NCBI RefSeq assembly: GCF_001696615.3
Contig: NZ_CP032268.1
Span: forward strand, 1 to 64,000
Direction of reading: 5' to 3'
Length of the DNA stretch: 64,000 bases
Source: Acinetobacter sp. WCHAc010034
Lineage (GTDB): Bacteria > Pseudomonadota > Gammaproteobacteria > Pseudomonadales > Moraxellaceae
Of the stretch, positions 1-64,000 are shown in pieces (position 1 is the first letter of the stretch; each line of letters begins with the position of its first letter). The notes beneath the pieces are model-generated. The model ran no database searches. It was not told the DNA's origin and saw only the letters and a list, made by a program, of their open reading frames with translations. Position numbers and translations under genes: made by a program.

Positions 1-60
1 AAATCATTCTTTGGGCTGTGCGCTGATATTGTAAATATGGCATTAGCTATGATCATCTCT
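1..60 (+). mobile_element. IS6-family (IS1006/IS26-like) transposase remnant
   Basis: This short piece closely matches the internal deleted IS6 copy near 39176-39225 and corresponds to the early DDE region of IS26-like transposases. It starts at the window edge and stops matching after about 55 bases, so only a fragment is visible and it cannot encode a working transposase. Confidence 0.6.
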
Positions 61-531
61 TAATGCATAGCGTTTAGTCATAAAAGTATAATGGGGACAA
101 GACGGTTTTCCTCAAATTAATTGATGACACGCCCTAGGTTAAATACTCTCTATCCTTAATACTAATCAAAAATAGTTTTAGGATAAGTTTTTTCAATGAA
201 AATTATATTGCATAAGATTAAAAAATATTTTCTAAAAAAATAGCCTATATTTTTAGCCCTTAAATGAATAATGATTTTTTTGTAACTATAGAGCACACCC
301 CAAAGTAACGTCACATCTGTCTGTATCCGCAACCTAAAATCAATGGTTTAGAAGCGGTGGAACATAGATTTAAATACGCCTAAAGTAAGTCTTAGATTTA
401 TACGTGACAATAAAAAGCCAGTTGCACTGGCTTTTTCTATTTTGGACTTACATTTCAAATTTCGAATAAGAGATTTTGTGTTAAATCAATCTAGTAATAT
501 TTACTCAGATAGAAGAATATATAATTATTTT
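61..531. other. Gene-free stretch between IS remnants
   Basis: About 470 bases of AT-rich sequence with no convincing open frame on either strand. The only recognisable structure is a terminator-like hairpin at 412-436. It probably consists of leftovers from several insertions. Confidence 0.6.
412..436 (+). terminator. Rho-independent terminator
   Basis: The arms AAAGCCAG and CTGGCTTT flank a short TTGCA loop, followed by a T-run. No gene is intact immediately upstream, so the gene it served has been lost. Confidence 0.7.
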
Positions 532-1263
532 GGCTCTAGACTAGCAGAATAATTATGTTAGTCTAGAATAATGATAGAAAACAGTAAATTAAGTCACTAC
601 AAGATTAAAAAAATTATTCAATGCTTTTGTGTTGATATTCCTGCTTCCAAAACAGCCTTATTACTCAATTTAAATCGTAATACGATTAATTATTGGTACA
701 TGCTTTTTAGAGAAACTATCTATGATCATCAAACAGATTTAAGAGCTAAGTTTGTTGGTTTAATAGAAGTAGATGAAAGCTATTTTGGAGCGAAAAGGCA
801 ACGTGGGTTTCATGGAAAGTTAAAGCGTGGTCGTGGGACTCTAAAACAGCCAGTATTTGGAATATTCGAACGTAATGGGCGCGTCTATACTGAAATCGTA
901 CCTGACTGTAAAATGAAGACTTTACAAGAGGTTATCATTGGTAAAGTTTCACTTGAGAGTGTGATTTATAGTGATGGATGGCGTGGCTATAATGGTCTTG
1001 TTGATGTGGGTTATTCAAAGCATTTTAGGGTAAATCACGGAGCAAATGAGTTTGCTAGAGGACAATGCCATATAAATGGAATAGAATCATTTTGGAGCTT
1101 TTGTAAAAGAAGGCTAGCAAAGTTTAACGGCATATCAAAAGAGTACTTTGATTATCATCTTAAAGAAACTGAATGGCGTTGGATGAGGGAACCTAATGAG
1201 TTAGCAACTGAGCTGTGGAACCTCATTAGGTAAAATTAAGTGTAAATCTGCTAGTCTAGAGCC
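532..1263 (+). mobile_element. IS1595-superfamily insertion sequence (IS1016-like)
   Basis: A single transposase gene (571-1233) is bounded by inverted ends: GGCTCTAGACTAGCAGA on the left and its complement finishing at 1263. The element separates the flanking DNA from an IS6-family transposase tail, so it probably landed inside an older IS6 copy. No clean 8-bp direct target repeat is visible. Instead the A/T-rich flanks are complementary to each other. Confidence 0.75.
571..1233 (+). CDS. IS1595-type (ISXO2-like) DDE transposase
   Basis: This 220-residue transposase moves the surrounding element. An N-terminal helix-turn-helix stretch (about residues 20-45) precedes a DDE domain. EVDESYFGAKR near residue 66 supplies the first acidic residue, YSDGWRGY near 131 the second, and GIESFWSFCKRR near 170 the third position. 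The length and motif order fit the compact IS1016 branch of IS1595. The ATG lies 39 bases inside the left end and no frameshift is seen, so it is probably active. Confidence 0.85.
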   Translation: MIENSKLSHYKIKKIIQCFCVDIPASKTALLLNLNRNTINYWYMLFRETIYDHQTDLRAKFVGLIEVDESYFGAKRQRGFHGKLKRGRGTLKQPVFGIFERNGRVYTEIVPDCKMKTLQEVIIGKVSLESVIYSDGWRGYNGLVDVGYSKHFRVNHGANEFARGQCHINGIESFWSFCKRRLAKFNGISKEYFDYHLKETEWRWMREPNELATELWNLIR

Positions 1264-1265
1264 AA

Positions 1266-1518
1266 AAATAATGTCATTGAATGTGATCATGGTAAGTTAA
1301 AGCGAATCATCAGGGCCACATTAGGATTCAAATCTATGAAGACTGCTTATGCCACAATTAAAGGTATTGAAGTCATGCGTGCACTACGTAAAGGACAAGC
1401 ATCGTCATTTTATTATGGTCAGCCTCAGGGTGAAGTGTGTCTAATCAACAGGGTTTTCGGTCTCTAAGCACTTTTTAAAGGGAACATCATCGACTCAAAT
1501 CACTATTTGCAACAGTGC
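1266..1518 (+). pseudogene. IS6-family transposase C-terminal remnant with right inverted repeat
   Basis: Reading plus-strand from about 1266 gives a run beginning VIECDHGKLKRIIRATLG and ending in GEVCLINRVFGL, the conserved C-terminus of IS1006/IS1008-type transposases, with its stop near 1467. The fragment ends in TTTGCAACAGTGCC, the IS6 terminal repeat, at about 1518. The 5' part is absent, cut off by the IS1595-type element. Confidence 0.8.
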
Positions 1519-1547
1519 CAAAAAACCTCCTTAAGGAGGTTTTTTAA
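1519..1547. terminator. Terminator downstream of hemJ
   Basis: AAAAAACCTCC-TTAA-GGAGGTTTTTT is a strong symmetric hairpin with A and T tails. It can stop the minus-strand hemJ transcript and also transcripts arriving from the IS6 remnant, which ends exactly at its border. Confidence 0.8.
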
Positions 1548-1558
1548 AATCAACTGGA

Positions 1559-2011
1559 TTAAAACTGCGGTTTAACCACCACTAAAATCACTACTGCGAG
1601 TAAAATAAGCGTTGGCATTTCATTGAAGAAACGCCAAAACTTATGTGATTTGTAATGCGGGTTTTCCATCAGTTTTTTACGGTAATAACCACAAACAAAA
1701 TGGTAAATCACCAGTAAGCCCACTAATCCAACTTTCAGGTAAAACCAGAGTGCTTCATGGTAATGCCGAGTTGCATCACCCCAATCCACTAAAAAATGCG
1801 CTGTGATGAGAGTGGCAAGCATTGACGGCCACATGATGCCGCGGTACAACTTTCGTTCCATAATCTGGAAACGCTGATGACTCGTGCCATCTTCACTCAT
1901 CGCATGATAAACATATAAACGTGGCAGGTAGAACAATGCCGCGAACCAACAAACGACTGCAATAATATGTAATGCTTTTACCCACAAGAAAGCATCAGAA
2001 GGAGCATCCAT
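1559..2011 (-). CDS. hemJ: Protoporphyrinogen oxidase HemJ
   Basis: HemJ is a small inner-membrane haemoprotein that oxidises protoporphyrinogen IX to protoporphyrin IX in haem synthesis. The 150-residue product has four hydrophobic segments, an early membrane histidine (His15 in KALHIIAVVCW), the conserved MERKLYRGIMWP stretch near residue 51 and FFNEMPTL near the end, as in the UPF0093/HemJ family. The length is normal. It is usually a single-copy chromosomal gene. Here it sits between an IS6 end and the tail of a ketoacyl-ACP synthase gene, so it looks like captured chromosomal DNA. Confidence 0.85.
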   Translation of the reverse strand: MDAPSDAFLWVKALHIIAVVCWFAALFYLPRLYVYHAMSEDGTSHQRFQIMERKLYRGIMWPSMLATLITAHFLVDWGDATRHYHEALWFYLKVGLVGLLVIYHFVCGYYRKKLMENPHYKSHKFWRFFNEMPTLILLAVVILVVVKPQF

Positions 2012-2091
2012 CCATTCACCCTTTTAAAGGGCAGTGTGGCAGAAGTTGATCATCCATGGCTGAATGATCAACACTTCTTAGCTTAGCCTTC

Positions 2092-2263
2092 CTATTTTTT
2101 GAAAACAAGAAGACAGGCATTTACACCGCCAAAACCGAAACTGTTACTCATCACAGTATTCAATTTTGCATCACGTTTTTCAAGTACGATATCAAATCGT
2201 TTTGCGCCTTCATCCAGTTCAGTCACGTTGATGTTTGGTGCAATAAAGTCATTTTTTCATCAT
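2092..2263 (-). pseudogene. 3' fragment of a beta-ketoacyl-ACP synthase (FabB/FabF-like) gene
   Basis: The minus strand encodes about 55 residues running from DFIAPNINVTELDEGAK to the KAS signature NSFGFGGVNACLLVFKK, followed by TAG at 2092-2094. This is the C-terminal end of a fatty-acid-elongating ketosynthase. Everything upstream is replaced by an IS66-like fragment, so no functional enzyme is made. Together with hemJ it marks a block of chromosomal origin. Confidence 0.75.
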
Positions 2264-2284
2264 CAATACTGAATAAATCACTCA

Positions 2285-2410
2285 TATAGGCATACGATAC
2301 GGATACAGTCCATTCAGTTTCGCTGACTGTAAGCGTCATATGTTCACAGCTCATTAGCCATTGCGTAGTGATCCTGAAAACAGCCAGTTTTTACGTCCCA
2401 TGCATGGGTA
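2285..2410 (-). mobile_element. IS66-family transposase C-terminal remnant
   Basis: The minus strand reads GRKNWLFSGSLRNG and, in a shifted frame, SAKLNGLYPYR. These resemble the end of IS66 TnpC proteins (GRKNWLFSGS...AKLNGLDPYRYL). Stops and shifts interrupt it. It forms the junction that truncates the ketosynthase gene. Confidence 0.6.
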
Positions 2411-2681
2411 TTTGTAGTCATGAATTAAGTCCCCATTTATTTTTAAGTGGGAACTTAATTAAGGCTTATCGGATAGCTTGGTAAAGTGTGTTCACTAGAG
2501 AGGTTGCTACAATCCTTTTTGGGGAAAGAATTAGTTCATTAGAAAGTGATGATTCAGTGGAATGAGCTTAGATAGTGGCAGTCCGAACCGATTAGGTATC
2601 TAAATTAGGAAGGAATTGTTTTACATAATACTTAAAAATAGATTATATTATTCTTAATTAAATAAGATAAGCAAAATACAG
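2411..2681. promoter_or_regulatory. Leader region of the ABC exporter operon
   Basis: About 270 bases without a gene, increasingly AT-rich toward 2682. It must contain the exporter promoter, but no operator or clear -35/-10 pair could be fixed by eye. Confidence 0.35.
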
Positions 2682-3833
2682 ATGCAAACATTTTTATTAG
2701 GAAAGAGGGCTCTTTCCGTTCTTGTAGTGCTTATTACATTAATCTTATTTTTGGTTTATGTCCTATTGCGTACAGGACCTTTTGCACCTGTCAAGGTCAC
2801 TCTGATACAAGTTCAGTATAAATCCATTCAGCCTAGTCTATTTGGTATAGCGACTGTTGAAGCTCGTCATAATTACAAGATTGGTCCCACAACGGCAGGT
2901 CGTCTTAAAAACCTTCGAGTCGATATAGGAGATGCTGTACAAGCTGGACAACTTTTAGGGGAAATGGATCCCGTTGATTTAGAAGAAAAAATACTTGCGC
3001 AACGTGCCATTATCCAAAAAATCATCTCTCAGCAACAAGATACTCAAATTCGTCAAAAGTTTGCACAGCAACAAGTTCAACGCTATCAGCAACTCACCAA
3101 AATCAATGCCACCAGTCAAGAGTCACTCGCCATTAAGCAGCAGGAACTTGATCTTGCTACAACGGCACTTGGCTCAATGCAGCAAGAACTTAATAAAGCC
3201 CGTGCAGACCTCAATACACTACAAGCCCAGCGCGACAATTTAAATTTAATGGCAACAGCACCAGGTATAGTCACAGCCCGTTATGCAGAACCTGGCTCTA
3301 CTGTAGTTGCAGGGCAAACCGTATTGGAAATTGTAGACCCGAAGTCTATTTGGTTGAATACACGCTTCGATCAATCTAGTGCGATTGGCTTAGCCTCAGG
3401 TTTACCTGCACAAATTCATTTACGTTCGCGTCAAAGTAACACGCTTTCAGGTCAAGTCTTATGGGTAGAGCCTCGTGCAGATGTTATTACCGAAGAAATC
3501 TTAGCCAAAGTAGTCTTTAGTCAACAACCTAACCCTCTACCCCCTTTAGGTGAATTAGCAGAAGTGACAATTAAACTAGCACCACTGTCTCGCAGCCTTG
3601 CTATTCCAAATGCTGCTATTCACCGCATCAATAACCAAGTCGGTGTCTGGAAAGTGACAGATCAAAAACTACAATTTATTGAAATTAAACTAGGTCGCTC
3701 TAATTTAGAGGGTGATGTTCAAGTACTCGATGGTCTATCAGAAAATGATCAAATCGTTTTATATAGTGAAAAACCACTTAATGCGAAAAACCGTTTGCGT
3801 ATTGTAAAAAATCTTGCAGGAACATCTGAATGA
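2682..3833 (+). CDS. HlyD-family periplasmic adaptor of an ABC exporter (DevB-like)
   Basis: The 383-residue membrane fusion protein links an inner-membrane exporter to the outer envelope. One N-terminal membrane anchor (about residues 12-28) is followed by a biotinyl-lipoyl-like half (GRLKNLRVDIGDAVQAGQLL, about 75-94), a glutamine-rich coiled-coil hairpin (about 105-185), the second lipoyl half (ATAPGIVTARYAEPGSTV) and a beta-barrel domain. Its stop overlaps the permease start in an ATGA, showing translational coupling. The exported substrate cannot be read from sequence; DevBCA-type systems export lipids or peptides. Confidence 0.8.
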   Translation: MQTFLLGKRALSVLVVLITLILFLVYVLLRTGPFAPVKVTLIQVQYKSIQPSLFGIATVEARHNYKIGPTTAGRLKNLRVDIGDAVQAGQLLGEMDPVDLEEKILAQRAIIQKIISQQQDTQIRQKFAQQQVQRYQQLTKINATSQESLAIKQQELDLATTALGSMQQELNKARADLNTLQAQRDNLNLMATAPGIVTARYAEPGSTVVAGQTVLEIVDPKSIWLNTRFDQSSAIGLASGLPAQIHLRSRQSNTLSGQVLWVEPRADVITEEILAKVVFSQQPNPLPPLGELAEVTIKLAPLSRSLAIPNAAIHRINNQVGVWKVTDQKLQFIEIKLGRSNLEGDVQVLDGLSENDQIVLYSEKPLNAKNRLRIVKNLAGTSE

Positions 3834-5038
3834 TTAGCTTAGCCGGTCGGGATATATTCCATTCATGGGGTAAGTTTGTTTTTACTGGTTTTGGACTTGG
3901 CTTGTTGATCGGCGTGACTCTAATTATGGCGGGTGTCTACCGTGGTATGGTGGATGATGCCAAGGCTTTATTAAATAATAGCGGTGCAGATTTATGGGTA
4001 GTACAACAAGATACGCTTGGTCCATATGCTGAACCTTCTAGTGTGCGTGATGATTTATATCGTAGTGTCAAGACTACACCTGAAGTAGAACATGCCTCAA
4101 ATATTACTTATCTGACCACACAAGTTCATTATAAAGATAAAGATATCCGTGCGATGGTGGTTGGAATCCATACAGGTGAACATGCCTGGAATAATTTAGG
4201 CTGGCCACCTTACCTTTTAGCGGGACGTCAATTGACTCGAGGGCACTATGAAGCTGTTGTAGACATCACTTCAGGACTTAAATTAGGTGATCGCATCAAA
4301 ATCCGTCGTAATTATTTTACTGTAGTAGGATTGACTCGACGAATGGTGTCATCAGGTGGTGACCCGATGATTTTTATTCCGATTAAAGATGCACAACAAG
4401 CCCAATTTCAAAAAGATAATGCGGCAATTTTACAAGACCGCCGACGTACCGCACAAAATCCAATTTACAATCGGCCTGCTTATCCAGATTTATTAGACAG
4501 TGTTCTGAGTACTCAAACCAGCAATCGTTATGTAAATGCAATTTTAGTCCGTCTTAAAACTGGTACTTCCGCAGAAGATACTGCTGAACACATCCAACGT
4601 TGGCAGCAACTGACTGTCTACACGCGTCTTCAAATGGAACATATTTTAATTAGCAAGATGATTGCAACGTCAGCAAGGCAGATTGCGATGTTTTTAGTAA
4701 TTTTGGCTTTGGTGAGCGCGGCAATTGTGGCATTTATTATTTATACCCTAACCATGGATAAAATTCGAGAAATTGCAGTTCTGAAACTAATTGGAACACG
4801 CAACCGAACGATTGCCTGGATGATCTTACAGCAAGCGCTCGCACTTGGTCTAATTGGATTTACTATAGGTAAAATCACTTCAACCTTTGCTGCGCCATAT
4901 TTTCCAAAGTATGTATTATTGATTCCTCAGGATTCTATTCTTGGATTTATTGCTGTGATGTTGATTTGTATGTTGGCAAGTCTAGTAGCTATTCGTATGG
5001 CATTACGTATTGATCCAGCCGAAGCAATTGGAGGATAA
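3830..5038 (+). CDS. FtsX/DevC-like ABC transporter permease
   Basis: This 402-residue inner-membrane permease carries an N-terminal membrane helix (about 15-37), a large periplasmic domain (about 40-265) and three C-terminal helices (about 285-305, 330-350 and 365-390), the MacB/FtsX topology. It ends in ALRIDPAEAIGG, a common FtsX-family tail that contacts the ATPase. Only three bases separate it from the ATPase gene. With its neighbours it should form a tripartite ATP-driven pump. Confidence 0.82.
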   Translation: MISLAGRDIFHSWGKFVFTGFGLGLLIGVTLIMAGVYRGMVDDAKALLNNSGADLWVVQQDTLGPYAEPSSVRDDLYRSVKTTPEVEHASNITYLTTQVHYKDKDIRAMVVGIHTGEHAWNNLGWPPYLLAGRQLTRGHYEAVVDITSGLKLGDRIKIRRNYFTVVGLTRRMVSSGGDPMIFIPIKDAQQAQFQKDNAAILQDRRRTAQNPIYNRPAYPDLLDSVLSTQTSNRYVNAILVRLKTGTSAEDTAEHIQRWQQLTVYTRLQMEHILISKMIATSARQIAMFLVILALVSAAIVAFIIYTLTMDKIREIAVLKLIGTRNRTIAWMILQQALALGLIGFTIGKITSTFAAPYFPKYVLLIPQDSILGFIAVMLICMLASLVAIRMALRIDPAEAIGG

Positions 5039-5041
5039 CAC

Positions 5042-5746
5042 ATGACCCACGGAATTTTAATTGAGGGTTTAAAAAAACGTTTTGGGCAAGGTGATAATGC
5101 TTTTTATGCATTAAAAGATGTCAATATGTGGGTGGATCCAGGAGAAGTTGTTGGACTGATTGGTCCGTCAGGTTCAGGTAAAAGTACCTTATTAAAATGT
5201 TTAGGCGCTGTGATTGATCCCACTGAAGGACGTATGACTTTAGGGAGTGAAGTGATTTTTGATCAACACTGGTTGGTAAAAGATTTAAGTGCATTGCGAC
5301 GTGACAAAATTGGTTTTATGTTCCAAACACCTTATTTGATTCCTTTTTTGAATGTTTTAGATAATGTTGCGCTATTACCTATGCTTGCAGGTGTTCCTAA
5401 TAACATAGCACGTGCAAGTGCTTTAGAAATTTTAACGGCTTTAGATGTTCAGCATCGTATTCATGCCATGCCTGGGCAATTATCGGGTGGTGAACAACAA
5501 CGTGTAGCTATTGCACGCGGCTTGATTAATAAGCCACCTGTCATTTTGGCAGATGAGCCAACGGCACCTTTAGACAGCGTTCGTGCCATGACTGTAATTC
5601 GTTTGTTGCACGAAATGGCGGAAAAATTTCAAACAGCAATTATTGTTGTTACACATGACGATAAAATTATTCCGACTTTCCAGCGACTATATCATATTCG
5701 TGAGGGAATAACGTATGAAGAAAAAGGAGAGGGTCGTAGTTTCTAA
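5042..5746 (+). CDS. ABC transporter ATP-binding protein (DevA/LolD-like)
   Basis: The 234-residue cytoplasmic ATPase powers the adjacent permease. Walker A (GPSGSGKST) lies near residue 40, the Q-loop at FMFQTPY, the ABC signature LSGGEQQRVAIARG near 143, Walker B VILADEPT near 165, and the switch histidine in VVTHDD near 200. The length and motifs are those of the LolD/MacB branch. It is the last gene of the three-gene exporter operon; IS982 debris follows about 60 bases later. Confidence 0.88.
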   Translation: MTHGILIEGLKKRFGQGDNAFYALKDVNMWVDPGEVVGLIGPSGSGKSTLLKCLGAVIDPTEGRMTLGSEVIFDQHWLVKDLSALRRDKIGFMFQTPYLIPFLNVLDNVALLPMLAGVPNNIARASALEILTALDVQHRIHAMPGQLSGGEQQRVAIARGLINKPPVILADEPTAPLDSVRAMTVIRLLHEMAEKFQTAIIVVTHDDKIIPTFQRLYHIREGITYEEKGEGRSF

Positions 5747-5808
5747 AAGCGTAGAAATTTAAAGTATTTTATCTAGTTGATAGATTTAGATTAATAGCTT
5801 AATTATTT

Positions 5809-6530
5809 TCAATAAGCTGAATAAATTTTCTTTTTATTGCGTTGTTTTAAGTGGTATTCATCTGCTTTGGATAAACGAATAGTTTTCATATTTTTACGAT
5901 GATATGTAATTAAACCAAATGTCTTGATTCCTCAAATTTGATTTTTAATTCTTGACTGATATATCCATGAACAGCATAGAGTTTTGTTTTTAAGCCTTCT
6001 ACCAAATGCTCAATCATTTTAATGTCTGCTGTATGTTCATTAGATAAAGCTGTACTGACAATCTTGCCTGACTGACTCATGATTAAATGTAGCTTACAGC
6101 CAAAGAACCAGTCCATTGAGCTTTTACCACTTGTTGCAATGGTAGATATTTATACCGTTGAATACGCTGATTTTTGCCTACAGGCAGCGTAGTCGATTGA
6201 TCCATAAATAAAATTGCTCTGATAATCTTTCATCAAGACAAAATGTAAAGCATACAGTGCCAATCGATGTGCTCTGATGAGATAAACTATCCGTTGTTAA
6301 CAAGGTAAATATCTAAAGACTTGACCGTGATTTTGCTTTAATGAAAAGAATAAAACTTTGAGATTATGGAAATACGAAAATTTATACTAAATGGCAATAA
6401 ACACGATTTACGAAACTTTTAATTGAGAGGATCGTATTTTAAAAATTGCCAATAAGTTACTTCGATTTTTGAAAAAAGTCATCAATCATGCAGAAGAAAT
6501 ATGTAAAATCAAACATGGTCGCTGAAAGCG
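5809..6530 (-). pseudogene. Degenerate IS982-family transposase
   Basis: Minus-strand pieces in several frames match IS982 transposases: a SIDYAAC-type stretch, then GKSSMDWFFGCKLHLI (about 6080-6130), KLYAVHGYISQEL (about 5940-5990), and a C-terminal GLITYHRKNMK and LKQRNKKKIYSAY ending with a stop at 5809-5811. The longest open piece is 68 codons (5910-6116). Frameshifts and stops mean no active enzyme. About 100 bases past 6430 are unrecognised. Confidence 0.65.
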
Positions 6531-6634
6531 TAGGTTGTGTGGTAACTCCCTAATAGTATGTAGCCACCTTTTTTTTCAAGCCAATTTCTTATCCACAATT
6601 CAGGTTATATTGATTTAAAAAGAGTATAAATCCT

Positions 6635-7054
6635 ATGAAATTTATTAAAAACTTGTGCTTGTCTTTTCTGCTGTTTTTTTCAAGTTTATCGATTGCAGTA
6701 GCAGAAACAACAAAAGATCCATTATTTGTATTGCTTACCAGTAATGATGCTCATCGTACAAAGATGGCCATCGGCATGAGTAATAATCAATTCCAAAAAG
6801 GGCATCCCTTGACTGTATATTTAGTCGATCAAGGGGTTATGCTTGCTTCTAGCCGCTTCGAACATAGATATGCAGAGCATCAGGCCATGCTGAAAAATAT
6901 AATGGTCAATGGTGGACAAGTCTTTATCTGTAAAATGTGTATGGATCAATATGGTGTTAAAGAGGGTGATCTTATCAAAGGTTTAAAATATGCGAATCCT
7001 GATGATATGGGGGAAGCAATTTTTCAACCTGGTACCAAAACTCTATCATGGTGA
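6635..7054 (+). CDS. Secreted DsrE/DsrF-like sulfur-relay protein
   Basis: DsrE-fold proteins carry sulfane sulfur on cysteines. This 139-residue protein has a signal peptide (residues 1-23, cleavage after AVA) and therefore works in the periplasm. The mature part shows the alternating beta/alpha pattern of the family (LFVLLTSNDAHRTKMAIGM, then VYLVDQGVML) and a CKMC pair at Cys99/Cys102 that could carry persulfide. A rhodanese and sulfide-oxidation genes lie nearby, fitting a sulfur role. The exact partner is unknown. Confidence 0.75.
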   Translation: MKFIKNLCLSFLLFFSSLSIAVAETTKDPLFVLLTSNDAHRTKMAIGMSNNQFQKGHPLTVYLVDQGVMLASSRFEHRYAEHQAMLKNIMVNGGQVFICKMCMDQYGVKEGDLIKGLKYANPDDMGEAIFQPGTKTLSW

Positions 7055-7121
7055 TTTAATCAGATTTCTTACAACAAAGTATAATAAAACCTATTAAATT
7101 CACATGACGTTACTCAGAGAA

Positions 7122-7165
7122 CTATAAAGCTACAGCCGTGAAATTTCAGGGCTGTAGCTTTATAG
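7122..7165. terminator. Long hairpin after the DsrE-like gene
   Basis: Sixteen-base arms CTATAAAGCTACAGCC and GGCTGTAGCTTTATAG enclose a 12-base loop. No T-run follows directly, so it may be a terminator or the leftover end of a mobile element. Confidence 0.5.
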
Positions 7166-7391
7166 AAATACCACAACTTTTCGCAACAAGAATAGCATTC
7201 GGTATTCCTGCTAATAGCTCAGGAAGAGAAGAACTTGATTTTCCAAGCTTAATTTGGATGGTCTGCCTTTAGATGGAATATGCATTTTCAATTGCTTAAC
7301 CATTAAATAAAAAGTTGACAATCAGATACCTATGTATCGCTTGAACTGAGGATCAGAAAGAAGATTGCTTTTTGATTTATGAAAAGAAGTC
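7166..7391. other. Unassigned stretch before the IS17-like element
   Basis: About 225 bases with no supported gene. Short open frames have no recognisable family and the composition resembles IS debris. Confidence 0.4.
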
Positions 7392-7410
7392 TAATCAGTG
7401 GTAGATGTCA

Positions 7411-7419
7411 CTGCTGAAG
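7411..7419. repeat. 9-bp target duplication, IS17-like copy 1 (left)
   Basis: CTGCTGAAG occurs immediately left of the element and again at 8459-8467 on its right. This is the 9-bp duplication expected of the IS903 group. Confidence 0.85.
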
Positions 7420-8458
7420 GGCTTTGTTGCACAAAGATTTGAAATGCAAAGCGCCCCTAATTGAGCCAAATTTAAGGCGTAACTTGGGTAAGTGGTCGAC
7501 CTAATTCCGTAAATCTGTTAAGGACTGCTACACGTGCATGGATCTCATTCACTTGGCTATCAAAACTCCTTGCACTGAGTTTATCTCCTAATAATTTGAT
7601 GCAATGCATCTTAGTTTCAACCAAACTTCGCCGATGATAGCCTGACCATTTTTTCCATAGTGTCCTGCCTAAACGTTTAATTGTTCTAAGTAATTCATTT
7701 CGCTCTAGCGAGCTACTCTTTGTATCTTTCCATTGTTTCGCATTTTTTCTAGGTGGAATCACCGCATGCCCTTGCCGATCTGCAATGACCTGACGGCATT
7801 GCTTGGTGTCATAAGCTCCATCGGTATAAACAGAGTCAATCTGCTCATCTTGTGGAATCTGATTAAGTAAATCACCAAGCACCTGTGAATCACTGACATT
7901 ATTGGTTGTAAGCTGAACTGCTCGTATTTGTAGGGTTTTAGCATCTATACCAATATGAAGTTTACGCCATTGGCGACGATATTCAGGTCCATGTTTCTTG
8001 CGCTTCCATTCGCCCTCACCTAGAAACTTCATGCCTGTAGAGTCCATGAGTAGATGCAGCCCATCGCTACTTTTTTGGTAGCTGATTACAATATCAATAT
8101 GCTTTTGTCTTCTACAAAGCGTGGTGTAATCTGGAGCTATCCAATTTAATCCGCAAAGTTTAATCAGACTTTGCACAAAGCCAGTAACCATACGTAAAGA
8201 CAGACGGAATAAGGATTTAATCATTAAGCAGCATTGGATGGCTGCGTCGGAGTAGGTTTGATTTCGCCCTTGTTTGCCTTTTGATGGAGCATACCATTGC
8301 GTAGCAGGATCAAACCAAATGGCAATATTTCCGCGACTCATAAGTGCTCGGTTATATGCGGGCCAATTGGTTGTGCGGTAGATTTTGTGTGTAGGCTTCT
8401 TCATTTGAAAATTATATCGCTGAAAAAGCCTTTACAGATAGGTTTGTGCAACAAAGCT
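7420..8458 (-). mobile_element. IS17-like IS (IS5 family, IS903 group), copy 1
   Basis: The 1039-bp element has terminal repeats GGCTTTGTTGCACAAA (left) and its near-complement on the right, one transposase gene, and 9-bp direct flanks. It interrupts the blh-like pseudogene. Three further copies lie at 40982-42019, 42309-43346 and 55977-57015. This copy most resembles the last one. Confidence 0.88.
7472..8404 (-). CDS. IS5-family (IS903 group) transposase, copy 1
   Basis: The 310-residue DDE transposase is full length. LLMDSTGMKF (near residue 120) carries the first Asp, VYTDGAYDTKQCR (near 192) the second, and SLVETKMHCIKLLGD (near 261) the Glu of the Y-(2)R-(3)E-(6)K-like signature. The N-terminal half (about 20-95) should bind the terminal repeats. 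It differs at several residues from copies 2 and 3, so it is an older or separately acquired copy. No frame defects were seen. Confidence 0.88.
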   Translation of the reverse strand: MKKPTHKIYRTTNWPAYNRALMSRGNIAIWFDPATQWYAPSKGKQGRNQTYSDAAIQCCLMIKSLFRLSLRMVTGFVQSLIKLCGLNWIAPDYTTLCRRQKHIDIVISYQKSSDGLHLLMDSTGMKFLGEGEWKRKKHGPEYRRQWRKLHIGIDAKTLQIRAVQLTTNNVSDSQVLGDLLNQIPQDEQIDSVYTDGAYDTKQCRQVIADRQGHAVIPPRKNAKQWKDTKSSSLERNELLRTIKRLGRTLWKKWSGYHRRSLVETKMHCIKLLGDKLSARSFDSQVNEIHARVAVLNRFTELGRPLTQVTP

Positions 8459-8467
8459 CTGCTGAAG
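8459..8467. repeat. 9-bp target duplication, IS17-like copy 1 (right)
   Basis: CTGCTGAAG, identical to 7411-7419. Confidence 0.85.
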
Positions 8468-8639
8468 CAGAGTCATAATCGAGAACACTGTCGATAATCG
8501 CACATTGTTTTGTACCTGGATCTGAAACTACATAACTGAATGTATTTGTTTTAGGATCAAAAAATCTTTTACATTTGGTTGAGTCGACATAGTCTTACTC
8601 CTTTTTAAAATTTAGAAGCTCACAGAGCATATTTAAAAC

Positions 8640-8987
8640 TTAGTTTTTGATACAAGGCAGGCCATTTTTCCACCAAGATTTCATACCACCTTTTAACTGT
8701 GTGACTGAATATCCCATCTTGGCTAATTTGCGTGTCGCTGGAATGCTTCGGTGCGCCGATAAACAAATGGTCACCACGGGCTGATCCAGATTGAGCCCCA
8801 ATGATTGTATTGTAGATTCATTCAACTGTGTAATAGGTAAATTAACAGCACCTTTTATATGACTGTGTTTAAACTCGTGAGCACTTCGGACATCAACAAT
8901 CTGTACAATTTCCCGTTTCTGTAATAATTCCTGACAAGTGATTTCAGGCACCTTGCCCCAAGGTAGATACATCAGAATATTAAACAT
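8640..8987 (-). CDS. Rhodanese-like sulfurtransferase (short, single domain)
   Basis: Rhodaneses move sulfane sulfur between thiosulfate or persulfide and thiols. The 115-residue protein has the VDVRSAHEFKHSHIKGAVNLP block (about 31-51) and an active-site loop beginning at Cys75 (CLSAHRS), followed by GMKSWWKNGLP. It has no signal peptide. It is followed in the same direction, about 50 bases on, by the blh-like pseudogene, so both probably formed a small sulfide-detoxification operon before decay. Confidence 0.85.
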   Translation of the reverse strand: MFNILMYLPWGKVPEITCQELLQKREIVQIVDVRSAHEFKHSHIKGAVNLPITQLNESTIQSLGLNLDQPVVTICLSAHRSIPATRKLAKMGYSVTQLKGGMKSWWKNGLPCIKN

Positions 8988-9326
8988 GATTTTCCTCTAT
9001 TAGAACAGTTGTTATCCGCGACTTATATTTATAAGGATTTAAAATAAAAATAAGTAGTAAAATAAATATAAGCCAATCTTGGGTTAAACTTCAAATCTAT
9101 CCTCATAGAAAATACAATGACTTTTTAATAACCAAACCTACAATGCAGTCCAACTTTAATAAGACCTCATTCGCTCCAGAATGATCTTACGCTTCCTATT
9201 CCATAAAGAAAAAATAAAATTATGTTTAGTAGCAGATTAAAATCGATTTTATCGTCTATTTTTCAATTATAAATTTTATATTTTGTTATACTATAACCTA
9301 TGTAATGTCCATAAAAGTGTAGTGAA
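8988..9326. promoter_or_regulatory. Divergent AT-rich intergenic region
   Basis: The region separates the minus-strand rhodanese from the plus-strand DUF2946-like gene and must hold both promoters. It is very AT-rich, with no clear operator or hairpin visible. Confidence 0.35.
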
Positions 9327-9803
9327 GTGCTCATGATGTTGGGAAGATTGCTGGGGTTATCAGCAATCTTGTTACAGATCGCTGTGTTCCTGCAGCCTTT
9401 ATTGCCAGAAAAACACAGTGTTTTTTCGGTATGTAAAACTATTGCCGCAGCATTACATCTAGAAGTTACTAACGTTCATCCACACCACAGCTTCGCAACA
9501 TCACATCCGCATAGCAATCAAGCCAGCGGAGCAGACCAAAGCAATGCACATATCCTCGCACATGTGCAGGATCGACATGAACATCAAGAGCGGGATGATG
9601 CACATACCGGTCATGACTGCCAGTTTTGCCTGGTGCACAGCTATACCCTACCGCTACTCGATACCAAACTCAGACTAGTACTGATCAGAACTCAGACCTT
9701 ACTGCAGTTCTTCAGTACATTTGTCCCATATACGCTGTCCCAACCTACTCCCTGGTTCCTTATTCCTCAGAGCCGTGCTCCTCCTCTAACATTCATCCAT
9801 TAA
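9327..9803 (+). CDS. DUF2946-like histidine-rich envelope protein
   Basis: The 158-residue protein starts with a hydrophobic segment (about 5-25), then a very histidine-rich stretch (about 50-105), and a DCQFCLVHS motif with Cys98 and Cys101. This arrangement matches DUF2946, a family often linked to copper or other metals. It probably sits in the envelope and binds metal through His/Cys. The listed start is GTG; an ATG two codons on is equally possible. The neighbours do not settle which metal is involved. Confidence 0.6.
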   Translation: MLMMLGRLLGLSAILLQIAVFLQPLLPEKHSVFSVCKTIAAALHLEVTNVHPHHSFATSHPHSNQASGADQSNAHILAHVQDRHEHQERDDAHTGHDCQFCLVHSYTLPLLDTKLRLVLIRTQTLLQFFSTFVPYTLSQPTPWFLIPQSRAPPLTFIH

Positions 9804-10054
9804 ATCAGCAGATGTGATATCGCTGAGCAGTCTTCCTAGTTTGCGATATGGTCGAAAATATTCATCTATCCAGAATATGTAGGCAGCTCACAATCGACAT
9901 CTTCAGTCACCGTAATCCTATCCGTAATAGTTAATATGACTTTTGATTTGTCTGTATCTAAATCTTTTTGAAGTCCAACTATCACAGTCTCAATGACTTT
10001 CTAATTTTTCAAAGTGTTATTACAACTTTTTAGTATATCGATAAGGAGGACACA
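9804..10054. other. Intergenic, no gene seen
   Basis: About 250 bases. A strong ribosome site (AAGGAGG near 10043) precedes the next gene. No toxin gene that could pair with the downstream HTH protein is present. Confidence 0.5.
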
Positions 10055-10318
10055 ATGATGAATCTACTTCAGCATGATCAGGCACATCACCTAAAAAGTG
10101 ATTTTAATAACAACTGTTGTCTGGATTTAGCACAACAAATTGTAAGGATCCGGCAAGCTCTCAATATTTCACAGACAGAACTAGCATCAAAACTGTGTAT
10201 TTCCGCCCGTACCTTAGAAAGTTGGGAACGTGGAGTTCGTCATCCCTCAAGCTCAGCCCAAGCTTTGTTGAAACTCTTTATCAAGTCACCTCAGTTTGTT
10301 TTGGAAAATCTTGCTTGA
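10055..10318 (+). CDS. XRE-family HTH regulator (HigA/NadS-like)
   Basis: The 87-residue DNA-binding protein has a Cro/CI helix-turn-helix at about residues 38-60 (ISQTELASKLCISARTLESW) followed by the ERGVRHPSSSAQALL tail typical of HigA/NadS antitoxins. Spacing to the AAGGAGG ribosome site is ideal. No RelE/HigB-type toxin lies on either side, so it may be an orphan antitoxin or an independent repressor. Confidence 0.75.
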   Translation: MMNLLQHDQAHHLKSDFNNNCCLDLAQQIVRIRQALNISQTELASKLCISARTLESWERGVRHPSSSAQALLKLFIKSPQFVLENLA

Positions 10319-10436
10319 ATAGTATTAGCTATGTTTTTGAATAGTTTTTGTCACTACAAGCTTAACTTATAAATCATCATGAACCGATACATACCTATAA
10401 AGAGCAGTAGTATCGGTTTGGTTTGGAGAAATCTTT

Positions 10437-10736
10437 ATGGTAATTGTAATTACATCACAGAACCGACGTCATATTACTCCGCACGCTGGGAAATGCCGAA
10501 AATTCTGGAAATATGAGCTCAAAGATGGGAAAGTTATGGACAAACAGCTCATTGAGGTGGAGAAAGAAGCATCATTTTCTCAGTCGGGTGAGGTGCTAGA
10601 AAAACTGTTACCTATGGATATTTTCGTAACTACAGGGATGGGGGACAGATTACGAGAAAAACTCAAAAATATTGGCGTACATGTTATTGTGACTGGCGAA
10701 ATTGATCCTGATAATTTTATTAAGAGTTTAGTTTAA
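10437..10736 (+). CDS. NifX/NifB-domain (dinitrogenase iron-molybdenum cofactor family) protein
   Basis: The 99-residue protein begins VIVITSQNRRHITPHAGKCR and ends with GVHVIVTGEIDPDNFIKSL, matching the small cofactor-carrier domain of the NifX/NafY/NifB family. It has an RNase-H-like fold that can hold metal-sulfur clusters. Outside nitrogen fixation these stand-alone proteins are of unknown function and often sit near metal or sulfur genes, as here. A start codon inside the frame (about 10438-10470) is possible, since no good ribosome site was seen. Confidence 0.7.
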   Translation: MVIVITSQNRRHITPHAGKCRKFWKYELKDGKVMDKQLIEVEKEASFSQSGEVLEKLLPMDIFVTTGMGDRLREKLKNIGVHVIVTGEIDPDNFIKSLV

Positions 10737-10818
10737 CTCGCCCGCCTACCTCTGCGCTTTCGTTAAATGCTTTAGATTATTTTCTGTGTATGCTTGAATA
10801 AAATCTGAAACCATAGTT

Positions 10819-10849
10819 AAAGTTTCCCTTAAAAGTTAATGGAAACTTT
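10819..10849 (+). terminator. Hairpin downstream of the NifX-like gene
   Basis: AAAGTTTCC and GGAAACTTT pair across a 13-base loop. It lies 80 bases after the stop codon, without a strong T-run. Confidence 0.45.
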
Positions 10850-10940
10850 CGCTGATAAAATACATCTTACCTAACTGCTATTTGATCAAAACATTAAATT
10901 GTCTAGGTTTGAAATAGGTTGACACTATATTTCATATAAA

Positions 10941-10969
10941 TGCCTGACGAATTTCATCAGGCATTTTTT
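10941..10969 (+). terminator. Rho-independent terminator
   Basis: TGCCTGA and TCAGGCA arms around GATTTCA-like loop bases, followed by TTTTTTA. Points along the plus strand. Confidence 0.75.
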
Positions 10970-11046
10970 ATTTGTAAGACAGATGCTTCTAATAAATTAC
11001 AAAAGGAAAACCTTCTCAATCAAATGAAGGCCTTTCCTAAAATTAA

Positions 11047-11790
11047 CTATTGTGAAGTATATGACCCATCTACTACATACTGGCTGCCCGTTACAAAAGA
11101 TGCATCATCAGAGAGTAAGAAAGCAACGACCTGTGCAACTTCTTCCGGATTTCCTAAACGACCAACTGGATGCAATTTTATCAGTTCAGCTTCATCAAAC
11201 TCACCAATTAAAGGCGTTTTAATATAACCAGGATGTACTGAATTAATACGAATACCCTTTTTAGCATATTCTAGCGAAGCCGTTTTAGTAAGCCCGGTTA
11301 CACCATGCTTAGCTGCAACATAACCAGAAATATTTTCAGTCCCAACTAAACCTAAAATTGATGCTGTATTCACAATTGCACCACCGCCGGCTGCCAATAT
11401 TGCAGGGATTTGATAATGTAGGCCATAAAAGACCGCATTCAAATTAATATCAATCACACGACGCCAAGCTTCAATACTTAAATTTGCAATTGGCTGAACG
11501 TCACCCAATATTCCAGCATTGTTAAAAGCTAAATGAAGGGCACCATACGTGCTAATTGAAAATTCAACCGCTGCTTTCATGTCTTCAGGTTCAGCCGTAT
11601 TGGCTTTATTCGCAGCCGCTTTACCGCCTAAAGATACAATTTCCTCAGCAACTTTCTGTGCTGCTTCAAAGTTAATATCCGAGACTACAACACTTGCACC
11701 CTGCTTCGCTAAAAGCATAGCTGTGCTTTTCCCAATTCCAGAACCCGCACCAGTAACTAGGGCAACTTTATTTTTGAACCGATTTGACAT
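11047..11790 (-). CDS. Short-chain dehydrogenase/reductase (SDR)
   Basis: The 247-residue classical SDR uses NAD(P)H to interconvert alcohols and ketones. It has the cofactor motif TGAGSGIG at 13-20, an Asp in SDIN at 38 that favours NAD(H), NNAG at 90-93, and the catalytic Ser144, Tyr157 and Lys161. The C-terminal block SVHPGYIKTP follows. The substrate is not predictable. It is the last of a run of minus-strand genes after a methyltransferase and an AhpD-like gene, 68 bases from its upstream neighbour. Confidence 0.88.
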   Translation of the reverse strand: MSNRFKNKVALVTGAGSGIGKSTAMLLAKQGASVVVSDINFEAAQKVAEEIVSLGGKAAANKANTAEPEDMKAAVEFSISTYGALHLAFNNAGILGDVQPIANLSIEAWRRVIDINLNAVFYGLHYQIPAILAAGGGAIVNTASILGLVGTENISGYVAAKHGVTGLTKTASLEYAKKGIRINSVHPGYIKTPLIGEFDEAELIKLHPVGRLGNPEEVAQVVAFLLSDDASFVTGSQYVVDGSYTSQ

Positions 11791-11858
11791 AATAAAACCT
11801 CTTTCTTAAAGTACTGCAATGCTGAATATTTGCATCACATTTAAGAATTCACTTGTTT

Positions 11859-12479
11859 TTACTTCATCACTTGTATCGCAAATTGAATAACATGGCATTT
11901 ACCACAATGTAATTCTCCCTCCTGTCTTTCTTGCTCTCCAACATAAAAATGATGGATATGATCCTGCTTGAAAACCTGCAAAATATCCCACGGATAGTAT
12001 AAATATTCGATATTTTTAGGGCCACCAGTTTTATAGTTGATCTGCTCCTTGGAATACAGCTCACCGATAAACCATCCACCGTTTAGCAAAGATTCTCTTA
12101 TGCCTTCTAAAACCTTTGTTTGTGTTTCTGTATCGAAATGACCAAATACACAAATCACGTTTTGATAACGCTCGGACGGCCATTTAGCTGCTGTTAAATC
12201 AACATGTCTGAGTTCAAGATTTATCCCTGTGGCTTCGGCTTTGCTGGACAGATGCTTCAAAGCAACATCGGAATAATCCCAAACTTCTGCCGAAAAAGGA
12301 TAATTATCCTGTCTTGCCTGCTCAGCCAGGTACAGGATATTCCTTCCTTCTCCTTCAGCAATTGCCAGTGTTTTACCTTCAATCCGGATTTTCCGCGCAA
12401 TCTCCTGGATAAACAGGTTTGCTGCTGTGCCGTATAGGTCCTGCGTCTGGGCATACAATTCATTCCAGTGCTGACTCAT
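11859..12479 (-). CDS. SAM-dependent methyltransferase (TehB-like class I)
   Basis: The 206-residue cytosolic enzyme has SAM-binding motif I as AEGEGRN at 41-47, an acidic residue in EVWDYS near 67, and motif II around DLTAAKWP and NVICVFGHFD. The C-terminus holds two CxxC-like cysteines in HCGKCHVIQFAI, which may bind metal. Proteins of this shape are often annotated as tellurite-resistance (TehB-like) or thiol methyltransferases. The acceptor is unknown. Confidence 0.8.
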   Translation of the reverse strand: MSQHWNELYAQTQDLYGTAANLFIQEIARKIRIEGKTLAIAEGEGRNILYLAEQARQDNYPFSAEVWDYSDVALKHLSSKAEATGINLELRHVDLTAAKWPSERYQNVICVFGHFDTETQTKVLEGIRESLLNGGWFIGELYSKEQINYKTGGPKNIEYLYYPWDILQVFKQDHIHHFYVGEQERQEGELHCGKCHVIQFAIQVMK

Positions 12480-12508
12480 TTTATCACTCCATTTACGCCA
12501 CTATCCAA

Positions 12509-12844
12509 TCAGTTGGAAAACTCTTTAAATGCTTCCAGGGCATTTGCGGCATACATCAATGAAGGTCCACCGCCCATATACACAGCAACGCCCAGAGCTT
12601 CCTCCAGCTCCTGCAGGGTCATACCCATTTTGACCAACGTCCTGACATGAAAACCGATACAACCATCACAACGTGCAGCCACACCAATCGCCAAGGCAAT
12701 CAATTCCTTGGTTTTGGAATCAATCACACCATCACGCATTGCGATCTGGGATAATTGATTGAAACTTTTCATTAAATCAGGTGAATCCTGGCTGAGCGTT
12801 CTTAAATTACCTGAAATATTCTGGGTTAATTCTTTGTATTTCAT
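12509..12844 (-). CDS. Carboxymuconolactone decarboxylase/AhpD-like protein
   Basis: The 111-residue all-helical protein has the AhpD-type redox centre Cys59-Asp-Gly-Cys62 with His66 four residues on (RCDGCIGFH). This supports thiol peroxidase or disulfide-relay activity rather than lactone chemistry. Its start codon is ATG at 12844. It lies between a rhodanese and a methyltransferase on the same strand, fitting a sulfur and redox cluster. Confidence 0.85.
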   Translation of the reverse strand: MKYKELTQNISGNLRTLSQDSPDLMKSFNQLSQIAMRDGVIDSKTKELIALAIGVAARCDGCIGFHVRTLVKMGMTLQELEEALGVAVYMGGGPSLMYAANALEAFKEFSN

Positions 12845-12896
12845 GACTTTCTCTCAAACTAAACAATCAACAATAAGGTTTTGTTTATTCAATAGA

Positions 12897-13295
12897 TTAT
12901 TTTTGTACCGGATAGCCCTGCTCTAGCCATGCTTGAAATCCCCCTTGAACGGATTTAACCTGAGTAAAACCCATATTCTGCAAAGTATCTGTAGCCAGTG
13001 CCGAACGGCCGCCTGTACCACAGATCAAATAGATCGGCTGATCTTTAAGATGTTCCAGTGCCTGTAGGGTATCGCAATGATGGCTCGCCAAAGGATGCTG
13101 GTGAATCCTCATTTCTAAAACACCACGAGGATAGTTCACCGCACGGTCTATCGCTGCCGCCTGAAATTCATCTGGTTCCCGAACATCAATTAGAATGGTT
13201 TTATGATTTTTCATGGCTTCAAGTAAGTCATCTACACTCACTTCCTGAATCCGTCTTTTCGCATTCAGAATGATTTGCTCTGCAGTTTTCATCAT
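12897..13295 (-). CDS. Rhodanese-domain sulfurtransferase
   Basis: The 132-residue protein has LIDVREPDEFQAAAID (about 35-50) and the active loop Cys92-Gly-Thr-Gly-Gly-Arg-Ser, matching the six-residue cradle of sulfurtransferases. A helix of about 30 residues precedes the domain. Either of the first two Met codons can start it. It lies downstream of the BigR-type operon and would take persulfide sulfur made or consumed by the MBL-fold enzyme. Confidence 0.87.
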   Translation of the reverse strand: MMKTAEQIILNAKRRIQEVSVDDLLEAMKNHKTILIDVREPDEFQAAAIDRAVNYPRGVLEMRIHQHPLASHHCDTLQALEHLKDQPIYLICGTGGRSALATDTLQNMGFTQVKSVQGGFQAWLEQGYPVQK

Positions 13296-13531
13296 TTCTA
13301 CTCTTCCTCACTCATCAAAATTAGCCTCATCTGTTATAAATGCCAGATCAGCAACTTAAAAGCACTTTGTTATAAACTCTCATTCCAGCACTGTTGCAAC
13401 GATCACACTATTGCAAACAGCCCATTTGCTAAATTCATTTTAGACTCTACACCTGTTTGATATTCATTCAGATGACAGATCATGTAGTCATACATCAACT
13501 CATGCATTCTTTATCCATACAATGCACAGGA
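13296..13531. other. Intergenic region between rhodanese and TauE-like genes
   Basis: About 235 bases. No gene, hairpin or clear promoter was identified. It probably separates two transcription units on the minus strand. Confidence 0.4.
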
Positions 13532-14314
13532 CTAGCCTATGAGTGCTGAATAGATTAAATAGATTGCCACCCCAATCACAGTCGTAGCAAAAACCTTTTG
13601 GATTTGATTACTCTTTATCAAAGGTATCAAACTACGCCCAATGAGCATCCCAATGATACAAGCCAGAACAAAAGTCAGGGTAACCGAAACAGGATATTGA
13701 AAACCATCCAGAACGTGGGCAGAAATACTGACACTGCCAATCAGGAAGATAATCATCAGGGAAGTCGCAACGATACTACGCATATCGAGGTCTGTGAATT
13801 TACGCAGCGCTGGAACAATTACAAAACCACCACCAACCCCAAGCAGGCCAGTTAATAAACCCGCAACTACACCAATACCGGCGAGGAACGAGGCCGTTTT
13901 CACATTCCAGATCAGGCGACCGGTCGTTTGATTGACCTTACACGGTGGATTCTCATGGTCATTAACTTTGTTAAAGAAGATCCGGTAAGCCACAATCAAC
14001 ATGACTAGACTGAAAGCCATCGTCAGCCAGACCGGAGAAACAATACCAGCCAGATTTACGCCATAGCGTGCTGAAGGAATACTGATCAGGGCGATCCAGA
14101 GCGCAGCGCGATAACGTACAATACGCTTGAATAAACCCTCGAACGTTCCGACCAAGGCAGACAGAGTCACTGCCAGCAAGCCCACAGGCGCAGCCTGTGC
14201 CACGGTCCAGCCCTGACTCGCCATCAGTGCCGGTACAGCCAGGATACCGCCACCAGCACCAGTTAAACCCAGCAAGCCACCGATGGCCAACCCTTCCAGT
14301 ATTAACACCCACAT
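13532..14314 (-). CDS. TauE/SafE-family sulfite or sulfur-anion exporter
   Basis: This inner-membrane permease of about 260 residues has eight predicted hydrophobic segments and the two family repeats, GLLGLTGAGGGILAVPAL near the start and LLTGLLGVGGGFVIVPAL in the middle. I chose the ATG at 14314 because a GAGAGGAACAG ribosome site precedes it; the frame stays open to 14359. In BigR-type operons this protein is thought to export sulfite produced by persulfide oxidation. It is the last gene of that operon, 27 bases after the hydrolase. Confidence 0.85.
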   Translation of the reverse strand: MWVLILEGLAIGGLLGLTGAGGGILAVPALMASQGWTVAQAAPVGLLAVTLSALVGTFEGLFKRIVRYRAALWIALISIPSARYGVNLAGIVSPVWLTMAFSLVMLIVAYRIFFNKVNDHENPPCKVNQTTGRLIWNVKTASFLAGIGVVAGLLTGLLGVGGGFVIVPALRKFTDLDMRSIVATSLMIIFLIGSVSISAHVLDGFQYPVSVTLTFVLACIIGMLIGRSLIPLIKSNQIQKVFATTVIGVAIYLIYSALIG

Positions 14315-14385
14315 AGCCACTGTTCCTCTCTTTGCTAATGCAATTAAACAAAAGACCAAACTTTTTGTTTAATCTTGAAACATGT

Positions 14386-15258
14386 CTATTTGAAGTAATT
14401 GAGCGGAAGTTTTAAATAAGAAACCCCATTCTCTTCTGGCGTTGGAAACTGTCCACCTTTCATATTGATCTGAATGGAAGGCAGGATCAGCTTCGGCATA
14501 CTCAGTCCCGCATCACGCTGCTGACGCATTGCGACAAAATCGGCTTTACTGATCCCGCTATGCACATGAATATTATGCTGTTTCTGCATCTGAACAGTGG
14601 TTTCACACTGATACGCATGACGTGACTCAGGCAGATAGTCATGACACAAGAAGACCCGAGTATCTTCTGGTAGCTGATACAGGCTGTGTACCGAATCAAA
14701 AAGCGTTTCTGCACTGCCCTTTGGAAAATCACAACGTGCCGTACCATAGTCCGGCATAAACAGCGTGTCGCCGACAAAGACGGCATCTTCAACCACATAG
14801 CTCAAGCAAGCAGGCGTATGCCCCGGTGTTGCTATGTTATAGACATCCAGCTCACCGATTTTGAAATGCTCACCATCTTCAAATAAATGATCAAATGGCT
14901 GACTAGCATTCACCTGCTTGAGATCCAGATTATAAATTGCAGCAAAGGTCTGCTGCACCACAGCGATTTTCTTGCTGATTGCAATTTTTCCGCCCAGTTC
15001 CTGTTTCAAATACTGGGCTGCAGTCAAGTGATCTGCATGAACATGGGTTTCCAAAATCCATTCCACGTCTAAAGTCTGTGCTTTGACATAGGCAATGATA
15101 CGATCTGCCTGTGTGGTTGAAGTGGTTGCAGATGCCGCATCATAATCCAGCACACTGTCAATGATGGCACAGCGCTTTGTTATTGGATCGGATACCACGT
15201 AACTGAAGGTATTGGTCGCCTCGTCAAAAAAATCCTGTACCAGTGGGTGTTTTGCCAT
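14386..15258 (-). CDS. blh: MBL-fold hydrolase, persulfide dioxygenase-like (Blh)
   Basis: Members of this beta-lactamase-fold family (ETHE1/Blh) oxidise glutathione persulfide to sulfite with a mononuclear iron. The 290-residue protein has the metal motif THVHADHLTA (His72, His74, Asp76, His77), then GHTPACLSY, GDTLFMPDYG and FLCHDY with the remaining ligands. The ATG at 15258 has GGAGAATAACG in front, and it starts two bases after the YeeE-type stop. Gene order with the ArsR-type sensor and YeeE/TauE permeases is that of the bigR-blh operons of Xylella and Agrobacterium. Confidence 0.85.
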   Translation of the reverse strand: MAKHPLVQDFFDEATNTFSYVVSDPITKRCAIIDSVLDYDAASATTSTTQADRIIAYVKAQTLDVEWILETHVHADHLTAAQYLKQELGGKIAISKKIAVVQQTFAAIYNLDLKQVNASQPFDHLFEDGEHFKIGELDVYNIATPGHTPACLSYVVEDAVFVGDTLFMPDYGTARCDFPKGSAETLFDSVHSLYQLPEDTRVFLCHDYLPESRHAYQCETTVQMQKQHNIHVHSGISKADFVAMRQQRDAGLSMPKLILPSIQINMKGGQFPTPEENGVSYLKLPLNYFK

Positions 15259-15260
15259 CG

Positions 15261-15677
15261 TTATTCTCCAGCCCATTTACGGTGCAGCAATACGCCAATC
15301 AACATCGCGATAATAAAATAGAAGACATGGTAATGCCCCAGGCCAATCAAGGTGAAACTTGGTGCTGGACATACCCCAGCAATCCCCCAGCCGATACCAA
15401 ACAACAGGCTGCCAATGATTAAGCGTGGATCAAGTTTTTGACTGGTGGGCAATACAATAGGTTCGTTAAATACGGTTTTCGGTGCTGCAGAACGCATGGC
15501 TTTTTGAAAGGGAATAAATGCCACGGCAATTGCACCCATCATCACAAAGGCCAGACTTGCATCCCAGTCACCAAACAGATCCAGGAAATCCAGCACTTTT
15601 TCCGGATTGGACATGCCTGAAACCATCAGTCCGACAGAAAAAAGAGCACCAAAAATAAAAGCTAAAATATTTTTCAT
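15261..15677 (-). CDS. YeeE/YedE-family sulfur transporter subunit (DUF6691-like half)
   Basis: The 138-residue membrane protein has about four hydrophobic segments and the signature GIAGVCPAPSF near residue 108, where the cysteine is the one that handles thiosulfate or sulfide in YeeE channels. It is half the size of full YeeE, and the gene directly upstream encodes the other half, so the two probably form a heteromeric channel. Only one base separates the two genes. Confidence 0.85.
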   Translation of the reverse strand: MKNILAFIFGALFSVGLMVSGMSNPEKVLDFLDLFGDWDASLAFVMMGAIAVAFIPFQKAMRSAAPKTVFNEPIVLPTSQKLDPRLIIGSLLFGIGWGIAGVCPAPSFTLIGLGHYHVFYFIIAMLIGVLLHRKWAGE

Positions 15678-15678
15678 T

Positions 15679-16095
15679 TTAAAATGCTCCAGTCACGTGA
15701 CGAACAATATAAACAGTGACAAAACCAGCAAACATGAAACTCATGGTGGCCACGATGGAACGTTTAGACAAACGACTCATCCCGCAAATGCCATGACCGC
15801 TGGTACAGCCTGAACCTAAGCGGGTACCAAAGCCGACCAAGAGACCCGCAACCACCAGCATCAGCGGACTCGCATTCAATTCAATTTCTGGCTGAACAAA
15901 CAGTCCATAGATAAATGGCACCGTGATTAAACCCGCCATGAACCAAATCGCAGATGTTTTAAACATCATTTTAGGATTCAGCACCTGTCCGATTAAGCCA
16001 CTGATGCCTGCGATACGACCATGCACATACAGGTAACCAACGACCGATACACCGAGCATCAAACCGCCGAGAAAAGCAATCAGGAAATCATGCAT
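15679..16095 (-). CDS. YeeE/YedE-family sulfur transporter subunit (first half)
   Basis: First gene of the sulfur operon. The 138-residue membrane protein has [21 protein letters not shown] near residues 88-108, the classic YeeE/YedE cysteine motif used for thiosulfate conduction. The downstream gene supplies the companion half. The start ATG at 16095 is 122 bases from the divergent regulator gene, so both share the AT-rich control region between them. Confidence 0.87.
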
Positions 16096-16181
16096 AGCGA
16101 GTCTACTTAAGTTTACAATATATTTATATATAATATATAATATATAATATTAATCAAGCACTCTGTGATATTCTTTCATAA
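16096..16181. promoter_or_regulatory. Divergent promoter and probable BigR operator
   Basis: The stretch 16112-16152 is an almost pure A/T tract of repeated ATATAATAT steps, dyad-symmetric in several registers. BigR-type repressors bind AT-rich dyads that cover the promoter of the sulfur operon. Its place between the regulator and the first YeeE gene fits that role. The exact operator cannot be fixed by eye. Confidence 0.55.
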
Positions 16182-16217
16182 ATGATTTTTAACTATGCAG
16201 GACTGAAGGAGATCGTA

Positions 16218-16529
16218 ATGAATACTGGAACTAATCAGGCTAAAATTGATTTTTCGGAAGTCGATATAGTCACAAACTACTTAAAAGTCTTATCAAATCC
16301 TGACCGCCTAAAAATTTTATGTGTCTTGGTAGAAGGCGAACTCAATGTACAGAAAATTGAGGAAAGCACTGATATTCATCAACCAACACTGTCCCAACAA
16401 CTGACTGTACTGCGTAAAAATAATATGGTCAGCACTCGTCGTGAAGGTAAACAGATTTTCTATCAAGTATCTGACCCCAGAATCCTGACGATTATGCAAA
16501 CCCTGCATCAGTTATATTGTGCTGCTTAA
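16218..16529 (+). CDS. bigR: ArsR-family persulfide-sensing repressor (BigR/SqrR-like)
   Basis: The 103-residue winged-helix repressor has its recognition region at THQPTLSQQLTVLRKNN-like residues (about 56-74). Two cysteines, Cys35 in LKILCVL and Cys101 in QLYCAA, occupy the positions that BigR, YgaV and SqrR use to form a disulfide or polysulfide bridge when persulfides appear, releasing DNA. I chose the ATG at 16218 because GAAGGAGATCGT precedes it; the frame is open to 16182. It probably represses both itself and the divergent sulfur operon. Confidence 0.85.
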   Translation: MNTGTNQAKIDFSEVDIVTNYLKVLSNPDRLKILCVLVEGELNVQKIEESTDIHQPTLSQQLTVLRKNNMVSTRREGKQIFYQVSDPRILTIMQTLHQLYCAA

Positions 16530-16908
16530 GCCTGTTTTTCACTCTAACTTGTACTTTGCTCTGCAATATTCCTCAGATATGAAGAACATTTTTGTTTCGC
16601 CACCTTTCGATATTACGCATACACTCATTTATGAATCCATTGATCATAAAATGGCACTCAAACTGGCGGGTAGTAAAGCATTTCCAGACCTGTCACATCT
16701 CATTAAATTGGCTGAAAGTGATCAATTTAGAATTAGAAATCCCAAAGCAATCATAGAGTCCTTGAGCGAAAATATATTGGACTATCTTCGTGCATCAAAT
16801 GAGGTTCAATTATTCGATGGATTGCGGACATCTATAGAACTTTCAATTTCAAATGTTATGGCGACAGGCCTTGGCACCCAACATTATCGACATGATAAAA
16901 AGAAGTAA
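16521..16908 (+). pseudogene. C-terminal fragment of a HipA-like kinase
   Basis: The open frame overlaps the end of bigR and encodes about 129 residues. The middle part (LIYESIDHKMALKLAGSKAF, then FRIRNPKAIIESLSENI) resembles the C-terminal domain of HipA toxins after the catalytic core. No kinase motifs and no HipB partner are present and the start is an unlikely GTG, so I read it as a 5'-truncated remnant. Confidence 0.45.
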
Positions 16909-17218
16909 TTTAAATGGTGTAATGAAAAATCCTGTAAAAAGACTCAAAATCTTGCAATAAGTACAAGGGCAACGTAAGATGAGGAGTGAAGTCATTTTAA
17001 ATTCCTTGTACGGCAATTTGCATTACATGGAACAAACCCACAATAGTTACCGCTATTGTGGGTCATTAGCCCCTCTTCTTAACTAAGTTATAAGAAAAAT
17101 ACCTCTATCATTCGATTGATTCCTTTATATAAATAATAAAGTAAATATATGTTTTCGATGAAGCTTTATAAAATTCAGTATTAGACCTGTAGGGAAAACT
17201 TATCAAACGAAGTATTAG
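16909..17218. other. Gene-free region with one hairpin
   Basis: About 310 bases. It contains a perfect 11-base hairpin (17036-17046 with 17053-17063) that could end transcription from either side. No gene was supported. Confidence 0.5.
17036..17063. terminator. Perfect 11-bp hairpin
   Basis: ACCCACAATAG and CTATTGTGGGT enclose a six-base loop. There is no T-tail. Confidence 0.5.
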
Positions 17219-17440
17219 TTAATCCTTTTCTTCAACTTCTTCCTTAAACTCAAACAAATCATTCATCGTACAGTTAAAGTACTTACACAACTTATCGGCG
17301 ACTGGTAATTCAATACGTACAGCACGGTCATAATACATACTTGTGAGCGTGTTGCGATTGATACCTGTTGCATGCACCACTTCACTTAATTTTAAAATTT
17401 TTCTATCGCCCATGAGGCTAGATAACTTACAAGTAATCAT
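17219..17440 (-). CDS. XRE-family helix-turn-helix repressor
   Basis: The 73-residue Cro/CI-type protein has LSEVVHATGINRNTLTSMYYD (about 18-38) as its helix-turn-helix and a C-terminal acidic tail. This shape is common for small phage-like or plasmid repressors (HTH_26 type). It is divergent from an unknown gene at 17622, and they may share a control region. Confidence 0.75.
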   Translation of the reverse strand: MITCKLSSLMGDRKILKLSEVVHATGINRNTLTSMYYDRAVRIELPVADKLCKYFNCTMNDLFEFKEEVEEKD

Positions 17441-17621
17441 ATTTAAATTAATTTACAAAAAATAACTTGCTGTGAGTTATTTGAAGTTGTTGACTGAGTA
17501 ATACTTTGCTAAAATTAACCTACAGCAGGTTATTACAACTTATAGAAAGTATATTTTATCCATTTCAACTAAATTATAACTTTTTAAATATAAGGATTGA
17601 ACCTGCATTAGATTATTTTGT

Positions 17622-17886
17622 GGAGATGACCGCCGTGTTACCAAATGAGTTATTGATCAGCCAGCAAGCTCGTGACTTAGGAAATCAATTAATTAAAGAA
17701 ATGAACATCAATAGAAGTTATGGAATGGCTAATTTTCTTGGAGTAAATACTTGCTATGATAATCATCTGGCTGTACTTATTTGGACATTTCAACTGCTTG
17801 AAAGGGAACCTGCCTTAAATGAATTAGCAGAAATTAAAAAATATTTTCTTTTAATCTTTCCAGATAGTGTTTATCAATTAGCCTAA
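17622..17886 (+). CDS. Unrecognised small protein
   Basis: From the ATG at 17622 the frame encodes 87 residues (MTAVLPNELLISQQARDLGN onward). The frame is open upstream to 17506, but that part is AT-rich and has no ribosome site. The product looks soluble and helical, with one cysteine. No family was recognised. It faces away from the XRE repressor. Confidence 0.45.
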
Positions 17887-18022
17887 GTTGTATTTAAAAA
17901 TTAATTTTTTAAATAAAAAGCACTAAATCAAAGAAACTTTCTTTAAAAATACCTATTAATTCATACGATTTACAGAATATATGAAGCATAAGTTCCTGCT
18001 CTATCACTCACTCGTACTAAAA
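17887..18022. other. Intergenic, no gene seen
   Basis: About 135 AT-rich bases between two convergent units; nothing identified. Confidence 0.4.
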
Positions 18023-18354
18023 TTACATCGCTCTTTTTACTGATACTAAACGATTCATGTCCACACTACGTTCTGCGGCTTCGAGGGCTAGTTTTTGTTA
18101 AACCACTGAGAATAATGACAATAAACTGACCACTATATTTTTCCGGAGAGTGGTGTAGGAACTTTTTCATTATTGCTAATCATATCAGCGACAACATCAG
18201 CAACGAGCTCCTCTATTCCTGAGAATGCTTTAGACTGATCCGCATCAAGCCAAGACAATGATGGAAACTCAGCACACAACCCAACATACTCATTATCTTC
18301 TGCTGACCATGTAACACGGTAAGTATATTGTTTACTATCCATTTGACACCCCAT
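18023..18354 (-). pseudogene. hicB: Frameshifted HicB-type antitoxin
   Basis: The minus-strand frame from ATG 18342 (MDSKQYTYRVTWSAEDNEYV) is a HicB N-terminal partial RNase-H-like domain that stops at LSGKI. The rest survives in other frames: KYSGQFIVII, then LALEAAERSVDMNRLVSVKR, the ribbon-helix-helix half, ending at TAA 18023-18025. At least two indels therefore split the gene. No HicA toxin gene is adjacent. Confidence 0.7.
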
Positions 18355-18387
18355 AATGTTTTAAGTTTATGTATAAAAGTACGATTT

Positions 18388-19587
18388 TCATTTAGTAGTA
18401 CTTAAATAATCACCCCACCACTGCATCATTTCAGTCCGTTGAGCTAAATAGTCAGCGTGATTATAGCTGGCACGGGTACGGTTCTTATCAATATGTGAAA
18501 GTTGTGCCTCAATCCAATTATCTTGGAACAAACCTGAGTCATTCAAAATGGTACTAAAAGTAGAACGTAATCCATGAGAAGATAATTGATGTTTGCCATA
18601 CCCCATCTTACGTATGGCCATATTTAGAGTATTAAAATGAATCGGTTGATTGTATTTGCGTGGGCTAGCAAAAAGGTATTTTTCACCGTATGACCACTGC
18701 ATGACGTCTTTTAAAATCTCTAAAGCCTGATTTGAAAGTGGAACTAAAAAATCTGGAATCTCATGGCCTAATATGACTTTTCGTCGAAACTGTTTAATAT
18801 GTAAGGCTGGTATTCTCCAAATTTTATCTTTTAAATCAAAATGATGAGGCTCAGATAATAATAATTCAGCCCCTCGTACGCCAGTATGCAATTTGAACAT
18901 CAATGCTTTTTTAATAATGGGATGGACATCCAATTTTTGTAATTTATTCTTAAAATCAGATATATCCTCCGCTTTCAAATACGGATAATTTTTCTTGATT
19001 TTGCTGTTAATGGTGATTTTATTTAAACCATGAGCGATGTTGAACTCACAATAACCCATCGCTACAGCGTAGTCATAAATTTGGTTCAAATAACTACAAG
19101 CTTTTTTGACAGGTTCTTTTACTTGGCGTCCCTCTATTTTTTTAATTACTGAAACCAGGTCATAGCGCTTGATATTTTGAAAAGGTAAATCCTGAAGGTC
19201 TGGATAAATATCTTGCTGTAAACATCTTTCTGCTAACTGTAGTACACCACAGCGGGGTAGATCGTTGAATGCATTCTTAATTTTGAACTGCAGCCACTCA
19301 TCTCCGACCTTGCCAAAGGTGATGACATTAGAGGCAGTATCTTGTTCAAAACAGAAATTATTGTCTTTAAAGTCATCTCTGACTTGTCGTGCCTTTTTCA
19401 GTGATAAATCAGGATAAAGACCTAACTGAATGCGTCGACGTTTTTTGGTTAGTGGATCTGTATAACGATAGCACCAAGATTTTCTTCCATTCGGCTCAAT
19501 CTTCAGGCTAAGTCCATCTTCATCGGATAAAAAACATGTTTTTTCCTTGCAATGAGCTTGGCGAACTTTAATTTCAGTAAGACTCAT
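18388..19587 (-). CDS. P4-type tyrosine integrase
   Basis: The 399-residue site-specific recombinase has the DUF4102 N-terminal arm-binding domain (about 1-85) and a catalytic domain with Arg238 (TGVRGAELL), His338 and Arg341 (HGLRSTF), His365 (LSHIDK) and the nucleophile Tyr375 (SYNHADYL). All five are present. Such integrases normally insert islands at tRNA 3' ends, but no tRNA is visible nearby. It may have driven entry of the 17-26.5 kb segment. A 31-bp palindrome lies 63 bases upstream of its start. Confidence 0.9.
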   Translation of the reverse strand: MSLTEIKVRQAHCKEKTCFLSDEDGLSLKIEPNGRKSWCYRYTDPLTKKRRRIQLGLYPDLSLKKARQVRDDFKDNNFCFEQDTASNVITFGKVGDEWLQFKIKNAFNDLPRCGVLQLAERCLQQDIYPDLQDLPFQNIKRYDLVSVIKKIEGRQVKEPVKKACSYLNQIYDYAVAMGYCEFNIAHGLNKITINSKIKKNYPYLKAEDISDFKNKLQKLDVHPIIKKALMFKLHTGVRGAELLLSEPHHFDLKDKIWRIPALHIKQFRRKVILGHEIPDFLVPLSNQALEILKDVMQWSYGEKYLFASPRKYNQPIHFNTLNMAIRKMGYGKHQLSSHGLRSTFSTILNDSGLFQDNWIEAQLSHIDKNRTRASYNHADYLAQRTEMMQWWGDYLSTTK

Positions 19588-19649
19588 GGAATTTAAATGA
19601 AACCTATCAGAGGATTGATTGGATCAATTATATCAAACTAAAACGTTTT

Positions 19650-19680
19650 ATATATGATGCGTACACTACGCATCATATAT
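19650..19680. promoter_or_regulatory. 31-bp near-perfect palindrome upstream of the integrase
   Basis: Two perfectly complementary 14-bp arms (reading ATATATGATGCGTA inward) flank a 3-base centre CAC. The core ATGCGTA-CAC-TACGCAT recurs at 51680-51710. It fits a dimeric protein binding site, perhaps an operator or recombination site. Confidence 0.7.
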
Positions 19681-19903
19681 ATTTGTAATATATTGTTTTA
19701 TATATTTAATATTTTAAGTATTTGTATTTTAGTAACCATTATAAGTACCACCTCTTCTTTAAGTTCCCAACAACTCACTTTTTCTGTCATCAATGTTAAA
19801 TAAGTCTTGTGCTTTAAATTCTTAGATGACCTCCTCTACCCTTTATTATCATTTTTATAAAAGTAACTATATGTACTCATTAAAATTTGTAGAGCTCAAA
19901 AAC

Positions 19904-19931
19904 AAAAAAGACCGCTATATAGCAGTCTTTT
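19904..19931. terminator. Terminator downstream of the phosphoribosyltransferase gene
   Basis: AAAAGAC and GTCTTTT arms with the GCTATATAGC core form a bidirectional hairpin ending in a T-run. Confidence 0.75.
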
Positions 19932-19980
19932 AACTTAATTAAATAATAATTAATTCATTTTCATCATAAGTGCATAAGCA

Positions 19981-20694
19981 TCACGTTTGTTTTGACGCAA
20001 TGATTCTATCTCGGACTTCGTCAGCTGTTTTACGAGAGTTGAGGATATACTTTGCTTCCCACTCTGTGAGCCTTTCGAAATCGTACCCGTAAATCGATTT
20101 CCACCATGCTTCAAGATTACCATATACATCCCTCAATTGCTGAAGAGTTTCTTTACTTAGAGCTAATTGTGATGAGTATTGTTTACCCGTCAGTGCATAT
20201 GCTCCAATAACTTTATTCGTCCCAGTTGTTTCAATATGACCTTTTAATGCTGCAAAAGTACCACCTTGGGTCTGGGTATCATCAACAATAATAACACATT
20301 TATCATTGTTTATTGTCCCATCAAATGCTGGTGGGTTGGCTAATCTATGCCACCCATCACCGCCAGTTCTTGATACTTTTATAGCTTGAACTATATTCGT
20401 ATCAACTTCAAGCCCAAGTTTCTTTGCTATAACTGCTGAAGTAGCTAAAGGAATCATATTACGACCGACTGCTTCCTCAGCATGTACAGGTACTATAATA
20501 GTTTCCCGACCATCGATAATTCTTTCTAGTTCAGCAATCGCCTCATCCGAAACTAAATCTTTAGCTAAAATATACGCACTTTCAACATCCCCTGCTTTAG
20601 CAGCTTCATACATGTAATGAGAGGTTGCATCTCCAAGACCACGGTCAATAACCGTTTTAGGAAACATATTCCAATCTGTGCGATATAACTTCAT
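19981..20694 (-). CDS. Phosphoribosyltransferase-domain protein
   Basis: The 237-residue protein has the PRPP-binding loop CVIIVDDTQTQGGT at 133-146, the type I phosphoribosyltransferase hallmark of two acidic residues before a Gly-rich turn. The flanking helices (LATSAVIAKKLGLEV and LKGHIETTG) fit the fold. The base it would couple to PRPP is unknown; the domain is most similar in layout to ComF-like or orphan PRTases. It stands alone with its own terminator. It could be a metabolic gene or part of an island-borne defence gene, and sequence alone does not decide. Confidence 0.7.
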   Translation of the reverse strand: MKLYRTDWNMFPKTVIDRGLGDATSHYMYEAAKAGDVESAYILAKDLVSDEAIAELERIIDGRETIIVPVHAEEAVGRNMIPLATSAVIAKKLGLEVDTNIVQAIKVSRTGGDGWHRLANPPAFDGTINNDKCVIIVDDTQTQGGTFAALKGHIETTGTNKVIGAYALTGKQYSSQLALSKETLQQLRDVYGNLEAWWKSIYGYDFERLTEWEAKYILNSRKTADEVRDRIIASKQT

Positions 20695-20923
20695 ATTTTT
20701 AAATAAGTTTTAATGATGGCTAGCATTAAATTTTACACTAAATTTACCGCTAGCATCTCTTGGATATTATTTTTCGTATCAGGCAGCACTCTCAAAAGCC
20801 GTTTGTTTGGACAGTCCCCATGATCATACACGAGGCAGCTTCAAATACTTATGGGCCCATCCTATCCAGTTGTATCTTCTTGCATCACATGAATATTGTA
20901 TACTCATTTTGACTACTTGAAAA

Positions 20924-21169
20924 TTATGGAACAACGTCAATAAAAACAATAACTCTAGAGTCTTTAGTCGACATTCCTAAAAAGGTAAATTCAACATTTC
21001 TTTCCATATCATTTCTTTGTGTCTCTAGATGAACAAAAGAAACATAGCTTATTTCAAAGAATCGGGCTAGGGTTTTTATGCCAATGATTTTGTTCTCTTC
21101 ATTAGCAATTAAAACATCTAATTCCAGATCAAACTCTTCTAATTATTTAATTAAATCTTTAACTTTCAT
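20924..21169 (-). pseudogene. Small gene with an in-frame stop at codon 9
   Basis: From ATG 21169 the frame reads MKVKDLIK, a TAA, then LEEFDLELDVLIANEENKII and onward to a natural stop at 20924-20926 (about 81 codons in total). The post-stop part is smooth coding-like sequence (FFEISYVSFVHLETQRNDME). It is either a point-mutated pseudogene or a sequencing error. The family was not recognised. Two bases of the upstream gap separate it from the zinc-ribbon gene on the same strand. Confidence 0.5.
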
Positions 21170-21183
21170 TTTACTATCAACCT

Positions 21184-21474
21184 CTATGAATTATTTAAAA
21201 AATTAGCACAATGAAACTTGTGAAAAAAATGGATTTGAACAAAATTTTTTAGCAAAAAAAGCATAGCAACCAGAAAAATCTTTCCAGCAATCAACAAAAA
21301 TATCCCCGTGTGCTTCCAGTTTACAACATTTTGACTACCACACTGCCCACAGTAGTAATAATAGCCTTTGATACGGCCACCGCATTCAGGACAATTTTTA
21401 TGATTAATGAATAAGTTACTCAACGTCTCTTCTCCAAAATTCTTATTATCAAGTTGTAAGTGAAGATAGCACAC
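21184..21474 (-). CDS. Zinc-ribbon membrane protein
   Basis: The 96-residue product has two CxxC pairs (Cys28/Cys31 and Cys42/Cys45, CPECGG and CGQCGS) forming a zinc ribbon, then one hydrophobic segment (about 55-75). This layout suggests a small membrane-anchored regulator or adaptor. The start is uncertain, and a shorter version from a later codon is possible. It precedes the stop-containing small gene on the same strand, so they may have been co-transcribed. Confidence 0.5.
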   Translation of the reverse strand: MCYLHLQLDNKNFGEETLSNLFINHKNCPECGGRIKGYYYYCGQCGSQNVVNWKHTGIFLLIAGKIFLVAMLFLLKNFVQIHFFHKFHCANFLNNS

Positions 21475-21552
21475 ATTTATAAAAAATGTCTTTTTTAAAA
21501 CATCAAAAGATGTTATAAAAAAGACATTCGCTACTTTAGGATAACTTTTAAG

Positions 21553-22263
21553 ATGAATTTAAATCTCCTTGATGAAGAATCAATCCAACCTTCTGAACCC
21601 ACGCCATGTGATTTTTTCAAAGGTGAAAATGCTATCAAAAAAGCTAAACAGTTAGGATTACCTGATCTCGAGTTAGTCAGAAACGCAATTATGATCGGTG
21701 ATGCTGACTATAGAACAAATACTCACTATAACCGTGCACGCTTTATTGCACGATGGGGAAAAATTGGAGAACAGATTGCTTTACTGCTTCGACAATCTGA
21801 TCCTGCTTGGATATTCCACAATGACAGCCAGCCAAGAATTGAGAATACAGTAAAGAAAATACAAATTATCTTTATGAGCGGGAATATTGCATTGGGGTTA
21901 GCTGATCAAGTTGTATCAGCACACTGTGAAAAAGGATTAATGACATTAAATAATATTAAGGAGAATCAGTCTGCTTATGATGATGAGACAAAATTGAGAA
22001 CATGGATTTTATACTTTCCTTCAGCATCACATCCAGCCTATAAAGACATTGATATCCCAAATATTCCTTTTGAATTTGCATACCCAACTAGCTTCGTACA
22101 GGACTTAAAAGCGAAAAAAATTTCAATTTTACCAAGTGACCATACTTGCAGAATTGCATTTGAAATAGATAATACAGTTCCTGTAAAAACTGATCCTAAG
22201 CCAGTATTGGAACCATCTAATGAAATTAAACCAGATGATTTTGATATTCAGCTTGTAGTTTAA
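21553..22263 (+). CDS. Unrecognised partner of the ImmA/IrrE-type protein
   Basis: The 236-residue soluble protein has no family I can name. It is acidic at both ends, with a helical middle (ARFIARWGKIGEQIALLLRQ) and a beta-rich later part (KLRTWILYFPSASH). It is followed 12 bases later by an ImmA/IrrE-type peptidase gene, and they clearly form one operon. That pairing suggests a regulator-protease or toxin-neutraliser role. Confidence 0.6.
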   Translation: MNLNLLDEESIQPSEPTPCDFFKGENAIKKAKQLGLPDLELVRNAIMIGDADYRTNTHYNRARFIARWGKIGEQIALLLRQSDPAWIFHNDSQPRIENTVKKIQIIFMSGNIALGLADQVVSAHCEKGLMTLNNIKENQSAYDDETKLRTWILYFPSASHPAYKDIDIPNIPFEFAYPTSFVQDLKAKKISILPSDHTCRIAFEIDNTVPVKTDPKPVLEPSNEIKPDDFDIQLVV

Positions 22264-22275
22264 TCTGAGGTTAAT

Positions 22276-23382
22276 GTGTTTAATAAAGATCGTTTACGTA
22301 TTGCTAAAGAATTACGAGGACTTAGCAATACCGATTTCGCAGAAAAATTGAGTTGCTCTATCTCTAAGGTAAAGCAACTTTTAGACGTGGATAAAGAAAT
22401 CAATGAAAATGATCAAGATGATATATGCCGTGTATTAAATTTACCCAAGTCATTCTTTGCAGGTAATGACACACAACCACATGAAACAGACCAAATCTTC
22501 TATAGATCGGTTGCTCGTATTAAAGCACAGCATAGAAAAGCTAATGAGGCATATACTCTTTTAGCAATAAATATTAACAAGTACTTAAATCAGAAAGTAA
22601 AGTTACCTACTTTTCACCGTCCTGATTTAGATATTACTGAGTTTTTGGGTGAATCTAAGTATGCCGATCACCTAGCGTCAGAGTTGAGAGGTTTATGGGC
22701 TTTAGGTAATCAACCTATTAATAACATTGTTTCGTTGTGTGAGCTAAAGGGAATCCGTGTCTTTAGATTACCGACTGAAATTCGAGAAATTGATGCACTA
22801 TCTTTTTTTGATGATGAAAGTGGTAGCCCTTTCATATTTCTAAATACATTTAAGTCTGCCGAAAGAGCCCGCTTCGATTGTGCACACGAACTTGGTCATA
22901 TCGTTATGCATACGCATAACAAAAAAATTCGTGTCGAGAAAGATAATCGTGTTCTCGAAACTGAAGCGGATCAATTTTCATCTGAATTTTTAATGCCAAC
23001 AGATGCATTTCTTTCTACTGCTCCACGCTATTTTTCACTAGAAAATATGATTGAGTATAAAAAGATTTGGCGAACATCCCTGAAGGCTATTAACTATAAA
23101 GCTCACAAGCTGGGATTAGTTAGTGATTGGGTTAATCGTAGTAACTCTATAAAGATCAATTCGTTGGGCTACAACATTAATGAACCTGAAGAAACTCATC
23201 GAGATGAGAGTTTGATGTTGCCCAAAATTATCTCTGTTTTAGCCTCACAACCATCTTTTGATAAAAATAAAATGCTTGATGAAATTGGAATCTCTGAAGA
23301 AGATTTTAATCAATTAACATTTGATGCTTTAGTTAAAGTTGAGCCCCCGAAGAAAAAACATAAGTTATATATTGTCGAGTAA
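22276..23382 (+). CDS. XRE-HTH fused to ImmA/IrrE metallopeptidase
   Basis: The 368-residue protein begins (GTG) with a Cro/CI HTH (about 5-60, NTDFAEKLSCSISKVKQLL) and continues into a zinc peptidase domain with HELGH at 204-208 in RFDCAHELGHIVMH and a glutamate in ETEADQFSSEFLMP near 230. ImmA-type enzymes cleave repressors in phages and conjugative elements; IrrE controls DNA-damage responses. The target is unknown; the co-operonic protein at 21553 is the first candidate. An HMCES/UmuDC SOS block follows directly. Confidence 0.85.
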   Translation: MFNKDRLRIAKELRGLSNTDFAEKLSCSISKVKQLLDVDKEINENDQDDICRVLNLPKSFFAGNDTQPHETDQIFYRSVARIKAQHRKANEAYTLLAININKYLNQKVKLPTFHRPDLDITEFLGESKYADHLASELRGLWALGNQPINNIVSLCELKGIRVFRLPTEIREIDALSFFDDESGSPFIFLNTFKSAERARFDCAHELGHIVMHTHNKKIRVEKDNRVLETEADQFSSEFLMPTDAFLSTAPRYFSLENMIEYKKIWRTSLKAINYKAHKLGLVSDWVNRSNSIKINSLGYNINEPEETHRDESLMLPKIISVLASQPSFDKNKMLDEIGISEEDFNQLTFDALVKVEPPKKKHKLYIVE

Positions 23383-23404
23383 TACAAACCTTCCTTAAAA
23401 ATAA

Positions 23405-23420
23405 TGCGCCTTACGGCGCA
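23405..23420. terminator. Short GC-rich hairpin
   Basis: TGCGCC and GGCGCA with a TTAC loop lie just after the peptidase stop. There is no obvious T-run. Confidence 0.5.
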
Positions 23421-23499
23421 CTATTTATGCAAAATCCTGATTAATTTTTTTATGACTTCACGCCCAACGTAGTTTTGCATCCCATAAGTCATACTTTAA

Positions 23500-23520
23500 C
23501 TGAAAATGTAACTTGCCCCA
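23500..23520. promoter_or_regulatory. Possible UmuDAb/SOS-like operator half
   Basis: CTGAAAATGTAACTTGCCCC keeps the left TGAAAATGTAACTT part of the Acinetobacter SOS box TTGAAAATGTAACTTTTTCAA; the right half has drifted. It lies 109 bases before an SOS-associated peptidase gene. Confidence 0.45.
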
Positions 23521-23628
23521 TCATGACTTTTTTCATATAGCCTACTTGAACTGACACCATAAATCCCATGTGTTCCATAAAGCATCGTATACAATTTCAG
23601 ATAAATTCTTTAGTTATGTGATCAGGCT

Positions 23629-24270
23629 ATGTGCTCAAATTACCTATTTCCAAATAAAAGAAATTTGACACTCTTAGGTGTCGATACAAGCCAGTTTGAT
23701 CTTGAGCTTAAGGATCATGTATTCCCTTCCTATCATGCTCCAATCATTCTGAACGGCTCAGATCACTTAGAGCTTGATATTGCAAAGTTTGGATTACTAC
23801 CGAGCTGGGCGAAAGAATTGAAGTTCAGCAGTCATACTTATAACGCCAGAACTGAGTCTGTAGCAGATAAGCCTAGCTTTCGACATGCTTGGAAGTACAG
23901 CAAGTTCTGCCTAGTCCCAGTACAAGAATTTTATGAGCCGAAATACATCAATGACAAGCCACACTGGTACACCATCAAGCGTAAAGATGATCAGCCTTTT
24001 ACTGTTGCAGGGATCTATGATGATGCAGTGATTAATGGCAATAAGGTACGTTCCTTTTCAATGTTGACCATCAATTCGGACCATCACCCTTTTATGAAAC
24101 AATTCCATGCACCGAAGGATGAGAAGCGATCCATCATCGTTATTCCAGAACAGTACAGAAAAGACTGGCTAACAGCCGATCATGAACATGCGCATGAATA
24201 TTTCTTTCAAATGCCCGATGAATTCGTCACATTTCCACGCGATGAGCAGAAACAAAACGTCTTATTCTGA
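23629..24270 (+). CDS. SOS response-associated peptidase (HMCES/YedK-like)
   Basis: HMCES/YedK proteins shield abasic sites in single-stranded DNA by forming a thiazolidine link through Cys2. This 213-residue protein starts MCSNY, giving the N-terminal cysteine after Met removal, and keeps the glutamate-containing QEFYEPKY block and the DHHPFMKQFHAPKDEKR block with its histidines. It begins an SOS block continued by UmuD, UmuC and a small gene, and has a degenerate SOS-like operator in front. Confidence 0.85.
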   Translation: MCSNYLFPNKRNLTLLGVDTSQFDLELKDHVFPSYHAPIILNGSDHLELDIAKFGLLPSWAKELKFSSHTYNARTESVADKPSFRHAWKYSKFCLVPVQEFYEPKYINDKPHWYTIKRKDDQPFTVAGIYDDAVINGNKVRSFSMLTINSDHHPFMKQFHAPKDEKRSIIVIPEQYRKDWLTADHEHAHEYFFQMPDEFVTFPRDEQKQNVLF

Positions 24271-24381
24271 CGCATCCTTGTTTATCCACAACTTTTTAAA
24301 TTTGAATTTTAAACGCTGTTAGTAATATCCTATTTAAACAAATTCTACTTCCAAACACGCCTCGTAGCGTAGGAGTATCTC

Positions 24382-25008
24382 ATGTCTAAGAAGTTGCCTA
24401 TTTACTTCTCTGACGACGCATGGTCATCTTTACAAGAGCTCATGGGTCCAGAGGGTAAACCAAGTCCTACCATCAACACCGTGCTTGAACAAATCGCTGT
24501 TCAAAATGAGCTTGTTGAAAAATTAGGGCTTACTGCTGTCCTACCCAAATCCAAAGTATCTATTCCCGTCTCTTTAGAGCGTATTCCTGCAGGTCCGGCC
24601 TTCAGCACCAAGGATGAGCAAGACAAAGCACTCGATCTGAATGAGTTCCTGATTCACAACCCTATTTCTACTTTTATTGCCTATGTAGACAGTGAATCCA
24701 TGCTCGATGCTGGCCTAGAGATTAATGATCCAATCATTATTGATCGCAGTATTGAAGCCAAGCATTACGATATCGTGGTTGCCCTGATTGATGACAATGC
24801 CTCGACCATTAAGCGGCTGATGATCACCAATAAGATGTCCAAGTCTGAAATCAAAGAAATATTTGGAGATGAAGATTATCCGCTTCCAGAACTTTGGTTG
24901 AAGGCTGAAAATTCGAATTACAATCACATCATTCCTGATGATAGTCAGACCATATCAATCTGGGGTGTGGTGACTTTTAATTTAAAGCGTATTTATCACC
25001 GCTCATAA
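24382..25008 (+). CDS. umuD: UmuD-like S24 protease with long N-terminus
   Basis: LexA/UmuD family proteins cut themselves when RecA filaments form. The 208-residue protein is longer than E. coli UmuD (139), as in the Acinetobacter UmuDAb subgroup. Autocleavage should occur at Ala70-Gly71 in RIPAGPAF, and the catalytic pair is Ser106 (DSESM) and Lys144 (STIKRL). The N-terminal extension (about 1-55) may bind DNA. UmuC follows after 14 bases; together they would form polymerase V. Confidence 0.82.
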
Positions 25009-25022
25009 AAAGAAGAATAACC

Positions 25023-26318
25023 ATGCAAAGTGAAAATGAAATATTCGCGTTAGTCGACGTGAATAATTGCTACGTCTCGTGTGAGCGTGTGTTTAATCCT
25101 GCCTTGAATGATCGCCCAACCATTGTGCTCAGCAACAATGACGGCTGTGCCGTGGCCAGAAGCCAGGAAGCGAAAGACTTAGGCATCAAGATGGGTGTTC
25201 CTGTATTCCAAATTAAAGAGCTGATCAAACAACATAACATTCAGGTGCTATCCAGTAATTTCTCCTTATATGGCGAAATGTCCAAGCGCTTTATGGAGCT
25301 GCTTGGGGACTATGTTGCACCAGGAGATCAAGAGGTCTATTCCATTGATGAATGCTTTCTGAAGCTCACAGCTTACGAGCATCTATTTGACCTGACTGTA
25401 TATGCTCAAGACATGAGGGCTAAGGCTTGGCGTTGGTTAGGCCTACCCTGCTGTATTGGAATTGGTCGCTCTAAAACCGAAGCCAAGATTGCCAATCATC
25501 TCGCCAAGAAAAACAAGTTCTTCAATGGGGTCTGTAATCTGGCCCATATGGACCCATGCTCTACAGAAACGCTACTCGCGCAGGTTGATGTGTCTGAGGT
25601 TTGGGGCGTAGGCAGACAGAACTGTAAGAAGCTCAATACTATGGGTGTTCAATCTGTGCTGGATCTGATCAATGCCAATCCTAAAGAAATCAAAAAGCAG
25701 TTTAGTATCGTGATGGAAAAGACGGTGCTTGAGCTACAGGGCCTTTCTTGTATTGACCTTAGTGATGATACTGTAGCGAAGAAGCAAATCATCAGCAGCC
25801 GTTCATATGGCAACCCAGTGTATGAAATGGATGACATTAAAGCTTCGGTTCGGCTTTATGTGGCCAGAGCCGTGAAACGAATGCGGGAAGATGGCTCAAT
25901 CTGCAAGATGATCGGCGTGTATATCCAAACCAGTCGCTTTGATAATACAGAGCGCTACTCGCCTTACATCGTCGTTCAAATGCATGAGCATACGGATGAT
26001 CTACTGCTCATCACCAAGGCCGCGATGAAAGGCATCGATCAGATATTTAAGAAAGGCTTTAAGTATAAAAAGGCGGGAATCGTGCTGCTCGAAATTACAG
26101 ATCAATCCAAGTTTGTGCCCGATCTATTCACGGACTATTCACATAAGCAAGAGCGAGAAAGGCTTTCAGATGCCATCGAAGCCATCAGTGAACGGTTTGG
26201 GAAGAATCTCGTCACGCTAGGCATTGCCAACAATAAAGAAGCCACATGGCACATGAATCAAAACCTTAGATCACCTTCGTATTTAACCAAATGGTCTGAC
26301 TTACCAAGAGTAGGATAA
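25023..26318 (+). CDS. umuC: UmuC, translesion polymerase V catalytic subunit
   Basis: This 431-residue Y-family polymerase copies past damaged bases with low fidelity. It has the first catalytic Asp in [18 protein letters not shown], the catalytic SIDECFL (about 108-114) with Asp and Glu, and an HhH region. The C-terminal block carries QTSRF and [18 protein letters not shown]. It is complete. Its start lies 14 bases after umuD and its stop four bases before a small downstream gene. It should be SOS-induced. Confidence 0.9.
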
Positions 26319-26322
26319 AAAC

Positions 26323-26541
26323 ATGCACTTATTTAAATTAACTGACGAACAACTCGCACAAATTCTTATCCCGAAACGATTTGTACCACCTACTCCACCT
26401 GAACATGAAGGCAAGAATATGGTCTATGTATTTGATAGTGAGGATAAGTTTGAACTGACTTATGATGAGCTGGTGGAAATCATTAGCAAAGCTAGAATGG
26501 CTGGTCCGAAGTTGATACCTGTCTTAGGCACCGTGAATTAA
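26323..26541 (+). CDS. Small conserved-looking protein of the umuDC operon
   Basis: The 72-residue acidic protein (MHLFKLTDEQLAQILIPK onward) begins four bases after umuC and must be co-transcribed. I do not recognise the family. Its location suggests a link to the SOS block. Confidence 0.5.
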   Translation: MHLFKLTDEQLAQILIPKRFVPPTPPEHEGKNMVYVFDSEDKFELTYDELVEIISKARMAGPKLIPVLGTVN

Positions 26542-26853
26542 ATTGTGCAGTGTTCGCACGCCACTTGAAACATAACTTGATTGGAAATGAATTTGGGCTG
26601 AGAAAAATTCAGTTCAAATTTAACCTGACGGGCACACTAAAAAATGGGTAATTGTCAGATCGAGTTTGGACTACAACACTTTAGCTCATCGATTTACCAT
26701 ACCGCTAATCTTCACACCATTTTCGTAAATCCAGCGATCAAACTGTGATACTACATTCCGCTTATTAATCCAAGTCAGCATGGTGCTTTTCATAAAGGCA
26801 GTTTACTTATAAACAGGGAAATTTCTAAACAATTCCCCTTTAACATGCTTAGG
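26542..26853. other. Intergenic region downstream of the recombinase cluster
   Basis: About 310 bases. A minus-strand 35-codon frame (about 26688-26795) begins MKSTMLTWINKRNVVSQFDR and could be a tiny gene or a leftover. No other gene or att-like repeat was found. Confidence 0.4.
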
Positions 26854-29800
26854 CTATTTGATCCAGAGTTCATCTTTTTGCATCATTTTTAACATTAAAT
26901 TAAATATAACCAGCGGAGTAACATTTTTTTTGTTAGAGCCGACAACTCTTTGAAAACTAAATTTAACGGTTCGCTCAGGAGCATCCAAATTAACTGGGTA
27001 GTTTTGTTTTTCTAAATACAGATGATCTCCTAACATTGGCTCTATACCAGTAATAAAATTAACAATTTGTTGCTCATCACCTTTCATTCGGCATTGAAAA
27101 TGTAGAAAATTCTTACGCAGTTTTCCAAATAATAATAATATTTTAAGCGCCTTAACCATGTTCTTTTCTTTCAGTGCATCTTGCTGCCTATCATCTTTAT
27201 AATGAAAATCAAGGAGAGGAATTATTTCATCTGGACGAGTCAGTTTTTTAGCCTTTTCGTAAAGTTCATCAAACCAACTCTCTTCTAAATTCTTACTATA
27301 AACATAATTCGTTTTTAAATTAAATTTTTGGCGATCCATCCATTTAGTGCTCATCCATTGACATCGTTGCATCCATTCTTGAGCTTGGGTATCTTCGCTT
27401 AAACGACCTTCTCTAAAACTTATCAAACGTTGAAAAGGTGTCAGAGTACTCTTCTCTATACTAAACTTCTTTTCTTGTCGGCCAGCCATCGTAACTGGCT
27501 GTGTTTGCTGATAAGAATTAAACCATTTCTGCTGCTGAGTATAACGATTTAGGTTTATGTAGTCTGTACTTGACTTCACTGGACTAAAACACTGTTCTAA
27601 TACTTTTTTTGAAATGATACACGGCGAATTATAAATTCGATCGACTGCTAATAAATCCAAAACATGAAGGTAATTTGAAGCCGTTTGCTCAATACTGCTA
27701 TGCCCCATCCAAGAGGCGAGCACCTGCCATTTATGTTGAATAATCTCTTCTTGAGCACGTGCTTTCATACCAAACAATAAATCCCTCATCTTTTTTGCTT
27801 TTACCCAAGGACAATCTGTGTAGGTCTTGATCATTTCTTTTGAACCGAGCAAAGTTATTGCTAGATAGTTAGCAGCACTGTGGCGTAATGTATGAAAACT
27901 AAAGCCATGATGCATACCTAATATTTGACTAAACAAATCTACTGTAATTTTGCTGATACATTGATCAGTTAATACACGATGATTCACACTAAAAAGTAGA
28001 TCATCCTGCTGATTAACCAAATATTGCTCATAACGATGTTGTATGTAACGTTGTACTACTAAAAACTCATGTTCTGACAATGCAATTTTCAATGGTATTT
28101 GACGATTCGCACTTCGCGTTTTCAGACGGCGATATGAATTGTCTTGGATATGAAGCGTGATATTATTAAAAACTGTATTTTCTTTTTCTTTATAAAGTAG
28201 CTCTGGGCAAATAATATCTTGTATTTTAAGACAACGAACTTCATTTAATCGAAGTCCAGTTCTATAACTTAGTAAATACATCAGCTTTAAACAACTCAGA
28301 TGATCGACCCACTCTGATGCCGTTGGCTCTTGACTTAAATTTTCTAGTTTTTCCAATAATTTGCCAAATAGCAAAGGACTCACTAGCCGTGCATTGCAAA
28401 TTTGTAAATGCTTAAAACTTGAATTCTGTAACACCAATACCCCTGGAGCATCATAATTCTCTATACAGAATTGATGAAAATCTTTTAGGCGACCAAAACG
28501 GTATTCTGCGCTTTGGTGCATCTTACGAGAGGTTTTTCCTTTCACCGAATCTCGTTGAACTGCTTTTTCATCACGTTCACTGCTGTATTTCAATAGCTGC
28601 CGATATAAATCCTCATAGTCATCTATGGATTGTTGCTTTAAATCTAATTTATTGAGCCAAATCTCAAATATAAATTCTTTGCCAAACGATCCTAAGTAGC
28701 TTTCAATAGTTGATAATTGAAGCCCTCGTTTTTTTAAATGCATTAACCAGTGAATTAAGCGTAGTTGAGCATCAATTAAAGACTTTTCCTCCGTATTAGC
28801 ATCAACTATCTTCTCCTCTAACACCCTTCTAGTTTCTTGCCAAAAACGTAGCGTGCGTTCTTCTTTATTCCTCTTTTTATCTAAACGCTCAACTTTTTGA
28901 CCTTTACGTTTCTTTTGACCAAACAACATCAACTCATACGGAATCGTTTGTAATTTGCTTTGAACAGTCGGAACTTCAGGAAGTAACTGCTCTTGTTCAA
29001 AATGAATAGGGCGATTATCTGGTTCTGTGACTTGATTGTAATCATTATTCCACAGCAATCTAAATTCGGATGGCCTTAAAGCAACAGTATTAATCTCTTG
29101 CTGAAGCACATTACTCAAAAATATATCTATGCTGAGGTTTGGATTAAATTCGAGTACCATTTGCACATCATTAAATGCACGAAATCCACGGCGTTTAATT
29201 TGATATTGCAGATCCCCAAGACTTTTTTTCCTGCCTATCTTACTCAAGCTTTCTAAAATACAATCTTCAACTGAATGTTGCAGACAAAATTCTTTCTGAG
29301 TAGCTTTCAACTTTTTTAAATATTGCAAAATGAACTGCGCATATGGGTTAAAAAAAACATGTTTCCATTGGTACAACTTTCCCTGTTCTACATCGTTGCC
29401 ATATTGAGAGTTTTCAACACGATAATGTAGTAACAATGGATTAGTGATTTTTTTGTAGTCCGAATGGTATAACCGAAAACAATTCAGATCTGTACCAAGC
29501 TCAATGGCCTCCTGCAATTGCTTCTGAATAGCAATCAAATGCTGTTCATCTGCACAGCCTGAAATATATATAAAACTTAAGCATAAATTTCCCCATAAGT
29601 ACTTTGGTTCATTCCAATATTCAAATGAATCTTGCCAATACTGCCTTAATTCCTTAAGTACATGGATATGTAGATGCCCCTGTTCTAACCGTGACTCTGT
29701 ACTCTCAATTTTTCTAGGCAGTACGATCCGTTTAGTATGTGGATTTAGCTTAATTCTGTATGATTTTTTATCTACATTCTGGTTGAATTGCTTCCTTCTT

Positions 29801-30054
29801 TTATTAAATTCATCTTCAGTAAATTGCATCAGTTTTGATTGTTCGTCTCGGCTCAACTTTTGACTCAAACAATCAACACTATCTTTAATGTCATGCCATT
29901 TTTCAGCGATCTGCTGATCAAGTTTTTGCTGCATTTCTTTCGTCAATACTTCAGGTGGAGAAGGCTGTCTATCTAGCGACTTTTTCACCATTTTATGAAT
30001 ATCAACAAATAGATCATCTAGTTGTGGTTTTATTAGTTCTTTGATTTTTTGCAT
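26854..30054 (-). CDS. Very large tyrosine recombinase (1066 aa)
   Basis: The catalytic core lies in the C-terminal half: Arg near residue 602 (TGLRLNEVRCLKIQD), HTLRHSAANYLA with His/Arg near 720-724, GHSSIEQTASN with its His near 778, and the tyrosine near 795 (YLHVL). The roughly 500 residues before this and 270 after it show no familiar domain; the N-terminal part is rich in lysine and glutamine. This is about two to three times the size of ordinary integrases. It is last of four same-strand genes, four bases after the preceding one. Confidence 0.8.
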   Translation of the reverse strand: MQKIKELIKPQLDDLFVDIHKMVKKSLDRQPSPPEVLTKEMQQKLDQQIAEKWHDIKDSVDCLSQKLSRDEQSKLMQFTEDEFNKRRKQFNQNVDKKSYRIKLNPHTKRIVLPRKIESTESRLEQGHLHIHVLKELRQYWQDSFEYWNEPKYLWGNLCLSFIYISGCADEQHLIAIQKQLQEAIELGTDLNCFRLYHSDYKKITNPLLLHYRVENSQYGNDVEQGKLYQWKHVFFNPYAQFILQYLKKLKATQKEFCLQHSVEDCILESLSKIGRKKSLGDLQYQIKRRGFRAFNDVQMVLEFNPNLSIDIFLSNVLQQEINTVALRPSEFRLLWNNDYNQVTEPDNRPIHFEQEQLLPEVPTVQSKLQTIPYELMLFGQKKRKGQKVERLDKKRNKEERTLRFWQETRRVLEEKIVDANTEEKSLIDAQLRLIHWLMHLKKRGLQLSTIESYLGSFGKEFIFEIWLNKLDLKQQSIDDYEDLYRQLLKYSSERDEKAVQRDSVKGKTSRKMHQSAEYRFGRLKDFHQFCIENYDAPGVLVLQNSSFKHLQICNARLVSPLLFGKLLEKLENLSQEPTASEWVDHLSCLKLMYLLSYRTGLRLNEVRCLKIQDIICPELLYKEKENTVFNNITLHIQDNSYRRLKTRSANRQIPLKIALSEHEFLVVQRYIQHRYEQYLVNQQDDLLFSVNHRVLTDQCISKITVDLFSQILGMHHGFSFHTLRHSAANYLAITLLGSKEMIKTYTDCPWVKAKKMRDLLFGMKARAQEEIIQHKWQVLASWMGHSSIEQTASNYLHVLDLLAVDRIYNSPCIISKKVLEQCFSPVKSSTDYINLNRYTQQQKWFNSYQQTQPVTMAGRQEKKFSIEKSTLTPFQRLISFREGRLSEDTQAQEWMQRCQWMSTKWMDRQKFNLKTNYVYSKNLEESWFDELYEKAKKLTRPDEIIPLLDFHYKDDRQQDALKEKNMVKALKILLLFGKLRKNFLHFQCRMKGDEQQIVNFITGIEPMLGDHLYLEKQNYPVNLDAPERTVKFSFQRVVGSNKKNVTPLVIFNLMLKMMQKDELWIK

Positions 30055-30058
30055 ACAA

Positions 30059-30871
30059 CTATTTTCGCTCTAAGTGTTTAATCGATAAAGATTTGACATT
30101 ATCTTGCAATTGCTGGCGGGCTTGCTGTACATAGACATTCGGGATAAGTGAAGAATGCGGATGAAAAGCCTCTCGGTCACGTTGGTCATGACCATACAGG
30201 GCCTGAATTAAGTGAAAAGCTAATGCTGGTTTACCCTCTTGCTGCTCATGCATCAAAAAGTTCATGTCAAAATGACGTAACCAATTCGAATACATATTCT
30301 TTGGAAAGACTCCTTGCATATATGAATTCACCCATTTTCTCGATAAAGGGATTAACTTAATTTTCCTGCTCTGCCATTCTTTGACAGTTATCGGCAAGAT
30401 ATCTTTACTAAAAATGACCTTACCAAAAAGATCATTTACAGTTATCTTCTTCTTTGCAAAGACTTGTCTAAAAAATGAACCGTACGCTTCAATAATTTGT
30501 TCTAAAAAGGCAGTGTAATTTTGCAGTGTTTTTATGAAAAAATCAGATAAAGGGATAAAACGACCATCTTTTCTTGCTTTACTATTTTTTTTATCATTCA
30601 CATATAAAAGCTTGAGCTCAACACAATAATCATCCAAATTCCCCAACAGGTTTTTTTTAGGCCGACTTGCCAAACTCAACAAACTGATATGCCACATCCA
30701 ACACGCATATGCATTAAGTTGATTAATAATGTGCTTATCTTCTTGGATGTTTTCGTGACAATGTCTATGTAAAATATGGAATTGCTCTTTCACAAAATTG
30801 GGTTCAAGTGCCAGTTGGCTCCCTATCCTTCCTATAGATAATGCAGATTGTACTTTGAATTGTTGTTGCAA
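30059..30871 (-). CDS. Small recombinase-like protein of the four-gene cluster
   Basis: The 270-residue protein begins at a TTG in a frame that stays open further upstream, so the true start may be earlier. Two blocks echo the tyrosine recombinase fold: CWMWHISLLSLASRPKKNLLG, followed by a beta strand pair and GRFIPLSD, and NWLRHFDMNFLMHEQQEG with ALYGHDQRDRE. The catalytic Arg and Tyr are not clear, so it may be a non-catalytic partner of the large recombinase. Confidence 0.5.
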   Translation of the reverse strand: MQQQFKVQSALSIGRIGSQLALEPNFVKEQFHILHRHCHENIQEDKHIINQLNAYACWMWHISLLSLASRPKKNLLGNLDDYCVELKLLYVNDKKNSKARKDGRFIPLSDFFIKTLQNYTAFLEQIIEAYGSFFRQVFAKKKITVNDLFGKVIFSKDILPITVKEWQSRKIKLIPLSRKWVNSYMQGVFPKNMYSNWLRHFDMNFLMHEQQEGKPALAFHLIQALYGHDQRDREAFHPHSSLIPNVYVQQARQQLQDNVKSLSIKHLERK

Positions 30872-30930
30872 TATTTTTAGTTCAGCCGTGTCTTCAGTAA
30901 AATGTGTGGAATGTGGTGTAAGTGCTTTTT

Positions 30931-32397
30931 CTAAAAGGCTAGATATGTGCTACTGAGTTGAGTTTTCGGTAGCCCGCCATAATAGATACCAGGCATGTGA
31001 TGCTGACTATCCCGCCCAGCAATTACATGAGCAAGATATTCATTATATGTTTCATAATATATATGAAAATATAATTGAGCCTGCAGTTTTTCTACAGTGA
31101 TCGAACCTACAAACCGATTATCAAGCCAATTCTTAAGTTTCGTATTAATGTGTGTTGATGAAATTAGTGGATTCGATGCTTGTTCTATATAGTCAAACCA
31201 AGCAGAAGGTAAATGTAGTTGATGTGTCATCACTTCATTCCACCGCACATGATTTAAGCTCTTAATCTTCTGCTCTGTAATTTTAAGATTTAATTTGAGT
31301 AAATATTCGCGACGTCTACTTGAACCATTCTGGATCAAAATTCCATCTTGAATAAGCTCGTTAAAATCCATCAGTGCGACGGGTGATAATCCCGTCAAAA
31401 GTGACAATAAACATGCTGCAGCGATTGCAGCATCCCTCCAGTGCCCGGATAACTCGGTTCTCAACACATAAACAATTTGCTTCAGTATATCTGGCGCCAA
31501 ATAATGTGGATTTGTAACAAAAGGAGCATGACGGCGCTGGCGATGCCGCATTAGATGCGTCGCATTATCGCTGAGTATATAATTTAAATTTTTAGACTTT
31601 TCATCTTCTGAATAAAACTCCATTTCAGGATCTAATAGATCAACTTCACCCTCTTCATCTTTGTGAAGAGCGGCATCATAAATACTGATCTTTGCGTTAT
31701 GTCCAATATCTACTTGCTTACCCGTTTTAATTTCACGAAATTTTTTGAGTTCATTTTTCGTCGGCCATTGCAAAACTTTACTTTTTTTTGACTTACGCTG
31801 ACGATGAACAACACGACGATCATCAAGTCTTTTAAAAATTATTAATAGAGCCGATAAATACTCTATGGCTTGTACTTGTTTGAAATCTTTAATATTAAAA
31901 AGTTGATTACGATCCTCCTTTTTCAAGTTACGTTCGTACATGACATAGCGATTTAGTAGCTCACTGCATTCTTGAAATAATTCAGCATGATTAGAATCCA
32001 GAACATATCGTGATACATAGCGAAAGAGATCACAAACATGTTTTTGCTTATTCTCAGCTTTATCAATTTTTGCAAATTCTTGATACTGCCGATATGTTAA
32101 AAAACTCGCTTGTAGAATCAAATAACGTTCAGACGACAGCTCTTGAGTATTACTAGTAGTCGGGCATGCAAAATAACTTAAAGAAGCTAGATAATAATAT
32201 TTACCTAATTGTCTAGAACTAGATATATAGCCATATATCTGTTGTGCTTCCTTATATAGAGCATGGGCTTTTTCACGTAAATCATCTGATAGATCGACAA
32301 ATTGTGTATTCACAACATGATTGCGTAATAAACAATAATCTTTTTGGAATTTTTCTGCTAAATCTAAGAATTGCTCTTCTGTTTCAATCTTTGGCAT
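30931..32397 (-). CDS. Recombinase-like protein of the four-gene cluster (488 aa)
   Basis: The 488-residue protein has a recombinase-like block AAACLLSLLTGLSPVALMDF, in which the usual catalytic Arg is Ser, and ends with HVIAGRDSQHHMPGIYYGG, resembling the GHS-to-Tyr end of integrases. The N-terminal 250 residues are helical and lysine-rich. It probably is an inactivated paralogue that helps synapsis or target choice. It is followed directly by the 270-residue gene, whose frame overlaps its stop. Confidence 0.5.
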   Translation of the reverse strand: MPKIETEEQFLDLAEKFQKDYCLLRNHVVNTQFVDLSDDLREKAHALYKEAQQIYGYISSSRQLGKYYYLASLSYFACPTTSNTQELSSERYLILQASFLTYRQYQEFAKIDKAENKQKHVCDLFRYVSRYVLDSNHAELFQECSELLNRYVMYERNLKKEDRNQLFNIKDFKQVQAIEYLSALLIIFKRLDDRRVVHRQRKSKKSKVLQWPTKNELKKFREIKTGKQVDIGHNAKISIYDAALHKDEEGEVDLLDPEMEFYSEDEKSKNLNYILSDNATHLMRHRQRRHAPFVTNPHYLAPDILKQIVYVLRTELSGHWRDAAIAAACLLSLLTGLSPVALMDFNELIQDGILIQNGSSRRREYLLKLNLKITEQKIKSLNHVRWNEVMTHQLHLPSAWFDYIEQASNPLISSTHINTKLKNWLDNRFVGSITVEKLQAQLYFHIYYETYNEYLAHVIAGRDSQHHMPGIYYGGLPKTQLSSTYLAF

Positions 32398-32409
32398 ATT
32401 CGCTTTCGC

Positions 32410-32874
32410 TTAATTTTTTATCAAATTGCATTGGTTAAATTCATTACGATCTGAACAATTTGGTAAAAGTTGATCTTTTATTGAACTCTTTGTCAGCTTA
32501 AAAAATCTAGCAAAAAATTTAGCATCCAGCTCTTTCTGAGCTTTTCTCTCAAAGCACAAGTGTTGCTGTGATTTTTCGATAAAATCATCAAGATTATGTA
32601 TCAACTGTAAGATTGCAACATAATTAGAATGTACACGTAAGCATGGCTCCGTTTGCATTAATAGCAATATTTTTTGCCAAATTTTCACATAGATTATTTT
32701 GAACTTTGCTTGTACTACTACTTTCTGGCTCTGTTTAATCTTTTTGATTTTCAGTAGTTCTGAGTTAATTTTTACTATCTTAAATTGAACATTTTGTCGC
32801 TCAAAGCAAAAGGGCATGATAAATTGCCCCATAAATATCTCTATATTTTTTACTAAATAGTCAAATTTTAACAT
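32410..32874 (-). CDS. Basic protein heading the recombinase cluster
   Basis: The 154-residue product is rich in lysine and glutamine, with no domain I recognise. It starts at ATG 32874 and is 12 bases before the 488-residue gene. Its charge fits DNA binding. Its position suggests an accessory factor of the recombination system. Confidence 0.45.
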   Translation of the reverse strand: MLKFDYLVKNIEIFMGQFIMPFCFERQNVQFKIVKINSELLKIKKIKQSQKVVVQAKFKIIYVKIWQKILLLMQTEPCLRVHSNYVAILQLIHNLDDFIEKSQQHLCFERKAQKELDAKFFARFFKLTKSSIKDQLLPNCSDRNEFNQCNLIKN

Positions 32875-33036
32875 TTTTATCGATATAAAAAATGAGCATA
32901 TCTTTGTATATTAAAATTCATTTAATTTATCAACTAAATTTTCTCAAAATTACAATTATCAACAAATACATATGGTTTACTTATCATGGGTGGTCTAAAT
33001 TTTAAAAATTCTTCCACTTTTTTTTAGTTTTCTGTT
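32875..33036. other. Upstream edge of the recombinase cluster
   Basis: About 160 AT-rich bases. The promoter of the cluster must be here, and the join to the truncated cation transporter gene lies near 33030. No inverted end was recognised. Confidence 0.4.
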
Positions 33037-33052
33037 ATCTGCTGAAGAGCAA

Positions 33053-33790
33053 ATGGTCCGTATGGCTCTTGCAGATATTGAAGCAGTTAAAGGTCTTACT
33101 TTTGATCTTCCCAATCGAAAACTGAAAGTCTTCCATAATGAAGGGATTCAGCAAATTACGGCCAAACTTGAAGGACTGGGTTTTGGGGCGAAACTTGATG
33201 AAACACAGCTTTCTACAGGCGATATACCTAATGAACCTGATCCTGTGAGACAAGCTAAAGTACTTAAACTGTTATTAGGCATTAATGCTCTACTTTTCTT
33301 TATAGAATTCATCAGCGGAATTATTGCTGCGTCTACAGGATTGATTGCTGATTCTCTAGATATGTTTGCCGATGCAGCCGTTTATGGTATTGCGCTATAT
33401 GCCGTCGGAAAAGCTGCGAAATATCAAGTGAAAGCAGCCCATTTCGCAGGTTGGATTCAGTTATTACTTGCTGTCATCGTGATTATTGATGTCATTAGAC
33501 GATTCATGTTTGGAAGCGAGCCAGAATCAACGCTCATGATTGTTATTGGCCTGCTCGCACTTATAGCTAACGTGACATGCTTATATCTTATTTCTGGTCA
33601 TCGAGAAGATGGCGCACATATGAAAGCCAGTTGGATTTTCTCGGCGAATGACGTTGTCGTAAATATGGGCGTTATATTTGCCGGTGTACTCGTGGCGTGG
33701 ACGGGATCAGCTTACCCAGACTTAATCATTGGCATCCTGGTTTCTTTATTCGTGCTTAATGGTGCTCGAAAGATTTTGGCTTTGAAGTAA
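33053..33790 (+). CDS. Cation diffusion facilitator (CDF), 5'-truncated
   Basis: CDF proteins export divalent metals in exchange for protons. Codons match from LSAEEQMVRMALADIEAVKG on (33035 onward), but upstream the reading frame has no start, and the HMA-like CxxE metal domain that begins such proteins is missing its first strand. The ATG at 33053 would still yield 245 residues with six hydrophobic segments and the family Asp residues (GLIADSLDMFADAAVYG). The break coincides with the recombinase cluster. FeoA and FeoB follow. Confidence 0.75.
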   Translation: MVRMALADIEAVKGLTFDLPNRKLKVFHNEGIQQITAKLEGLGFGAKLDETQLSTGDIPNEPDPVRQAKVLKLLLGINALLFFIEFISGIIAASTGLIADSLDMFADAAVYGIALYAVGKAAKYQVKAAHFAGWIQLLLAVIVIIDVIRRFMFGSEPESTLMIVIGLLALIANVTCLYLISGHREDGAHMKASWIFSANDVVVNMGVIFAGVLVAWTGSAYPDLIIGILVSLFVLNGARKILALK

Positions 33791-33801
33791 GAGTATCGAA
33801 A

Positions 33802-34062
33802 ATGAATCTATTTCAAGTTAAACAAAATCAGATCGTCAAAATTAGAGATCTCAAAAAAGGTAATCAATACAGTCATACCACTGATCCCGTATTGGAACGG
33901 CTCCAACTATTAGGTTTTAGAGAGGGTGAAACTCTACAAGTACTCGCTAAAGGTGTTTTTGGCGGAGATCCTGTTTTAGTTCAAATTGAAACTTCAAGAT
34001 TCGCATTAAGAAAGAATGAAGCTGAAAGAATTTTTGTAGAGTTAGTATCCAATGAAGATTAA
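33802..34062 (+). CDS. feoA: FeoA-like SH3-fold protein
   Basis: FeoA supports ferrous iron uptake through FeoB. The 86-residue protein has a FeoA beta-barrel (ERLQLLGFREGETLQVLAKG, then DPVLVQIETSRFALRKNEA). It starts 11 bases after the transporter gene and overlaps feoB by 11 bases, so translation is coupled. Confidence 0.8.
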   Translation: MNLFQVKQNQIVKIRDLKKGNQYSHTTDPVLERLQLLGFREGETLQVLAKGVFGGDPVLVQIETSRFALRKNEAERIFVELVSNED

Positions 34063-35881
34063 GAACATTGCATTAGTCGGTAATCCAAATTGCGGAAAAA
34101 CCTCTTTATTTAATACGCTTACTGGTACGCGACAAAAAGTTGCCAACTATGCTGGAGTTACCGTAGAAAGAAAAGAAGGTTCTTTTAAATTACCTTCTGG
34201 TGATGCAATACGAGTATTGGACTTACCCGGAACTTACAGTTTAAAACCTAGTAGTTTAGATGAAGAAGTCACCAGGGCAGTTTGTTTGGGCGAGCTAAAA
34301 GGTGAAATTCTACCCGATATTTTTATATGCGTTGTAGATGCCACAAATTTAAGCTTACATTTGAGCTTGGTTCTCGAAGTTCGTGCTCTAAATCGCCCTA
34401 TGATTCTTGTATTAAATATGATGGATGAGGTCAAAAAGCGTGGTATTTCCATTGATAAGGATAAACTGTCTCAACTGTTAGGTATCCCTGTAGTTGAAGC
34501 TGTCGCAGTTAAAACAAAAGGAATTCAAGATTTAATTAATCAATTAGATCAAAAAAATCTTTTTATTACTCCTTATCATTCTGAATTAAGTCATTTTGAA
34601 CAGGTCAAACAAATCACCAAACAAGTTATTTTAAATAATGACAGTGGTGATAAAAGAACCGCATTTCTAGATAAAATTTTTCTACATCCTGTATTGGGTT
34701 TAGTAATCTTAACTTTAACCATGTTTGTGATGTTCCAGGCGGTATTTATATGGGCAACGCCTTTTATTGAATTCATTGAAAATTTTGTCGCATGGCTCAG
34801 TGATTTTATTGGACCACTAATCCAACATCCTCTATTAAAAAGCTTGGTTGTGGATGGGGTAATTGCTGGTGCAGGTAGCGTGCTTGCATATATGCCTCAG
34901 ATTTTGATTTTATTCTTCTTCATTTTAATGCTTGAAGAGTCAGGCTATTTACCCCGGGCAGCATTTCTTTTAGATAAATTAATGTCTAAAGCCGGGCTTA
35001 GCGGCCGTTCATTTATTCCTCTGCTATCCAGTTTTGCTTGTGCCATTCCCGGAATTATGGCAACCAGAAGTATCAGCTCTGAACGGGACCGATTAGCAAC
35101 AATTATGATTGCACCCTTGATGACCTGTTCAGCAAGATTGCCAGTATATGCTTTATTGATCGCGGCATTTATTCCGAACCAATTAATCTACGGCTGGTTA
35201 AGTCTGCAAGGATTAGTCCTTTTTGGTCTTTATATGTCGGGAATAGTCTCAGCGTTATTAGTTTCAGTGTTTCTGAAATTGGTTCGAAAAGATAAAACTG
35301 AAAGTATTTTTATTTTTGAACTTCCCACATACCGAATTCCAGATATTAGAAATATTGCATTAGGCTTATATGATAGGGCAACTATTTTCTTAAAACGAGT
35401 TGGTGGCATTATCGTTGCGCTGTCTATCTTGTTATGGGTGCTAGTCACGTTCCCTCAACCACCAGATAATGCAACCATGCCGGCCATTAACTATAGTTTA
35501 GCTGGTCAGTTAGGGCATTTAATTCATCCTATATTTGCGCCTATTGGGTTTACATGGGAAATATGTATTGCACTCATTCCTGCTATGGCAGCAAGGGAAG
35601 TTGTAATTGCTGCTCTTGGGGTGATTTATGCGATGTCAGGTGATGAAGATACAGTAACTCAAAGTCTGTTAAGTCAAATTTCAGGCCCGGATGGATGGGG
35701 GTTAGCCACAGGTTTATCATTATTGGTATGGTTTATTTTTGCTCCCCATTGTCTTGCCACGTTAGCAACAATTAGACGAGAAACAGGTAGCTGGAAACAG
35801 CCTGTCGTTATGGCAACTTATTTGTTTGCATTATCCTACATCTTTTCATTCATCACATATCAAGTTGCGAGTAAGTTTTAA
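34052..35881 (+). CDS. feoB: FeoB ferrous iron permease
   Basis: The 609-residue protein has an N-terminal GTPase domain (G1 GNPNCGKTS at 10-18, G3 LDLPGTYS near 57, G4 NMMDE near 120), then two gate repeats (PRAAFLLDKLMSKAGLSGRS near 305-325 and PAMAAREVVIAALG near 510), and about nine membrane helices. It is shorter than E. coli FeoB (773), lacking the extended C-terminus, as in many plasmid-borne copies. Together with FeoA and a metal exporter it forms an iron/metal cassette. Confidence 0.87.
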   Translation: MKIKNIALVGNPNCGKTSLFNTLTGTRQKVANYAGVTVERKEGSFKLPSGDAIRVLDLPGTYSLKPSSLDEEVTRAVCLGELKGEILPDIFICVVDATNLSLHLSLVLEVRALNRPMILVLNMMDEVKKRGISIDKDKLSQLLGIPVVEAVAVKTKGIQDLINQLDQKNLFITPYHSELSHFEQVKQITKQVILNNDSGDKRTAFLDKIFLHPVLGLVILTLTMFVMFQAVFIWATPFIEFIENFVAWLSDFIGPLIQHPLLKSLVVDGVIAGAGSVLAYMPQILILFFFILMLEESGYLPRAAFLLDKLMSKAGLSGRSFIPLLSSFACAIPGIMATRSISSERDRLATIMIAPLMTCSARLPVYALLIAAFIPNQLIYGWLSLQGLVLFGLYMSGIVSALLVSVFLKLVRKDKTESIFIFELPTYRIPDIRNIALGLYDRATIFLKRVGGIIVALSILLWVLVTFPQPPDNATMPAINYSLAGQLGHLIHPIFAPIGFTWEICIALIPAMAAREVVIAALGVIYAMSGDEDTVTQSLLSQISGPDGWGLATGLSLLVWFIFAPHCLATLATIRRETGSWKQPVVMATYLFALSYIFSFITYQVASKF

Positions 35882-35898
35882 TTAGCAAATGAATAAAA

Positions 35899-35929
35899 GA
35901 GGGGGGGAGCTAGCTCCCCCCCCTTTATT
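35899..35929. terminator. GC-rich hairpin after feoB
   Basis: Runs of G and C (GGGGGGGAGC-TAGCTCCCCCC) pair around a central AGCTAGCT and are followed by TTTATT. Acts on the plus strand. Confidence 0.75.
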
Positions 35930-36002
35930 AAATTACTCGATGTAAGCGTGGGCTTCTGAATACTTTTATCTAACTATAACAACTACTTAAATGTTTAAAT
36001 CT

Positions 36003-36977
36003 CTAGGTTTTGAATAGTCGAGGTATCAGACGAATATAGATTGGTAAAAAGCATAGTTCAACGATAGTCTGAGTCAAGATTACAGCAGGAATTATGGGCA
36101 TACTTCCCGGAATTGCAAAAGCTAATGGAAGAATAACAAATGAATTTCTATATGATGCTGAAAAGGACACAGCACTAGCAGAGCCAGATTCTAATCGAAA
36201 AATACGAGCAATTATCCAACCCACGAATGGAGCAATAATGGCAAAAGAAATATAAATTGGTAAAGCTTGAAGAGCTGCACTTTTTGCAAGCCCAATTTGA
36301 GGCATAACTGATGCTAGGACGATAAACAAAACTAGGGCTGTGGCAGGTACAGGAAATAAGTTTAGGCTTTCAGCCACTTTTTCTGCTTGTTCATTTCTAT
36401 TCCCAATGAACTGAACTATAGCTGCCATTGCTAAGGGTGCAACAATGAACCATACAAACGCATGGACAAAAGGACCAATTTCAACAAGCTGAGCTACCTC
36501 TTCTCCGAGGAGTACACCAAGATAAATTGGTAGTAAGATCATTTGGATAAGCAATAATACAGGTGTCATCGCAAGTAATAATCTTGCATTACCTTTCCCA
36601 ACATGGGTGAAAGTAATCACATAATCAATACACGGTGCTAGTAGAACAAAAAGTACAGCTAAACGAATAAGTGGGTTTTCAGGTAAAAATTGTATTAGAC
36701 CTGCCGTAATTAAAGGTAAGGCAATAAAGTTAGTAATAAGTAATGCAGAAATAAAACGTAAATTTTTTAATGCCTTGCCAATTTCTGCAATAGGTACTTG
36801 TAAAAAAGTAGCAAATAACATTAATGCCAGTGCAGGGTTAATCAAACTTTCTAAAATCGTCGCTCCACTGATGGTTAATCCAAAAATAACTCCGATAAAG
36901 ATGGTACAGAAGTAGATTTTGACTTGATTATCTTCAAGAAAATTTCGAATATTTTCCATTTTAATTGAGTTACTCAC
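36003..36977 (-). CDS. Arsenic resistance-type permease (bile acid:Na+ symporter superfamily)
   Basis: The 324-residue inner-membrane protein has about ten hydrophobic segments and the Cys in VLLAPCIDYVITFTHVGKG, a position used for arsenite in ACR3-type pumps, together with SASYRNSFVILPLA. The superfamily also includes sodium-linked carriers, so substrate is uncertain. Its start overlaps the resolvase stop by eight bases on the same strand. Confidence 0.75.
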   Translation of the reverse strand: MSNSIKMENIRNFLEDNQVKIYFCTIFIGVIFGLTISGATILESLINPALALMLFATFLQVPIAEIGKALKNLRFISALLITNFIALPLITAGLIQFLPENPLIRLAVLFVLLAPCIDYVITFTHVGKGNARLLLAMTPVLLLIQMILLPIYLGVLLGEEVAQLVEIGPFVHAFVWFIVAPLAMAAIVQFIGNRNEQAEKVAESLNLFPVPATALVLFIVLASVMPQIGLAKSAALQALPIYISFAIIAPFVGWIIARIFRLESGSASAVSFSASYRNSFVILPLAFAIPGSMPIIPAVILTQTIVELCFLPIYIRLIPRLFKT

Positions 36978-37536
36978 TTGCTTTTAAATAGCGGTATACC
37001 GCCTGGCGACTAATTCCAAATGCCTGGCCTAATGCCATTTTTGAAGGGTACTTTCCTTCCTTCCATTCTTGTCTTAAAGCTTCAGCCTGTTCAGGTTTCA
37101 ATTTATGTACACGCCCTTTGTACTTTCCTTGAGCAGAGGCCAGTTTTATTCCTTCTTTTTGACGCTCTAAAATGATCTCACGTTCGAACTGTGCAAAAGC
37201 GCCCATCAATTGCAGCATCAAATTATCCATCGGGGTAGATTGAGCAGTGAAAGTAATATTTTCTTTTACGAACTGGATGGCAATTCCTCGTTTGACCAGT
37301 TTATCTACTTCAGTGACTAAATCTTTTAAGCTTCGAGCAAAACGATCCATGGAATGTACAATCACCCTGTCCCCTTCCCGGACATAGTTCAACATTTCCT
37401 GAAATTTCGGTCGGTCGGTATTTTTACCCGAAGCTCGGTCAACAAAAATCCGGTCGATTTCAATTCCCTCAAGTTGACGTCCTGTATTTTGCTCGACTGA
37501 ACTCACCCGGACATAACCTACTTTTTGACCTTTCAC
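36970..37536 (-). CDS. Serine recombinase (resolvase/invertase type)
   Basis: The catalytic domain begins KVGYVRVSSVEQNTGRQ, with the nucleophile among the two serines. It continues through DRFARSLKDL, the E helix MGAFAQFEREIILERQ and a C-terminal HTH (SKMALGQAFGISRQAVYRYL). I chose GTG at 37536; an extension to 37569 adds only 11 residues. Length about 188. It is probably a Tn3-type resolvase left from a lost transposon, now coupled to the arsenic-type permease. Confidence 0.85.
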   Translation of the reverse strand: MKGQKVGYVRVSSVEQNTGRQLEGIEIDRIFVDRASGKNTDRPKFQEMLNYVREGDRVIVHSMDRFARSLKDLVTEVDKLVKRGIAIQFVKENITFTAQSTPMDNLMLQLMGAFAQFEREIILERQKEGIKLASAQGKYKGRVHKLKPEQAEALRQEWKEGKYPSKMALGQAFGISRQAVYRYLKASE

Positions 37537-37698
37537 TCTTTCACTCCCCAATTGGATAAAAATGAACAATTTCGTAAATTATAAATCTTTAATATCAAAG
37601 TTACATGTTATATATGATTAAAAATCATTTAAATGATACATAAAATCCGGGACATTCTGAGTGTTGCTTTAGGGTACAGGCAAATAACACTCATCTAG

Positions 37699-37852
37699 AG
37701 CCTGTCACCAATTAGCTTGAGAAAACCTGATTTGTCCTCATTATCCTTTCATGACTAAAAGCTATGTATTAAGAAACGATCAGAGAGAACGGATTAAGGA
37801 TTTGTTGCCTGGACGGGCGGGTACTGTTGGAGTAACCGACAAAGATAACTGA
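37699..37852 (+). mobile_element. IS5-family (IS427 group) 5' fragment
   Basis: From ATG 37751 the sequence reads MTKSYVLRNDQRERIKDLLP and RAGTVGVTDKDN before a stop, matching the start of IS427-group transposases. Only the first 34 codons remain. The left end probably lies near GAGCCTGTCACC at about 37699. Confidence 0.6.
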
Positions 37853-38091
37853 ACTCTACTGTAAGTAGTCATATCCTTATTTTTATCTAATTGAGGTGTA
37901 TAGGCTGAAGGCATCATGTGATGTCATAAGAAAGGCTGAGCGGATTTTTTGCATGTGATTTAAAGTTTATGGCTGTTATATATTTGATATTAATAAGTAA
38001 GTTATTTGTTACAACGTGCATTGATCTACTTTTGCTGTTTCAATTGCTCTGTGCTATTGATACTACTCCGTTCGATTTTTGGTAAATTTTC
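37853..38091. other. Intergenic stretch before the acidic gene
   Basis: About 240 bases without a gene; AT-rich near 38080, consistent with a promoter for the acidic protein. Confidence 0.4.
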
Positions 38092-38427
38092 ATGTCTAAA
38101 AAAGTTTTTGAAGATTCAGATAAAAAAATTATATTACCTGCTGATATTAAATTTGATAACGGCTTAGTAGTACCTATTGAAGAGGTTAGTGTTAATACTG
38201 TCCGTGATGATGATAATAATATTATTGCCTTAGATCTTAATACCGATTATGACGGTCCAACTATGACTAACCACATAGTTTTTGATATTTATGGTCAGCC
38301 AGATACAGGTATTGGTTTATATGATGAAGACCCAGATTACTACGAACATCCTGATGATCGTTCTTATGATGTAGCAGAAGATATTTCCCAAGAAACGTTA
38401 GATGAAATACAAATTCAAATCAAATAA
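38092..38427 (+). CDS. Acidic small protein of unknown function
   Basis: The 111-residue protein is strongly acidic, with many Asp and Glu (for example LDLNTDYDGPTMTNH and GLYDEDPDYYEHPDDR). It has no recognisable motif. Such DNA-mimic-like charge can occur in anti-restriction proteins, but that is only an inference. A terminator at 38427-38460 separates it from the toxin-antitoxin pair. Confidence 0.6.
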   Translation: MSKKVFEDSDKKIILPADIKFDNGLVVPIEEVSVNTVRDDDNNIIALDLNTDYDGPTMTNHIVFDIYGQPDTGIGLYDEDPDYYEHPDDRSYDVAEDISQETLDEIQIQIK

Positions 38428-38460
38428 AAAAGCCCCTACACTAGTTGAGTAAGGGCTTCT
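38427..38460. terminator. Convergent terminator
   Basis: AAGCCCCTAC and GTAAGGGCTT pair around CTAGTTGA-like bases, with A and T tails on both sides, so it can serve the acidic gene and the toxin gene. Confidence 0.75.
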
Positions 38461-38463
38461 TGT

Positions 38464-38727
38464 TCATTCGTAGTGGTAACGACATGAAATAATCGTTATC
38501 GCTGCGTCTGTTACTTCATAGACTAGTCTATTCTTTTCATCTATTCGTCTGCTCCAAAACCCAGATAAATCACCGAGTAATGGTTCAGGCTTACCAATAC
38601 CTTCAAATGGAGTTCTCAGACACTCCTTGATTAAGGCATTGATTCGCTTTAGAGTCTTTTTGTCTTGGCTTTGCCAGTAAACATAATCATCCCAAGCTGA
38701 AGGTGTAAAACTAGTCTTCCGTTTCAT
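38464..38727 (-). CDS. yoeB: YoeB-like RNase toxin
   Basis: YoeB/RelE toxins cut mRNA at the ribosome A-site. The 87-residue protein has the conserved FTPSAWDDYVYWQ start, GKPEPLLGDLSGFWSRRI, and the C-terminal catalytic tail CRYHYE with His and Tyr. It is the downstream gene of a standard antitoxin-toxin operon, overlapping the antitoxin by 17 bases. It helps keep the plasmid. Confidence 0.9.
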   Translation of the reverse strand: MKRKTSFTPSAWDDYVYWQSQDKKTLKRINALIKECLRTPFEGIGKPEPLLGDLSGFWSRRIDEKNRLVYEVTDAAITIISCRYHYE

Positions 38728-38974
38728 CTAAAAGTTCTCTTTCGATCGTTTTAGATGCTCGTAATTCTGCAATTGATTTTGCTAAATGTGCTGCATTACT
38801 TGGAGAAGACATGAGATGCAATGTTTCCATCAAACTATCGTAATAGTCTTGACCCATAACAACGGCATGTTGACCTTCTTTACGTGTAATAACAGCTACA
38901 TCTGCATCATCAATAACACGGTCTAAAACCGTTTTCAGGTTATTGCGAGCATCTGTATATGTAAATACATGCAT
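38711..38974 (-). CDS. yefM: YefM/Phd-type antitoxin
   Basis: The 87-residue antitoxin starts HVFTYTDARNNLKTVLDRV, the Phd/YefM DNA-binding fold, and has an acidic C-terminal tail (ERELLDETED) that should block YoeB. Its promoter lies before 38974, where a GTACAG-type dyad around 39016-39036 could be the operator. Confidence 0.9.
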   Translation of the reverse strand: MHVFTYTDARNNLKTVLDRVIDDADVAVITRKEGQHAVVMGQDYYDSLMETLHLMSSPSNAAHLAKSIAELRASKTIERELLDETED

Positions 38975-39080
38975 TTATAGCCACCGATTAACAATCATCA
39001 TTGTCTTAGTAATTTTAATTGTACAGTATTCTGTACATAAAGTAAAACACTTACTTCGTAAAAAGTAAGAGCCATAATTT

Positions 39081-39377
39081 ATGGCACTGTTGCAAATAGC
39101 GATTGATGATAAGCAAAATAGTTTTTTAGCTAAAAGTTCAGTATATGAATCTCTTCCATTGTCGGCATTTTTAGGGCGAAATCATTCTTTGGGCTGTGTG
39201 CTGGTATTGTAATATGGCATTAGCTACGTGAACTTCGGGAAATGCTTTCTGAACGTGGTGTGAATGTTGATCACACGACTATCTCAGAGTGAAGTGTGTC
39301 TAGTTAATAGAGTTTTCGGTCTCTAAGCTTTTTTGAAGGGAATCTCATTGATTCAGTTCCCTATTTGCAACAGTGCC
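39081..39377 (+). mobile_element. IS6-family element with internal deletion
   Basis: Perfect 17-bp terminal repeats GGCACTGTTGCAAATAG at 39081-39097 and 39361-39377 enclose only about 297 bases. The inside joins the transposase N-terminal coding region (about 39178) to its C-terminal tail near 39290. It could be moved by a complete IS6 relative. No target duplication is seen. Confidence 0.8.
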
Positions 39378-39490
39378 ATTAAAATTACTAATATTTTTAA
39401 ATAAGAAACTTTTTGGACAAATTATTTCAAACAGACCTGTAAAACAATTAAACTATTTATACATAAATTTATAAAATAGGGGGAAATTTT

Positions 39491-39724
39491 ATGACTGACT
39501 TTATTAATAATATTCCATCCGACTTACCGGCTTGGGCATGGGTAGCTATCACCGCTCTAGTAGTTTTAGGTCTTTGGCTTTTAGCTAAAGCGACCGGTAA
39601 CACCAATAAAAAAACAACAATCATTAAAGGTGTGAATCAATCATCAAGTTTTGCCAGTTCACAGCAAGTTGCAGAGACAATTCATAATCACGATAGTAAA
39701 CCTAAATCAGATCAAGGCGAATAA
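39491..39724 (+). CDS. Small single-span membrane protein of the ABC-three-component operon
   Basis: The 77-residue protein has a membrane helix (residues about 15-35, AWAWVAITALVVLGLWLLA) and a tail holding SSQQVAETIHNHD. Nearly the same element, NTQQVAKTIINNY, occurs near the start of the next protein, two bases downstream, so the two may associate through it. An AGGGGGAA ribosome site precedes it. I infer it is a membrane effector or anchor; no family match was available. Confidence 0.6.
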   Translation: MTDFINNIPSDLPAWAWVAITALVVLGLWLLAKATGNTNKKTTIIKGVNQSSSFASSQQVAETIHNHDSKPKSDQGE

Positions 39725-39726
39725 TC

Positions 39727-40275
39727 ATGGGGGCATTATCAGAAAAAGTAGATATTAGTGAAGTCACACAAGGCGGTTCAAACAATACTCAACAGGTTGC
39801 TAAGACCATCATCAACAACTATGGAACCACTCCATTTAACGAATCAAAAAAATCTTTTATAATTCAAGATATTATCGAAAACATTATTGAATTAGAATTA
39901 TCTTTTGAGGCTTCAGAGGTAGATGTAAAAATATACGATATAAGTAAAAAAGTGGATCACAATAGAATTGAAATTTACAAAGAAGCCTTCGATTTTTTCA
40001 TGGGACACAGACAAGTAATTCAGTCACGATTGCATGCATTGGAAAACAACCTTACACCACTTGCAACAAATAAACTTTTTATGGTCATTCGAAATCTTTA
40101 CCACAAATATGTTTATTTAAAAGATCCAGACTCTATAATTGGTCAAATGCAAACTGAGTTGTCTAATATTTTACTGGCAAGTAATCCAGAAAACTATGAT
40201 AATATTTCATACGTACCATCAATTATTTTCTATGTTTTCTCTGAATGCCAAATATTTAAAAAGCCTCCGCTATGA
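39727..40275 (+). CDS. ABC-three-component-like subunit with shared QQVAxTI motif
   Basis: The 182-residue protein begins with a polar stretch that includes SNNTQQVAKTIINNYG (residues about 18-33), then a helical domain (IYKEAFDFFMGHRQVIQSRL, then KLFMVIRNLYHKYVYLKD) similar in kind to the C-terminal domains of ABC-three-component systems. Its ATGA stop-start overlap with the next gene shows coupling. The call depends on the operon layout more than on a firm match. Confidence 0.6.
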   Translation: MGALSEKVDISEVTQGGSNNTQQVAKTIINNYGTTPFNESKKSFIIQDIIENIIELELSFEASEVDVKIYDISKKVDHNRIEIYKEAFDFFMGHRQVIQSRLHALENNLTPLATNKLFMVIRNLYHKYVYLKDPDSIIGQMQTELSNILLASNPENYDNISYVPSIIFYVFSECQIFKKPPL

Positions 40276-40505
40276 TTTTACTATCCAATAAGAATCCTAA
40301 AAATTCAGTATATTATTTAGGCTCCGTCTTATTAAAAATCATGATTCAAAATAAAGAAAACAATCTTGGAATTAATGATTATTATGATCTAGTCAACAGC
40401 ATTGAACCTATTTCAATGAATAGATTTTTATTAGTTTTAGACTGGTTATATATGCTTGGAAAAATAAGCTCAGACAGTAAAAAAGGATTAATTTTATGTA
40501 TCTGA
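40272..40505 (+). CDS. ABC-three-component middle subunit-like protein
   Basis: The 77-residue protein is entirely helical (YYLGSVLLKIMIQNKENN, then MNRFLLVLDWLYMLGKI), matching the small winged-helix-like middle components found before DUF2326 ATPases. It overlaps both neighbours (ATGA before, 10 bases after), so the four genes form one tightly coupled operon. Confidence 0.65.
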   Translation: MILLSNKNPKNSVYYLGSVLLKIMIQNKENNLGINDYYDLVNSIEPISMNRFLLVLDWLYMLGKISSDSKKGLILCI

Positions 40506-40972
40506 AATACTTATCCATTAAAGATAAGGATAATAATCCTATTCAACATGTTGAGTTCAAGAAAGGTATAAATATAATTAAAGGTGAGAAATCTAATAAT
40601 ACTTCAAATACAAAAACAAATAGTTTAGGTAAAACAACGCTTTTACGCTGTGTAGATTTTTGTCTTGCAGGTAAATGGAGTTCATTCGTCTTTGATAAAG
40701 AGTTGAAAGACACAAAGAATAATACTGTATTTAATTTTCTTAAAGAAACACTGCCTTCTTTCGAATTAGTGCTCGCCGATACTCTAGAGAATAAAGTTAC
40801 AAAAACCCTTAAGATCACTAGATCACTTACAATCAATCAAAAAGCAAAAAAAGAGACTAGTTTTTTTAGTACCAATAATTTTATCAATGGTGAATTAGTC
40901 TCAGAAGCAATTTTTGAAGAAAAAATTAAAAAAATGCTATTTGACTTCCAAGGTGATAAACCATCTCTAAGA

Positions 40973-40981
40973 CAATTGACT
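40973..40981. repeat. 9-bp target duplication, IS17-like copy 2 (left)
   Basis: CAATTGACT; repeated at 42020-42028. Confidence 0.9.
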
Positions 40982-42019
40982 GGCTTTGTTGCACAAACCT
41001 ATCTGTAAAGGCTTTTTCAGCGATATAATTTTCAAATGAAGAAGCCTATACACAAAATCTATCGCACAACCAATTGGCCCGCATATAACCGAGCACTCAT
41101 GAGTCGCGGAAATATTGCCATTTGGTTTGATCCTGCTACGCAATGGTATGCTCCATCAAAAGGCAAACAAGGGCGAAATCAAACCTACTCCGACGCAGCT
41201 ATCCAATGCTGCTTAATGATTAAATCCTTATTCCGTCTATCTTTACGTATGGTCACTGGCTTTGTGCAAAGTCTGATTAAACTTTGTGGATTAAATTGGA
41301 CCGCACCAGATTACAGTACGCTTTGCAGAAGACAAAAACATATTGATATTGCGATTAATTATCAAAAAAGCAGTGGTGGGCTTAACTTGCTGGTAGACTC
41401 TACCGGTCTAAAGTTTTTAGGTGAAGGTGAATGGAAAAGGAAGAAACATGGACCTGAATATCGTCGCCAATGGCGTAAACTTCATATTGGTATAGATGCT
41501 GAAACCCTTCAAATACGCGCCATTCAACTCACTACAAATAATGTGAGTGATTCACAAGTGCTTGGTGATTTACTCGATCAGATTCCACAAGATGAGCAGA
41601 TTGACTCTGTTTATACCGATGGAGCTTATGACACCAAGCAATGCCGTCAGGTCATTGCAGATCGGCAAGCGCATGCGGTGATTCCACCTAGAAAAAATGC
41701 GAAACCATGGAAAGATACAAAGATCAGCTCGCTAGCGCGAAATGAATTACTTCGAACAGTTAAACGTTTAGGCAGGACATTATGGAAAAAATGGTCCGGC
41801 TATCATTGCCGAAGTTTGGTCGAAACTAAGATGCATTGCATCAAATTATTGGGGGATAAACTCAGTGCAAGAAAATTTGATAGCCAAGTCAATGAAATTC
41901 ATGCACGTGTAGCAGTCCTCAACAGATTTACGGAATTAGGTCGACCACTTACCCAAGTTACGCCTTAAATTTGGCTCAATTAGGGGGCTTTGTATTTCAA
42001 ATCTTTGTGCAACAAAGCC
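40982..42019 (+). mobile_element. IS17-like IS (IS5 family), copy 2
   Basis: 1038-bp element with terminal repeats GGCTTTGTTGCAC and intact 9-bp flanks, inserted in the ATPase gene after codon for Thr in RQLT. Its transposase is identical to copy 3, which lies only 290 bases away in the opposite orientation. Confidence 0.92.
41036..41968 (+). CDS. IS5-family transposase, copy 2
   Basis: The 310-residue DDE transposase is full length and identical to the copy 3 protein. It carries LLVDSTGLKF, VYTDGAYDTK and SLVETKMHCIKLLGD as catalytic blocks. Compared with copies 1 and 4 it has several changes, such as KFDSQVNE after LSAR. It appears intact. Confidence 0.9.
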   Translation: MKKPIHKIYRTTNWPAYNRALMSRGNIAIWFDPATQWYAPSKGKQGRNQTYSDAAIQCCLMIKSLFRLSLRMVTGFVQSLIKLCGLNWTAPDYSTLCRRQKHIDIAINYQKSSGGLNLLVDSTGLKFLGEGEWKRKKHGPEYRRQWRKLHIGIDAETLQIRAIQLTTNNVSDSQVLGDLLDQIPQDEQIDSVYTDGAYDTKQCRQVIADRQAHAVIPPRKNAKPWKDTKISSLARNELLRTVKRLGRTLWKKWSGYHCRSLVETKMHCIKLLGDKLSARKFDSQVNEIHARVAVLNRFTELGRPLTQVTP

Positions 42020-42028
42020 CAATTGACT
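42020..42028. repeat. 9-bp target duplication, IS17-like copy 2 (right)
   Basis: CAATTGACT, identical to 40973-40981. Confidence 0.9.
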
Positions 42029-42299
42029 CCAAAATTTATTCGAACTTCTGATCATCAAATTTCCAATATTATTAAATATCTCCATCCATCTACTTCTTCA
42101 TTTGAGTATGAATTATTACATTTGTTCTTATTTGATTTTCCTAAAATGGATATTATTCATGAAAGAACAAATATTGAGCATACCATTGGATCAAAATCAC
42201 AAGAGTTTAAATATCTTAATAACACGTTAAGTACTGGTAAACGTGAAATCAATGATGTAAAAAAAATAGAGCTTCTTGAACTCAAGTCAAAATATGACA

Positions 42300-42308
42300 G
42301 TTTCCAAA
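42300..42308. repeat. 9-bp target duplication, IS17-like copy 3 (left)
   Basis: GTTTCCAAA; repeated at 43347-43355. Confidence 0.9.
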
Positions 42309-43346
42309 GGCTTTGTTGCACAAAGATTTGAAATACAAAGCCCCCTAATTGAGCCAAATTTAAGGCGTAACTTGGGTAAGTGGTCGACCTAATTCCGTAA
42401 ATCTGTTGAGGACTGCTACACGTGCATGAATTTCATTGACTTGGCTATCAAATTTTCTTGCACTGAGTTTATCCCCCAATAATTTGATGCAATGCATCTT
42501 AGTTTCGACCAAACTTCGGCAATGATAGCCGGACCATTTTTTCCATAATGTCCTGCCTAAACGTTTAACTGTTCGAAGTAATTCATTTCGCGCTAGCGAG
42601 CTGATCTTTGTATCTTTCCATGGTTTCGCATTTTTTCTAGGTGGAATCACCGCATGCGCTTGCCGATCTGCAATGACCTGACGGCATTGCTTGGTGTCAT
42701 AAGCTCCATCGGTATAAACAGAGTCAATCTGCTCATCTTGTGGAATCTGATCGAGTAAATCACCAAGCACTTGTGAATCACTCACATTATTTGTAGTGAG
42801 TTGAATGGCGCGTATTTGAAGGGTTTCAGCATCTATACCAATATGAAGTTTACGCCATTGGCGACGATATTCAGGTCCATGTTTCTTCCTTTTCCATTCA
42901 CCTTCACCTAAAAACTTTAGACCGGTAGAGTCTACCAGCAAGTTAAGCCCACCACTGCTTTTTTGATAATTAATCGCAATATCAATATGTTTTTGTCTTC
43001 TGCAAAGCGTACTGTAATCTGGTGCGGTCCAATTTAATCCACAAAGTTTAATCAGACTTTGCACAAAGCCAGTGACCATACGTAAAGATAGACGGAATAA
43101 GGATTTAATCATTAAGCAGCATTGGATAGCTGCGTCGGAGTAGGTTTGATTTCGCCCTTGTTTGCCTTTTGATGGAGCATACCATTGCGTAGCAGGATCA
43201 AACCAAATGGCAATATTTCCGCGACTCATGAGTGCTCGGTTATATGCGGGCCAATTGGTTGTGCGATAGATTTTGTGTATAGGCTTCTTCATTTGAAAAT
43301 TATATCGCTGAAAAAGCCTTTACAGATAGGTTTGTGCAACAAAGCC
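42309..43346 (-). mobile_element. IS17-like IS (IS5 family), copy 3
   Basis: 1038-bp element in reverse orientation to copy 2, with 9-bp GTTTCCAAA flanks, inserted in the same ATPase gene after YDSFQ. Two identical inverted copies 290 bases apart can recombine and invert the DNA between them. Confidence 0.92.
42360..43292 (-). CDS. IS5-family transposase, copy 3
   Basis: 310-residue transposase identical in sequence to copy 2 on the opposite strand. It is intact. Confidence 0.9.
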   Translation of the reverse strand: MKKPIHKIYRTTNWPAYNRALMSRGNIAIWFDPATQWYAPSKGKQGRNQTYSDAAIQCCLMIKSLFRLSLRMVTGFVQSLIKLCGLNWTAPDYSTLCRRQKHIDIAINYQKSSGGLNLLVDSTGLKFLGEGEWKRKKHGPEYRRQWRKLHIGIDAETLQIRAIQLTTNNVSDSQVLGDLLDQIPQDEQIDSVYTDGAYDTKQCRQVIADRQAHAVIPPRKNAKPWKDTKISSLARNELLRTVKRLGRTLWKKWSGYHCRSLVETKMHCIKLLGDKLSARKFDSQVNEIHARVAVLNRFTELGRPLTQVTP

Positions 43347-43355
43347 GTTTCCAAA
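43347..43355. repeat. 9-bp target duplication, IS17-like copy 3 (right)
   Basis: GTTTCCAAA, identical to 42300-42308. Confidence 0.9.
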
Positions 43356-44392
43356 TCTCAAAAGAGTATGATCATGAAAATGATGCTTTAAATAAGATTC
43401 AAGAAAAAATAAATAAAACGAAAGCTCATATCAATGAACTTTTACTTGATAAAGATGTTTGGGAAAAGCGATTAGCGGAAATGCTATCAAAGAGTAATTC
43501 TATTGATACTCAAACTATAGAGTACATCTATAAAGAAGCTCAAATCTACAATATCGATATACATAAAAAGTTTGAAGAAACTGTTATTTTCCACCAAAAA
43601 ATGATTGAAAATGAAGTTGAATTTATCAAAAAATCAGTTTCTAAAAGCAAAGAAGCAATTAATTCACTAGAATTGGAACATGCTAAATTAGCAGAAGAAT
43701 ATTCAGTCCTGCTAAATCAATTAGCAAAAACAGGCTCTCTTACTGAATATACCAATTTAGGTCATCAAATTAATGAACTTACTAAAGAGATTGCGGAGAC
43801 TGAATCCTTAATAAGTCAACGTGAAAAAACCTCGGAAGAGTTGGCATCACTTAAACAGCAATTTAATAATCTAACGATAAAAATTGAGGATATATTAGAA
43901 AAAATGCGAATTAAAATTACTATTTTTAATCGCTATTTTTCTGAATACTCAAAGATTCTAACCGATGATAGTTACTACATAGTTGTCAACAAGGATAAGC
44001 TTCAACACTTCACCCTTATACCAAGTTGTGAAAGAAACGATAGTAATATTGGTGATGGTAGTAAACAAAGCGTCATCATTGCTTTCGATTTAGCTTATGT
44101 TTCATTTGCCAATGACCATACTATTAACCTAACAAGACCACACTTTTTTACACAAGATAAAATAGAAATTATTGATGTCAATATCTTGGATAGATTGATC
44201 AACCTTATTAATAGAGTCGATTGTCAGTTTATATTTCCTATCATTTCAGACAAATTAGATGGCATCCCCGATTTTGATGATAGTAATATAATACTTACAT
44301 TATCAGAGGATAATAAATTCTTTAATATTGAGAAATACAACTCTGCCAAGAAAGGTTTAATATCAAAGTCTATAATCGATCTTGCTTTATAA

Positions 44393-44645
44393 TATTACAT
44401 CCAATATAAGCCAGGCTTCTTTAACTATAGCTAACTTGATTAGACATTTAAGTATTAAACTATTTTATAGCTACAATATTTAATGTCTGAAAAAGCTTTT
44501 AATTGTATGGATAGATAGCCCAAGCGTAAGTATCCGGCGATATTTATATATGAAATTCGAGTATTAGGATCCAAAAACCTAATTTTTATAAGCAGATACT
44601 CGTTATACTTAAGCAAATTTAGGTATTACTAGAGATTCTTGCTTC
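44393..44645. promoter_or_regulatory. Leader region of the type I RM operon
   Basis: About 250 bases between the ATPase gene and hsdM. It probably holds the hsd promoter. A GATTCTTGCTTC-type stretch precedes the ATG, but no clear -35/-10 pair or operator is visible. Confidence 0.35.
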
Positions 44646-46220
44646 ATGACTCAGGTTCAACTTCAACAACTACAAAAACATCTTTGGAATATTGCGAACG
44701 ATTTACGTGGAAAAATGGGAGCTGATGAGTTCCGTGACTACATTCTCGGCTTCATTTTCTACAAATACCTGTCTGAAAAAGCGATTAGCTTTGCCAATGA
44801 ACTGTTGAAAGATGAAGGCTTGGCAGAAAAATATCACCAACTTGATGAAAATAACCCTGATCACGCTGAACTCATTGACGGCATCAAAGAAAACTCAGTC
44901 GAAGAAGTCGGTTATGCCCTAGCTCCAAAGCAACTGTTCCACACAATTGCTGAACGTGGTCGTCAAGGTGAATTCATTCTTGATGAATTATCAAATACCT
45001 TACGAGAAATCGAACGTAGTACCTTGGGTGCTGAGTCTGAAGATGATTTTGCCAATCTATTTGAGGATCTCGACCTTAATTCAACCAAACTCGGCAACAA
45101 TGCCAACGATCGTAATGAATTGGTCAGCAAAGTACTCACACATTTAGACAACATCGATTTTGATCTCAGTAACTCAGAATCAGATGTATTGGGTGATGCC
45201 TACGAATACCTGATTGGTGAATTTGCATCTGGTGCAGGTAAAAAAGCAGGTGAATTCTATACACCTCAAACCGTATCAACTTTGCTTGCAAAGATCGTGA
45301 CTCAAGGCAAACAACGTCTACGTTCAGTCTATGATCCGACATGTGGTTCAGGTTCATTGCTTTTGCGTGTAAAACGTGAAGTTCAAGATGTCGATATGAT
45401 TTACGGTCAAGAGATGAACCGGACCACCTATAACCTGGCACGAATGAACATGATTTTGCATGATGTTCACTTTGCCAAATTCGATATCAAGCAAGAAGAT
45501 ACCTTAATTCGCCCACAGCACATTGATCAGCGTTTTGAAGCAGTGGTCGCCAATCCTCCATTCTCAGCCAAATGGTCAGCAGATCCTATCTTCTTGCAAG
45601 ACGAGCGTTTTAGCCGTTTTGGTAAACTTGCACCAAGTTCAAAAGCAGATATGGCTTTTGTTCAGCACATGCTTCATCAGCTCGATCACAACGGTACTAT
45701 GGCGGTTGTTCTACCGCATGGTGTGTTGTTCCGTGGTTCAAGTGAAGGTGTGATTCGTCAGTACCTGATTGAAAAACTGAATGTGATTGATACTGTGATT
45801 GGCTTACCTGCCAACATTTTCTACGGTACGTCTATTCCAACCTGTATTTTGGTACTGAAGAAAAATCGTAAACATACAGGCGATATTTTATTCATTGATG
45901 CCAGCAATGACTTTGACAAACAGAAGAACCAAAACAAGCTATTACCTGAACATCTCGATAAGATCATTGCAGCCTTTGAACAGCGTCAAAATATCGAGAA
46001 ATATGCAAAGGTTGCGACACTGCAAGACGTGAAAGATAACGATTACAACCTCAATATTCCTCGCTATGTCGATACCTTCGAAGCTGAAGATGAAATAGAT
46101 CTGAATGCCATTGCACAGCAACTCAAAGAACTTGAGCAGCAAAGCCAAAATACCGACAAAGTAATTGCTGAATTCTGTAAAGAACTTGACATTGACTCAC
46201 CTTTTACGGAGGTGAAGTAA
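44646..46220 (+). CDS. hsdM: Type I restriction-modification methyltransferase HsdM
   Basis: HsdM methylates adenines in the recognition site set by HsdS. The 524-residue protein has an N-terminal helical domain (about 1-150), SAM-binding DPTCGSGSLLL (230-240) and the catalytic NPPF at 303-306. It is intact. Its stop overlaps hsdS by one base (TAATG). With hsdR disrupted, HsdM and HsdS should still methylate DNA. Confidence 0.92.
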   Translation: MTQVQLQQLQKHLWNIANDLRGKMGADEFRDYILGFIFYKYLSEKAISFANELLKDEGLAEKYHQLDENNPDHAELIDGIKENSVEEVGYALAPKQLFHTIAERGRQGEFILDELSNTLREIERSTLGAESEDDFANLFEDLDLNSTKLGNNANDRNELVSKVLTHLDNIDFDLSNSESDVLGDAYEYLIGEFASGAGKKAGEFYTPQTVSTLLAKIVTQGKQRLRSVYDPTCGSGSLLLRVKREVQDVDMIYGQEMNRTTYNLARMNMILHDVHFAKFDIKQEDTLIRPQHIDQRFEAVVANPPFSAKWSADPIFLQDERFSRFGKLAPSSKADMAFVQHMLHQLDHNGTMAVVLPHGVLFRGSSEGVIRQYLIEKLNVIDTVIGLPANIFYGTSIPTCILVLKKNRKHTGDILFIDASNDFDKQKNQNKLLPEHLDKIIAAFEQRQNIEKYAKVATLQDVKDNDYNLNIPRYVDTFEAEDEIDLNAIAQQLKELEQQSQNTDKVIAEFCKELDIDSPFTEVK

Positions 46221-47470
46221 TGGCTACACCTAAGTTACGTTTTCCAGCATTTGAAGAGAAGTGGAACAAACAAAGATTAGATAGTTTTTTAGAAAGAGTT
46301 TCTAATCCTATTGATGTGATTCCTAACAAAAAATACTCCCAAATTGGCATTCGTTCGCATGGCAAAGGAATTTTTCATAAAGAAGCTGTTACAGGTGAAG
46401 AGTTAGGAAATAAAAGAGTATTTTGGGTTGAGCCAAATGCTTTGGTAGTGAACATTGTTTTTGCATGGGAACGAGCTATTGCAGTTACAAGTGATGCAGA
46501 AAAAGGAATGATTGCATCGCATCGATTTCCTATGTATTTGCCGAAAAATAATTTATCGAATGTAAACTTTCTTCGCTATTTGTTTGTTACTGATAAAGGA
46601 CAAAGTTATTTAGAGCTTGCATCCCCAGGGGGAGCAGGACGCAATAAAACCCTAGGTCAATCTAATTTTGCGGAATTAAAAATTGATCTACCAAGTTTAG
46701 AAGAACAAACAAAAATCGCTACTTTTCTTTCTACAGTGGATGAAAAGATTAGTCAGCTTTCGCAAAAACTCCACCTTCTGGGCCAATATAAACAAGGCAT
46801 GATGCAAAAGCTGTTTAGTCAGCAGATTCGCTTTAAAGCGAATGATGGTAGTGAGTTTGGAGAGTGGGGAAAAGTTAAATTCTCTGAAAGTTTCGTATTT
46901 CATAATACAAACTCATATTCACGGGCTTTGCTGTCGGAAGTAGGTGAAGTTATGAATATTCACTATGGTGATATTCATACAAAGTTTTCTATGCTTTTTG
47001 ATGTATCTAAAGAAATTGTGCCATTTTTAAATGATCAAATAGATTCTACTAAAATTGCTGAAAATCAATTTTTGAAAGAGGGCGATTTAGTTATTGCTGA
47101 TGCTTCTGAAGATTACAAAGATATTGGTAAAGCCATCGAAGTTGTTCATCTAAACAACCAGAAAGTTGTTGCAGGATTACACACATATATCGCTAGGCCT
47201 GTTCAACCCTTTGCCTTGGGTTTCTGTGGATATTTAATGCAAACTTTTGAAGTTCGGGAGCAAATTAAAAAGCTAGCTACGGGTACTTCTGTCCTGGGAA
47301 TTTCAAAAACAAATATTGGCAAAGTTGAAATAAAACTCCCCAGCCTCGAAGAACAAACCAAAATCGCCAACTTCCTATCAAGCATTGATCAAAAAATTGA
47401 TGTTGTTTCAGAGCAGCTAGAACAAGCCAAGCTTTGGAAAAAAGGACTTTTACAGCAAATGTTTGTTTAA
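46220..47470 (+). CDS. hsdS: Type I specificity subunit HsdS
   Basis: HsdS chooses the DNA target of the HsdM/HsdR complex. The 416-residue protein has two target recognition domains, each ended by a conserved spacer helix: LPSLEEQTKIATFLSTVDEK (about 155-174) and LPSLEEQTKIANFLSSIDQK (about 373-392). The near-identical repeat supports the classic two-half layout. The two halves differ, so the recognised sequence is asymmetric and bipartite; it cannot be read out here. Confidence 0.9.
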   Translation: MATPKLRFPAFEEKWNKQRLDSFLERVSNPIDVIPNKKYSQIGIRSHGKGIFHKEAVTGEELGNKRVFWVEPNALVVNIVFAWERAIAVTSDAEKGMIASHRFPMYLPKNNLSNVNFLRYLFVTDKGQSYLELASPGGAGRNKTLGQSNFAELKIDLPSLEEQTKIATFLSTVDEKISQLSQKLHLLGQYKQGMMQKLFSQQIRFKANDGSEFGEWGKVKFSESFVFHNTNSYSRALLSEVGEVMNIHYGDIHTKFSMLFDVSKEIVPFLNDQIDSTKIAENQFLKEGDLVIADASEDYKDIGKAIEVVHLNNQKVVAGLHTYIARPVQPFALGFCGYLMQTFEVREQIKKLATGTSVLGISKTNIGKVEIKLPSLEEQTKIANFLSSIDQKIDVVSEQLEQAKLWKKGLLQQMFV

Positions 47471-47599
47471 ATACTGAGAACGTCAATTCCTCCATCTGAT
47501 CTGAAGACTTTGAGGGTAAAACATCACCGTATGTTTTGAGCTTCAATCAGATGGATTTCACTTAGATCACAGTAATTCAATAAAAAATTAGAGAAAGAG
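47471..47599. other. Gap between hsdS and hsdR with a hairpin
   Basis: About 130 bases. TCCATCTGAT and ATCAGATGGA (about 47493-47502 and 47544-47553) can pair over a 40-base loop. It could be a weak attenuator; both genes face the same way. Confidence 0.4.
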
Positions 47600-48628
47600 A
47601 TGTCCGTACAAAGCGAAGCTCAACTTGAAAATCAACTCATTGAACAGCTCAAAAACCTGGGCTATCACCAGGTTGATCTCAAAGATGAAAATCAACTGCT
47701 GAGCAATCTAAAAATTCAAGTTGAACGCGCCAATGACATCGCTTCTTTCTCTGCAAATGAATGGGCACAAGTCCTCAACCATCTCAAGGCTGGCAATAGT
47801 TTTAACTGTGCCAAAGTACTGCGTAATCGCTTTCCTGTGAACTTTGACGATGGTTCTACACGCCACATTGATTTTTTGTTTGCCGATCCTCAGAAAAACA
47901 TCTACCAAGTGACCAATCAGATCGCTATCGATCACAGTGCCAGTAATGGCCACACCAGTCGCTTTGATGTCACCTTGCTGATCAATGGCCTGCCTTTGGT
48001 GCAAATCGAGCTAAAACGCGCCGGGGTAGAGCTTCCTGAAGCCTTTAACCAAACCCAACGCTATGCCAAAGTCGCTTATAGTAGCGGAGCAGGTCTGTTT
48101 AATTACATCCAGCTGTTCGTGATTAGTAATCGTGACCACACCCATTACTATTCAACCGGCACCAGCAATTTCGAATTTACCTTCCCTTGGGCAGATTTTG
48201 ACAATAAGCATATCCATAAAATCGATACCTTTGCCGAAGCCTTTTTAAAGCATCAGCACATCACCCAAATGCTGACTGAATACATGGTGATCCTGGAAGT
48301 TGAAAAGCGTTTGATGGTGCTGCGTCCCTACCAAATCTATGCGGTACAGCAGATTATTCAACGTGTGCAACATTCAGCGCAAAATGGCTATATCTGGCAC
48401 ACCACAGGCTCAGGAAAAACCCTGACTTCATTCAAAGCCAGTCAACTCATCATGCGTTTGCCTGAAGTTGAAAAGGTCCTCTTCGTGGTGGATCGCAGTG
48501 ATCTCGATACCCAAACGGTACGTGAGTTCAATGCCTTCAAAAAAGACAGTGTCGATACCACCAAAAATACCGGAACTTTGGTCACTCAGTTGGGCCAAAA
48601 GCACGACAAACTGATTGTCACCACCTTA

Positions 48629-48637
48629 CAAAAGCTC
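48629..48637. repeat. 9-bp target duplication, IS1-family element (left)
   Basis: CAAAAGCTC; repeated at 49426-49434. Confidence 0.9.
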
Positions 48638-49425
48638 GGTGGTGTTTTAAAAAGTATGCTGACATTAAATGAAGCCATTATTGATGTAAAAGAAGGTTAA
48701 GTCGAAGGCTTTAAAATGGTTTTCAAGCTTTTTGGAGAAATTGCAACTTCTTCTAAAACCACGCCTTATTCGATGCCTTATTTTGCAATTATTACCTTCA
48801 ATTCCTACAGTAAACAACTTACCAATACTTTGCTTGCAGTTTTTAAAAGCAGTGATGAAACTGTCCCAATGATCACTTGCAATTCGGGTGTAGTGAATAC
48901 CTAATTGTTTAAGCTTTGTCTTCAACCTTTGGACTGTAGCTAAATCTCTCTTACCCCAAACATAAGCAACAATCTCACCTGTTTCTCGATGGTAGGCGTA
49001 AATAAGCCATTGTTTATTATTTTTATTTCCAACAAAAGTCCAGAATTCATCTACTTCGAGAGATTCATAATGACTTTGTTTAGGCTGAATTTGATAGGCC
49101 GATTCAGTTAAAGTCCGTAAGACTTTACCGATACTAATGCGCTCAACTTCAGCGATATCTCGTATACCGCTGCCTCTGACCATTAACTGTAATATTTTAC
49201 GAGTAATGCCAGAATTACATCCTAGATAGCTCAGAGCATGGTCACCAATAAACTGACGTTTGCAGTCTTTGCATTGGTAGTTTTGTTTCCCATCTACTTT
49301 GATGCCATTTTTCTTTATACTGTCACTGAGGCAGGTTGGACATTTGATTTCTAGAGTTATTTGCATTTCTCTATTTTATCAAAATTCAACCTGCTTTTTT
49401 TTAGCATACTTTTTGATACACCACC
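48638..49425 (-). mobile_element. IS1-family insertion sequence
   Basis: The 788-bp element has ends GGTGGTGTTTTAAAAAGTAT and the complement of GGTGGTGTATCAAAAAGTAT, with 9-bp target repeats. It lies in hsdR in the antisense direction. Short remnants of a close relative occur at 55041-55124 and 55893-55976. Confidence 0.88.
48665..49366 (-). CDS. IS1-family transposase (single open frame)
   Basis: The 233-residue transposase has a zinc-binding start (CPTC and CKDC, residues 9-35), an HTH (IRDIAEVERISIGKVLRTL, about 79-97) and the DDE domain with EVDEFWTFVG (near 125), ASDHWDSF (near 184) and HRIRRGFRRSCNFSKK. Unlike classical IS1 it needs no ribosomal frameshift between InsA and InsB, as it reads through in one frame. 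It looks complete. Confidence 0.87.
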   Translation of the reverse strand: MQITLEIKCPTCLSDSIKKNGIKVDGKQNYQCKDCKRQFIGDHALSYLGCNSGITRKILQLMVRGSGIRDIAEVERISIGKVLRTLTESAYQIQPKQSHYESLEVDEFWTFVGNKNNKQWLIYAYHRETGEIVAYVWGKRDLATVQRLKTKLKQLGIHYTRIASDHWDSFITAFKNCKQSIGKLFTVGIEGNNCKIRHRIRRGFRRSCNFSKKLENHFKAFDLTFFYINNGFI

Positions 49426-49434
49426 CAAAAGCTC
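49426..49434. repeat. 9-bp target duplication, IS1-family element (right)
   Basis: CAAAAGCTC, identical to 48629-48637. Confidence 0.9.
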
Positions 49435-51282
49435 AATATTGCCATCAGTTCTGACCGTTATAGCGATCAGATTCACTATCTCAAAGATAAAAAAGTCGTG
49501 ATTATTTTTGATGAATGTCACCGTAGCCAATTTGGTGATACCCATCGCAATATCAAACGCTTCTTTAATCAGGCGCAAATGTTTGGTTTTACCGGAACGC
49601 CAATTTTTGAGAAAAACAGCCAACTGAAAATTGACTCAAAAGCAATCACCACCAATGCCCTGTTTGACGAATGCCTGCATAAGTACGTGATTACCGATGC
49701 CATTCGTGATGGCAACGTCCTACCCTTCCAGATTGCCTATCTGGGTAAATACACCAGCAATGGCATCGAAAATAGCGACAGCTATGAAGAAGATGTAGAA
49801 GGAATTGATACCAAAGAGCTGTTTGATAACCCTGCCCGTCTCGAAATGATTACCCGCTATATCCTGGATAATCACCACATCAAAACCAAAAATAAAACCT
49901 TCACCGCGATGTTCTGTGTCAGTTCCGTTGAAGTCCTGACCCAGTACTACGAACTGTTCAAAAAAGTACAGCAGGAAAAACAGCAACAAGCCGAAGAACA
50001 AGGTGGGATTTATACGCCATTGACCATTGCCACGATTTTTTCCTTTGCAGCCAATGAAGAACTCAAGGTCGAAGATCACAGTGGTTTAATTGAAGAAGAG
50101 TCTGCGGATCTCCCGCCCCGGATCAGCCAATCCAATCGGGATAAACTCGATCAGTACATTGCTGAATACAATGCCAAATTTGGCCAGAACTACAACTCAG
50201 GCGATGAGTTCTACGCTTACTATCGTGACATTGCCAATCGGGTACGTAAAAAAGAAATCGATATTTTGCTCGTGGTGAATATGTTCCTGACCGGTTTTGA
50301 CTCAAAACCACTCAACACCCTGTATGTCGACAAGAACCTTAAATATCATGGTCTCATTCAGGCCTTTTCACGCACCAACCGTATTCTGAACGCAGATAAG
50401 CCGTTCGGTAATATCCTGTGCTTCCGTAACCTGAAACAGGCCACGGACCAAGCCCTCACCCTATTCTCAAATAAAGATGAAGCACAAAGAATCGTGCTGA
50501 TTCCAAGTTTCGACAGCATCAAGGAAAAATACAACGCTGCGGTCGCCCATTTACTCAGTATTGCCCCAGATCCGGATCAAGTCCCCAATACGCTGGAAAC
50601 CGAAGAACAGCAATTGGAGTACGTCAAAGCCTTCCGTGAGGTGATGCGGATCAATGCCCAATTGGAAAACTTTGTCGAGTATGAGCAAGACGATACAGAT
50701 TTAAACAAAGCAGAATTCCAGAAACACACCTCGCAGTACAAATATCTGTACAACAACGTCCGTGTGGTCCAGCCTAAAGACAAGGTATCGGTCCTCAATG
50801 ACGTCAATTTCCAACTGGAACTGATCCACCGCGATACCGTGAATGTCGGTTATATCCTGAATTTACTGCAATCGGTGGTCAATCATAAAGATCCTGAAAA
50901 GAAACAGCAGTATCGTTCCCAGGTGCAAGATATCATCTCGACCAACCACAACTTGTATGACAAACAAGAGCTGATTCAAAAGTTCCTGGATGAAAACATT
51001 CCGCGCATGGCCAATGGTCAAAGCGTTGAACAAGCCTTTGCTCAGTTTTGGGATGTGGAAAAAGAAAAGGCGCTGAATGAGCTGTGTCAAAAAGAAGCCA
51101 TCAAACCTGAAGTCTTCAAAACGGTGCTCAGCCAATATGAATACACCCAGCGTTTACCTAGCCGGGAAGATGTCAAAGACTTACCGATTGCTCGCCCTAA
51201 GATCTCAGAACGTAAGACTCTGATGAATACCCTGGTTCTCAAAACTCGAAATTTTATTGAAAAGTTCTATCGGGGTTTCTAA

Positions 51283-51403
51283 ACACCATGGTCTAGGTCA
51301 TATTTTGCAGGCTCATATGGTGGCTACCCATTACTTGATCCTAGCCAAAATAATGGACAGCACTTCCCTCTAAAGATAACGTAACGTTAACTTTGTAGAT
51401 ACA
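51283..51403. other. Short gene-free segment after hsdR
   Basis: No clear gene. A weak dyad AACGTAACGTT-type stretch lies near 51378-51391. Confidence 0.4.
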
Positions 51404-51536
51404 AGAAATGACCATCTTGCGTAGCGATTCTACTCATTACTATTGCTTCATAGATAATTACTGCCTTTAACCATTTTTCTGCATACATCTTTTTAAGTTT
51501 AGTATTTTCTGCTTCCAGTTCTTTCAACAGTGCCAT
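51404..51536 (-). mobile_element. IS3-family OrfA fragment
   Basis: Read on the minus strand, about 44 codons begin MALLKELEAENTKLKKMYAE and continue WLKAVIIYEAI, typical of the coiled-coil end of IS3-family OrfA proteins. No OrfB follows, so it is a remnant. Confidence 0.6.
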
Positions 51537-52088
51537 CAATTAAAGCTGTAAAACTCCATAAATTAATAAAAAGATGAAAATTCACGCAAAAAAATTAAGA
51601 TAACAAGAAAAAATTTGATTTTGAAAAATATAAAGTTAGAAAAAAATAAAAATTCTAAAATATTCACCAGAAAGCAACTCGGTATTATGCGTACAATACG
51701 CATAACACCGACATTATAAGTTATTGTTTTAACGAGGTATATTAAAATTTGTTTGAAAAATAGTAAATAAAATATTAAACAAAAAATATTTAAAAAATTA
51801 TATATAATTCAATAATTTACAATTTTATTGAATCTAAACTAAAAAATTGCTTATAAAATATAAAATTAAATGAATTTTAACATAAGATAAATGTATTTAA
51901 AAACAAACACTTATGCTATCATTTTTTTGTAAATTAATTTGAACTCTAATAAAGCCAAAAATTTGGAATTAGTGTATAAATTGTACAGCTCTCCTATGGG
52001 TAGACAAATCTTTATAGATAGGTTTGTTTAAAAAAGTGTTATGAAGTTATGTTATTTAATTTATAAGATTAAATAACATGTTCTTATT
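51537..52088. other. AT-rich gene-free region near the partition genes
   Basis: About 550 bases of very high A/T content. It holds the palindrome at 51680-51710 and otherwise no supported gene. Its composition suits an origin-proximal or protein-binding region. Confidence 0.5.
51680..51710. promoter_or_regulatory. 31-bp palindrome, second copy
   Basis: Two 14-bp arms reading CGGTATTATGCGTA inward pair across CAA with one mismatch. The core ATGCGTA-CAA-TACGCAT equals that at 19650-19680 except for one centre base, while the outer arm sequences differ. Confidence 0.7.
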
Positions 52089-52388
52089 TTATTTAAAACT
52101 TTTATCAATCAGCTGCTTAAAATCTTCTAAATTCTGCTCTGCCAGTGACTCTAAAGCTATTCTTACAATACTAGATCTGTTAACACGAGCGTTATTACTT
52201 TTGATAATTAGCTCATCAATTAATTCACTTAATTCTTGGTTTAAAGAAAAGGTACAACGAACGAATTTCTTTTGTGAAACTTCTAGATCCTTAACTCTTT
52301 TATCAGCTCCAGATATGAAATTTTCAACCAGTTTATCCTGATCTGAAAGCTCGTCAGTTTTCTTTTTTAAACCGCTAAGACCTGCCAT
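52089..52388 (-). CDS. parB: Ribbon-helix-helix partition partner (ParB-like)
   Basis: The 99-residue protein has FVRCTFSLNQELSELIDELI (about 42-61) and SSIVRIALESLAE (about 72-84), the strand-helix-helix pattern of RHH DNA-binding proteins used as centromere-binding partners of ParA. It lies two bases after parA on the same strand. RHH dimers of this kind bind short direct repeats, like those before parA and in the array at 54525-55976, so it probably acts as both repressor and centromere binder. Confidence 0.7.
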   Translation of the reverse strand: MAGLSGLKKKTDELSDQDKLVENFISGADKRVKDLEVSQKKFVRCTFSLNQELSELIDELIIKSNNARVNRSSIVRIALESLAEQNLEDFKQLIDKSFK

Positions 52389-52390
52389 AG

Positions 52391-53029
52391 TTATACTCCT
52401 AAAAACTCTTGAGCTATCCCTTCAATTTCTGCTTTTGCTTTAAAATCACTTGTTACTTCAAAAACAGATAGGCCATTTTCATCTGCATCATCATAAACAT
52501 TTCGATTTGTCGTGATGTGGTCTAAGGCTTTTATTCCGAACGATATACAGGCTTCTTTAGCATCTAGAATTCGCTGTACTTGTGACGGTAATGTTGGGCA
52601 TTGTGTAATGATTGCTCTTGCATTCAAATCTGGATTCACTGCTCGCGCCAGTTTTAATACTTGCTCCATATGATCCAAAGTCTTTAGATCTCTACGTTTA
52701 GGCCTAAAAGGCAATAGCATATGTGTTGCTATAGTCATAGCAGAACGCAATGCTTCCGAATCTTGCCCACCAGCATCAATGATAATATCTTCATATCTTT
52801 TTGATAAATCTTTTAAAACTTGACGAATATTGCCTGAAGCTTGTACAGATGGAATATTCTTTAAATCCTCATTCTCATCACGCTCTTTAATCCAGTCAGT
52901 AGTTGTACCTTGAGGATCTGCATCTAGAAGAAGAACATCTCTATTCTTTTTTTGTAAATAAACCGCTAAGTTTTGGGCAAGGCAGCTTTTACCAGCTCCG
53001 CCTTTTTCACCACCTACTAAAATAATCAT
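52391..53029 (-). CDS. parA: ParA-family partition ATPase (module 1)
   Basis: ParA uses ATP to position plasmids before cell division. The 212-residue protein has the deviant Walker A KGGAGKS at 9-15 (with Lys9), Walker B (LDADPQGT near 36, then IIIDAGGQ near 85) and lacks an N-terminal HTH, so regulation is left to the small partner gene after it. Its upstream edge has two TTACRTAACT-like repeats starting one base before the ATG. Confidence 0.87.
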   Translation of the reverse strand: MIILVGGEKGGAGKSCLAQNLAVYLQKKNRDVLLLDADPQGTTTDWIKERDENEDLKNIPSVQASGNIRQVLKDLSKRYEDIIIDAGGQDSEALRSAMTIATHMLLPFRPKRRDLKTLDHMEQVLKLARAVNPDLNARAIITQCPTLPSQVQRILDAKEACISFGIKALDHITTNRNVYDDADENGLSVFEVTSDFKAKAEIEGIAQEFLGV

Positions 53030-53051
53030 AAGTTATGTAAGTTACGTAATT
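53030..53051. promoter_or_regulatory. Direct-repeat operator before parA
   Basis: AAGTTATGTAAGTTACGTAA holds two tandem copies of a ten-base unit (minus-strand reading TTACGTAACT, TTACATAACT). The same unit occurs in every complete repeat of the array at 54525-55976, suggesting that one protein binds both. Confidence 0.65.
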
Positions 53052-53225
53052 TTGTTAAAAACAATGTACAAGTTTGATTCTCCTGAATCAACTATTGTGA
53101 AAAATAAATTTAAAAAATAAAGTTATCCACAAGTAATGCTCTTTTTTAATTTTATATATATTTTTAAATTTATATTTATAAGACCTTTGTATGCCTTATG
53201 TAGTCTAGTTCTCAGAGGATTTATA
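53052..53225. promoter_or_regulatory. Origin of module 1: DnaA box and AT-rich segment
   Basis: A perfect DnaA box TTATCCACA lies at 53123-53131. It is followed by A/T-rich DNA up to the iterons, the usual layout of a Rep_3 origin. Confidence 0.75.
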
Positions 53226-53356
53226 TGGACGTTTTCCTGACAATAAGTGGACATTTTCCTTTATTTAAATGGACGTTTTCCTGACAATAAGTGGACATTT
53301 TCCTTTATTTAAATGGACGTTTTCCTGATATAAATGGACGTTTTCCTGGCATAAAT
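53226..53356 (+). repeat. Six 22-bp iterons of replication module 1
   Basis: Copies begin at 53226, 53248, 53270, 53292, 53314 and 53335. Each starts TGGACRTTTTCCT and is followed by a spacer alternating GACAATAAG and TTATTTAAA; the last two are variants. RepB binding to such iterons starts and limits replication. Confidence 0.9.
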
Positions 53357-53422
53357 AGATCTTCCATTAATGGTCATTAAGTGTTAATGTCCATTAATGA
53401 TATTTGTTTCTCTAATCACAAT

Positions 53423-54370
53423 ATGGCAAATCTAATTTATAAAGATAATAACTTGATTGAAGCATCTTATGCGTTGACTTTGTCTGAACAACGCTTAATT
53501 TTAGTTGCGATTATTGCAGCTAGGGAAATTGAAAAAGAGCTTACATCGGATACCTTGCTAACAATACATGCATCTGAATACATGAAGCACTTTAATTTGG
53601 GTCGTCAAGCGGCCTATGAGGCTCTTCAAGGAGCGTGTGATAACTTGTTTGAACGTAGACTCACCTATAAGGCCATAGATCCTGTTACAGGTAAGCCAGC
53701 GGTCTACAAAAGCCGTTGGGTATCAAAAGTTGGCTATGTTAAAGAAGCTGCATGCGCTCAACTAATTTTTGCTCCTGATATTTTACAGCTTTTTGTAAAA
53801 CTTGAAGAAAAATTTACCCGTTATGAATTAAAGCAAATTTCTCAATTATCTAGCGTATACGCTATACGGCTGTATGAACTTTTGATTAGATGGCGTAGCA
53901 AAGGCAAGCTATATATTAGTATGGTTGAATTGCGTGATAAGTTAGGTTTACTTGAAAATGAATATAAAACCATGGGCGATTTTAAAAAGCGTGTATTGAC
54001 GGTTGCCATAGATCAAATTAATAAACTTACTGATATCGACGTAAGTTATGAGCAGAAAAAAGAAGGAAGAACAATTACACATATCGAATTTTCTTTTAAT
54101 CAAAAAGCTTCCTTAATTGTTAGTGATAAGGTACTGGAACCGACATATCAGTTGACACCAAAACAATCTATATTTTTCGCTCAAAAATTGTGTGACCTTA
54201 TCAAATATCCCGAATTCGGGGGAAAATATGCCAATGTAGGCGAAGAGATCGAAGCGTTTAAAGAAAGGATTTCACTTGAACTTCTCGACCCTGAAAAGGT
54301 AAAAAAGTATTATCCTGATTTGTTAAAAGTGGGCTATAAAGAAAAATATAAATCAGAAAAGTTATCATAA
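53423..54370 (+). CDS. repB: Rep_3 family replication initiator RepB (module 1)
   Basis: RepB binds the iterons to start replication. From ATG 53423 the protein begins MANLIYKDNNLIEASYALTL, the family signature, and has two winged-helix domains (about 20-130 and 140-240). IRLYELLIRWRSKGKLYISM and KRVLTVAIDQINKLTDIDVS are clear. Total length about 315. An upstream GTG at 53381 keeps the frame open and adds 14 residues, but it lacks a ribosome site. Confidence 0.87.
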   Translation: MANLIYKDNNLIEASYALTLSEQRLILVAIIAAREIEKELTSDTLLTIHASEYMKHFNLGRQAAYEALQGACDNLFERRLTYKAIDPVTGKPAVYKSRWVSKVGYVKEAACAQLIFAPDILQLFVKLEEKFTRYELKQISQLSSVYAIRLYELLIRWRSKGKLYISMVELRDKLGLLENEYKTMGDFKKRVLTVAIDQINKLTDIDVSYEQKKEGRTITHIEFSFNQKASLIVSDKVLEPTYQLTPKQSIFFAQKLCDLIKYPEFGGKYANVGEEIEAFKERISLELLDPEKVKKYYPDLLKVGYKEKYKSEKLS

Positions 54371-54524
54371 CCTGAATAATAGAAATTCTTATTTTGAACA
54401 CTACTAACCTATAGAAAAAAATTTAGTCTGTCTTGGTAACCCTAGTTCTATAATTTGGTCTTTATTGAGAAGTGTCCATTTTAATTGGAAGGCTATTACA
54501 TGAACGGTTAGCAGCTGATCTATA
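54371..54524. other. Short gap between repB and the repeat array
   Basis: About 150 bases without a gene. Nothing identified. Confidence 0.4.
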
Positions 54525-55040
54525 AGGAATATTAAATTATAAAGTTACATAACTTATGAACTTATGAACTTATGAACTTATGAACTTATGTAATCCTGAA
54601 GAGAGTGATGAGATGGAAACCTCTCCCGGTCATGCTTGTCAGGGATTTGTCCATATATGGAAGTGCAGTGCTGAAAACTAAGGATCCATCTAATGAGAAG
54701 AACTGCCCGGGATTAATCTGCCAGGAATATTAAATTATGAAGTTACATAACTTACGTAACTTATAAACTTATGTAATCTGAAGAGAGTGATGAGATGGAA
54801 ACCTCTCCCGGTCATGCTTGTCAGGGATTTGTCCATATATGGAAGTGCAGTGCTGAAAACTAAGGATCCATCTAATGAGAAGAACTGCCCGGGATTGGTC
54901 TGGCAGGAATAAAAGTTACATAACTTGCGTAACTTATGATGTTATGTCATTTGGGAGAGGATATGAAATTGAAAACTCTCCCGGTAATTCCTGTCAGGGA
55001 TCTGTCCATATATGAGAGTCTGCCGCTGAAAATAAAAATT

Positions 55041-55124
55041 AGTGGTGTTTCAAAAAGTATGCTGAAAAAAACAATATGGCTTTTGATAAAATAGAGGTAT
55101 GAAAATAACGCTATAAATCAAATG
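55041..55124 (+). mobile_element. IS1-family left-end remnant inside the array (copy a)
   Basis: About 84 bases match the outer end and transposase start of the IS1-family element at 48638-49425 (AGTGGTGTTTCAAAAAGTAT on). It is joined to repeat sequence at 55125. Confidence 0.75.
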
Positions 55125-55892
55125 AAGAGAGTCCTCTCCCGGTCATGCTTGTCAGGGATTTGTCCATATATGGAAGCGCAGTGCTGAAAACTAAGGATCC
55201 ATCTAATGAGAAGAACTGCCCGGGATTAATCTGCTATAGGAATATTAAATTATGAATTAATGTAATCCTGAAGAGAGTATGGATGGAAACCTCTCCCGGT
55301 CATGCTTGTCAGGGATTTGTCCATATATGGAAGTGCAGTGCTGAAAACTAAGGATCCATCTAATGAGAAGAACTGCCCGGGATTAATCTGCCAGGAATAT
55401 TAAATTATGAAGTTACATAACTTACGTAACTTATAAACTTATGTAATCTGAAGAGAGTGATGAGATGGAAACCTCTCCCGGTCATGCTTGTCAGGGATTT
55501 GTCCATATATGGAAGCGCAGTGCTGAAAACTAAGGATCCATCTAATGAGAAGAACTGCCCGGGATTAATCTGCCAGGAATATTAAATTATGAAGTTACAT
55601 AACTTACGCAACTTATGAACTTATGTAATCTGAAGAGAGTGATGAGATGGAAACCTCTCCCGGTCATGCTTGTCAGGGATTTGTCCATATATGGAAGTGC
55701 AGTGCTGAAAACTAAGGATCCATCTAATGAGAAGAACTGCCCGGGATTGGTCTGGCAGGAATAAAAGTTACATAACTTGCGTAACTTATGATGTTATGTC
55801 ATTTGGGAGAGGATATGAAATTGAAAACTCTCCCGGTAATTCCTGTCAGGGATCTGTCCATATATGAGAGTCTGCCGCTGAAAATAAAAATT

Positions 55893-55976
55893 AGTGGTGT
55901 TTCAAAAAGTATGCTGAAAAAAACAATATGGCTTTTGATAAAATAGAGGTATGAAAATAACGCTATAAATCAAATG
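55893..55976 (+). mobile_element. IS1-family left-end remnant inside the array (copy b)
   Basis: Identical to 55041-55124 at an offset of 852 bases, so it arose by duplication of the array segment. It ends where the IS17-like copy 4 begins. Confidence 0.75.
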
Positions 55977-57015
55977 GGCTTTGTTGCACAAAGATTTGAA
56001 ATGCAAAGCGCCCCTAATTGAGCCAAATTTAAGGCGTAACTTGGGTAAGTGGGCGACCTAATTCCGTAAATCTGTTAAGGACTGCTACACGTGCATGGAT
56101 CTCATTCACCTGACTAGGAAAGCTTCTTGCCATTAATTTATCGCCTAATAATTTGATGCAATGCATCTTGGTTTCCACCAAACTGCGGCGATGATAGCCT
56201 GACCATTTTTTCCATAATGTCCTGCCTAAATGTTTAACTGTTCGAAGTAATTCATTTCGCTCTAGCGAGCTACTCTTTGTATCTTTCCATGGTTTCGCAT
56301 TTTTTCTAGGTGGAATCACCGCATGCGCTTGCCGATCTGCAATGACCTGACGGCATTGCTTGGTGTCATAAGCTCCATCGGTATAAACAGAGTCAATCTG
56401 CTCATCTTGTGGAATCTGATTAAGTAAATCACCAAGCACCTGTGAATCACTGACATTATTGGTTGTGAGCTGAATAGCGCGTATTTGTAGGGTTTTGGCA
56501 TCTATACCAATATGTAGTTTACGCCATTGGCGACGATATTCAGCTCCATGTTTCTTGCGTTTCCATTCGCCCTCACCTAGAAACTTCATGCCTGTAGAGT
56601 CTACGAGTAGATGCAGTCCATTGCAACTCTTTTCATAGCTAATTTGAATATCAATATGCTTTTGTCTTCTGCGAATGGTTGAATAATCCAGAGCTGTCCA
56701 ATCTAATCCGCAAAGTTTAATCAAGCTTTGGACAAAGCCAGTCACCATGCATACAGAAAGACGAAATAAGGATTTAATCATTAAGCAGCATTGGATAGCT
56801 GCGTCGGAGTAGGTTTGATTTCGCCCTTGTTTGCCTTTTGATGGAGCATACCATTGCGTAGCAGGATCAAACCAAATGGCAATATTTCCGCGACTCATGA
56901 GTGCTCGGTTATATGCGGGCCAATTGGTTGTGCGGTAGATTTTGTGTGTAGGCTTCTTCATTTGAAAATTATATCGCTGAAAAAGCCTTTACAGATAGGT
57001 TTGTGCAACAAAGCT
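55977..57015 (-). mobile_element. IS17-like IS (IS5 family), copy 4
   Basis: 1039-bp element with terminal repeats GGCTTTGTTGCAC. Unlike the other three copies, its flanks (AATCAAATG left, CCAATCAGT right) do not form a direct repeat. The left flank is the end of the IS1 remnant. A deletion or recombination has removed the right flank. Confidence 0.88.
56029..56961 (-). CDS. IS5-family transposase, copy 4
   Basis: 310-residue DDE transposase, full length, closest to copy 1 (same 1039-bp length) but with its own changes, such as LDWTALDYSTIRRRQKH and ISYEKSCNGLHLL in the first half and ARSFPSQVNE near the end. Catalytic blocks are intact. Confidence 0.88.
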   Translation of the reverse strand: MKKPTHKIYRTTNWPAYNRALMSRGNIAIWFDPATQWYAPSKGKQGRNQTYSDAAIQCCLMIKSLFRLSVCMVTGFVQSLIKLCGLDWTALDYSTIRRRQKHIDIQISYEKSCNGLHLLVDSTGMKFLGEGEWKRKKHGAEYRRQWRKLHIGIDAKTLQIRAIQLTTNNVSDSQVLGDLLNQIPQDEQIDSVYTDGAYDTKQCRQVIADRQAHAVIPPRKNAKPWKDTKSSSLERNELLRTVKHLGRTLWKKWSGYHRRSLVETKMHCIKLLGDKLMARSFPSQVNEIHARVAVLNRFTELGRPLTQVTP

Positions 57016-57220
57016 CCAATCAGTCAATAAATAGCAGTTTTAAGATTACCCCACAGCAAATATACAGTAAACATTTTTGACGGTATTTAAAGGTAGTATT
57101 GCAATCACCAGATAAAAAATATACTAATATCGTGATGATAGCTGTCAAAGTAAGATCTCTAGCAGATCATGGATCCTGGTGTAGAGCGTAAATTGAGCTA
57201 AATTTTAGAATGAGAGCAAT
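57016..57220. other. Gap before the DUF4236-like gene
   Basis: About 205 bases without a gene. A ribosome site near GAATGAGAGCAAT precedes the ATG at 57221. Confidence 0.4.
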
Positions 57221-57550
57221 ATGGGTTTTAGATTTCGTAAAAGTATTAAATTATTCCCGGGTTTTAAAATTAATCTGACCCATAAAGGCATCAGCAGTGC
57301 CAGCATTGGCAAACCTGGTGCTTCTCTAAATATTGGGAAAAAAGGTACGCGAACCAGTGTCGGTATTCCAGGTACGGGACTATCTTACTCTAAACACCAG
57401 CCTTACTCTAAAAAGACCCGTGTTCCACAACCGACATCGCTAGAACACACGGAATATAATCCTCAGAATTTAGAACAACCGAAGGCAAAGATATGGCCTT
57501 GGATTATTTTTGGAATATTGTGTTTTATTGTGGGTGCCGTCATTTTTTAG
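57221..57550 (+). CDS. DUF4236-domain protein
   Basis: The 109-residue protein begins MGFRFRKSIKLFPGFKINLT and continues KGISSASIGKPGASLNIGKK and GTRTSVGIPGTGLSYS, the complete DUF4236 beta-repeat domain (1-60). It is followed by a linker and one C-terminal membrane helix (about 90-108). The family is common next to plasmid maintenance genes; its role is unknown. Confidence 0.85.
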   Translation: MGFRFRKSIKLFPGFKINLTHKGISSASIGKPGASLNIGKKGTRTSVGIPGTGLSYSKHQPYSKKTRVPQPTSLEHTEYNPQNLEQPKAKIWPWIIFGILCFIVGAVIF

Positions 57551-57583
57551 CAAAAACAACATTGTATTTTGATCAAAAAAAAA

Positions 57584-57607
57584 TGCCCACATGGGTGAGT
57601 GGGCAAA
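57584..57607 (+). terminator. Hairpin after the DUF4236 gene
   Basis: TGCCCAC and GTGGGCA pair around ATGGGTGA. There is no T-run directly after. Confidence 0.5.
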
Positions 57608-57812
57608 CTAAGGATATTAAGATCCTTCAGAAACTACAGCGCGATTCTCGCTACTACTCTATCCGTTATTTAAATCAGCGACTGTGGCTCACAGTATATT
57701 GATGATCGCACAGCTTAAAAGTAAGTTTTGTTGTAGTTTTAATGAATTGCGGTTTTTTAAAGGAGCTTTTTTATAGCTTCATTATTTTGTGTGTTTTTTT
57801 TAATTATTCAGA
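57608..57812. other. Intergenic region with no gene seen
   Basis: A T-rich stretch near 57785-57800 may end the DUF4236 transcript. Confidence 0.35.
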
Positions 57813-57962
57813 CTATTCTAAATAGTCAGTACGTAATAGTATCACCTGTTGATCTTGGTATTGGCGATGAATGGTTAAATCCATTTTAGCAATTGTTTGT
57901 GAGGTTAAATCTGACGGCTCACGTACTAATAAGCCTTGTAATGTTGTTAGTAAACTTTTCAT
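57813..57962 (-). CDS. Small unrecognised protein
   Basis: From ATG 57962 the minus strand encodes 49 residues, MKSLLTTLQGLLVREPSDLT and TIHRQYQDQQVILLRTDYLE. A GGGGATTGCAAA ribosome site precedes it. A longer version to 58043 exists but lacks a site. Family unknown. Confidence 0.4.
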   Translation of the reverse strand: MKSLLTTLQGLLVREPSDLTSQTIAKMDLTIHRQYQDQQVILLRTDYLE

Positions 57963-58204
57963 TTTGCAATCCCCTATTTGATTTAAATCAATCACATGAA
58001 TAGTACTATTTTGTAACATCAATATTTCAATACGATGAATCAAAGTGATATTAAAAGGACTGCCCCCTGTATATATAGAAATCAGTCCTTAAAAACGGCT
58101 TAATCAACGATCCAACTTTATAGAATCGGATCGTTTAGGCATTATGTTCAGGTTAAAAACAAGAGTATTGATTAACCATGACTTGCAAGGCTGGTTAGGG
58201 TAAA

Positions 58205-58462
58205 TTAGCCAGACCAAAGCCATATCTTGCTGATAGATGAGTACAAAAGCTCGTCAAACAAATCCGCTCTAGTCTCCTCTAAGCTGATATCTGATTTTCT
58301 TCTATTACAGAGCAGATGAACCAGCAGACCATTTTCTAGCACACCTTGCCCACCTGCGGCTTTGGCAATCCTATGATCCGATTCAGTAGAATCGAGATAG
58401 ATTAATCCATCACAAATGGGGCAAAAGTTATGATTACCCACTAGAAAATTATGCTTAAGCAA
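58205..58462 (-). CDS. HNH endonuclease-like protein
   Basis: The 85-residue frame has the HNH nuclease core: Cys14/Cys17 (FCPICDG), Asp29-His30, Asn44 and His49/Cys52 (ENGLLVHLLCNRR). It begins at a TTG; the frame is open slightly further upstream, so the true start may differ and the gene may be a truncated piece. It follows an AAA-type ATPase gene on the same strand. Confidence 0.6.
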   Translation of the reverse strand: MLKHNFLVGNHNFCPICDGLIYLDSTESDHRIAKAAGGQGVLENGLLVHLLCNRRKSDISLEETRADLFDELLYSSISKIWLWSG

Positions 58463-58533
58463 ATTTTTGGTTAATGCTGAAAAGGCCTTGGGCTTTGATC
58501 GAGAAATTAGATTGTCGATGCCTACACTCCACT

Positions 58534-59766
58534 TTACTTATTTTCAGACAGTAACCAATCGAGAGCATTCATTTTTACAATACCATTATAATTGGCTTCA
58601 GTACCTATAGTATCTAAGGTCAATAAATACTTGGGATACGAGTCAGAAACTTTCTGCAATGGGCGTAACTCTCGGGCTAATGTTTCTTCATTCAGTGTTT
58701 CTAACGCGACTTGGTAATAAGTTAAATTCTGTAACGTATCAACAGCAACAAAATCAATTTCATATTCATCAAGTCGCCCAACATAAACAGTATAGCCTCG
58801 TCTGACGAGCTCAAGATAAATCACATTTTCTAAAATATGGCCTTGATCAGCATTTGCATCAGGCAACATAATTCGGCGCAAGCCAACATCAACTAGATAG
58901 TATTTTTCAGAGGTTTGTAATAGCTCTCGCCCACGTACTTTAAATTGTGCTGCACTATAAAATAGTAAACTATCCTGTAAACCCTGAATATATCGTTTTA
59001 CTGTTTCAAATGAGATCTTAACTCCACTTGAAACAAAGGTATTTTTAATTTTATTAATAGAAATAGGTGAGCCCGTAACACTTGCCAAATACTTTGCAAC
59101 ACGCTCCAAAGCGTTAATATCTGCAGTATTCAAGCGAGGAATAACATCCTTAAACATGACACTCGCATAGACTGCTTGTAAGTAATCATAGGTTTCCTGC
59201 TGATTAGTCATTGCAAGTGTATAAGGGAAACTACTGCGAGTGTACATCGCATACAAATCACGATTGGATAATTGTTGGATGGTTGGATTATTTTCAGTAT
59301 GCCATTGTTTAAACTCTTGGAATGACAGAGGTAAAACATGCTGCTCGATATAACGCCCTGTAAGTAACGTCGCTAATTCCCCACTCAAAAAGAATGCATT
59401 TGAACCTGTAATATATAGATCGATATAGTCACGAATATATAAAGAGTCGACTACTTTTTCAAAATTTTGAACATGCTGTATTTCATCTAAAAAAACATAG
59501 TTTTTTTTGTTTTTATCGACTTTCGAAAGTACATAATCGTGTAATTTACGATAATAGGTGAGTTCTTCAAATTCCATATATTCGAAATTAATAGCAATGA
59601 TATTTTCATCTTGTACACCTTGCTCTTTTAGATCTTGTTGGAACATCACTAGTAAAGTAGATTTTCCAGAACGACGTACACCCGATAGTACTTTAATGAG
59701 ATCACGGTTTTTCCATGTATTCAGAAATTTCAGGTAGCTCTCACGTCGAATATTATTCTTTATCAT
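58534..59766 (-). CDS. AAA ATPase with DUF4143 domain
   Basis: The 410-residue protein has a P-loop ATPase (Walker A GVRRSGKST at 29-37, Walker B NYVFLDEIQHV near 89-99, sensor YITGSNAFF near 119-127) and then the C-terminal DUF4143 nuclease-like domain (YYLVDVGLRRIML, then EIDFVAVDTLQNLTYYQV with an E-x-D-F motif). Such ATPases are common and poorly understood, often plasmid or defence linked. No partner gene was firmly seen besides the HNH-like gene that follows. Confidence 0.8.
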   Translation of the reverse strand: MIKNNIRRESYLKFLNTWKNRDLIKVLSGVRRSGKSTLLVMFQQDLKEQGVQDENIIAINFEYMEFEELTYYRKLHDYVLSKVDKNKKNYVFLDEIQHVQNFEKVVDSLYIRDYIDLYITGSNAFFLSGELATLLTGRYIEQHVLPLSFQEFKQWHTENNPTIQQLSNRDLYAMYTRSSFPYTLAMTNQQETYDYLQAVYASVMFKDVIPRLNTADINALERVAKYLASVTGSPISINKIKNTFVSSGVKISFETVKRYIQGLQDSLLFYSAAQFKVRGRELLQTSEKYYLVDVGLRRIMLPDANADQGHILENVIYLELVRRGYTVYVGRLDEYEIDFVAVDTLQNLTYYQVALETLNEETLARELRPLQKVSDSYPKYLLTLDTIGTEANYNGIVKMNALDWLLSENK

Positions 59767-60009
59767 TGTTTACACTTAGACTCTAAACTTTTTATATATT
59801 CTATCAAAATTTAGATCACATAAGAAATATTCTTTGTTTTTAAGAAAAGTTTAAATTCTAATTGAAATATTTAAATTCCTATTATCGCAGGTGTTAGAGG
59901 TGCTATAGACAATAGATTTTCACTGGAATATTTTTTTCAAACACGATATAGAATATTACGTCTCTGTAGATACTAAGCTGTTTTTTAAAAAATCAGAGAT
60001 GGTCACATC
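59767..60009. promoter_or_regulatory. Promoter side of the DUF4143 ATPase
   Basis: About 240 AT-rich bases that must contain the ATPase promoter; no operator identified. Confidence 0.35.
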
Positions 60010-60252
60010 TAAAACTATCAGCCAATCACACAGTCCAGCACCATCCATCTTCCAACACAGCAAGAATCTTGTGAAACGAAAGACCAGCTGCAAATCGAAC
60101 TGGAACGTGTAGAAAACAGTATTGTTCAACTCAATCACGAAATCAGTATTTACCAACGCTATGCCGATCAATTCCCACGGCTGTCGAACGCTCTTCATTC
60201 CTGCATGAATCACAGCCAAAATAATTTAGAACTACTCGAATGTGAAACGTAA
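60010..60252 (+). pseudogene. 5'-truncated gene tail with coiled coil
   Basis: After a TAA at 60010 the frame is open to TAA 60250-60252 and reads as a coiled coil (KDQLQIELERVENSIVQLNH, then ISIYQRYADQFPRL). No start codon fits, so the 5' part has been lost. It abuts the IS30-like remnant. The protein family is not recognised. Confidence 0.4.
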
Positions 60253-60643
60253 GAGTCTATATGTACATATGGTTCATTTGTGGCAAACGAGAACCTCAAC
60301 TAAAACGATCTCGTGTCCTTTAGAATGTTTGCGTAGCAGTCATGCTTATAGTGTGACTTTTGATAATGGTAAGGAGTTTTCAGAGCATAGTAGGATAACA
60401 GATGCATGCATAGACACTTACTTTGCGGATCCATAAAAGTCTAATCAACGCGCTAAAAATGAAAATACGAATGAATATTTACCAAAATCCTTATCGTTTG
60501 ATGATGTATCAAAAGAGCGAATAGAATAGATAGAGTTTGGTCTAAATAATCGTCCTAGAAAGATACTATGTTGGTATACACTCAGTGAAGTGATCGCTGG
60601 TTTTTATAGTGTTGCACTTGTTGCTTCAATTCGTCTTATTTAA
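60243..60643 (+). pseudogene. Degenerate IS30-family transposase
   Basis: Pieces YSVTFDNGKEFSEHSRI, NENTNEYLPKSLSFDDVS and FGLNNRPRKILCWYTLSEVI follow the IS30 DDE pattern (TFDNGKEFAEH, LNENTNGLIRQYFPK, LNNRPRKTLG). Stops at about 60434 and 60527 and missing N-terminus make it inactive. Confidence 0.7.
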
Positions 60644-60768
60644 AATTTTATTAAAAAAATTAAATTAAAGGTTTATAAGTATTTATATATGTTTATATAT
60701 GTTTATATATGTTTAATAAAGTTTATGAGGATATTTTTATATTTAAATTCAAGTGGTTATTCATTAAT
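60644..60768. other. AT-rich DNA before the module 2 origin
   Basis: Contains a TTTATATATG step repeated three times at about 60683-60712. No gene. Confidence 0.4.
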
Positions 60769-61260
60769 AACCATACGTTTTGTCCGTTCAACCATACGTT
60801 TTGTCCGTTCAACCATACGTTTTGTCCGATAACCATACGTTTTGTCTCAATTTATCCACAAAATTATCAATAGTAAAAATTCTCTTAAAGTGAATATACA
60901 AATATTCATTGCAGTTAGCACAATAAAAACTATAACCATGAATTTTTTCTATTCCAAATAAATGATGATGTTTTAAGCACTATCAATACGTTTTGTCCGA
61001 TGTACATGCTTTTTTATTGAAGATTGGTTTTTCTTTCTATTGATATATTGGATTATTTTACTTATTTTTTTTATTGTAATGACATTAAAAGCATTTAATA
61101 GCAATGCTTTTGAGCTTATTTGAATTTTATTTTTGATATAACCATACGTTTTGTCCTGTTCTCATTATTTATTAGATTATATGAAATGACCATACGTTTT
61201 GTCCGTTGTTGATAATTTTATTAAATATCTGTGAATAACCATACGTTTTGTCCGTAAGCT
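60769..61260 (+). repeat. Iterons of replication module 2
   Basis: AACCATACGTTTTGTCCG occurs in four tandem copies at about 60769, 60790, 60811 and 60831 (roughly 21-bp spacing), and single copies near 60984 (variant), 61140, 61189 and 61235. A perfect DnaA box TTATCCACA lies at 60852-60860, directly after the tandem set. This is a second, unrelated iteron family. Confidence 0.88.
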
Positions 61261-61313
61261 AAAAGATATATTTTTATTGATCTGTTTGCTTTCATTGTTG
61301 ATTTCAATACAAA

Positions 61314-62624
61314 ATGTTATTAATGTATGGTTATAAAATTGTAACCACGGAGTTTGGTTTGAAAAGTACAGAATTAATAAAGCCTTCTTCTCGTCGTGTT
61401 CAATACACTGATTTAGTGGCTACACGTAATGATATGACCACTGCAAATTACAGTTATGAAGCTAATGAAGAAAAGCTAGTGTACTGTGCTATGGTTGCTG
61501 TGCGCAAAAATGAACTAAATAAAAATATGCGCTTTGATCCAGATGAGTTAATTACGATTAGTGCAGCTAATTTTGGTGAATTGATTTCAGAAAAAGATTT
61601 AGATAAAGATGTTGTCACAGCAAGTGAGCTATATGAAATTCATCGGTATGGTGAAAAGGCCTTGCAGCGTGTTTATGATAGTTATAAGCCTAAGGTAATG
61701 TTGATCAAGAAAAAAGATGATCCTACACCAATTAAGGTACCAATGATTATTTATTGTCATTATAGTAAAGAAACTAAATGCATGCAGATTCGTTTTGCTA
61801 GAGAATTTTATAATTACTTCTATAACTTAATTAATCCGACAGGTATGACGCATTCATTTAGTACACACCAAATTCGCTATGTTATGCGGATGCGTTCTAA
61901 TTATGCCATGCGGATTTATAGGATTCTCAATTCTGAATTATGGAAAGCTGAGTCATTAGGTATTCAGCAAATTCATGATATAAGTTTGGAAAGATTGCGT
62001 TTTGCTTTAGATATTGAAGATAAATATAAACTAATCGATAACTTAAAAAGCCGTGTTTTGAATGTTGCTAAAACACAAATTAATAAGTTAAGTAATCTTG
62101 AAATTGATTATGAAACGATTAAAAATGGAAAATTTGTTGTAGGTATACGTTTTACTTACAAAATGAAGGAAGAGCATAGAAATCTAATTTTTCAACGTAT
62201 TATTGATCGATTAAAAGAAAAACATCTTAAAAATGCAATTCCATATAGTGATGATGGATCACACTTTAAAGATAAAGAACGCGTTAAATATATTAAACCA
62301 GTCACTAAGTTGAGCTCTAAGCAAATCACAGTTTTAGTGAATTGTGATGTTTTCTTAAACGATTATGGTTGTTTTTTAGGTGATTTGGATACGATTACAG
62401 CTAAAAAAACGATGCGTAGCTTATTAACAAATAAGTTAGATATATTGAATGATCATAAACTTATTGATCTGGATTACTATTTTTGGATACAAGCAAAACG
62501 CAATATGAATATCTTTAAAAAAGATGCGTCTGAAGATAATATGGCAGAGCATGAAGATAAAAATATTGCAGATTCTGATATGGATGAAATTTTAGATCCT
62601 GCAGAAGATCAACTACCTTTCTGA
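61314..62624 (+). CDS. repB: Rep_3 family replication initiator RepB (module 2)
   Basis: The 436-residue initiator has two winged-helix domains: NYSYEANEEKLVYCAMVAV (about 45-63) to MRIYRILNSELWK in the first half, and LKSRVLNVAKTQINKLSNLE (about 242-261) in the second. The C-terminus beyond 330 is an acidic extension. The GTG/ATG choice is unclear: the ATG at 61314 has no ribosome site, whereas a TTG near 61360 follows ACGGAGT. The iterons before it are unlike those of module 1, so the two replicons should not cross-control. Confidence 0.83.
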   Translation: MLLMYGYKIVTTEFGLKSTELIKPSSRRVQYTDLVATRNDMTTANYSYEANEEKLVYCAMVAVRKNELNKNMRFDPDELITISAANFGELISEKDLDKDVVTASELYEIHRYGEKALQRVYDSYKPKVMLIKKKDDPTPIKVPMIIYCHYSKETKCMQIRFAREFYNYFYNLINPTGMTHSFSTHQIRYVMRMRSNYAMRIYRILNSELWKAESLGIQQIHDISLERLRFALDIEDKYKLIDNLKSRVLNVAKTQINKLSNLEIDYETIKNGKFVVGIRFTYKMKEEHRNLIFQRIIDRLKEKHLKNAIPYSDDGSHFKDKERVKYIKPVTKLSSKQITVLVNCDVFLNDYGCFLGDLDTITAKKTMRSLLTNKLDILNDHKLIDLDYYFWIQAKRNMNIFKKDASEDNMAEHEDKNIADSDMDEILDPAEDQLPF

Positions 62625-62676
62625 TGATAACCTTTCTTATGTATCATTTTTTAATCTTATATATATGGTAAATGGT

Positions 62677-62711
62677 AGTATCCAATATCAATCTATAACA
62701 TATTGGATACT
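62677..62711. promoter_or_regulatory. Inverted repeat between repB and parB (module 2)
   Basis: AGTATCCAATAT and ATATTGGATACT pair across 11 bases. It lies downstream of both convergent genes and could be a protein binding site. Confidence 0.5.
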
Positions 62712-62712
62712 C

Positions 62713-62748
62713 AATTATAAATTTCCACTGTGGAAATTTATAATTTTT
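62713..62748. terminator. Bidirectional terminator between repB and parB
   Basis: AATTATAAATTTCCA and TGGAAATTTATAATT pair around CTG, followed by TTTTTTA. It can stop both converging transcripts. Confidence 0.8.
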
Positions 62749-63746
62749 TATACCTTATCGTCTAAATCAGCAAGAAAAGCTTCTAGTTTTTCAATTTTTT
62801 CTTGATTAAATTCAGCATTTAAACTAGTACGAATATTTACGACTGTCTTCCCATTGAGATTTTTTTCAATCTTAATTGAGCCAAATTTAAGACCATTTTT
62901 ATCTTTTAGTACCATTTTATTAATTTTAGACGTATTTGTGATATTTTGTTCTTGCTTTTTAGCTATCTCTTGTACAGTTAATGCTTTTTCTATTTCGTAA
63001 ATGAATTTTTTTGATGGACGATTAGTTTCTGTAAATTCATTTAGATATTTTTTCCATATATTAAATGTGGCAGATTCAACCAATTGATGATTAAATTTTA
63101 AAACGAGTTTATTTAATTCGGTTAACAATTGTTGTGCAGTTGCACCTGAAATAGCTTTTGGATTTATTTTTAGATCTTCTTTTATATAATCTGGAAGTTT
63201 ATAAAAGCTCATTAATCTAAAGTATTTAGATTGATCTAGTTGATATTTTTGAGTGATAAATTCTACATTTTGTATAGAGTATCCAAACTCATTACAATGT
63301 TTTTGTATGGCGTTGACTAATTCAAAATCACTAAGATCCGATCGATGTAAGTTATCAATCAATGAAATTAAAGCTGTTTTTTCCTTGGATTTATCATCTC
63401 GAATAATTGCACGAATCGTCTTATGCTTTAATATATCTCTAACAGCTCTAAACCTTTTTTCTCCACCGACGAGCTCATATCTTTCCTCTTTTTTTATAAC
63501 AACAATAGGGTAAATTTGTCCATTCGTTGCAATACTCGTGGCAAGAATTTCAACTTCCTGTAAAACTTTATCTGTAATAATACGAGGTTGATGCTCTGAG
63601 AAGTCAATAAGTTCTATAGGTACATCAACAATATTATTTTCAATTGATGATATTAATGATACTTTTCCTGTTCCTGCTGCATTAATAAATGCCTGCTCCA
63701 TTTCAAGAGAATCATTAAAATCGACAATTAATGGTTTTTTTGCCAT
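62748..63746 (-). CDS. parB: ParB-family partition protein (module 2)
   Basis: The 332-residue ParB has the nuclease-like ParB/Srx domain with ELVGGEKRFRAVRDI (about 93-107) and NLHRSDLSDFELVNAI (about 132-147), then an HTH region (YQLDQSKYFRLMSFYKLP) and a C-terminal dimer domain. It binds parS and CTP. Its start overlaps the parA stop by one base (TAATG), so the pair forms a par operon. Confidence 0.87.
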   Translation of the reverse strand: MAKKPLIVDFNDSLEMEQAFINAAGTGKVSLISSIENNIVDVPIELIDFSEHQPRIITDKVLQEVEILATSIATNGQIYPIVVIKKEERYELVGGEKRFRAVRDILKHKTIRAIIRDDKSKEKTALISLIDNLHRSDLSDFELVNAIQKHCNEFGYSIQNVEFITQKYQLDQSKYFRLMSFYKLPDYIKEDLKINPKAISGATAQQLLTELNKLVLKFNHQLVESATFNIWKKYLNEFTETNRPSKKFIYEIEKALTVQEIAKKQEQNITNTSKINKMVLKDKNGLKFGSIKIEKNLNGKTVVNIRTSLNAEFNQEKIEKLEAFLADLDDKV

Positions 63747-64000
63747 TACAGGATCTCCACCAAAAATTCATTTAATTCATCTTTTGCTTTGCTGCTACCC
63801 ATTTCTAATACTGATTTTCCTTCGATCATCGCATCGCGAAATTGTTTGCGATCACGCAAAATTGTATTTAGTGTTTTAACAGACTTGACTTGCTGTAATA
63901 GCTCTAAAGCAGCATCAATTTCTGTAGATTTATTATTAGTTGGGGCTTTATTTAACACCACAAATGTTTTTAAATTTTTATTCACTTGTTTTGCTGTATT
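63746..64000 (-). CDS. parA: ParA-family ATPase, C-terminal part (runs off the window)
   Basis: The minus-strand frame ending at TAA 63746-63748 is open to the window edge and reads NKNLKTFVVLNKAPTNNKS, then KTLNTILRDRKQFRDAMIEG. This fits the C-terminal region of ParA (after the Walker B strand). The Walker A motif would lie beyond 64000. It is coupled to parB. Confidence 0.75.
   Translation of the reverse strand, partial: NTAKQVNKNLKTFVVLNKAPTNNKSTEIDAALELLQQVKSVKTLNTILRDRKQFRDAMIEGKSVLEMGSSKAKDELNEFLVEIL

Follow-up and report, generated by a model that had tools for sequence, protein, structure and literature searches.

How plasmids couple the control of their replication to their segregation is an open question. 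Accessory iterons located away from the origin set copy number and incompatibility, and in the plasmids P1 (incA) and F (incC) such iterons lie next to the partition sites parS and sopC. Partition systems of type Ib are exemplified by ParFGH of plasmid TP228, in which ParG is a ribbon-helix-helix (RHH) protein and the parH site lies upstream of parFG (PMC5389482, excerpts). On chromosome II of Vibrio cholerae, the initiator RctB has activating 12-mer and inhibitory 39-mer sites, and the partition protein ParB2 competes at the 39-mers (PMC3688505 and PMC6090056, excerpts). In Deinococcus radiodurans, the direct repeats cisII/cisMP next to parAB have been reported to act as ori and as parS-like sites (PMC7671480, excerpts), while in mega-plasmids of the pALWED1.1 type, repeats of 83-84 bp on the start-codon side of rep have been read as iterons (PMC8490738, excerpts).

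The rep-par locus and its repeat array

The window analysed here is the whole stretch of 64.0 kb, out of a contig of 66,814 bp, and the nearest matches of its array are Acinetobacter plasmids. On the minus strand, parA (52391-53029; AAA_31, CbiA) encodes a 212-aa Walker ATPase whose ATPase domain starts at residue 2, that is, a small ParA lacking an N-terminal HTH, as in ParFG-type (type Ib) modules; its score against NF041546 (ParA_partition), 136 bits, is under the cut-off of 180. Directly downstream of parA, the position expected in a ParFG-type module, lies the gene of a 99-aa RHH-like protein (52089-52388, minus strand), the proposed centromere-binding protein and parAB repressor. Divergent from both runs repM on the plus strand (53423-54370; Rep3_N 2e-33; NF038290 382 bits, cut-off 250), and between parA and repM six 22-bp iterons (53221-53351, plus strand) form the origin. 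A Rep_3 initiator with tandem iterons upstream of rep marks an iteron-controlled replicon. Behind repM lies a composite array of eight units (54542-55976) whose far end is an IS1-family remnant, followed by an IS5-family element.

The earlier note had described the 99-aa protein as a small RHH protein next to parA. The position stands, and the fold itself is likely. The match to Pfam RHH_1 (E=9.6e-4, 19.5 bits) falls just under the curated threshold of 20.5. A predicted model (m7e33c856fd73; mean pLDDT 80, pTM 0.48 as a monomer) has helices at residues 51-64 and 71-84, and its best PDB matches, all weak, are mostly RHH proteins (Reg576, ParD, PrpA), followed by TrpR; that ParG is not among the few chains listed proves nothing. 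A sequence search of the PDB with the RHH alignment returned only three low-scoring, implausible rows.

Two other regions of the window deserve mention. A second replicon occupies 60769-63985. It has 21-bp repeats at 60769-60846 and 61134-61255, genes for a Rep_3 protein (61314-62624) and for a protein with a ParB_N domain (62748-63746), and a short ORF (63746-63985) that matches the end of the ParA family; the contig may be a two-replicon plasmid. Between 47600 and 51282, a type I restriction-like hsdR frame looks interrupted by a transposase-like ORF of 233 aa (48665-49366), which leaves one part of it at 47600-48700 and the other at 49498-51282, these names being a reading of the ORFs alone, without a family search; a match at 49341-49424 is to IS1-family DNA like the remnants in the array.

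The 181-bp repeat reported earlier holds for the full units of the array: Tandem Repeats Finder (TRF) gives a period of 182 with 7.5 copies over 54567-55866, and some units are shorter, the spacings between successive unit iterons being 182, 173, 158, 157, 182, 182 and 173 bp. Two IS1-family end fragments lie within the array about 852 bp apart (55031-55124 and 55891-55976). Their flanks match, from which it follows that the array was re-amplified or duplicated after IS1 had inserted.

The motif TTACRTAACT, which the earlier note had placed in both the parA leader and the array, has ten exact matches in the 64 kb (0.36 expected; none of 100 shuffles gave more than 2). They are found only in the parA operator (2) and in the array (8), so the claim is borne out. 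The operator copies, at 53031-53040 and 53040-53049 on the minus strand and one base before the parA ATG, belong to a tandem TTACGTAACTTACATAACTT (53029-53052, minus strand) directly before that ATG. Much the same holds across the 29 rep-par loci compared below: TTACGTAACTT stands directly before parA in 28 and TTACGTAAGTT in the remaining one, as with the direct repeats of type Ib systems. The parA ATG abuts the operator boxes (53027-53052) and a ribosome-binding site has no room between them, an arrangement conserved in relatives; either the parA start is leaderless, or a bound repressor may occlude its translation.

The shorter box AACTTA/TAAGTT occurs 16 times in the array tract (mean 1.1 and maximum 5 in 200 shuffles), mostly in steps of 8-9 bp that resemble the 8-bp steps of the parH repeats. 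Over the whole window the hexamer is not rare, with 76 copies in all against a mean of 58 and a maximum of 75 in 20 shuffles, and it is therefore the clustering that matters rather than the hexamer itself. Dense clusters are present in the window at the operator and the array only. In six of the eight units an AACTTA box lies no more than 54 bp from the iteron; two middle units have none so close. The clusters, all on the plus strand, lie in unit 1 at 54542-54594 (including five AACTTATG in tandem), in units 2, 6 and 7 at 54740-54776, 55410-55446 and 55592-55628 (three AACTTA each), and in units 3 and 8 at 54913-54946 and 55765-55798 (one AACTTA each).

Every one of the eight units also carries one 23-bp copy of a rep iteron, inverted relative to rep and the origin, which had gone unnoticed in the earlier note. 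The sequence ATGGACNNNTNCCTGACA has ten exact matches in the 64 kb (0 expected), comprising two origin iterons and the eight array sites. On the minus strand these sites are 54637-54659, 54819-54841, 54992-55014, 55150-55172, 55307-55329, 55489-55511, 55671-55693 and 55844-55866; the third and eighth are the GGACAGATCCC variant, and the fourth and fifth have no boxes nearby. The array thus provides eight additional iterons outside the origin, of a diverged class. Their core reads GGACARATCCC, against GGAC(A/G)TTTTCC in the window's origin, so they are not plain origin copies. A matrix of the window's own six iterons, applied at half score, misses them, and within the window lineage such own-origin matrices find no array site except five in L004. 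A pooled matrix built from 75 distinct origin iterons of relatives recovers the same eight sites at 20.6-25.4 bits; on this scale origin iterons score 16.9 bits and up (median 27.2), and shuffles give a mean of 0.13 sites with a maximum of 2.

Iterons and boxes in related loci

We compared 29 rep-par loci. This set excludes L003, which is truncated by the start of its record; L008 and L052, whose RHH gene has no neighbouring repM; L019 and L021, which differ in gene order; L024, which comes from the record that also supplied L002; and L042, for lack of a complete RHH match. Array iterons follow repM in 24 of the 27 loci scanned with the pooled matrix (L028 and L038, with less than 300 bp after rep, were left out). 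Of the three loci without such iterons, one is the distant L020, and the contigs of the other two stop 519 and 582 bp past rep. In 10 of the 24 there are no more than two sites, and L025, with a single site, does not surpass the shuffle maximum in number. Box counts lie above those of all shuffles in 18 of the 19 loci tested, L025 being the exception.

When both elements were masked, the arrays of 17 loci fell into six groups with no similarity between groups save for one stretch of 65 bp. The window's group has seven loci (the window, L001, L002, L004, L023, L026 and L029); the others are L030, L031-L033, L005, L007, and a group of L006, L017, L018 and, weakly, L041. The 65-bp piece lies after repM of L029; the arrays of L006, L017 and L018, to which that of L029 is not otherwise related, contain DNA 88% identical to it. 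Iterons and boxes are kept in all six spacer groups, which suggests selection for their pairing in relatives. Within one array the units can be nearly identical (98-99% in L001, L005, L007 and L018).

The pairing is polar. In the 12 loci with one iteron per unit, boxes lie nearest the GACA end of the iteron for 64 of 65 iterons; over all 17 loci the count is 122 of 163. With the iteron oriented, the close right-hand boxes are 0-63 bp away and the nearest left-hand box at least 64 bp; the exceptions are a single unit of L033, at 32 bp, and four units of L041, at 31-41 bp. Boxes are lacking around many iterons, often around alternate ones, in L006, L007, L017, L018 and L041. Relative to rep, the iteron-box module runs inverted in the window group, whereas all other groups have it in direct orientation. 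Because its orientation switches as a whole, the module behaves as one unit.

The iteron is itself highly constant. In the window group, 37 of 37 array iterons read CATATATGGACARATCCCTGACA despite differing flanks, a count that rests on matrix matches, since the unit alignment selected its units by an expression containing the 23-mer and is invariant there by construction. Between lineages, the mean identity of array iterons is 0.88 against 0.67 for origin iterons, as computed from one hand-picked array variant for each of eight loci. A test for covariation of array iterons with the origin iterons of the same locus gave no clear signal, the best match being 0.77-0.95 to the own origin and 0.79-0.81 to those of other lineages. 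Given this match hardly above that to other lineages, the core differences and the misses of the own-origin matrices, another protein or another form of Rep could be the reader of these sites.

Boxes are also found outside the arrays. In 16 of 28 relatives of the main family (all loci except L020 were scanned), the RHH gene is followed, at a distance of no more than 1.5 kb, by a pure tract of boxes in 8-9 bp steps, with up to 25 copies in L031; none is left in the window. In L019, L020 and L021, whose RHH proteins are 41-48% identical and one of which is from Moraxella, boxes precede parA and follow the RHH gene, and there is no array. As they flank parAB even there, the boxes go with parAB. 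In some loci a displaced array unit, holding two iterons, lies past the RHH gene (L017 at 8700-9220; L018, L036 and L040 about 700-900 nt after the gene). Next to it comes, in L017, L036 and L040, a pure tract of TTAAACTTA with 14, 7 and 9 copies, respectively.

Distribution and linkage of the arrays

The RHH protein is present in 169 PLSDB records. Among the 42 records matched by the window's array, 17 are window-type array plasmids, exactly the 17 whose RHH protein is at least 97% identical; the others that are listed among the remaining 25 cover 11-13% of the query (the IS1 remnant). An array of the L018 type matches 101 records, 96 of them over at least 80% of its length. These arrays may have been overlooked so far: no feature is annotated at any of the listed places, 17 of the window type and 10 out of the 101 of the L018 type, and the L017 array is annotated as a repeated hypothetical ORF. 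Moreover, the sequence of 7 of the 29 loci breaks off less than 600 bp past rep, which repeats would be expected to cause when short reads are assembled.

At 55% identity or more, the RHH protein was found in 27 of 149 Acinetobacter genomes, and array-type iterons in all 27 of these and in 0 of the 122 others. The pattern ATGGACARATCCCTGACA occurs in 14 genomes, exactly those with 97-100% RHH identity, and GGACRRATTCCTGACA in exactly the other 13, with the caveats that the patterns derive from loci overlapping the sample and that some GGACRRATTCCTGACA matches are origin iterons (e.g. G132). Both are absent from the remaining 122, including 8 with a distant or partial RHH relative, and reversed-pattern controls gave 0 and 1 matches. 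In 24 of the 27 genomes at least one site lies on the contig of the RHH gene. The co-occurrence value of 3e-30 is not a true probability, as the plasmids are related, and since array and rep-par unit share descent, their co-occurrence is not independent evidence.

A pooled pattern, GGACRRATYCCTGACA, matched 11 of 18 named records: the nine array plasmids given, the record of L008, which elsewhere has a second RHH gene near an array, and pA297-3 with one stray site. It is absent from seven of seven control plasmids, namely L043-L046, four RepM plasmids that gave no match to the RHH protein, and L019, L020 and L021, whose RHH protein is a distant one. In one of the former, the small RepM plasmid L044, repeats of 48-108 bp in or near a hypothetical gene (846-1117) are unrelated to the array. 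In pA297-3 (L052), the RHH gene stands beside a 186-bp ORF in parA's place, with no repM there and no array, from which we conclude that the array goes with the rep-par unit and not with the RHH gene alone. Excerpts of PMC9927589 and PMC7885321 describe the pA297-3 plasmid family as having no identifiable rep. The RHH gene and 186-bp ORF (L052 8813-9288, L008 6813-7288), next to a urate-degradation module and with no repM, are a remnant of the rep-par unit.

Possible roles of the array

There are several possible explanations for the array. We favour, as rather probable, a composite incompatibility and centromere locus for plasmid maintenance, bound by both RepM and the RHH partition protein. 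That both proteins bind the array is the firmer part of this reading and quite probable; that the array has centromere activity is about an even call. Against the composite reading stand the many box-less iterons of L006, L007, L017, L018 and L041, the separate tracts past the RHH gene, and the core differences between array and origin iterons in the window group. The two elements, with their pairing, polarity, conservation and linkage, can be read from the DNA itself. From iteron and type Ib systems we infer which protein binds where, as well as titration, handcuffing, centromere activity and repression. Each unit would present RepM with a single 23-bp iteron, different in class from those of the origin, and most units would offer the parA-adjacent RHH protein a cluster of AACTTA boxes on the GACA side of that iteron. 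Rep bound to the array would titrate the initiator and handcuff plasmids, setting copy number and incompatibility; the RHH protein on the array boxes would recruit ParA, making the array a centromere, and on the boxes at the parA start the same protein would repress parAB by autoregulation.

The earlier note had taken the array for a plausible partition site, and part of this survives: array and operator have the box family in common, and the boxes go with parAB. With a rep iteron in every unit, however, 'partition site' describes at most half of the array, and the separate box tract in 16 of 28 relatives counts against a role as sole centromere. A stricter version, in which the boxes do the work and an ancestral unit has passed on the iteron-like 23-mer as a passenger, could point to those same tracts near parAB, also seen in distant relatives, but we consider it unlikely. 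The supposed passenger is the most constant part of the unit in the window group and more alike between lineages than the origin iterons (in the comparison of one hand-picked variant per locus), and in the window it is present even in the two units without boxes. The converse reading, an array for copy control (inc) only, in which accessory iterons titrate or handcuff Rep and the boxes are relics of a par-locus tract that spread, is to our minds just as improbable. Iterons without boxes are common in L006, L007, L017, L018 and L041, and 16 of 28 loci have a separate candidate centromere, both of which speak for it; against it, the boxes of six spacer groups outnumber those of any shuffle in 18 of 19 loci and keep to a fixed side of the iteron.

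A repeat without function, expanding beside the origin by recombination or replication slippage, would account for the near-identity of units, as a young amplification would give, and for the duplicated 852-bp stretch with its IS1 remnant in the window. This is very unlikely in view of the complete turnover of spacers around two short elements that persist. An array of small RNA genes, which intergenic repeats of RNA-gene size might bring to mind, is the least probable of all and was rejected: Rfam covariance models gave 0 matches over 51000-57500 even at E up to 1 and 0 over the whole window at gathering scores, the spacers are not conserved between groups, and there are fewer promoter-like sites, 2, than the 13.4 that shuffles give.

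Within the composite reading, one DNA element for both copy-number control and segregation is suggested in an Acinetobacter plasmid family. Whether the array goes further and couples the two processes is a tentative proposal, the step from adjacency to coupling being drawn by analogy with V. cholerae chromosome II. Comparably speculative is a switch in which the array iterons would be dedicated inhibitory Rep sites and the box-bound RHH protein would release or shape Rep-mediated pairing, so that plasmids would be freed for replication as ParA captures them. If true, more than 100 sequenced Acinetobacter plasmids would carry a multi-unit counterpart of the V. cholerae 39-mers and ParB2. With the two types of site repeated many times in a single compact and polar unit, coupling is directly testable, and there are natural variants: units with iterons only, both orientations relative to rep, six spacer groups, and loci with or without a separate box tract.

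Accessory iterons beside a centromere are already known, and repeats with ori and parS-like roles have been reported. A tandem unit pairing Rep sites with RHH partition sites was not found in the literature searched, of which most subscription papers were outside reach; a search for Rep and ParB in one repeat gave no match, and the accessible parts of PMC8490738, PMC7315799, PMC7031236, PMC7885321, PMC10117892 and PMC9927589 hold no description of the array. The pALWED1.1-type repeats are likewise long tandem repeats near rep in large Acinetobacter plasmids, but they belong to another plasmid family, and no partition boxes are mentioned with them in the excerpts of PMC8490738. Chromosome II of V. 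cholerae resembles this locus, as we read it, in having two classes of initiator sites with a partition protein beside or on the inhibitory class; as far as the excerpts go, it differs in having two 39-mers and no tandem array, in a 39-mer sequence unrelated to the 12-mers, and in a ParB2 that is not described as RHH (PMC3688505, PMC6090056). The locus shares with ParFGH the small ParA, the downstream RHH-like gene and the short direct repeats just upstream of parA, whereas here the boxes are found again behind rep, within large repeats that have an iteron apiece, and no iterons are described for parH in the excerpts of PMC5389482. The D. radiodurans repeats also lie by parAB and are reported to have ori and parS-like roles; as far as described there, they differ in consisting of DnaA boxes and 18-bp repeats upstream of parAB, with no plasmid-type Rep and no large composite unit. 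P1 and F are alike in having iterons outside the origin, behind rep and near partition sites. There, however, iterons and centromere form separate blocks, whereas the present array interleaves the two kinds of site within single units, and its putative centromere-binding protein is RHH-like.
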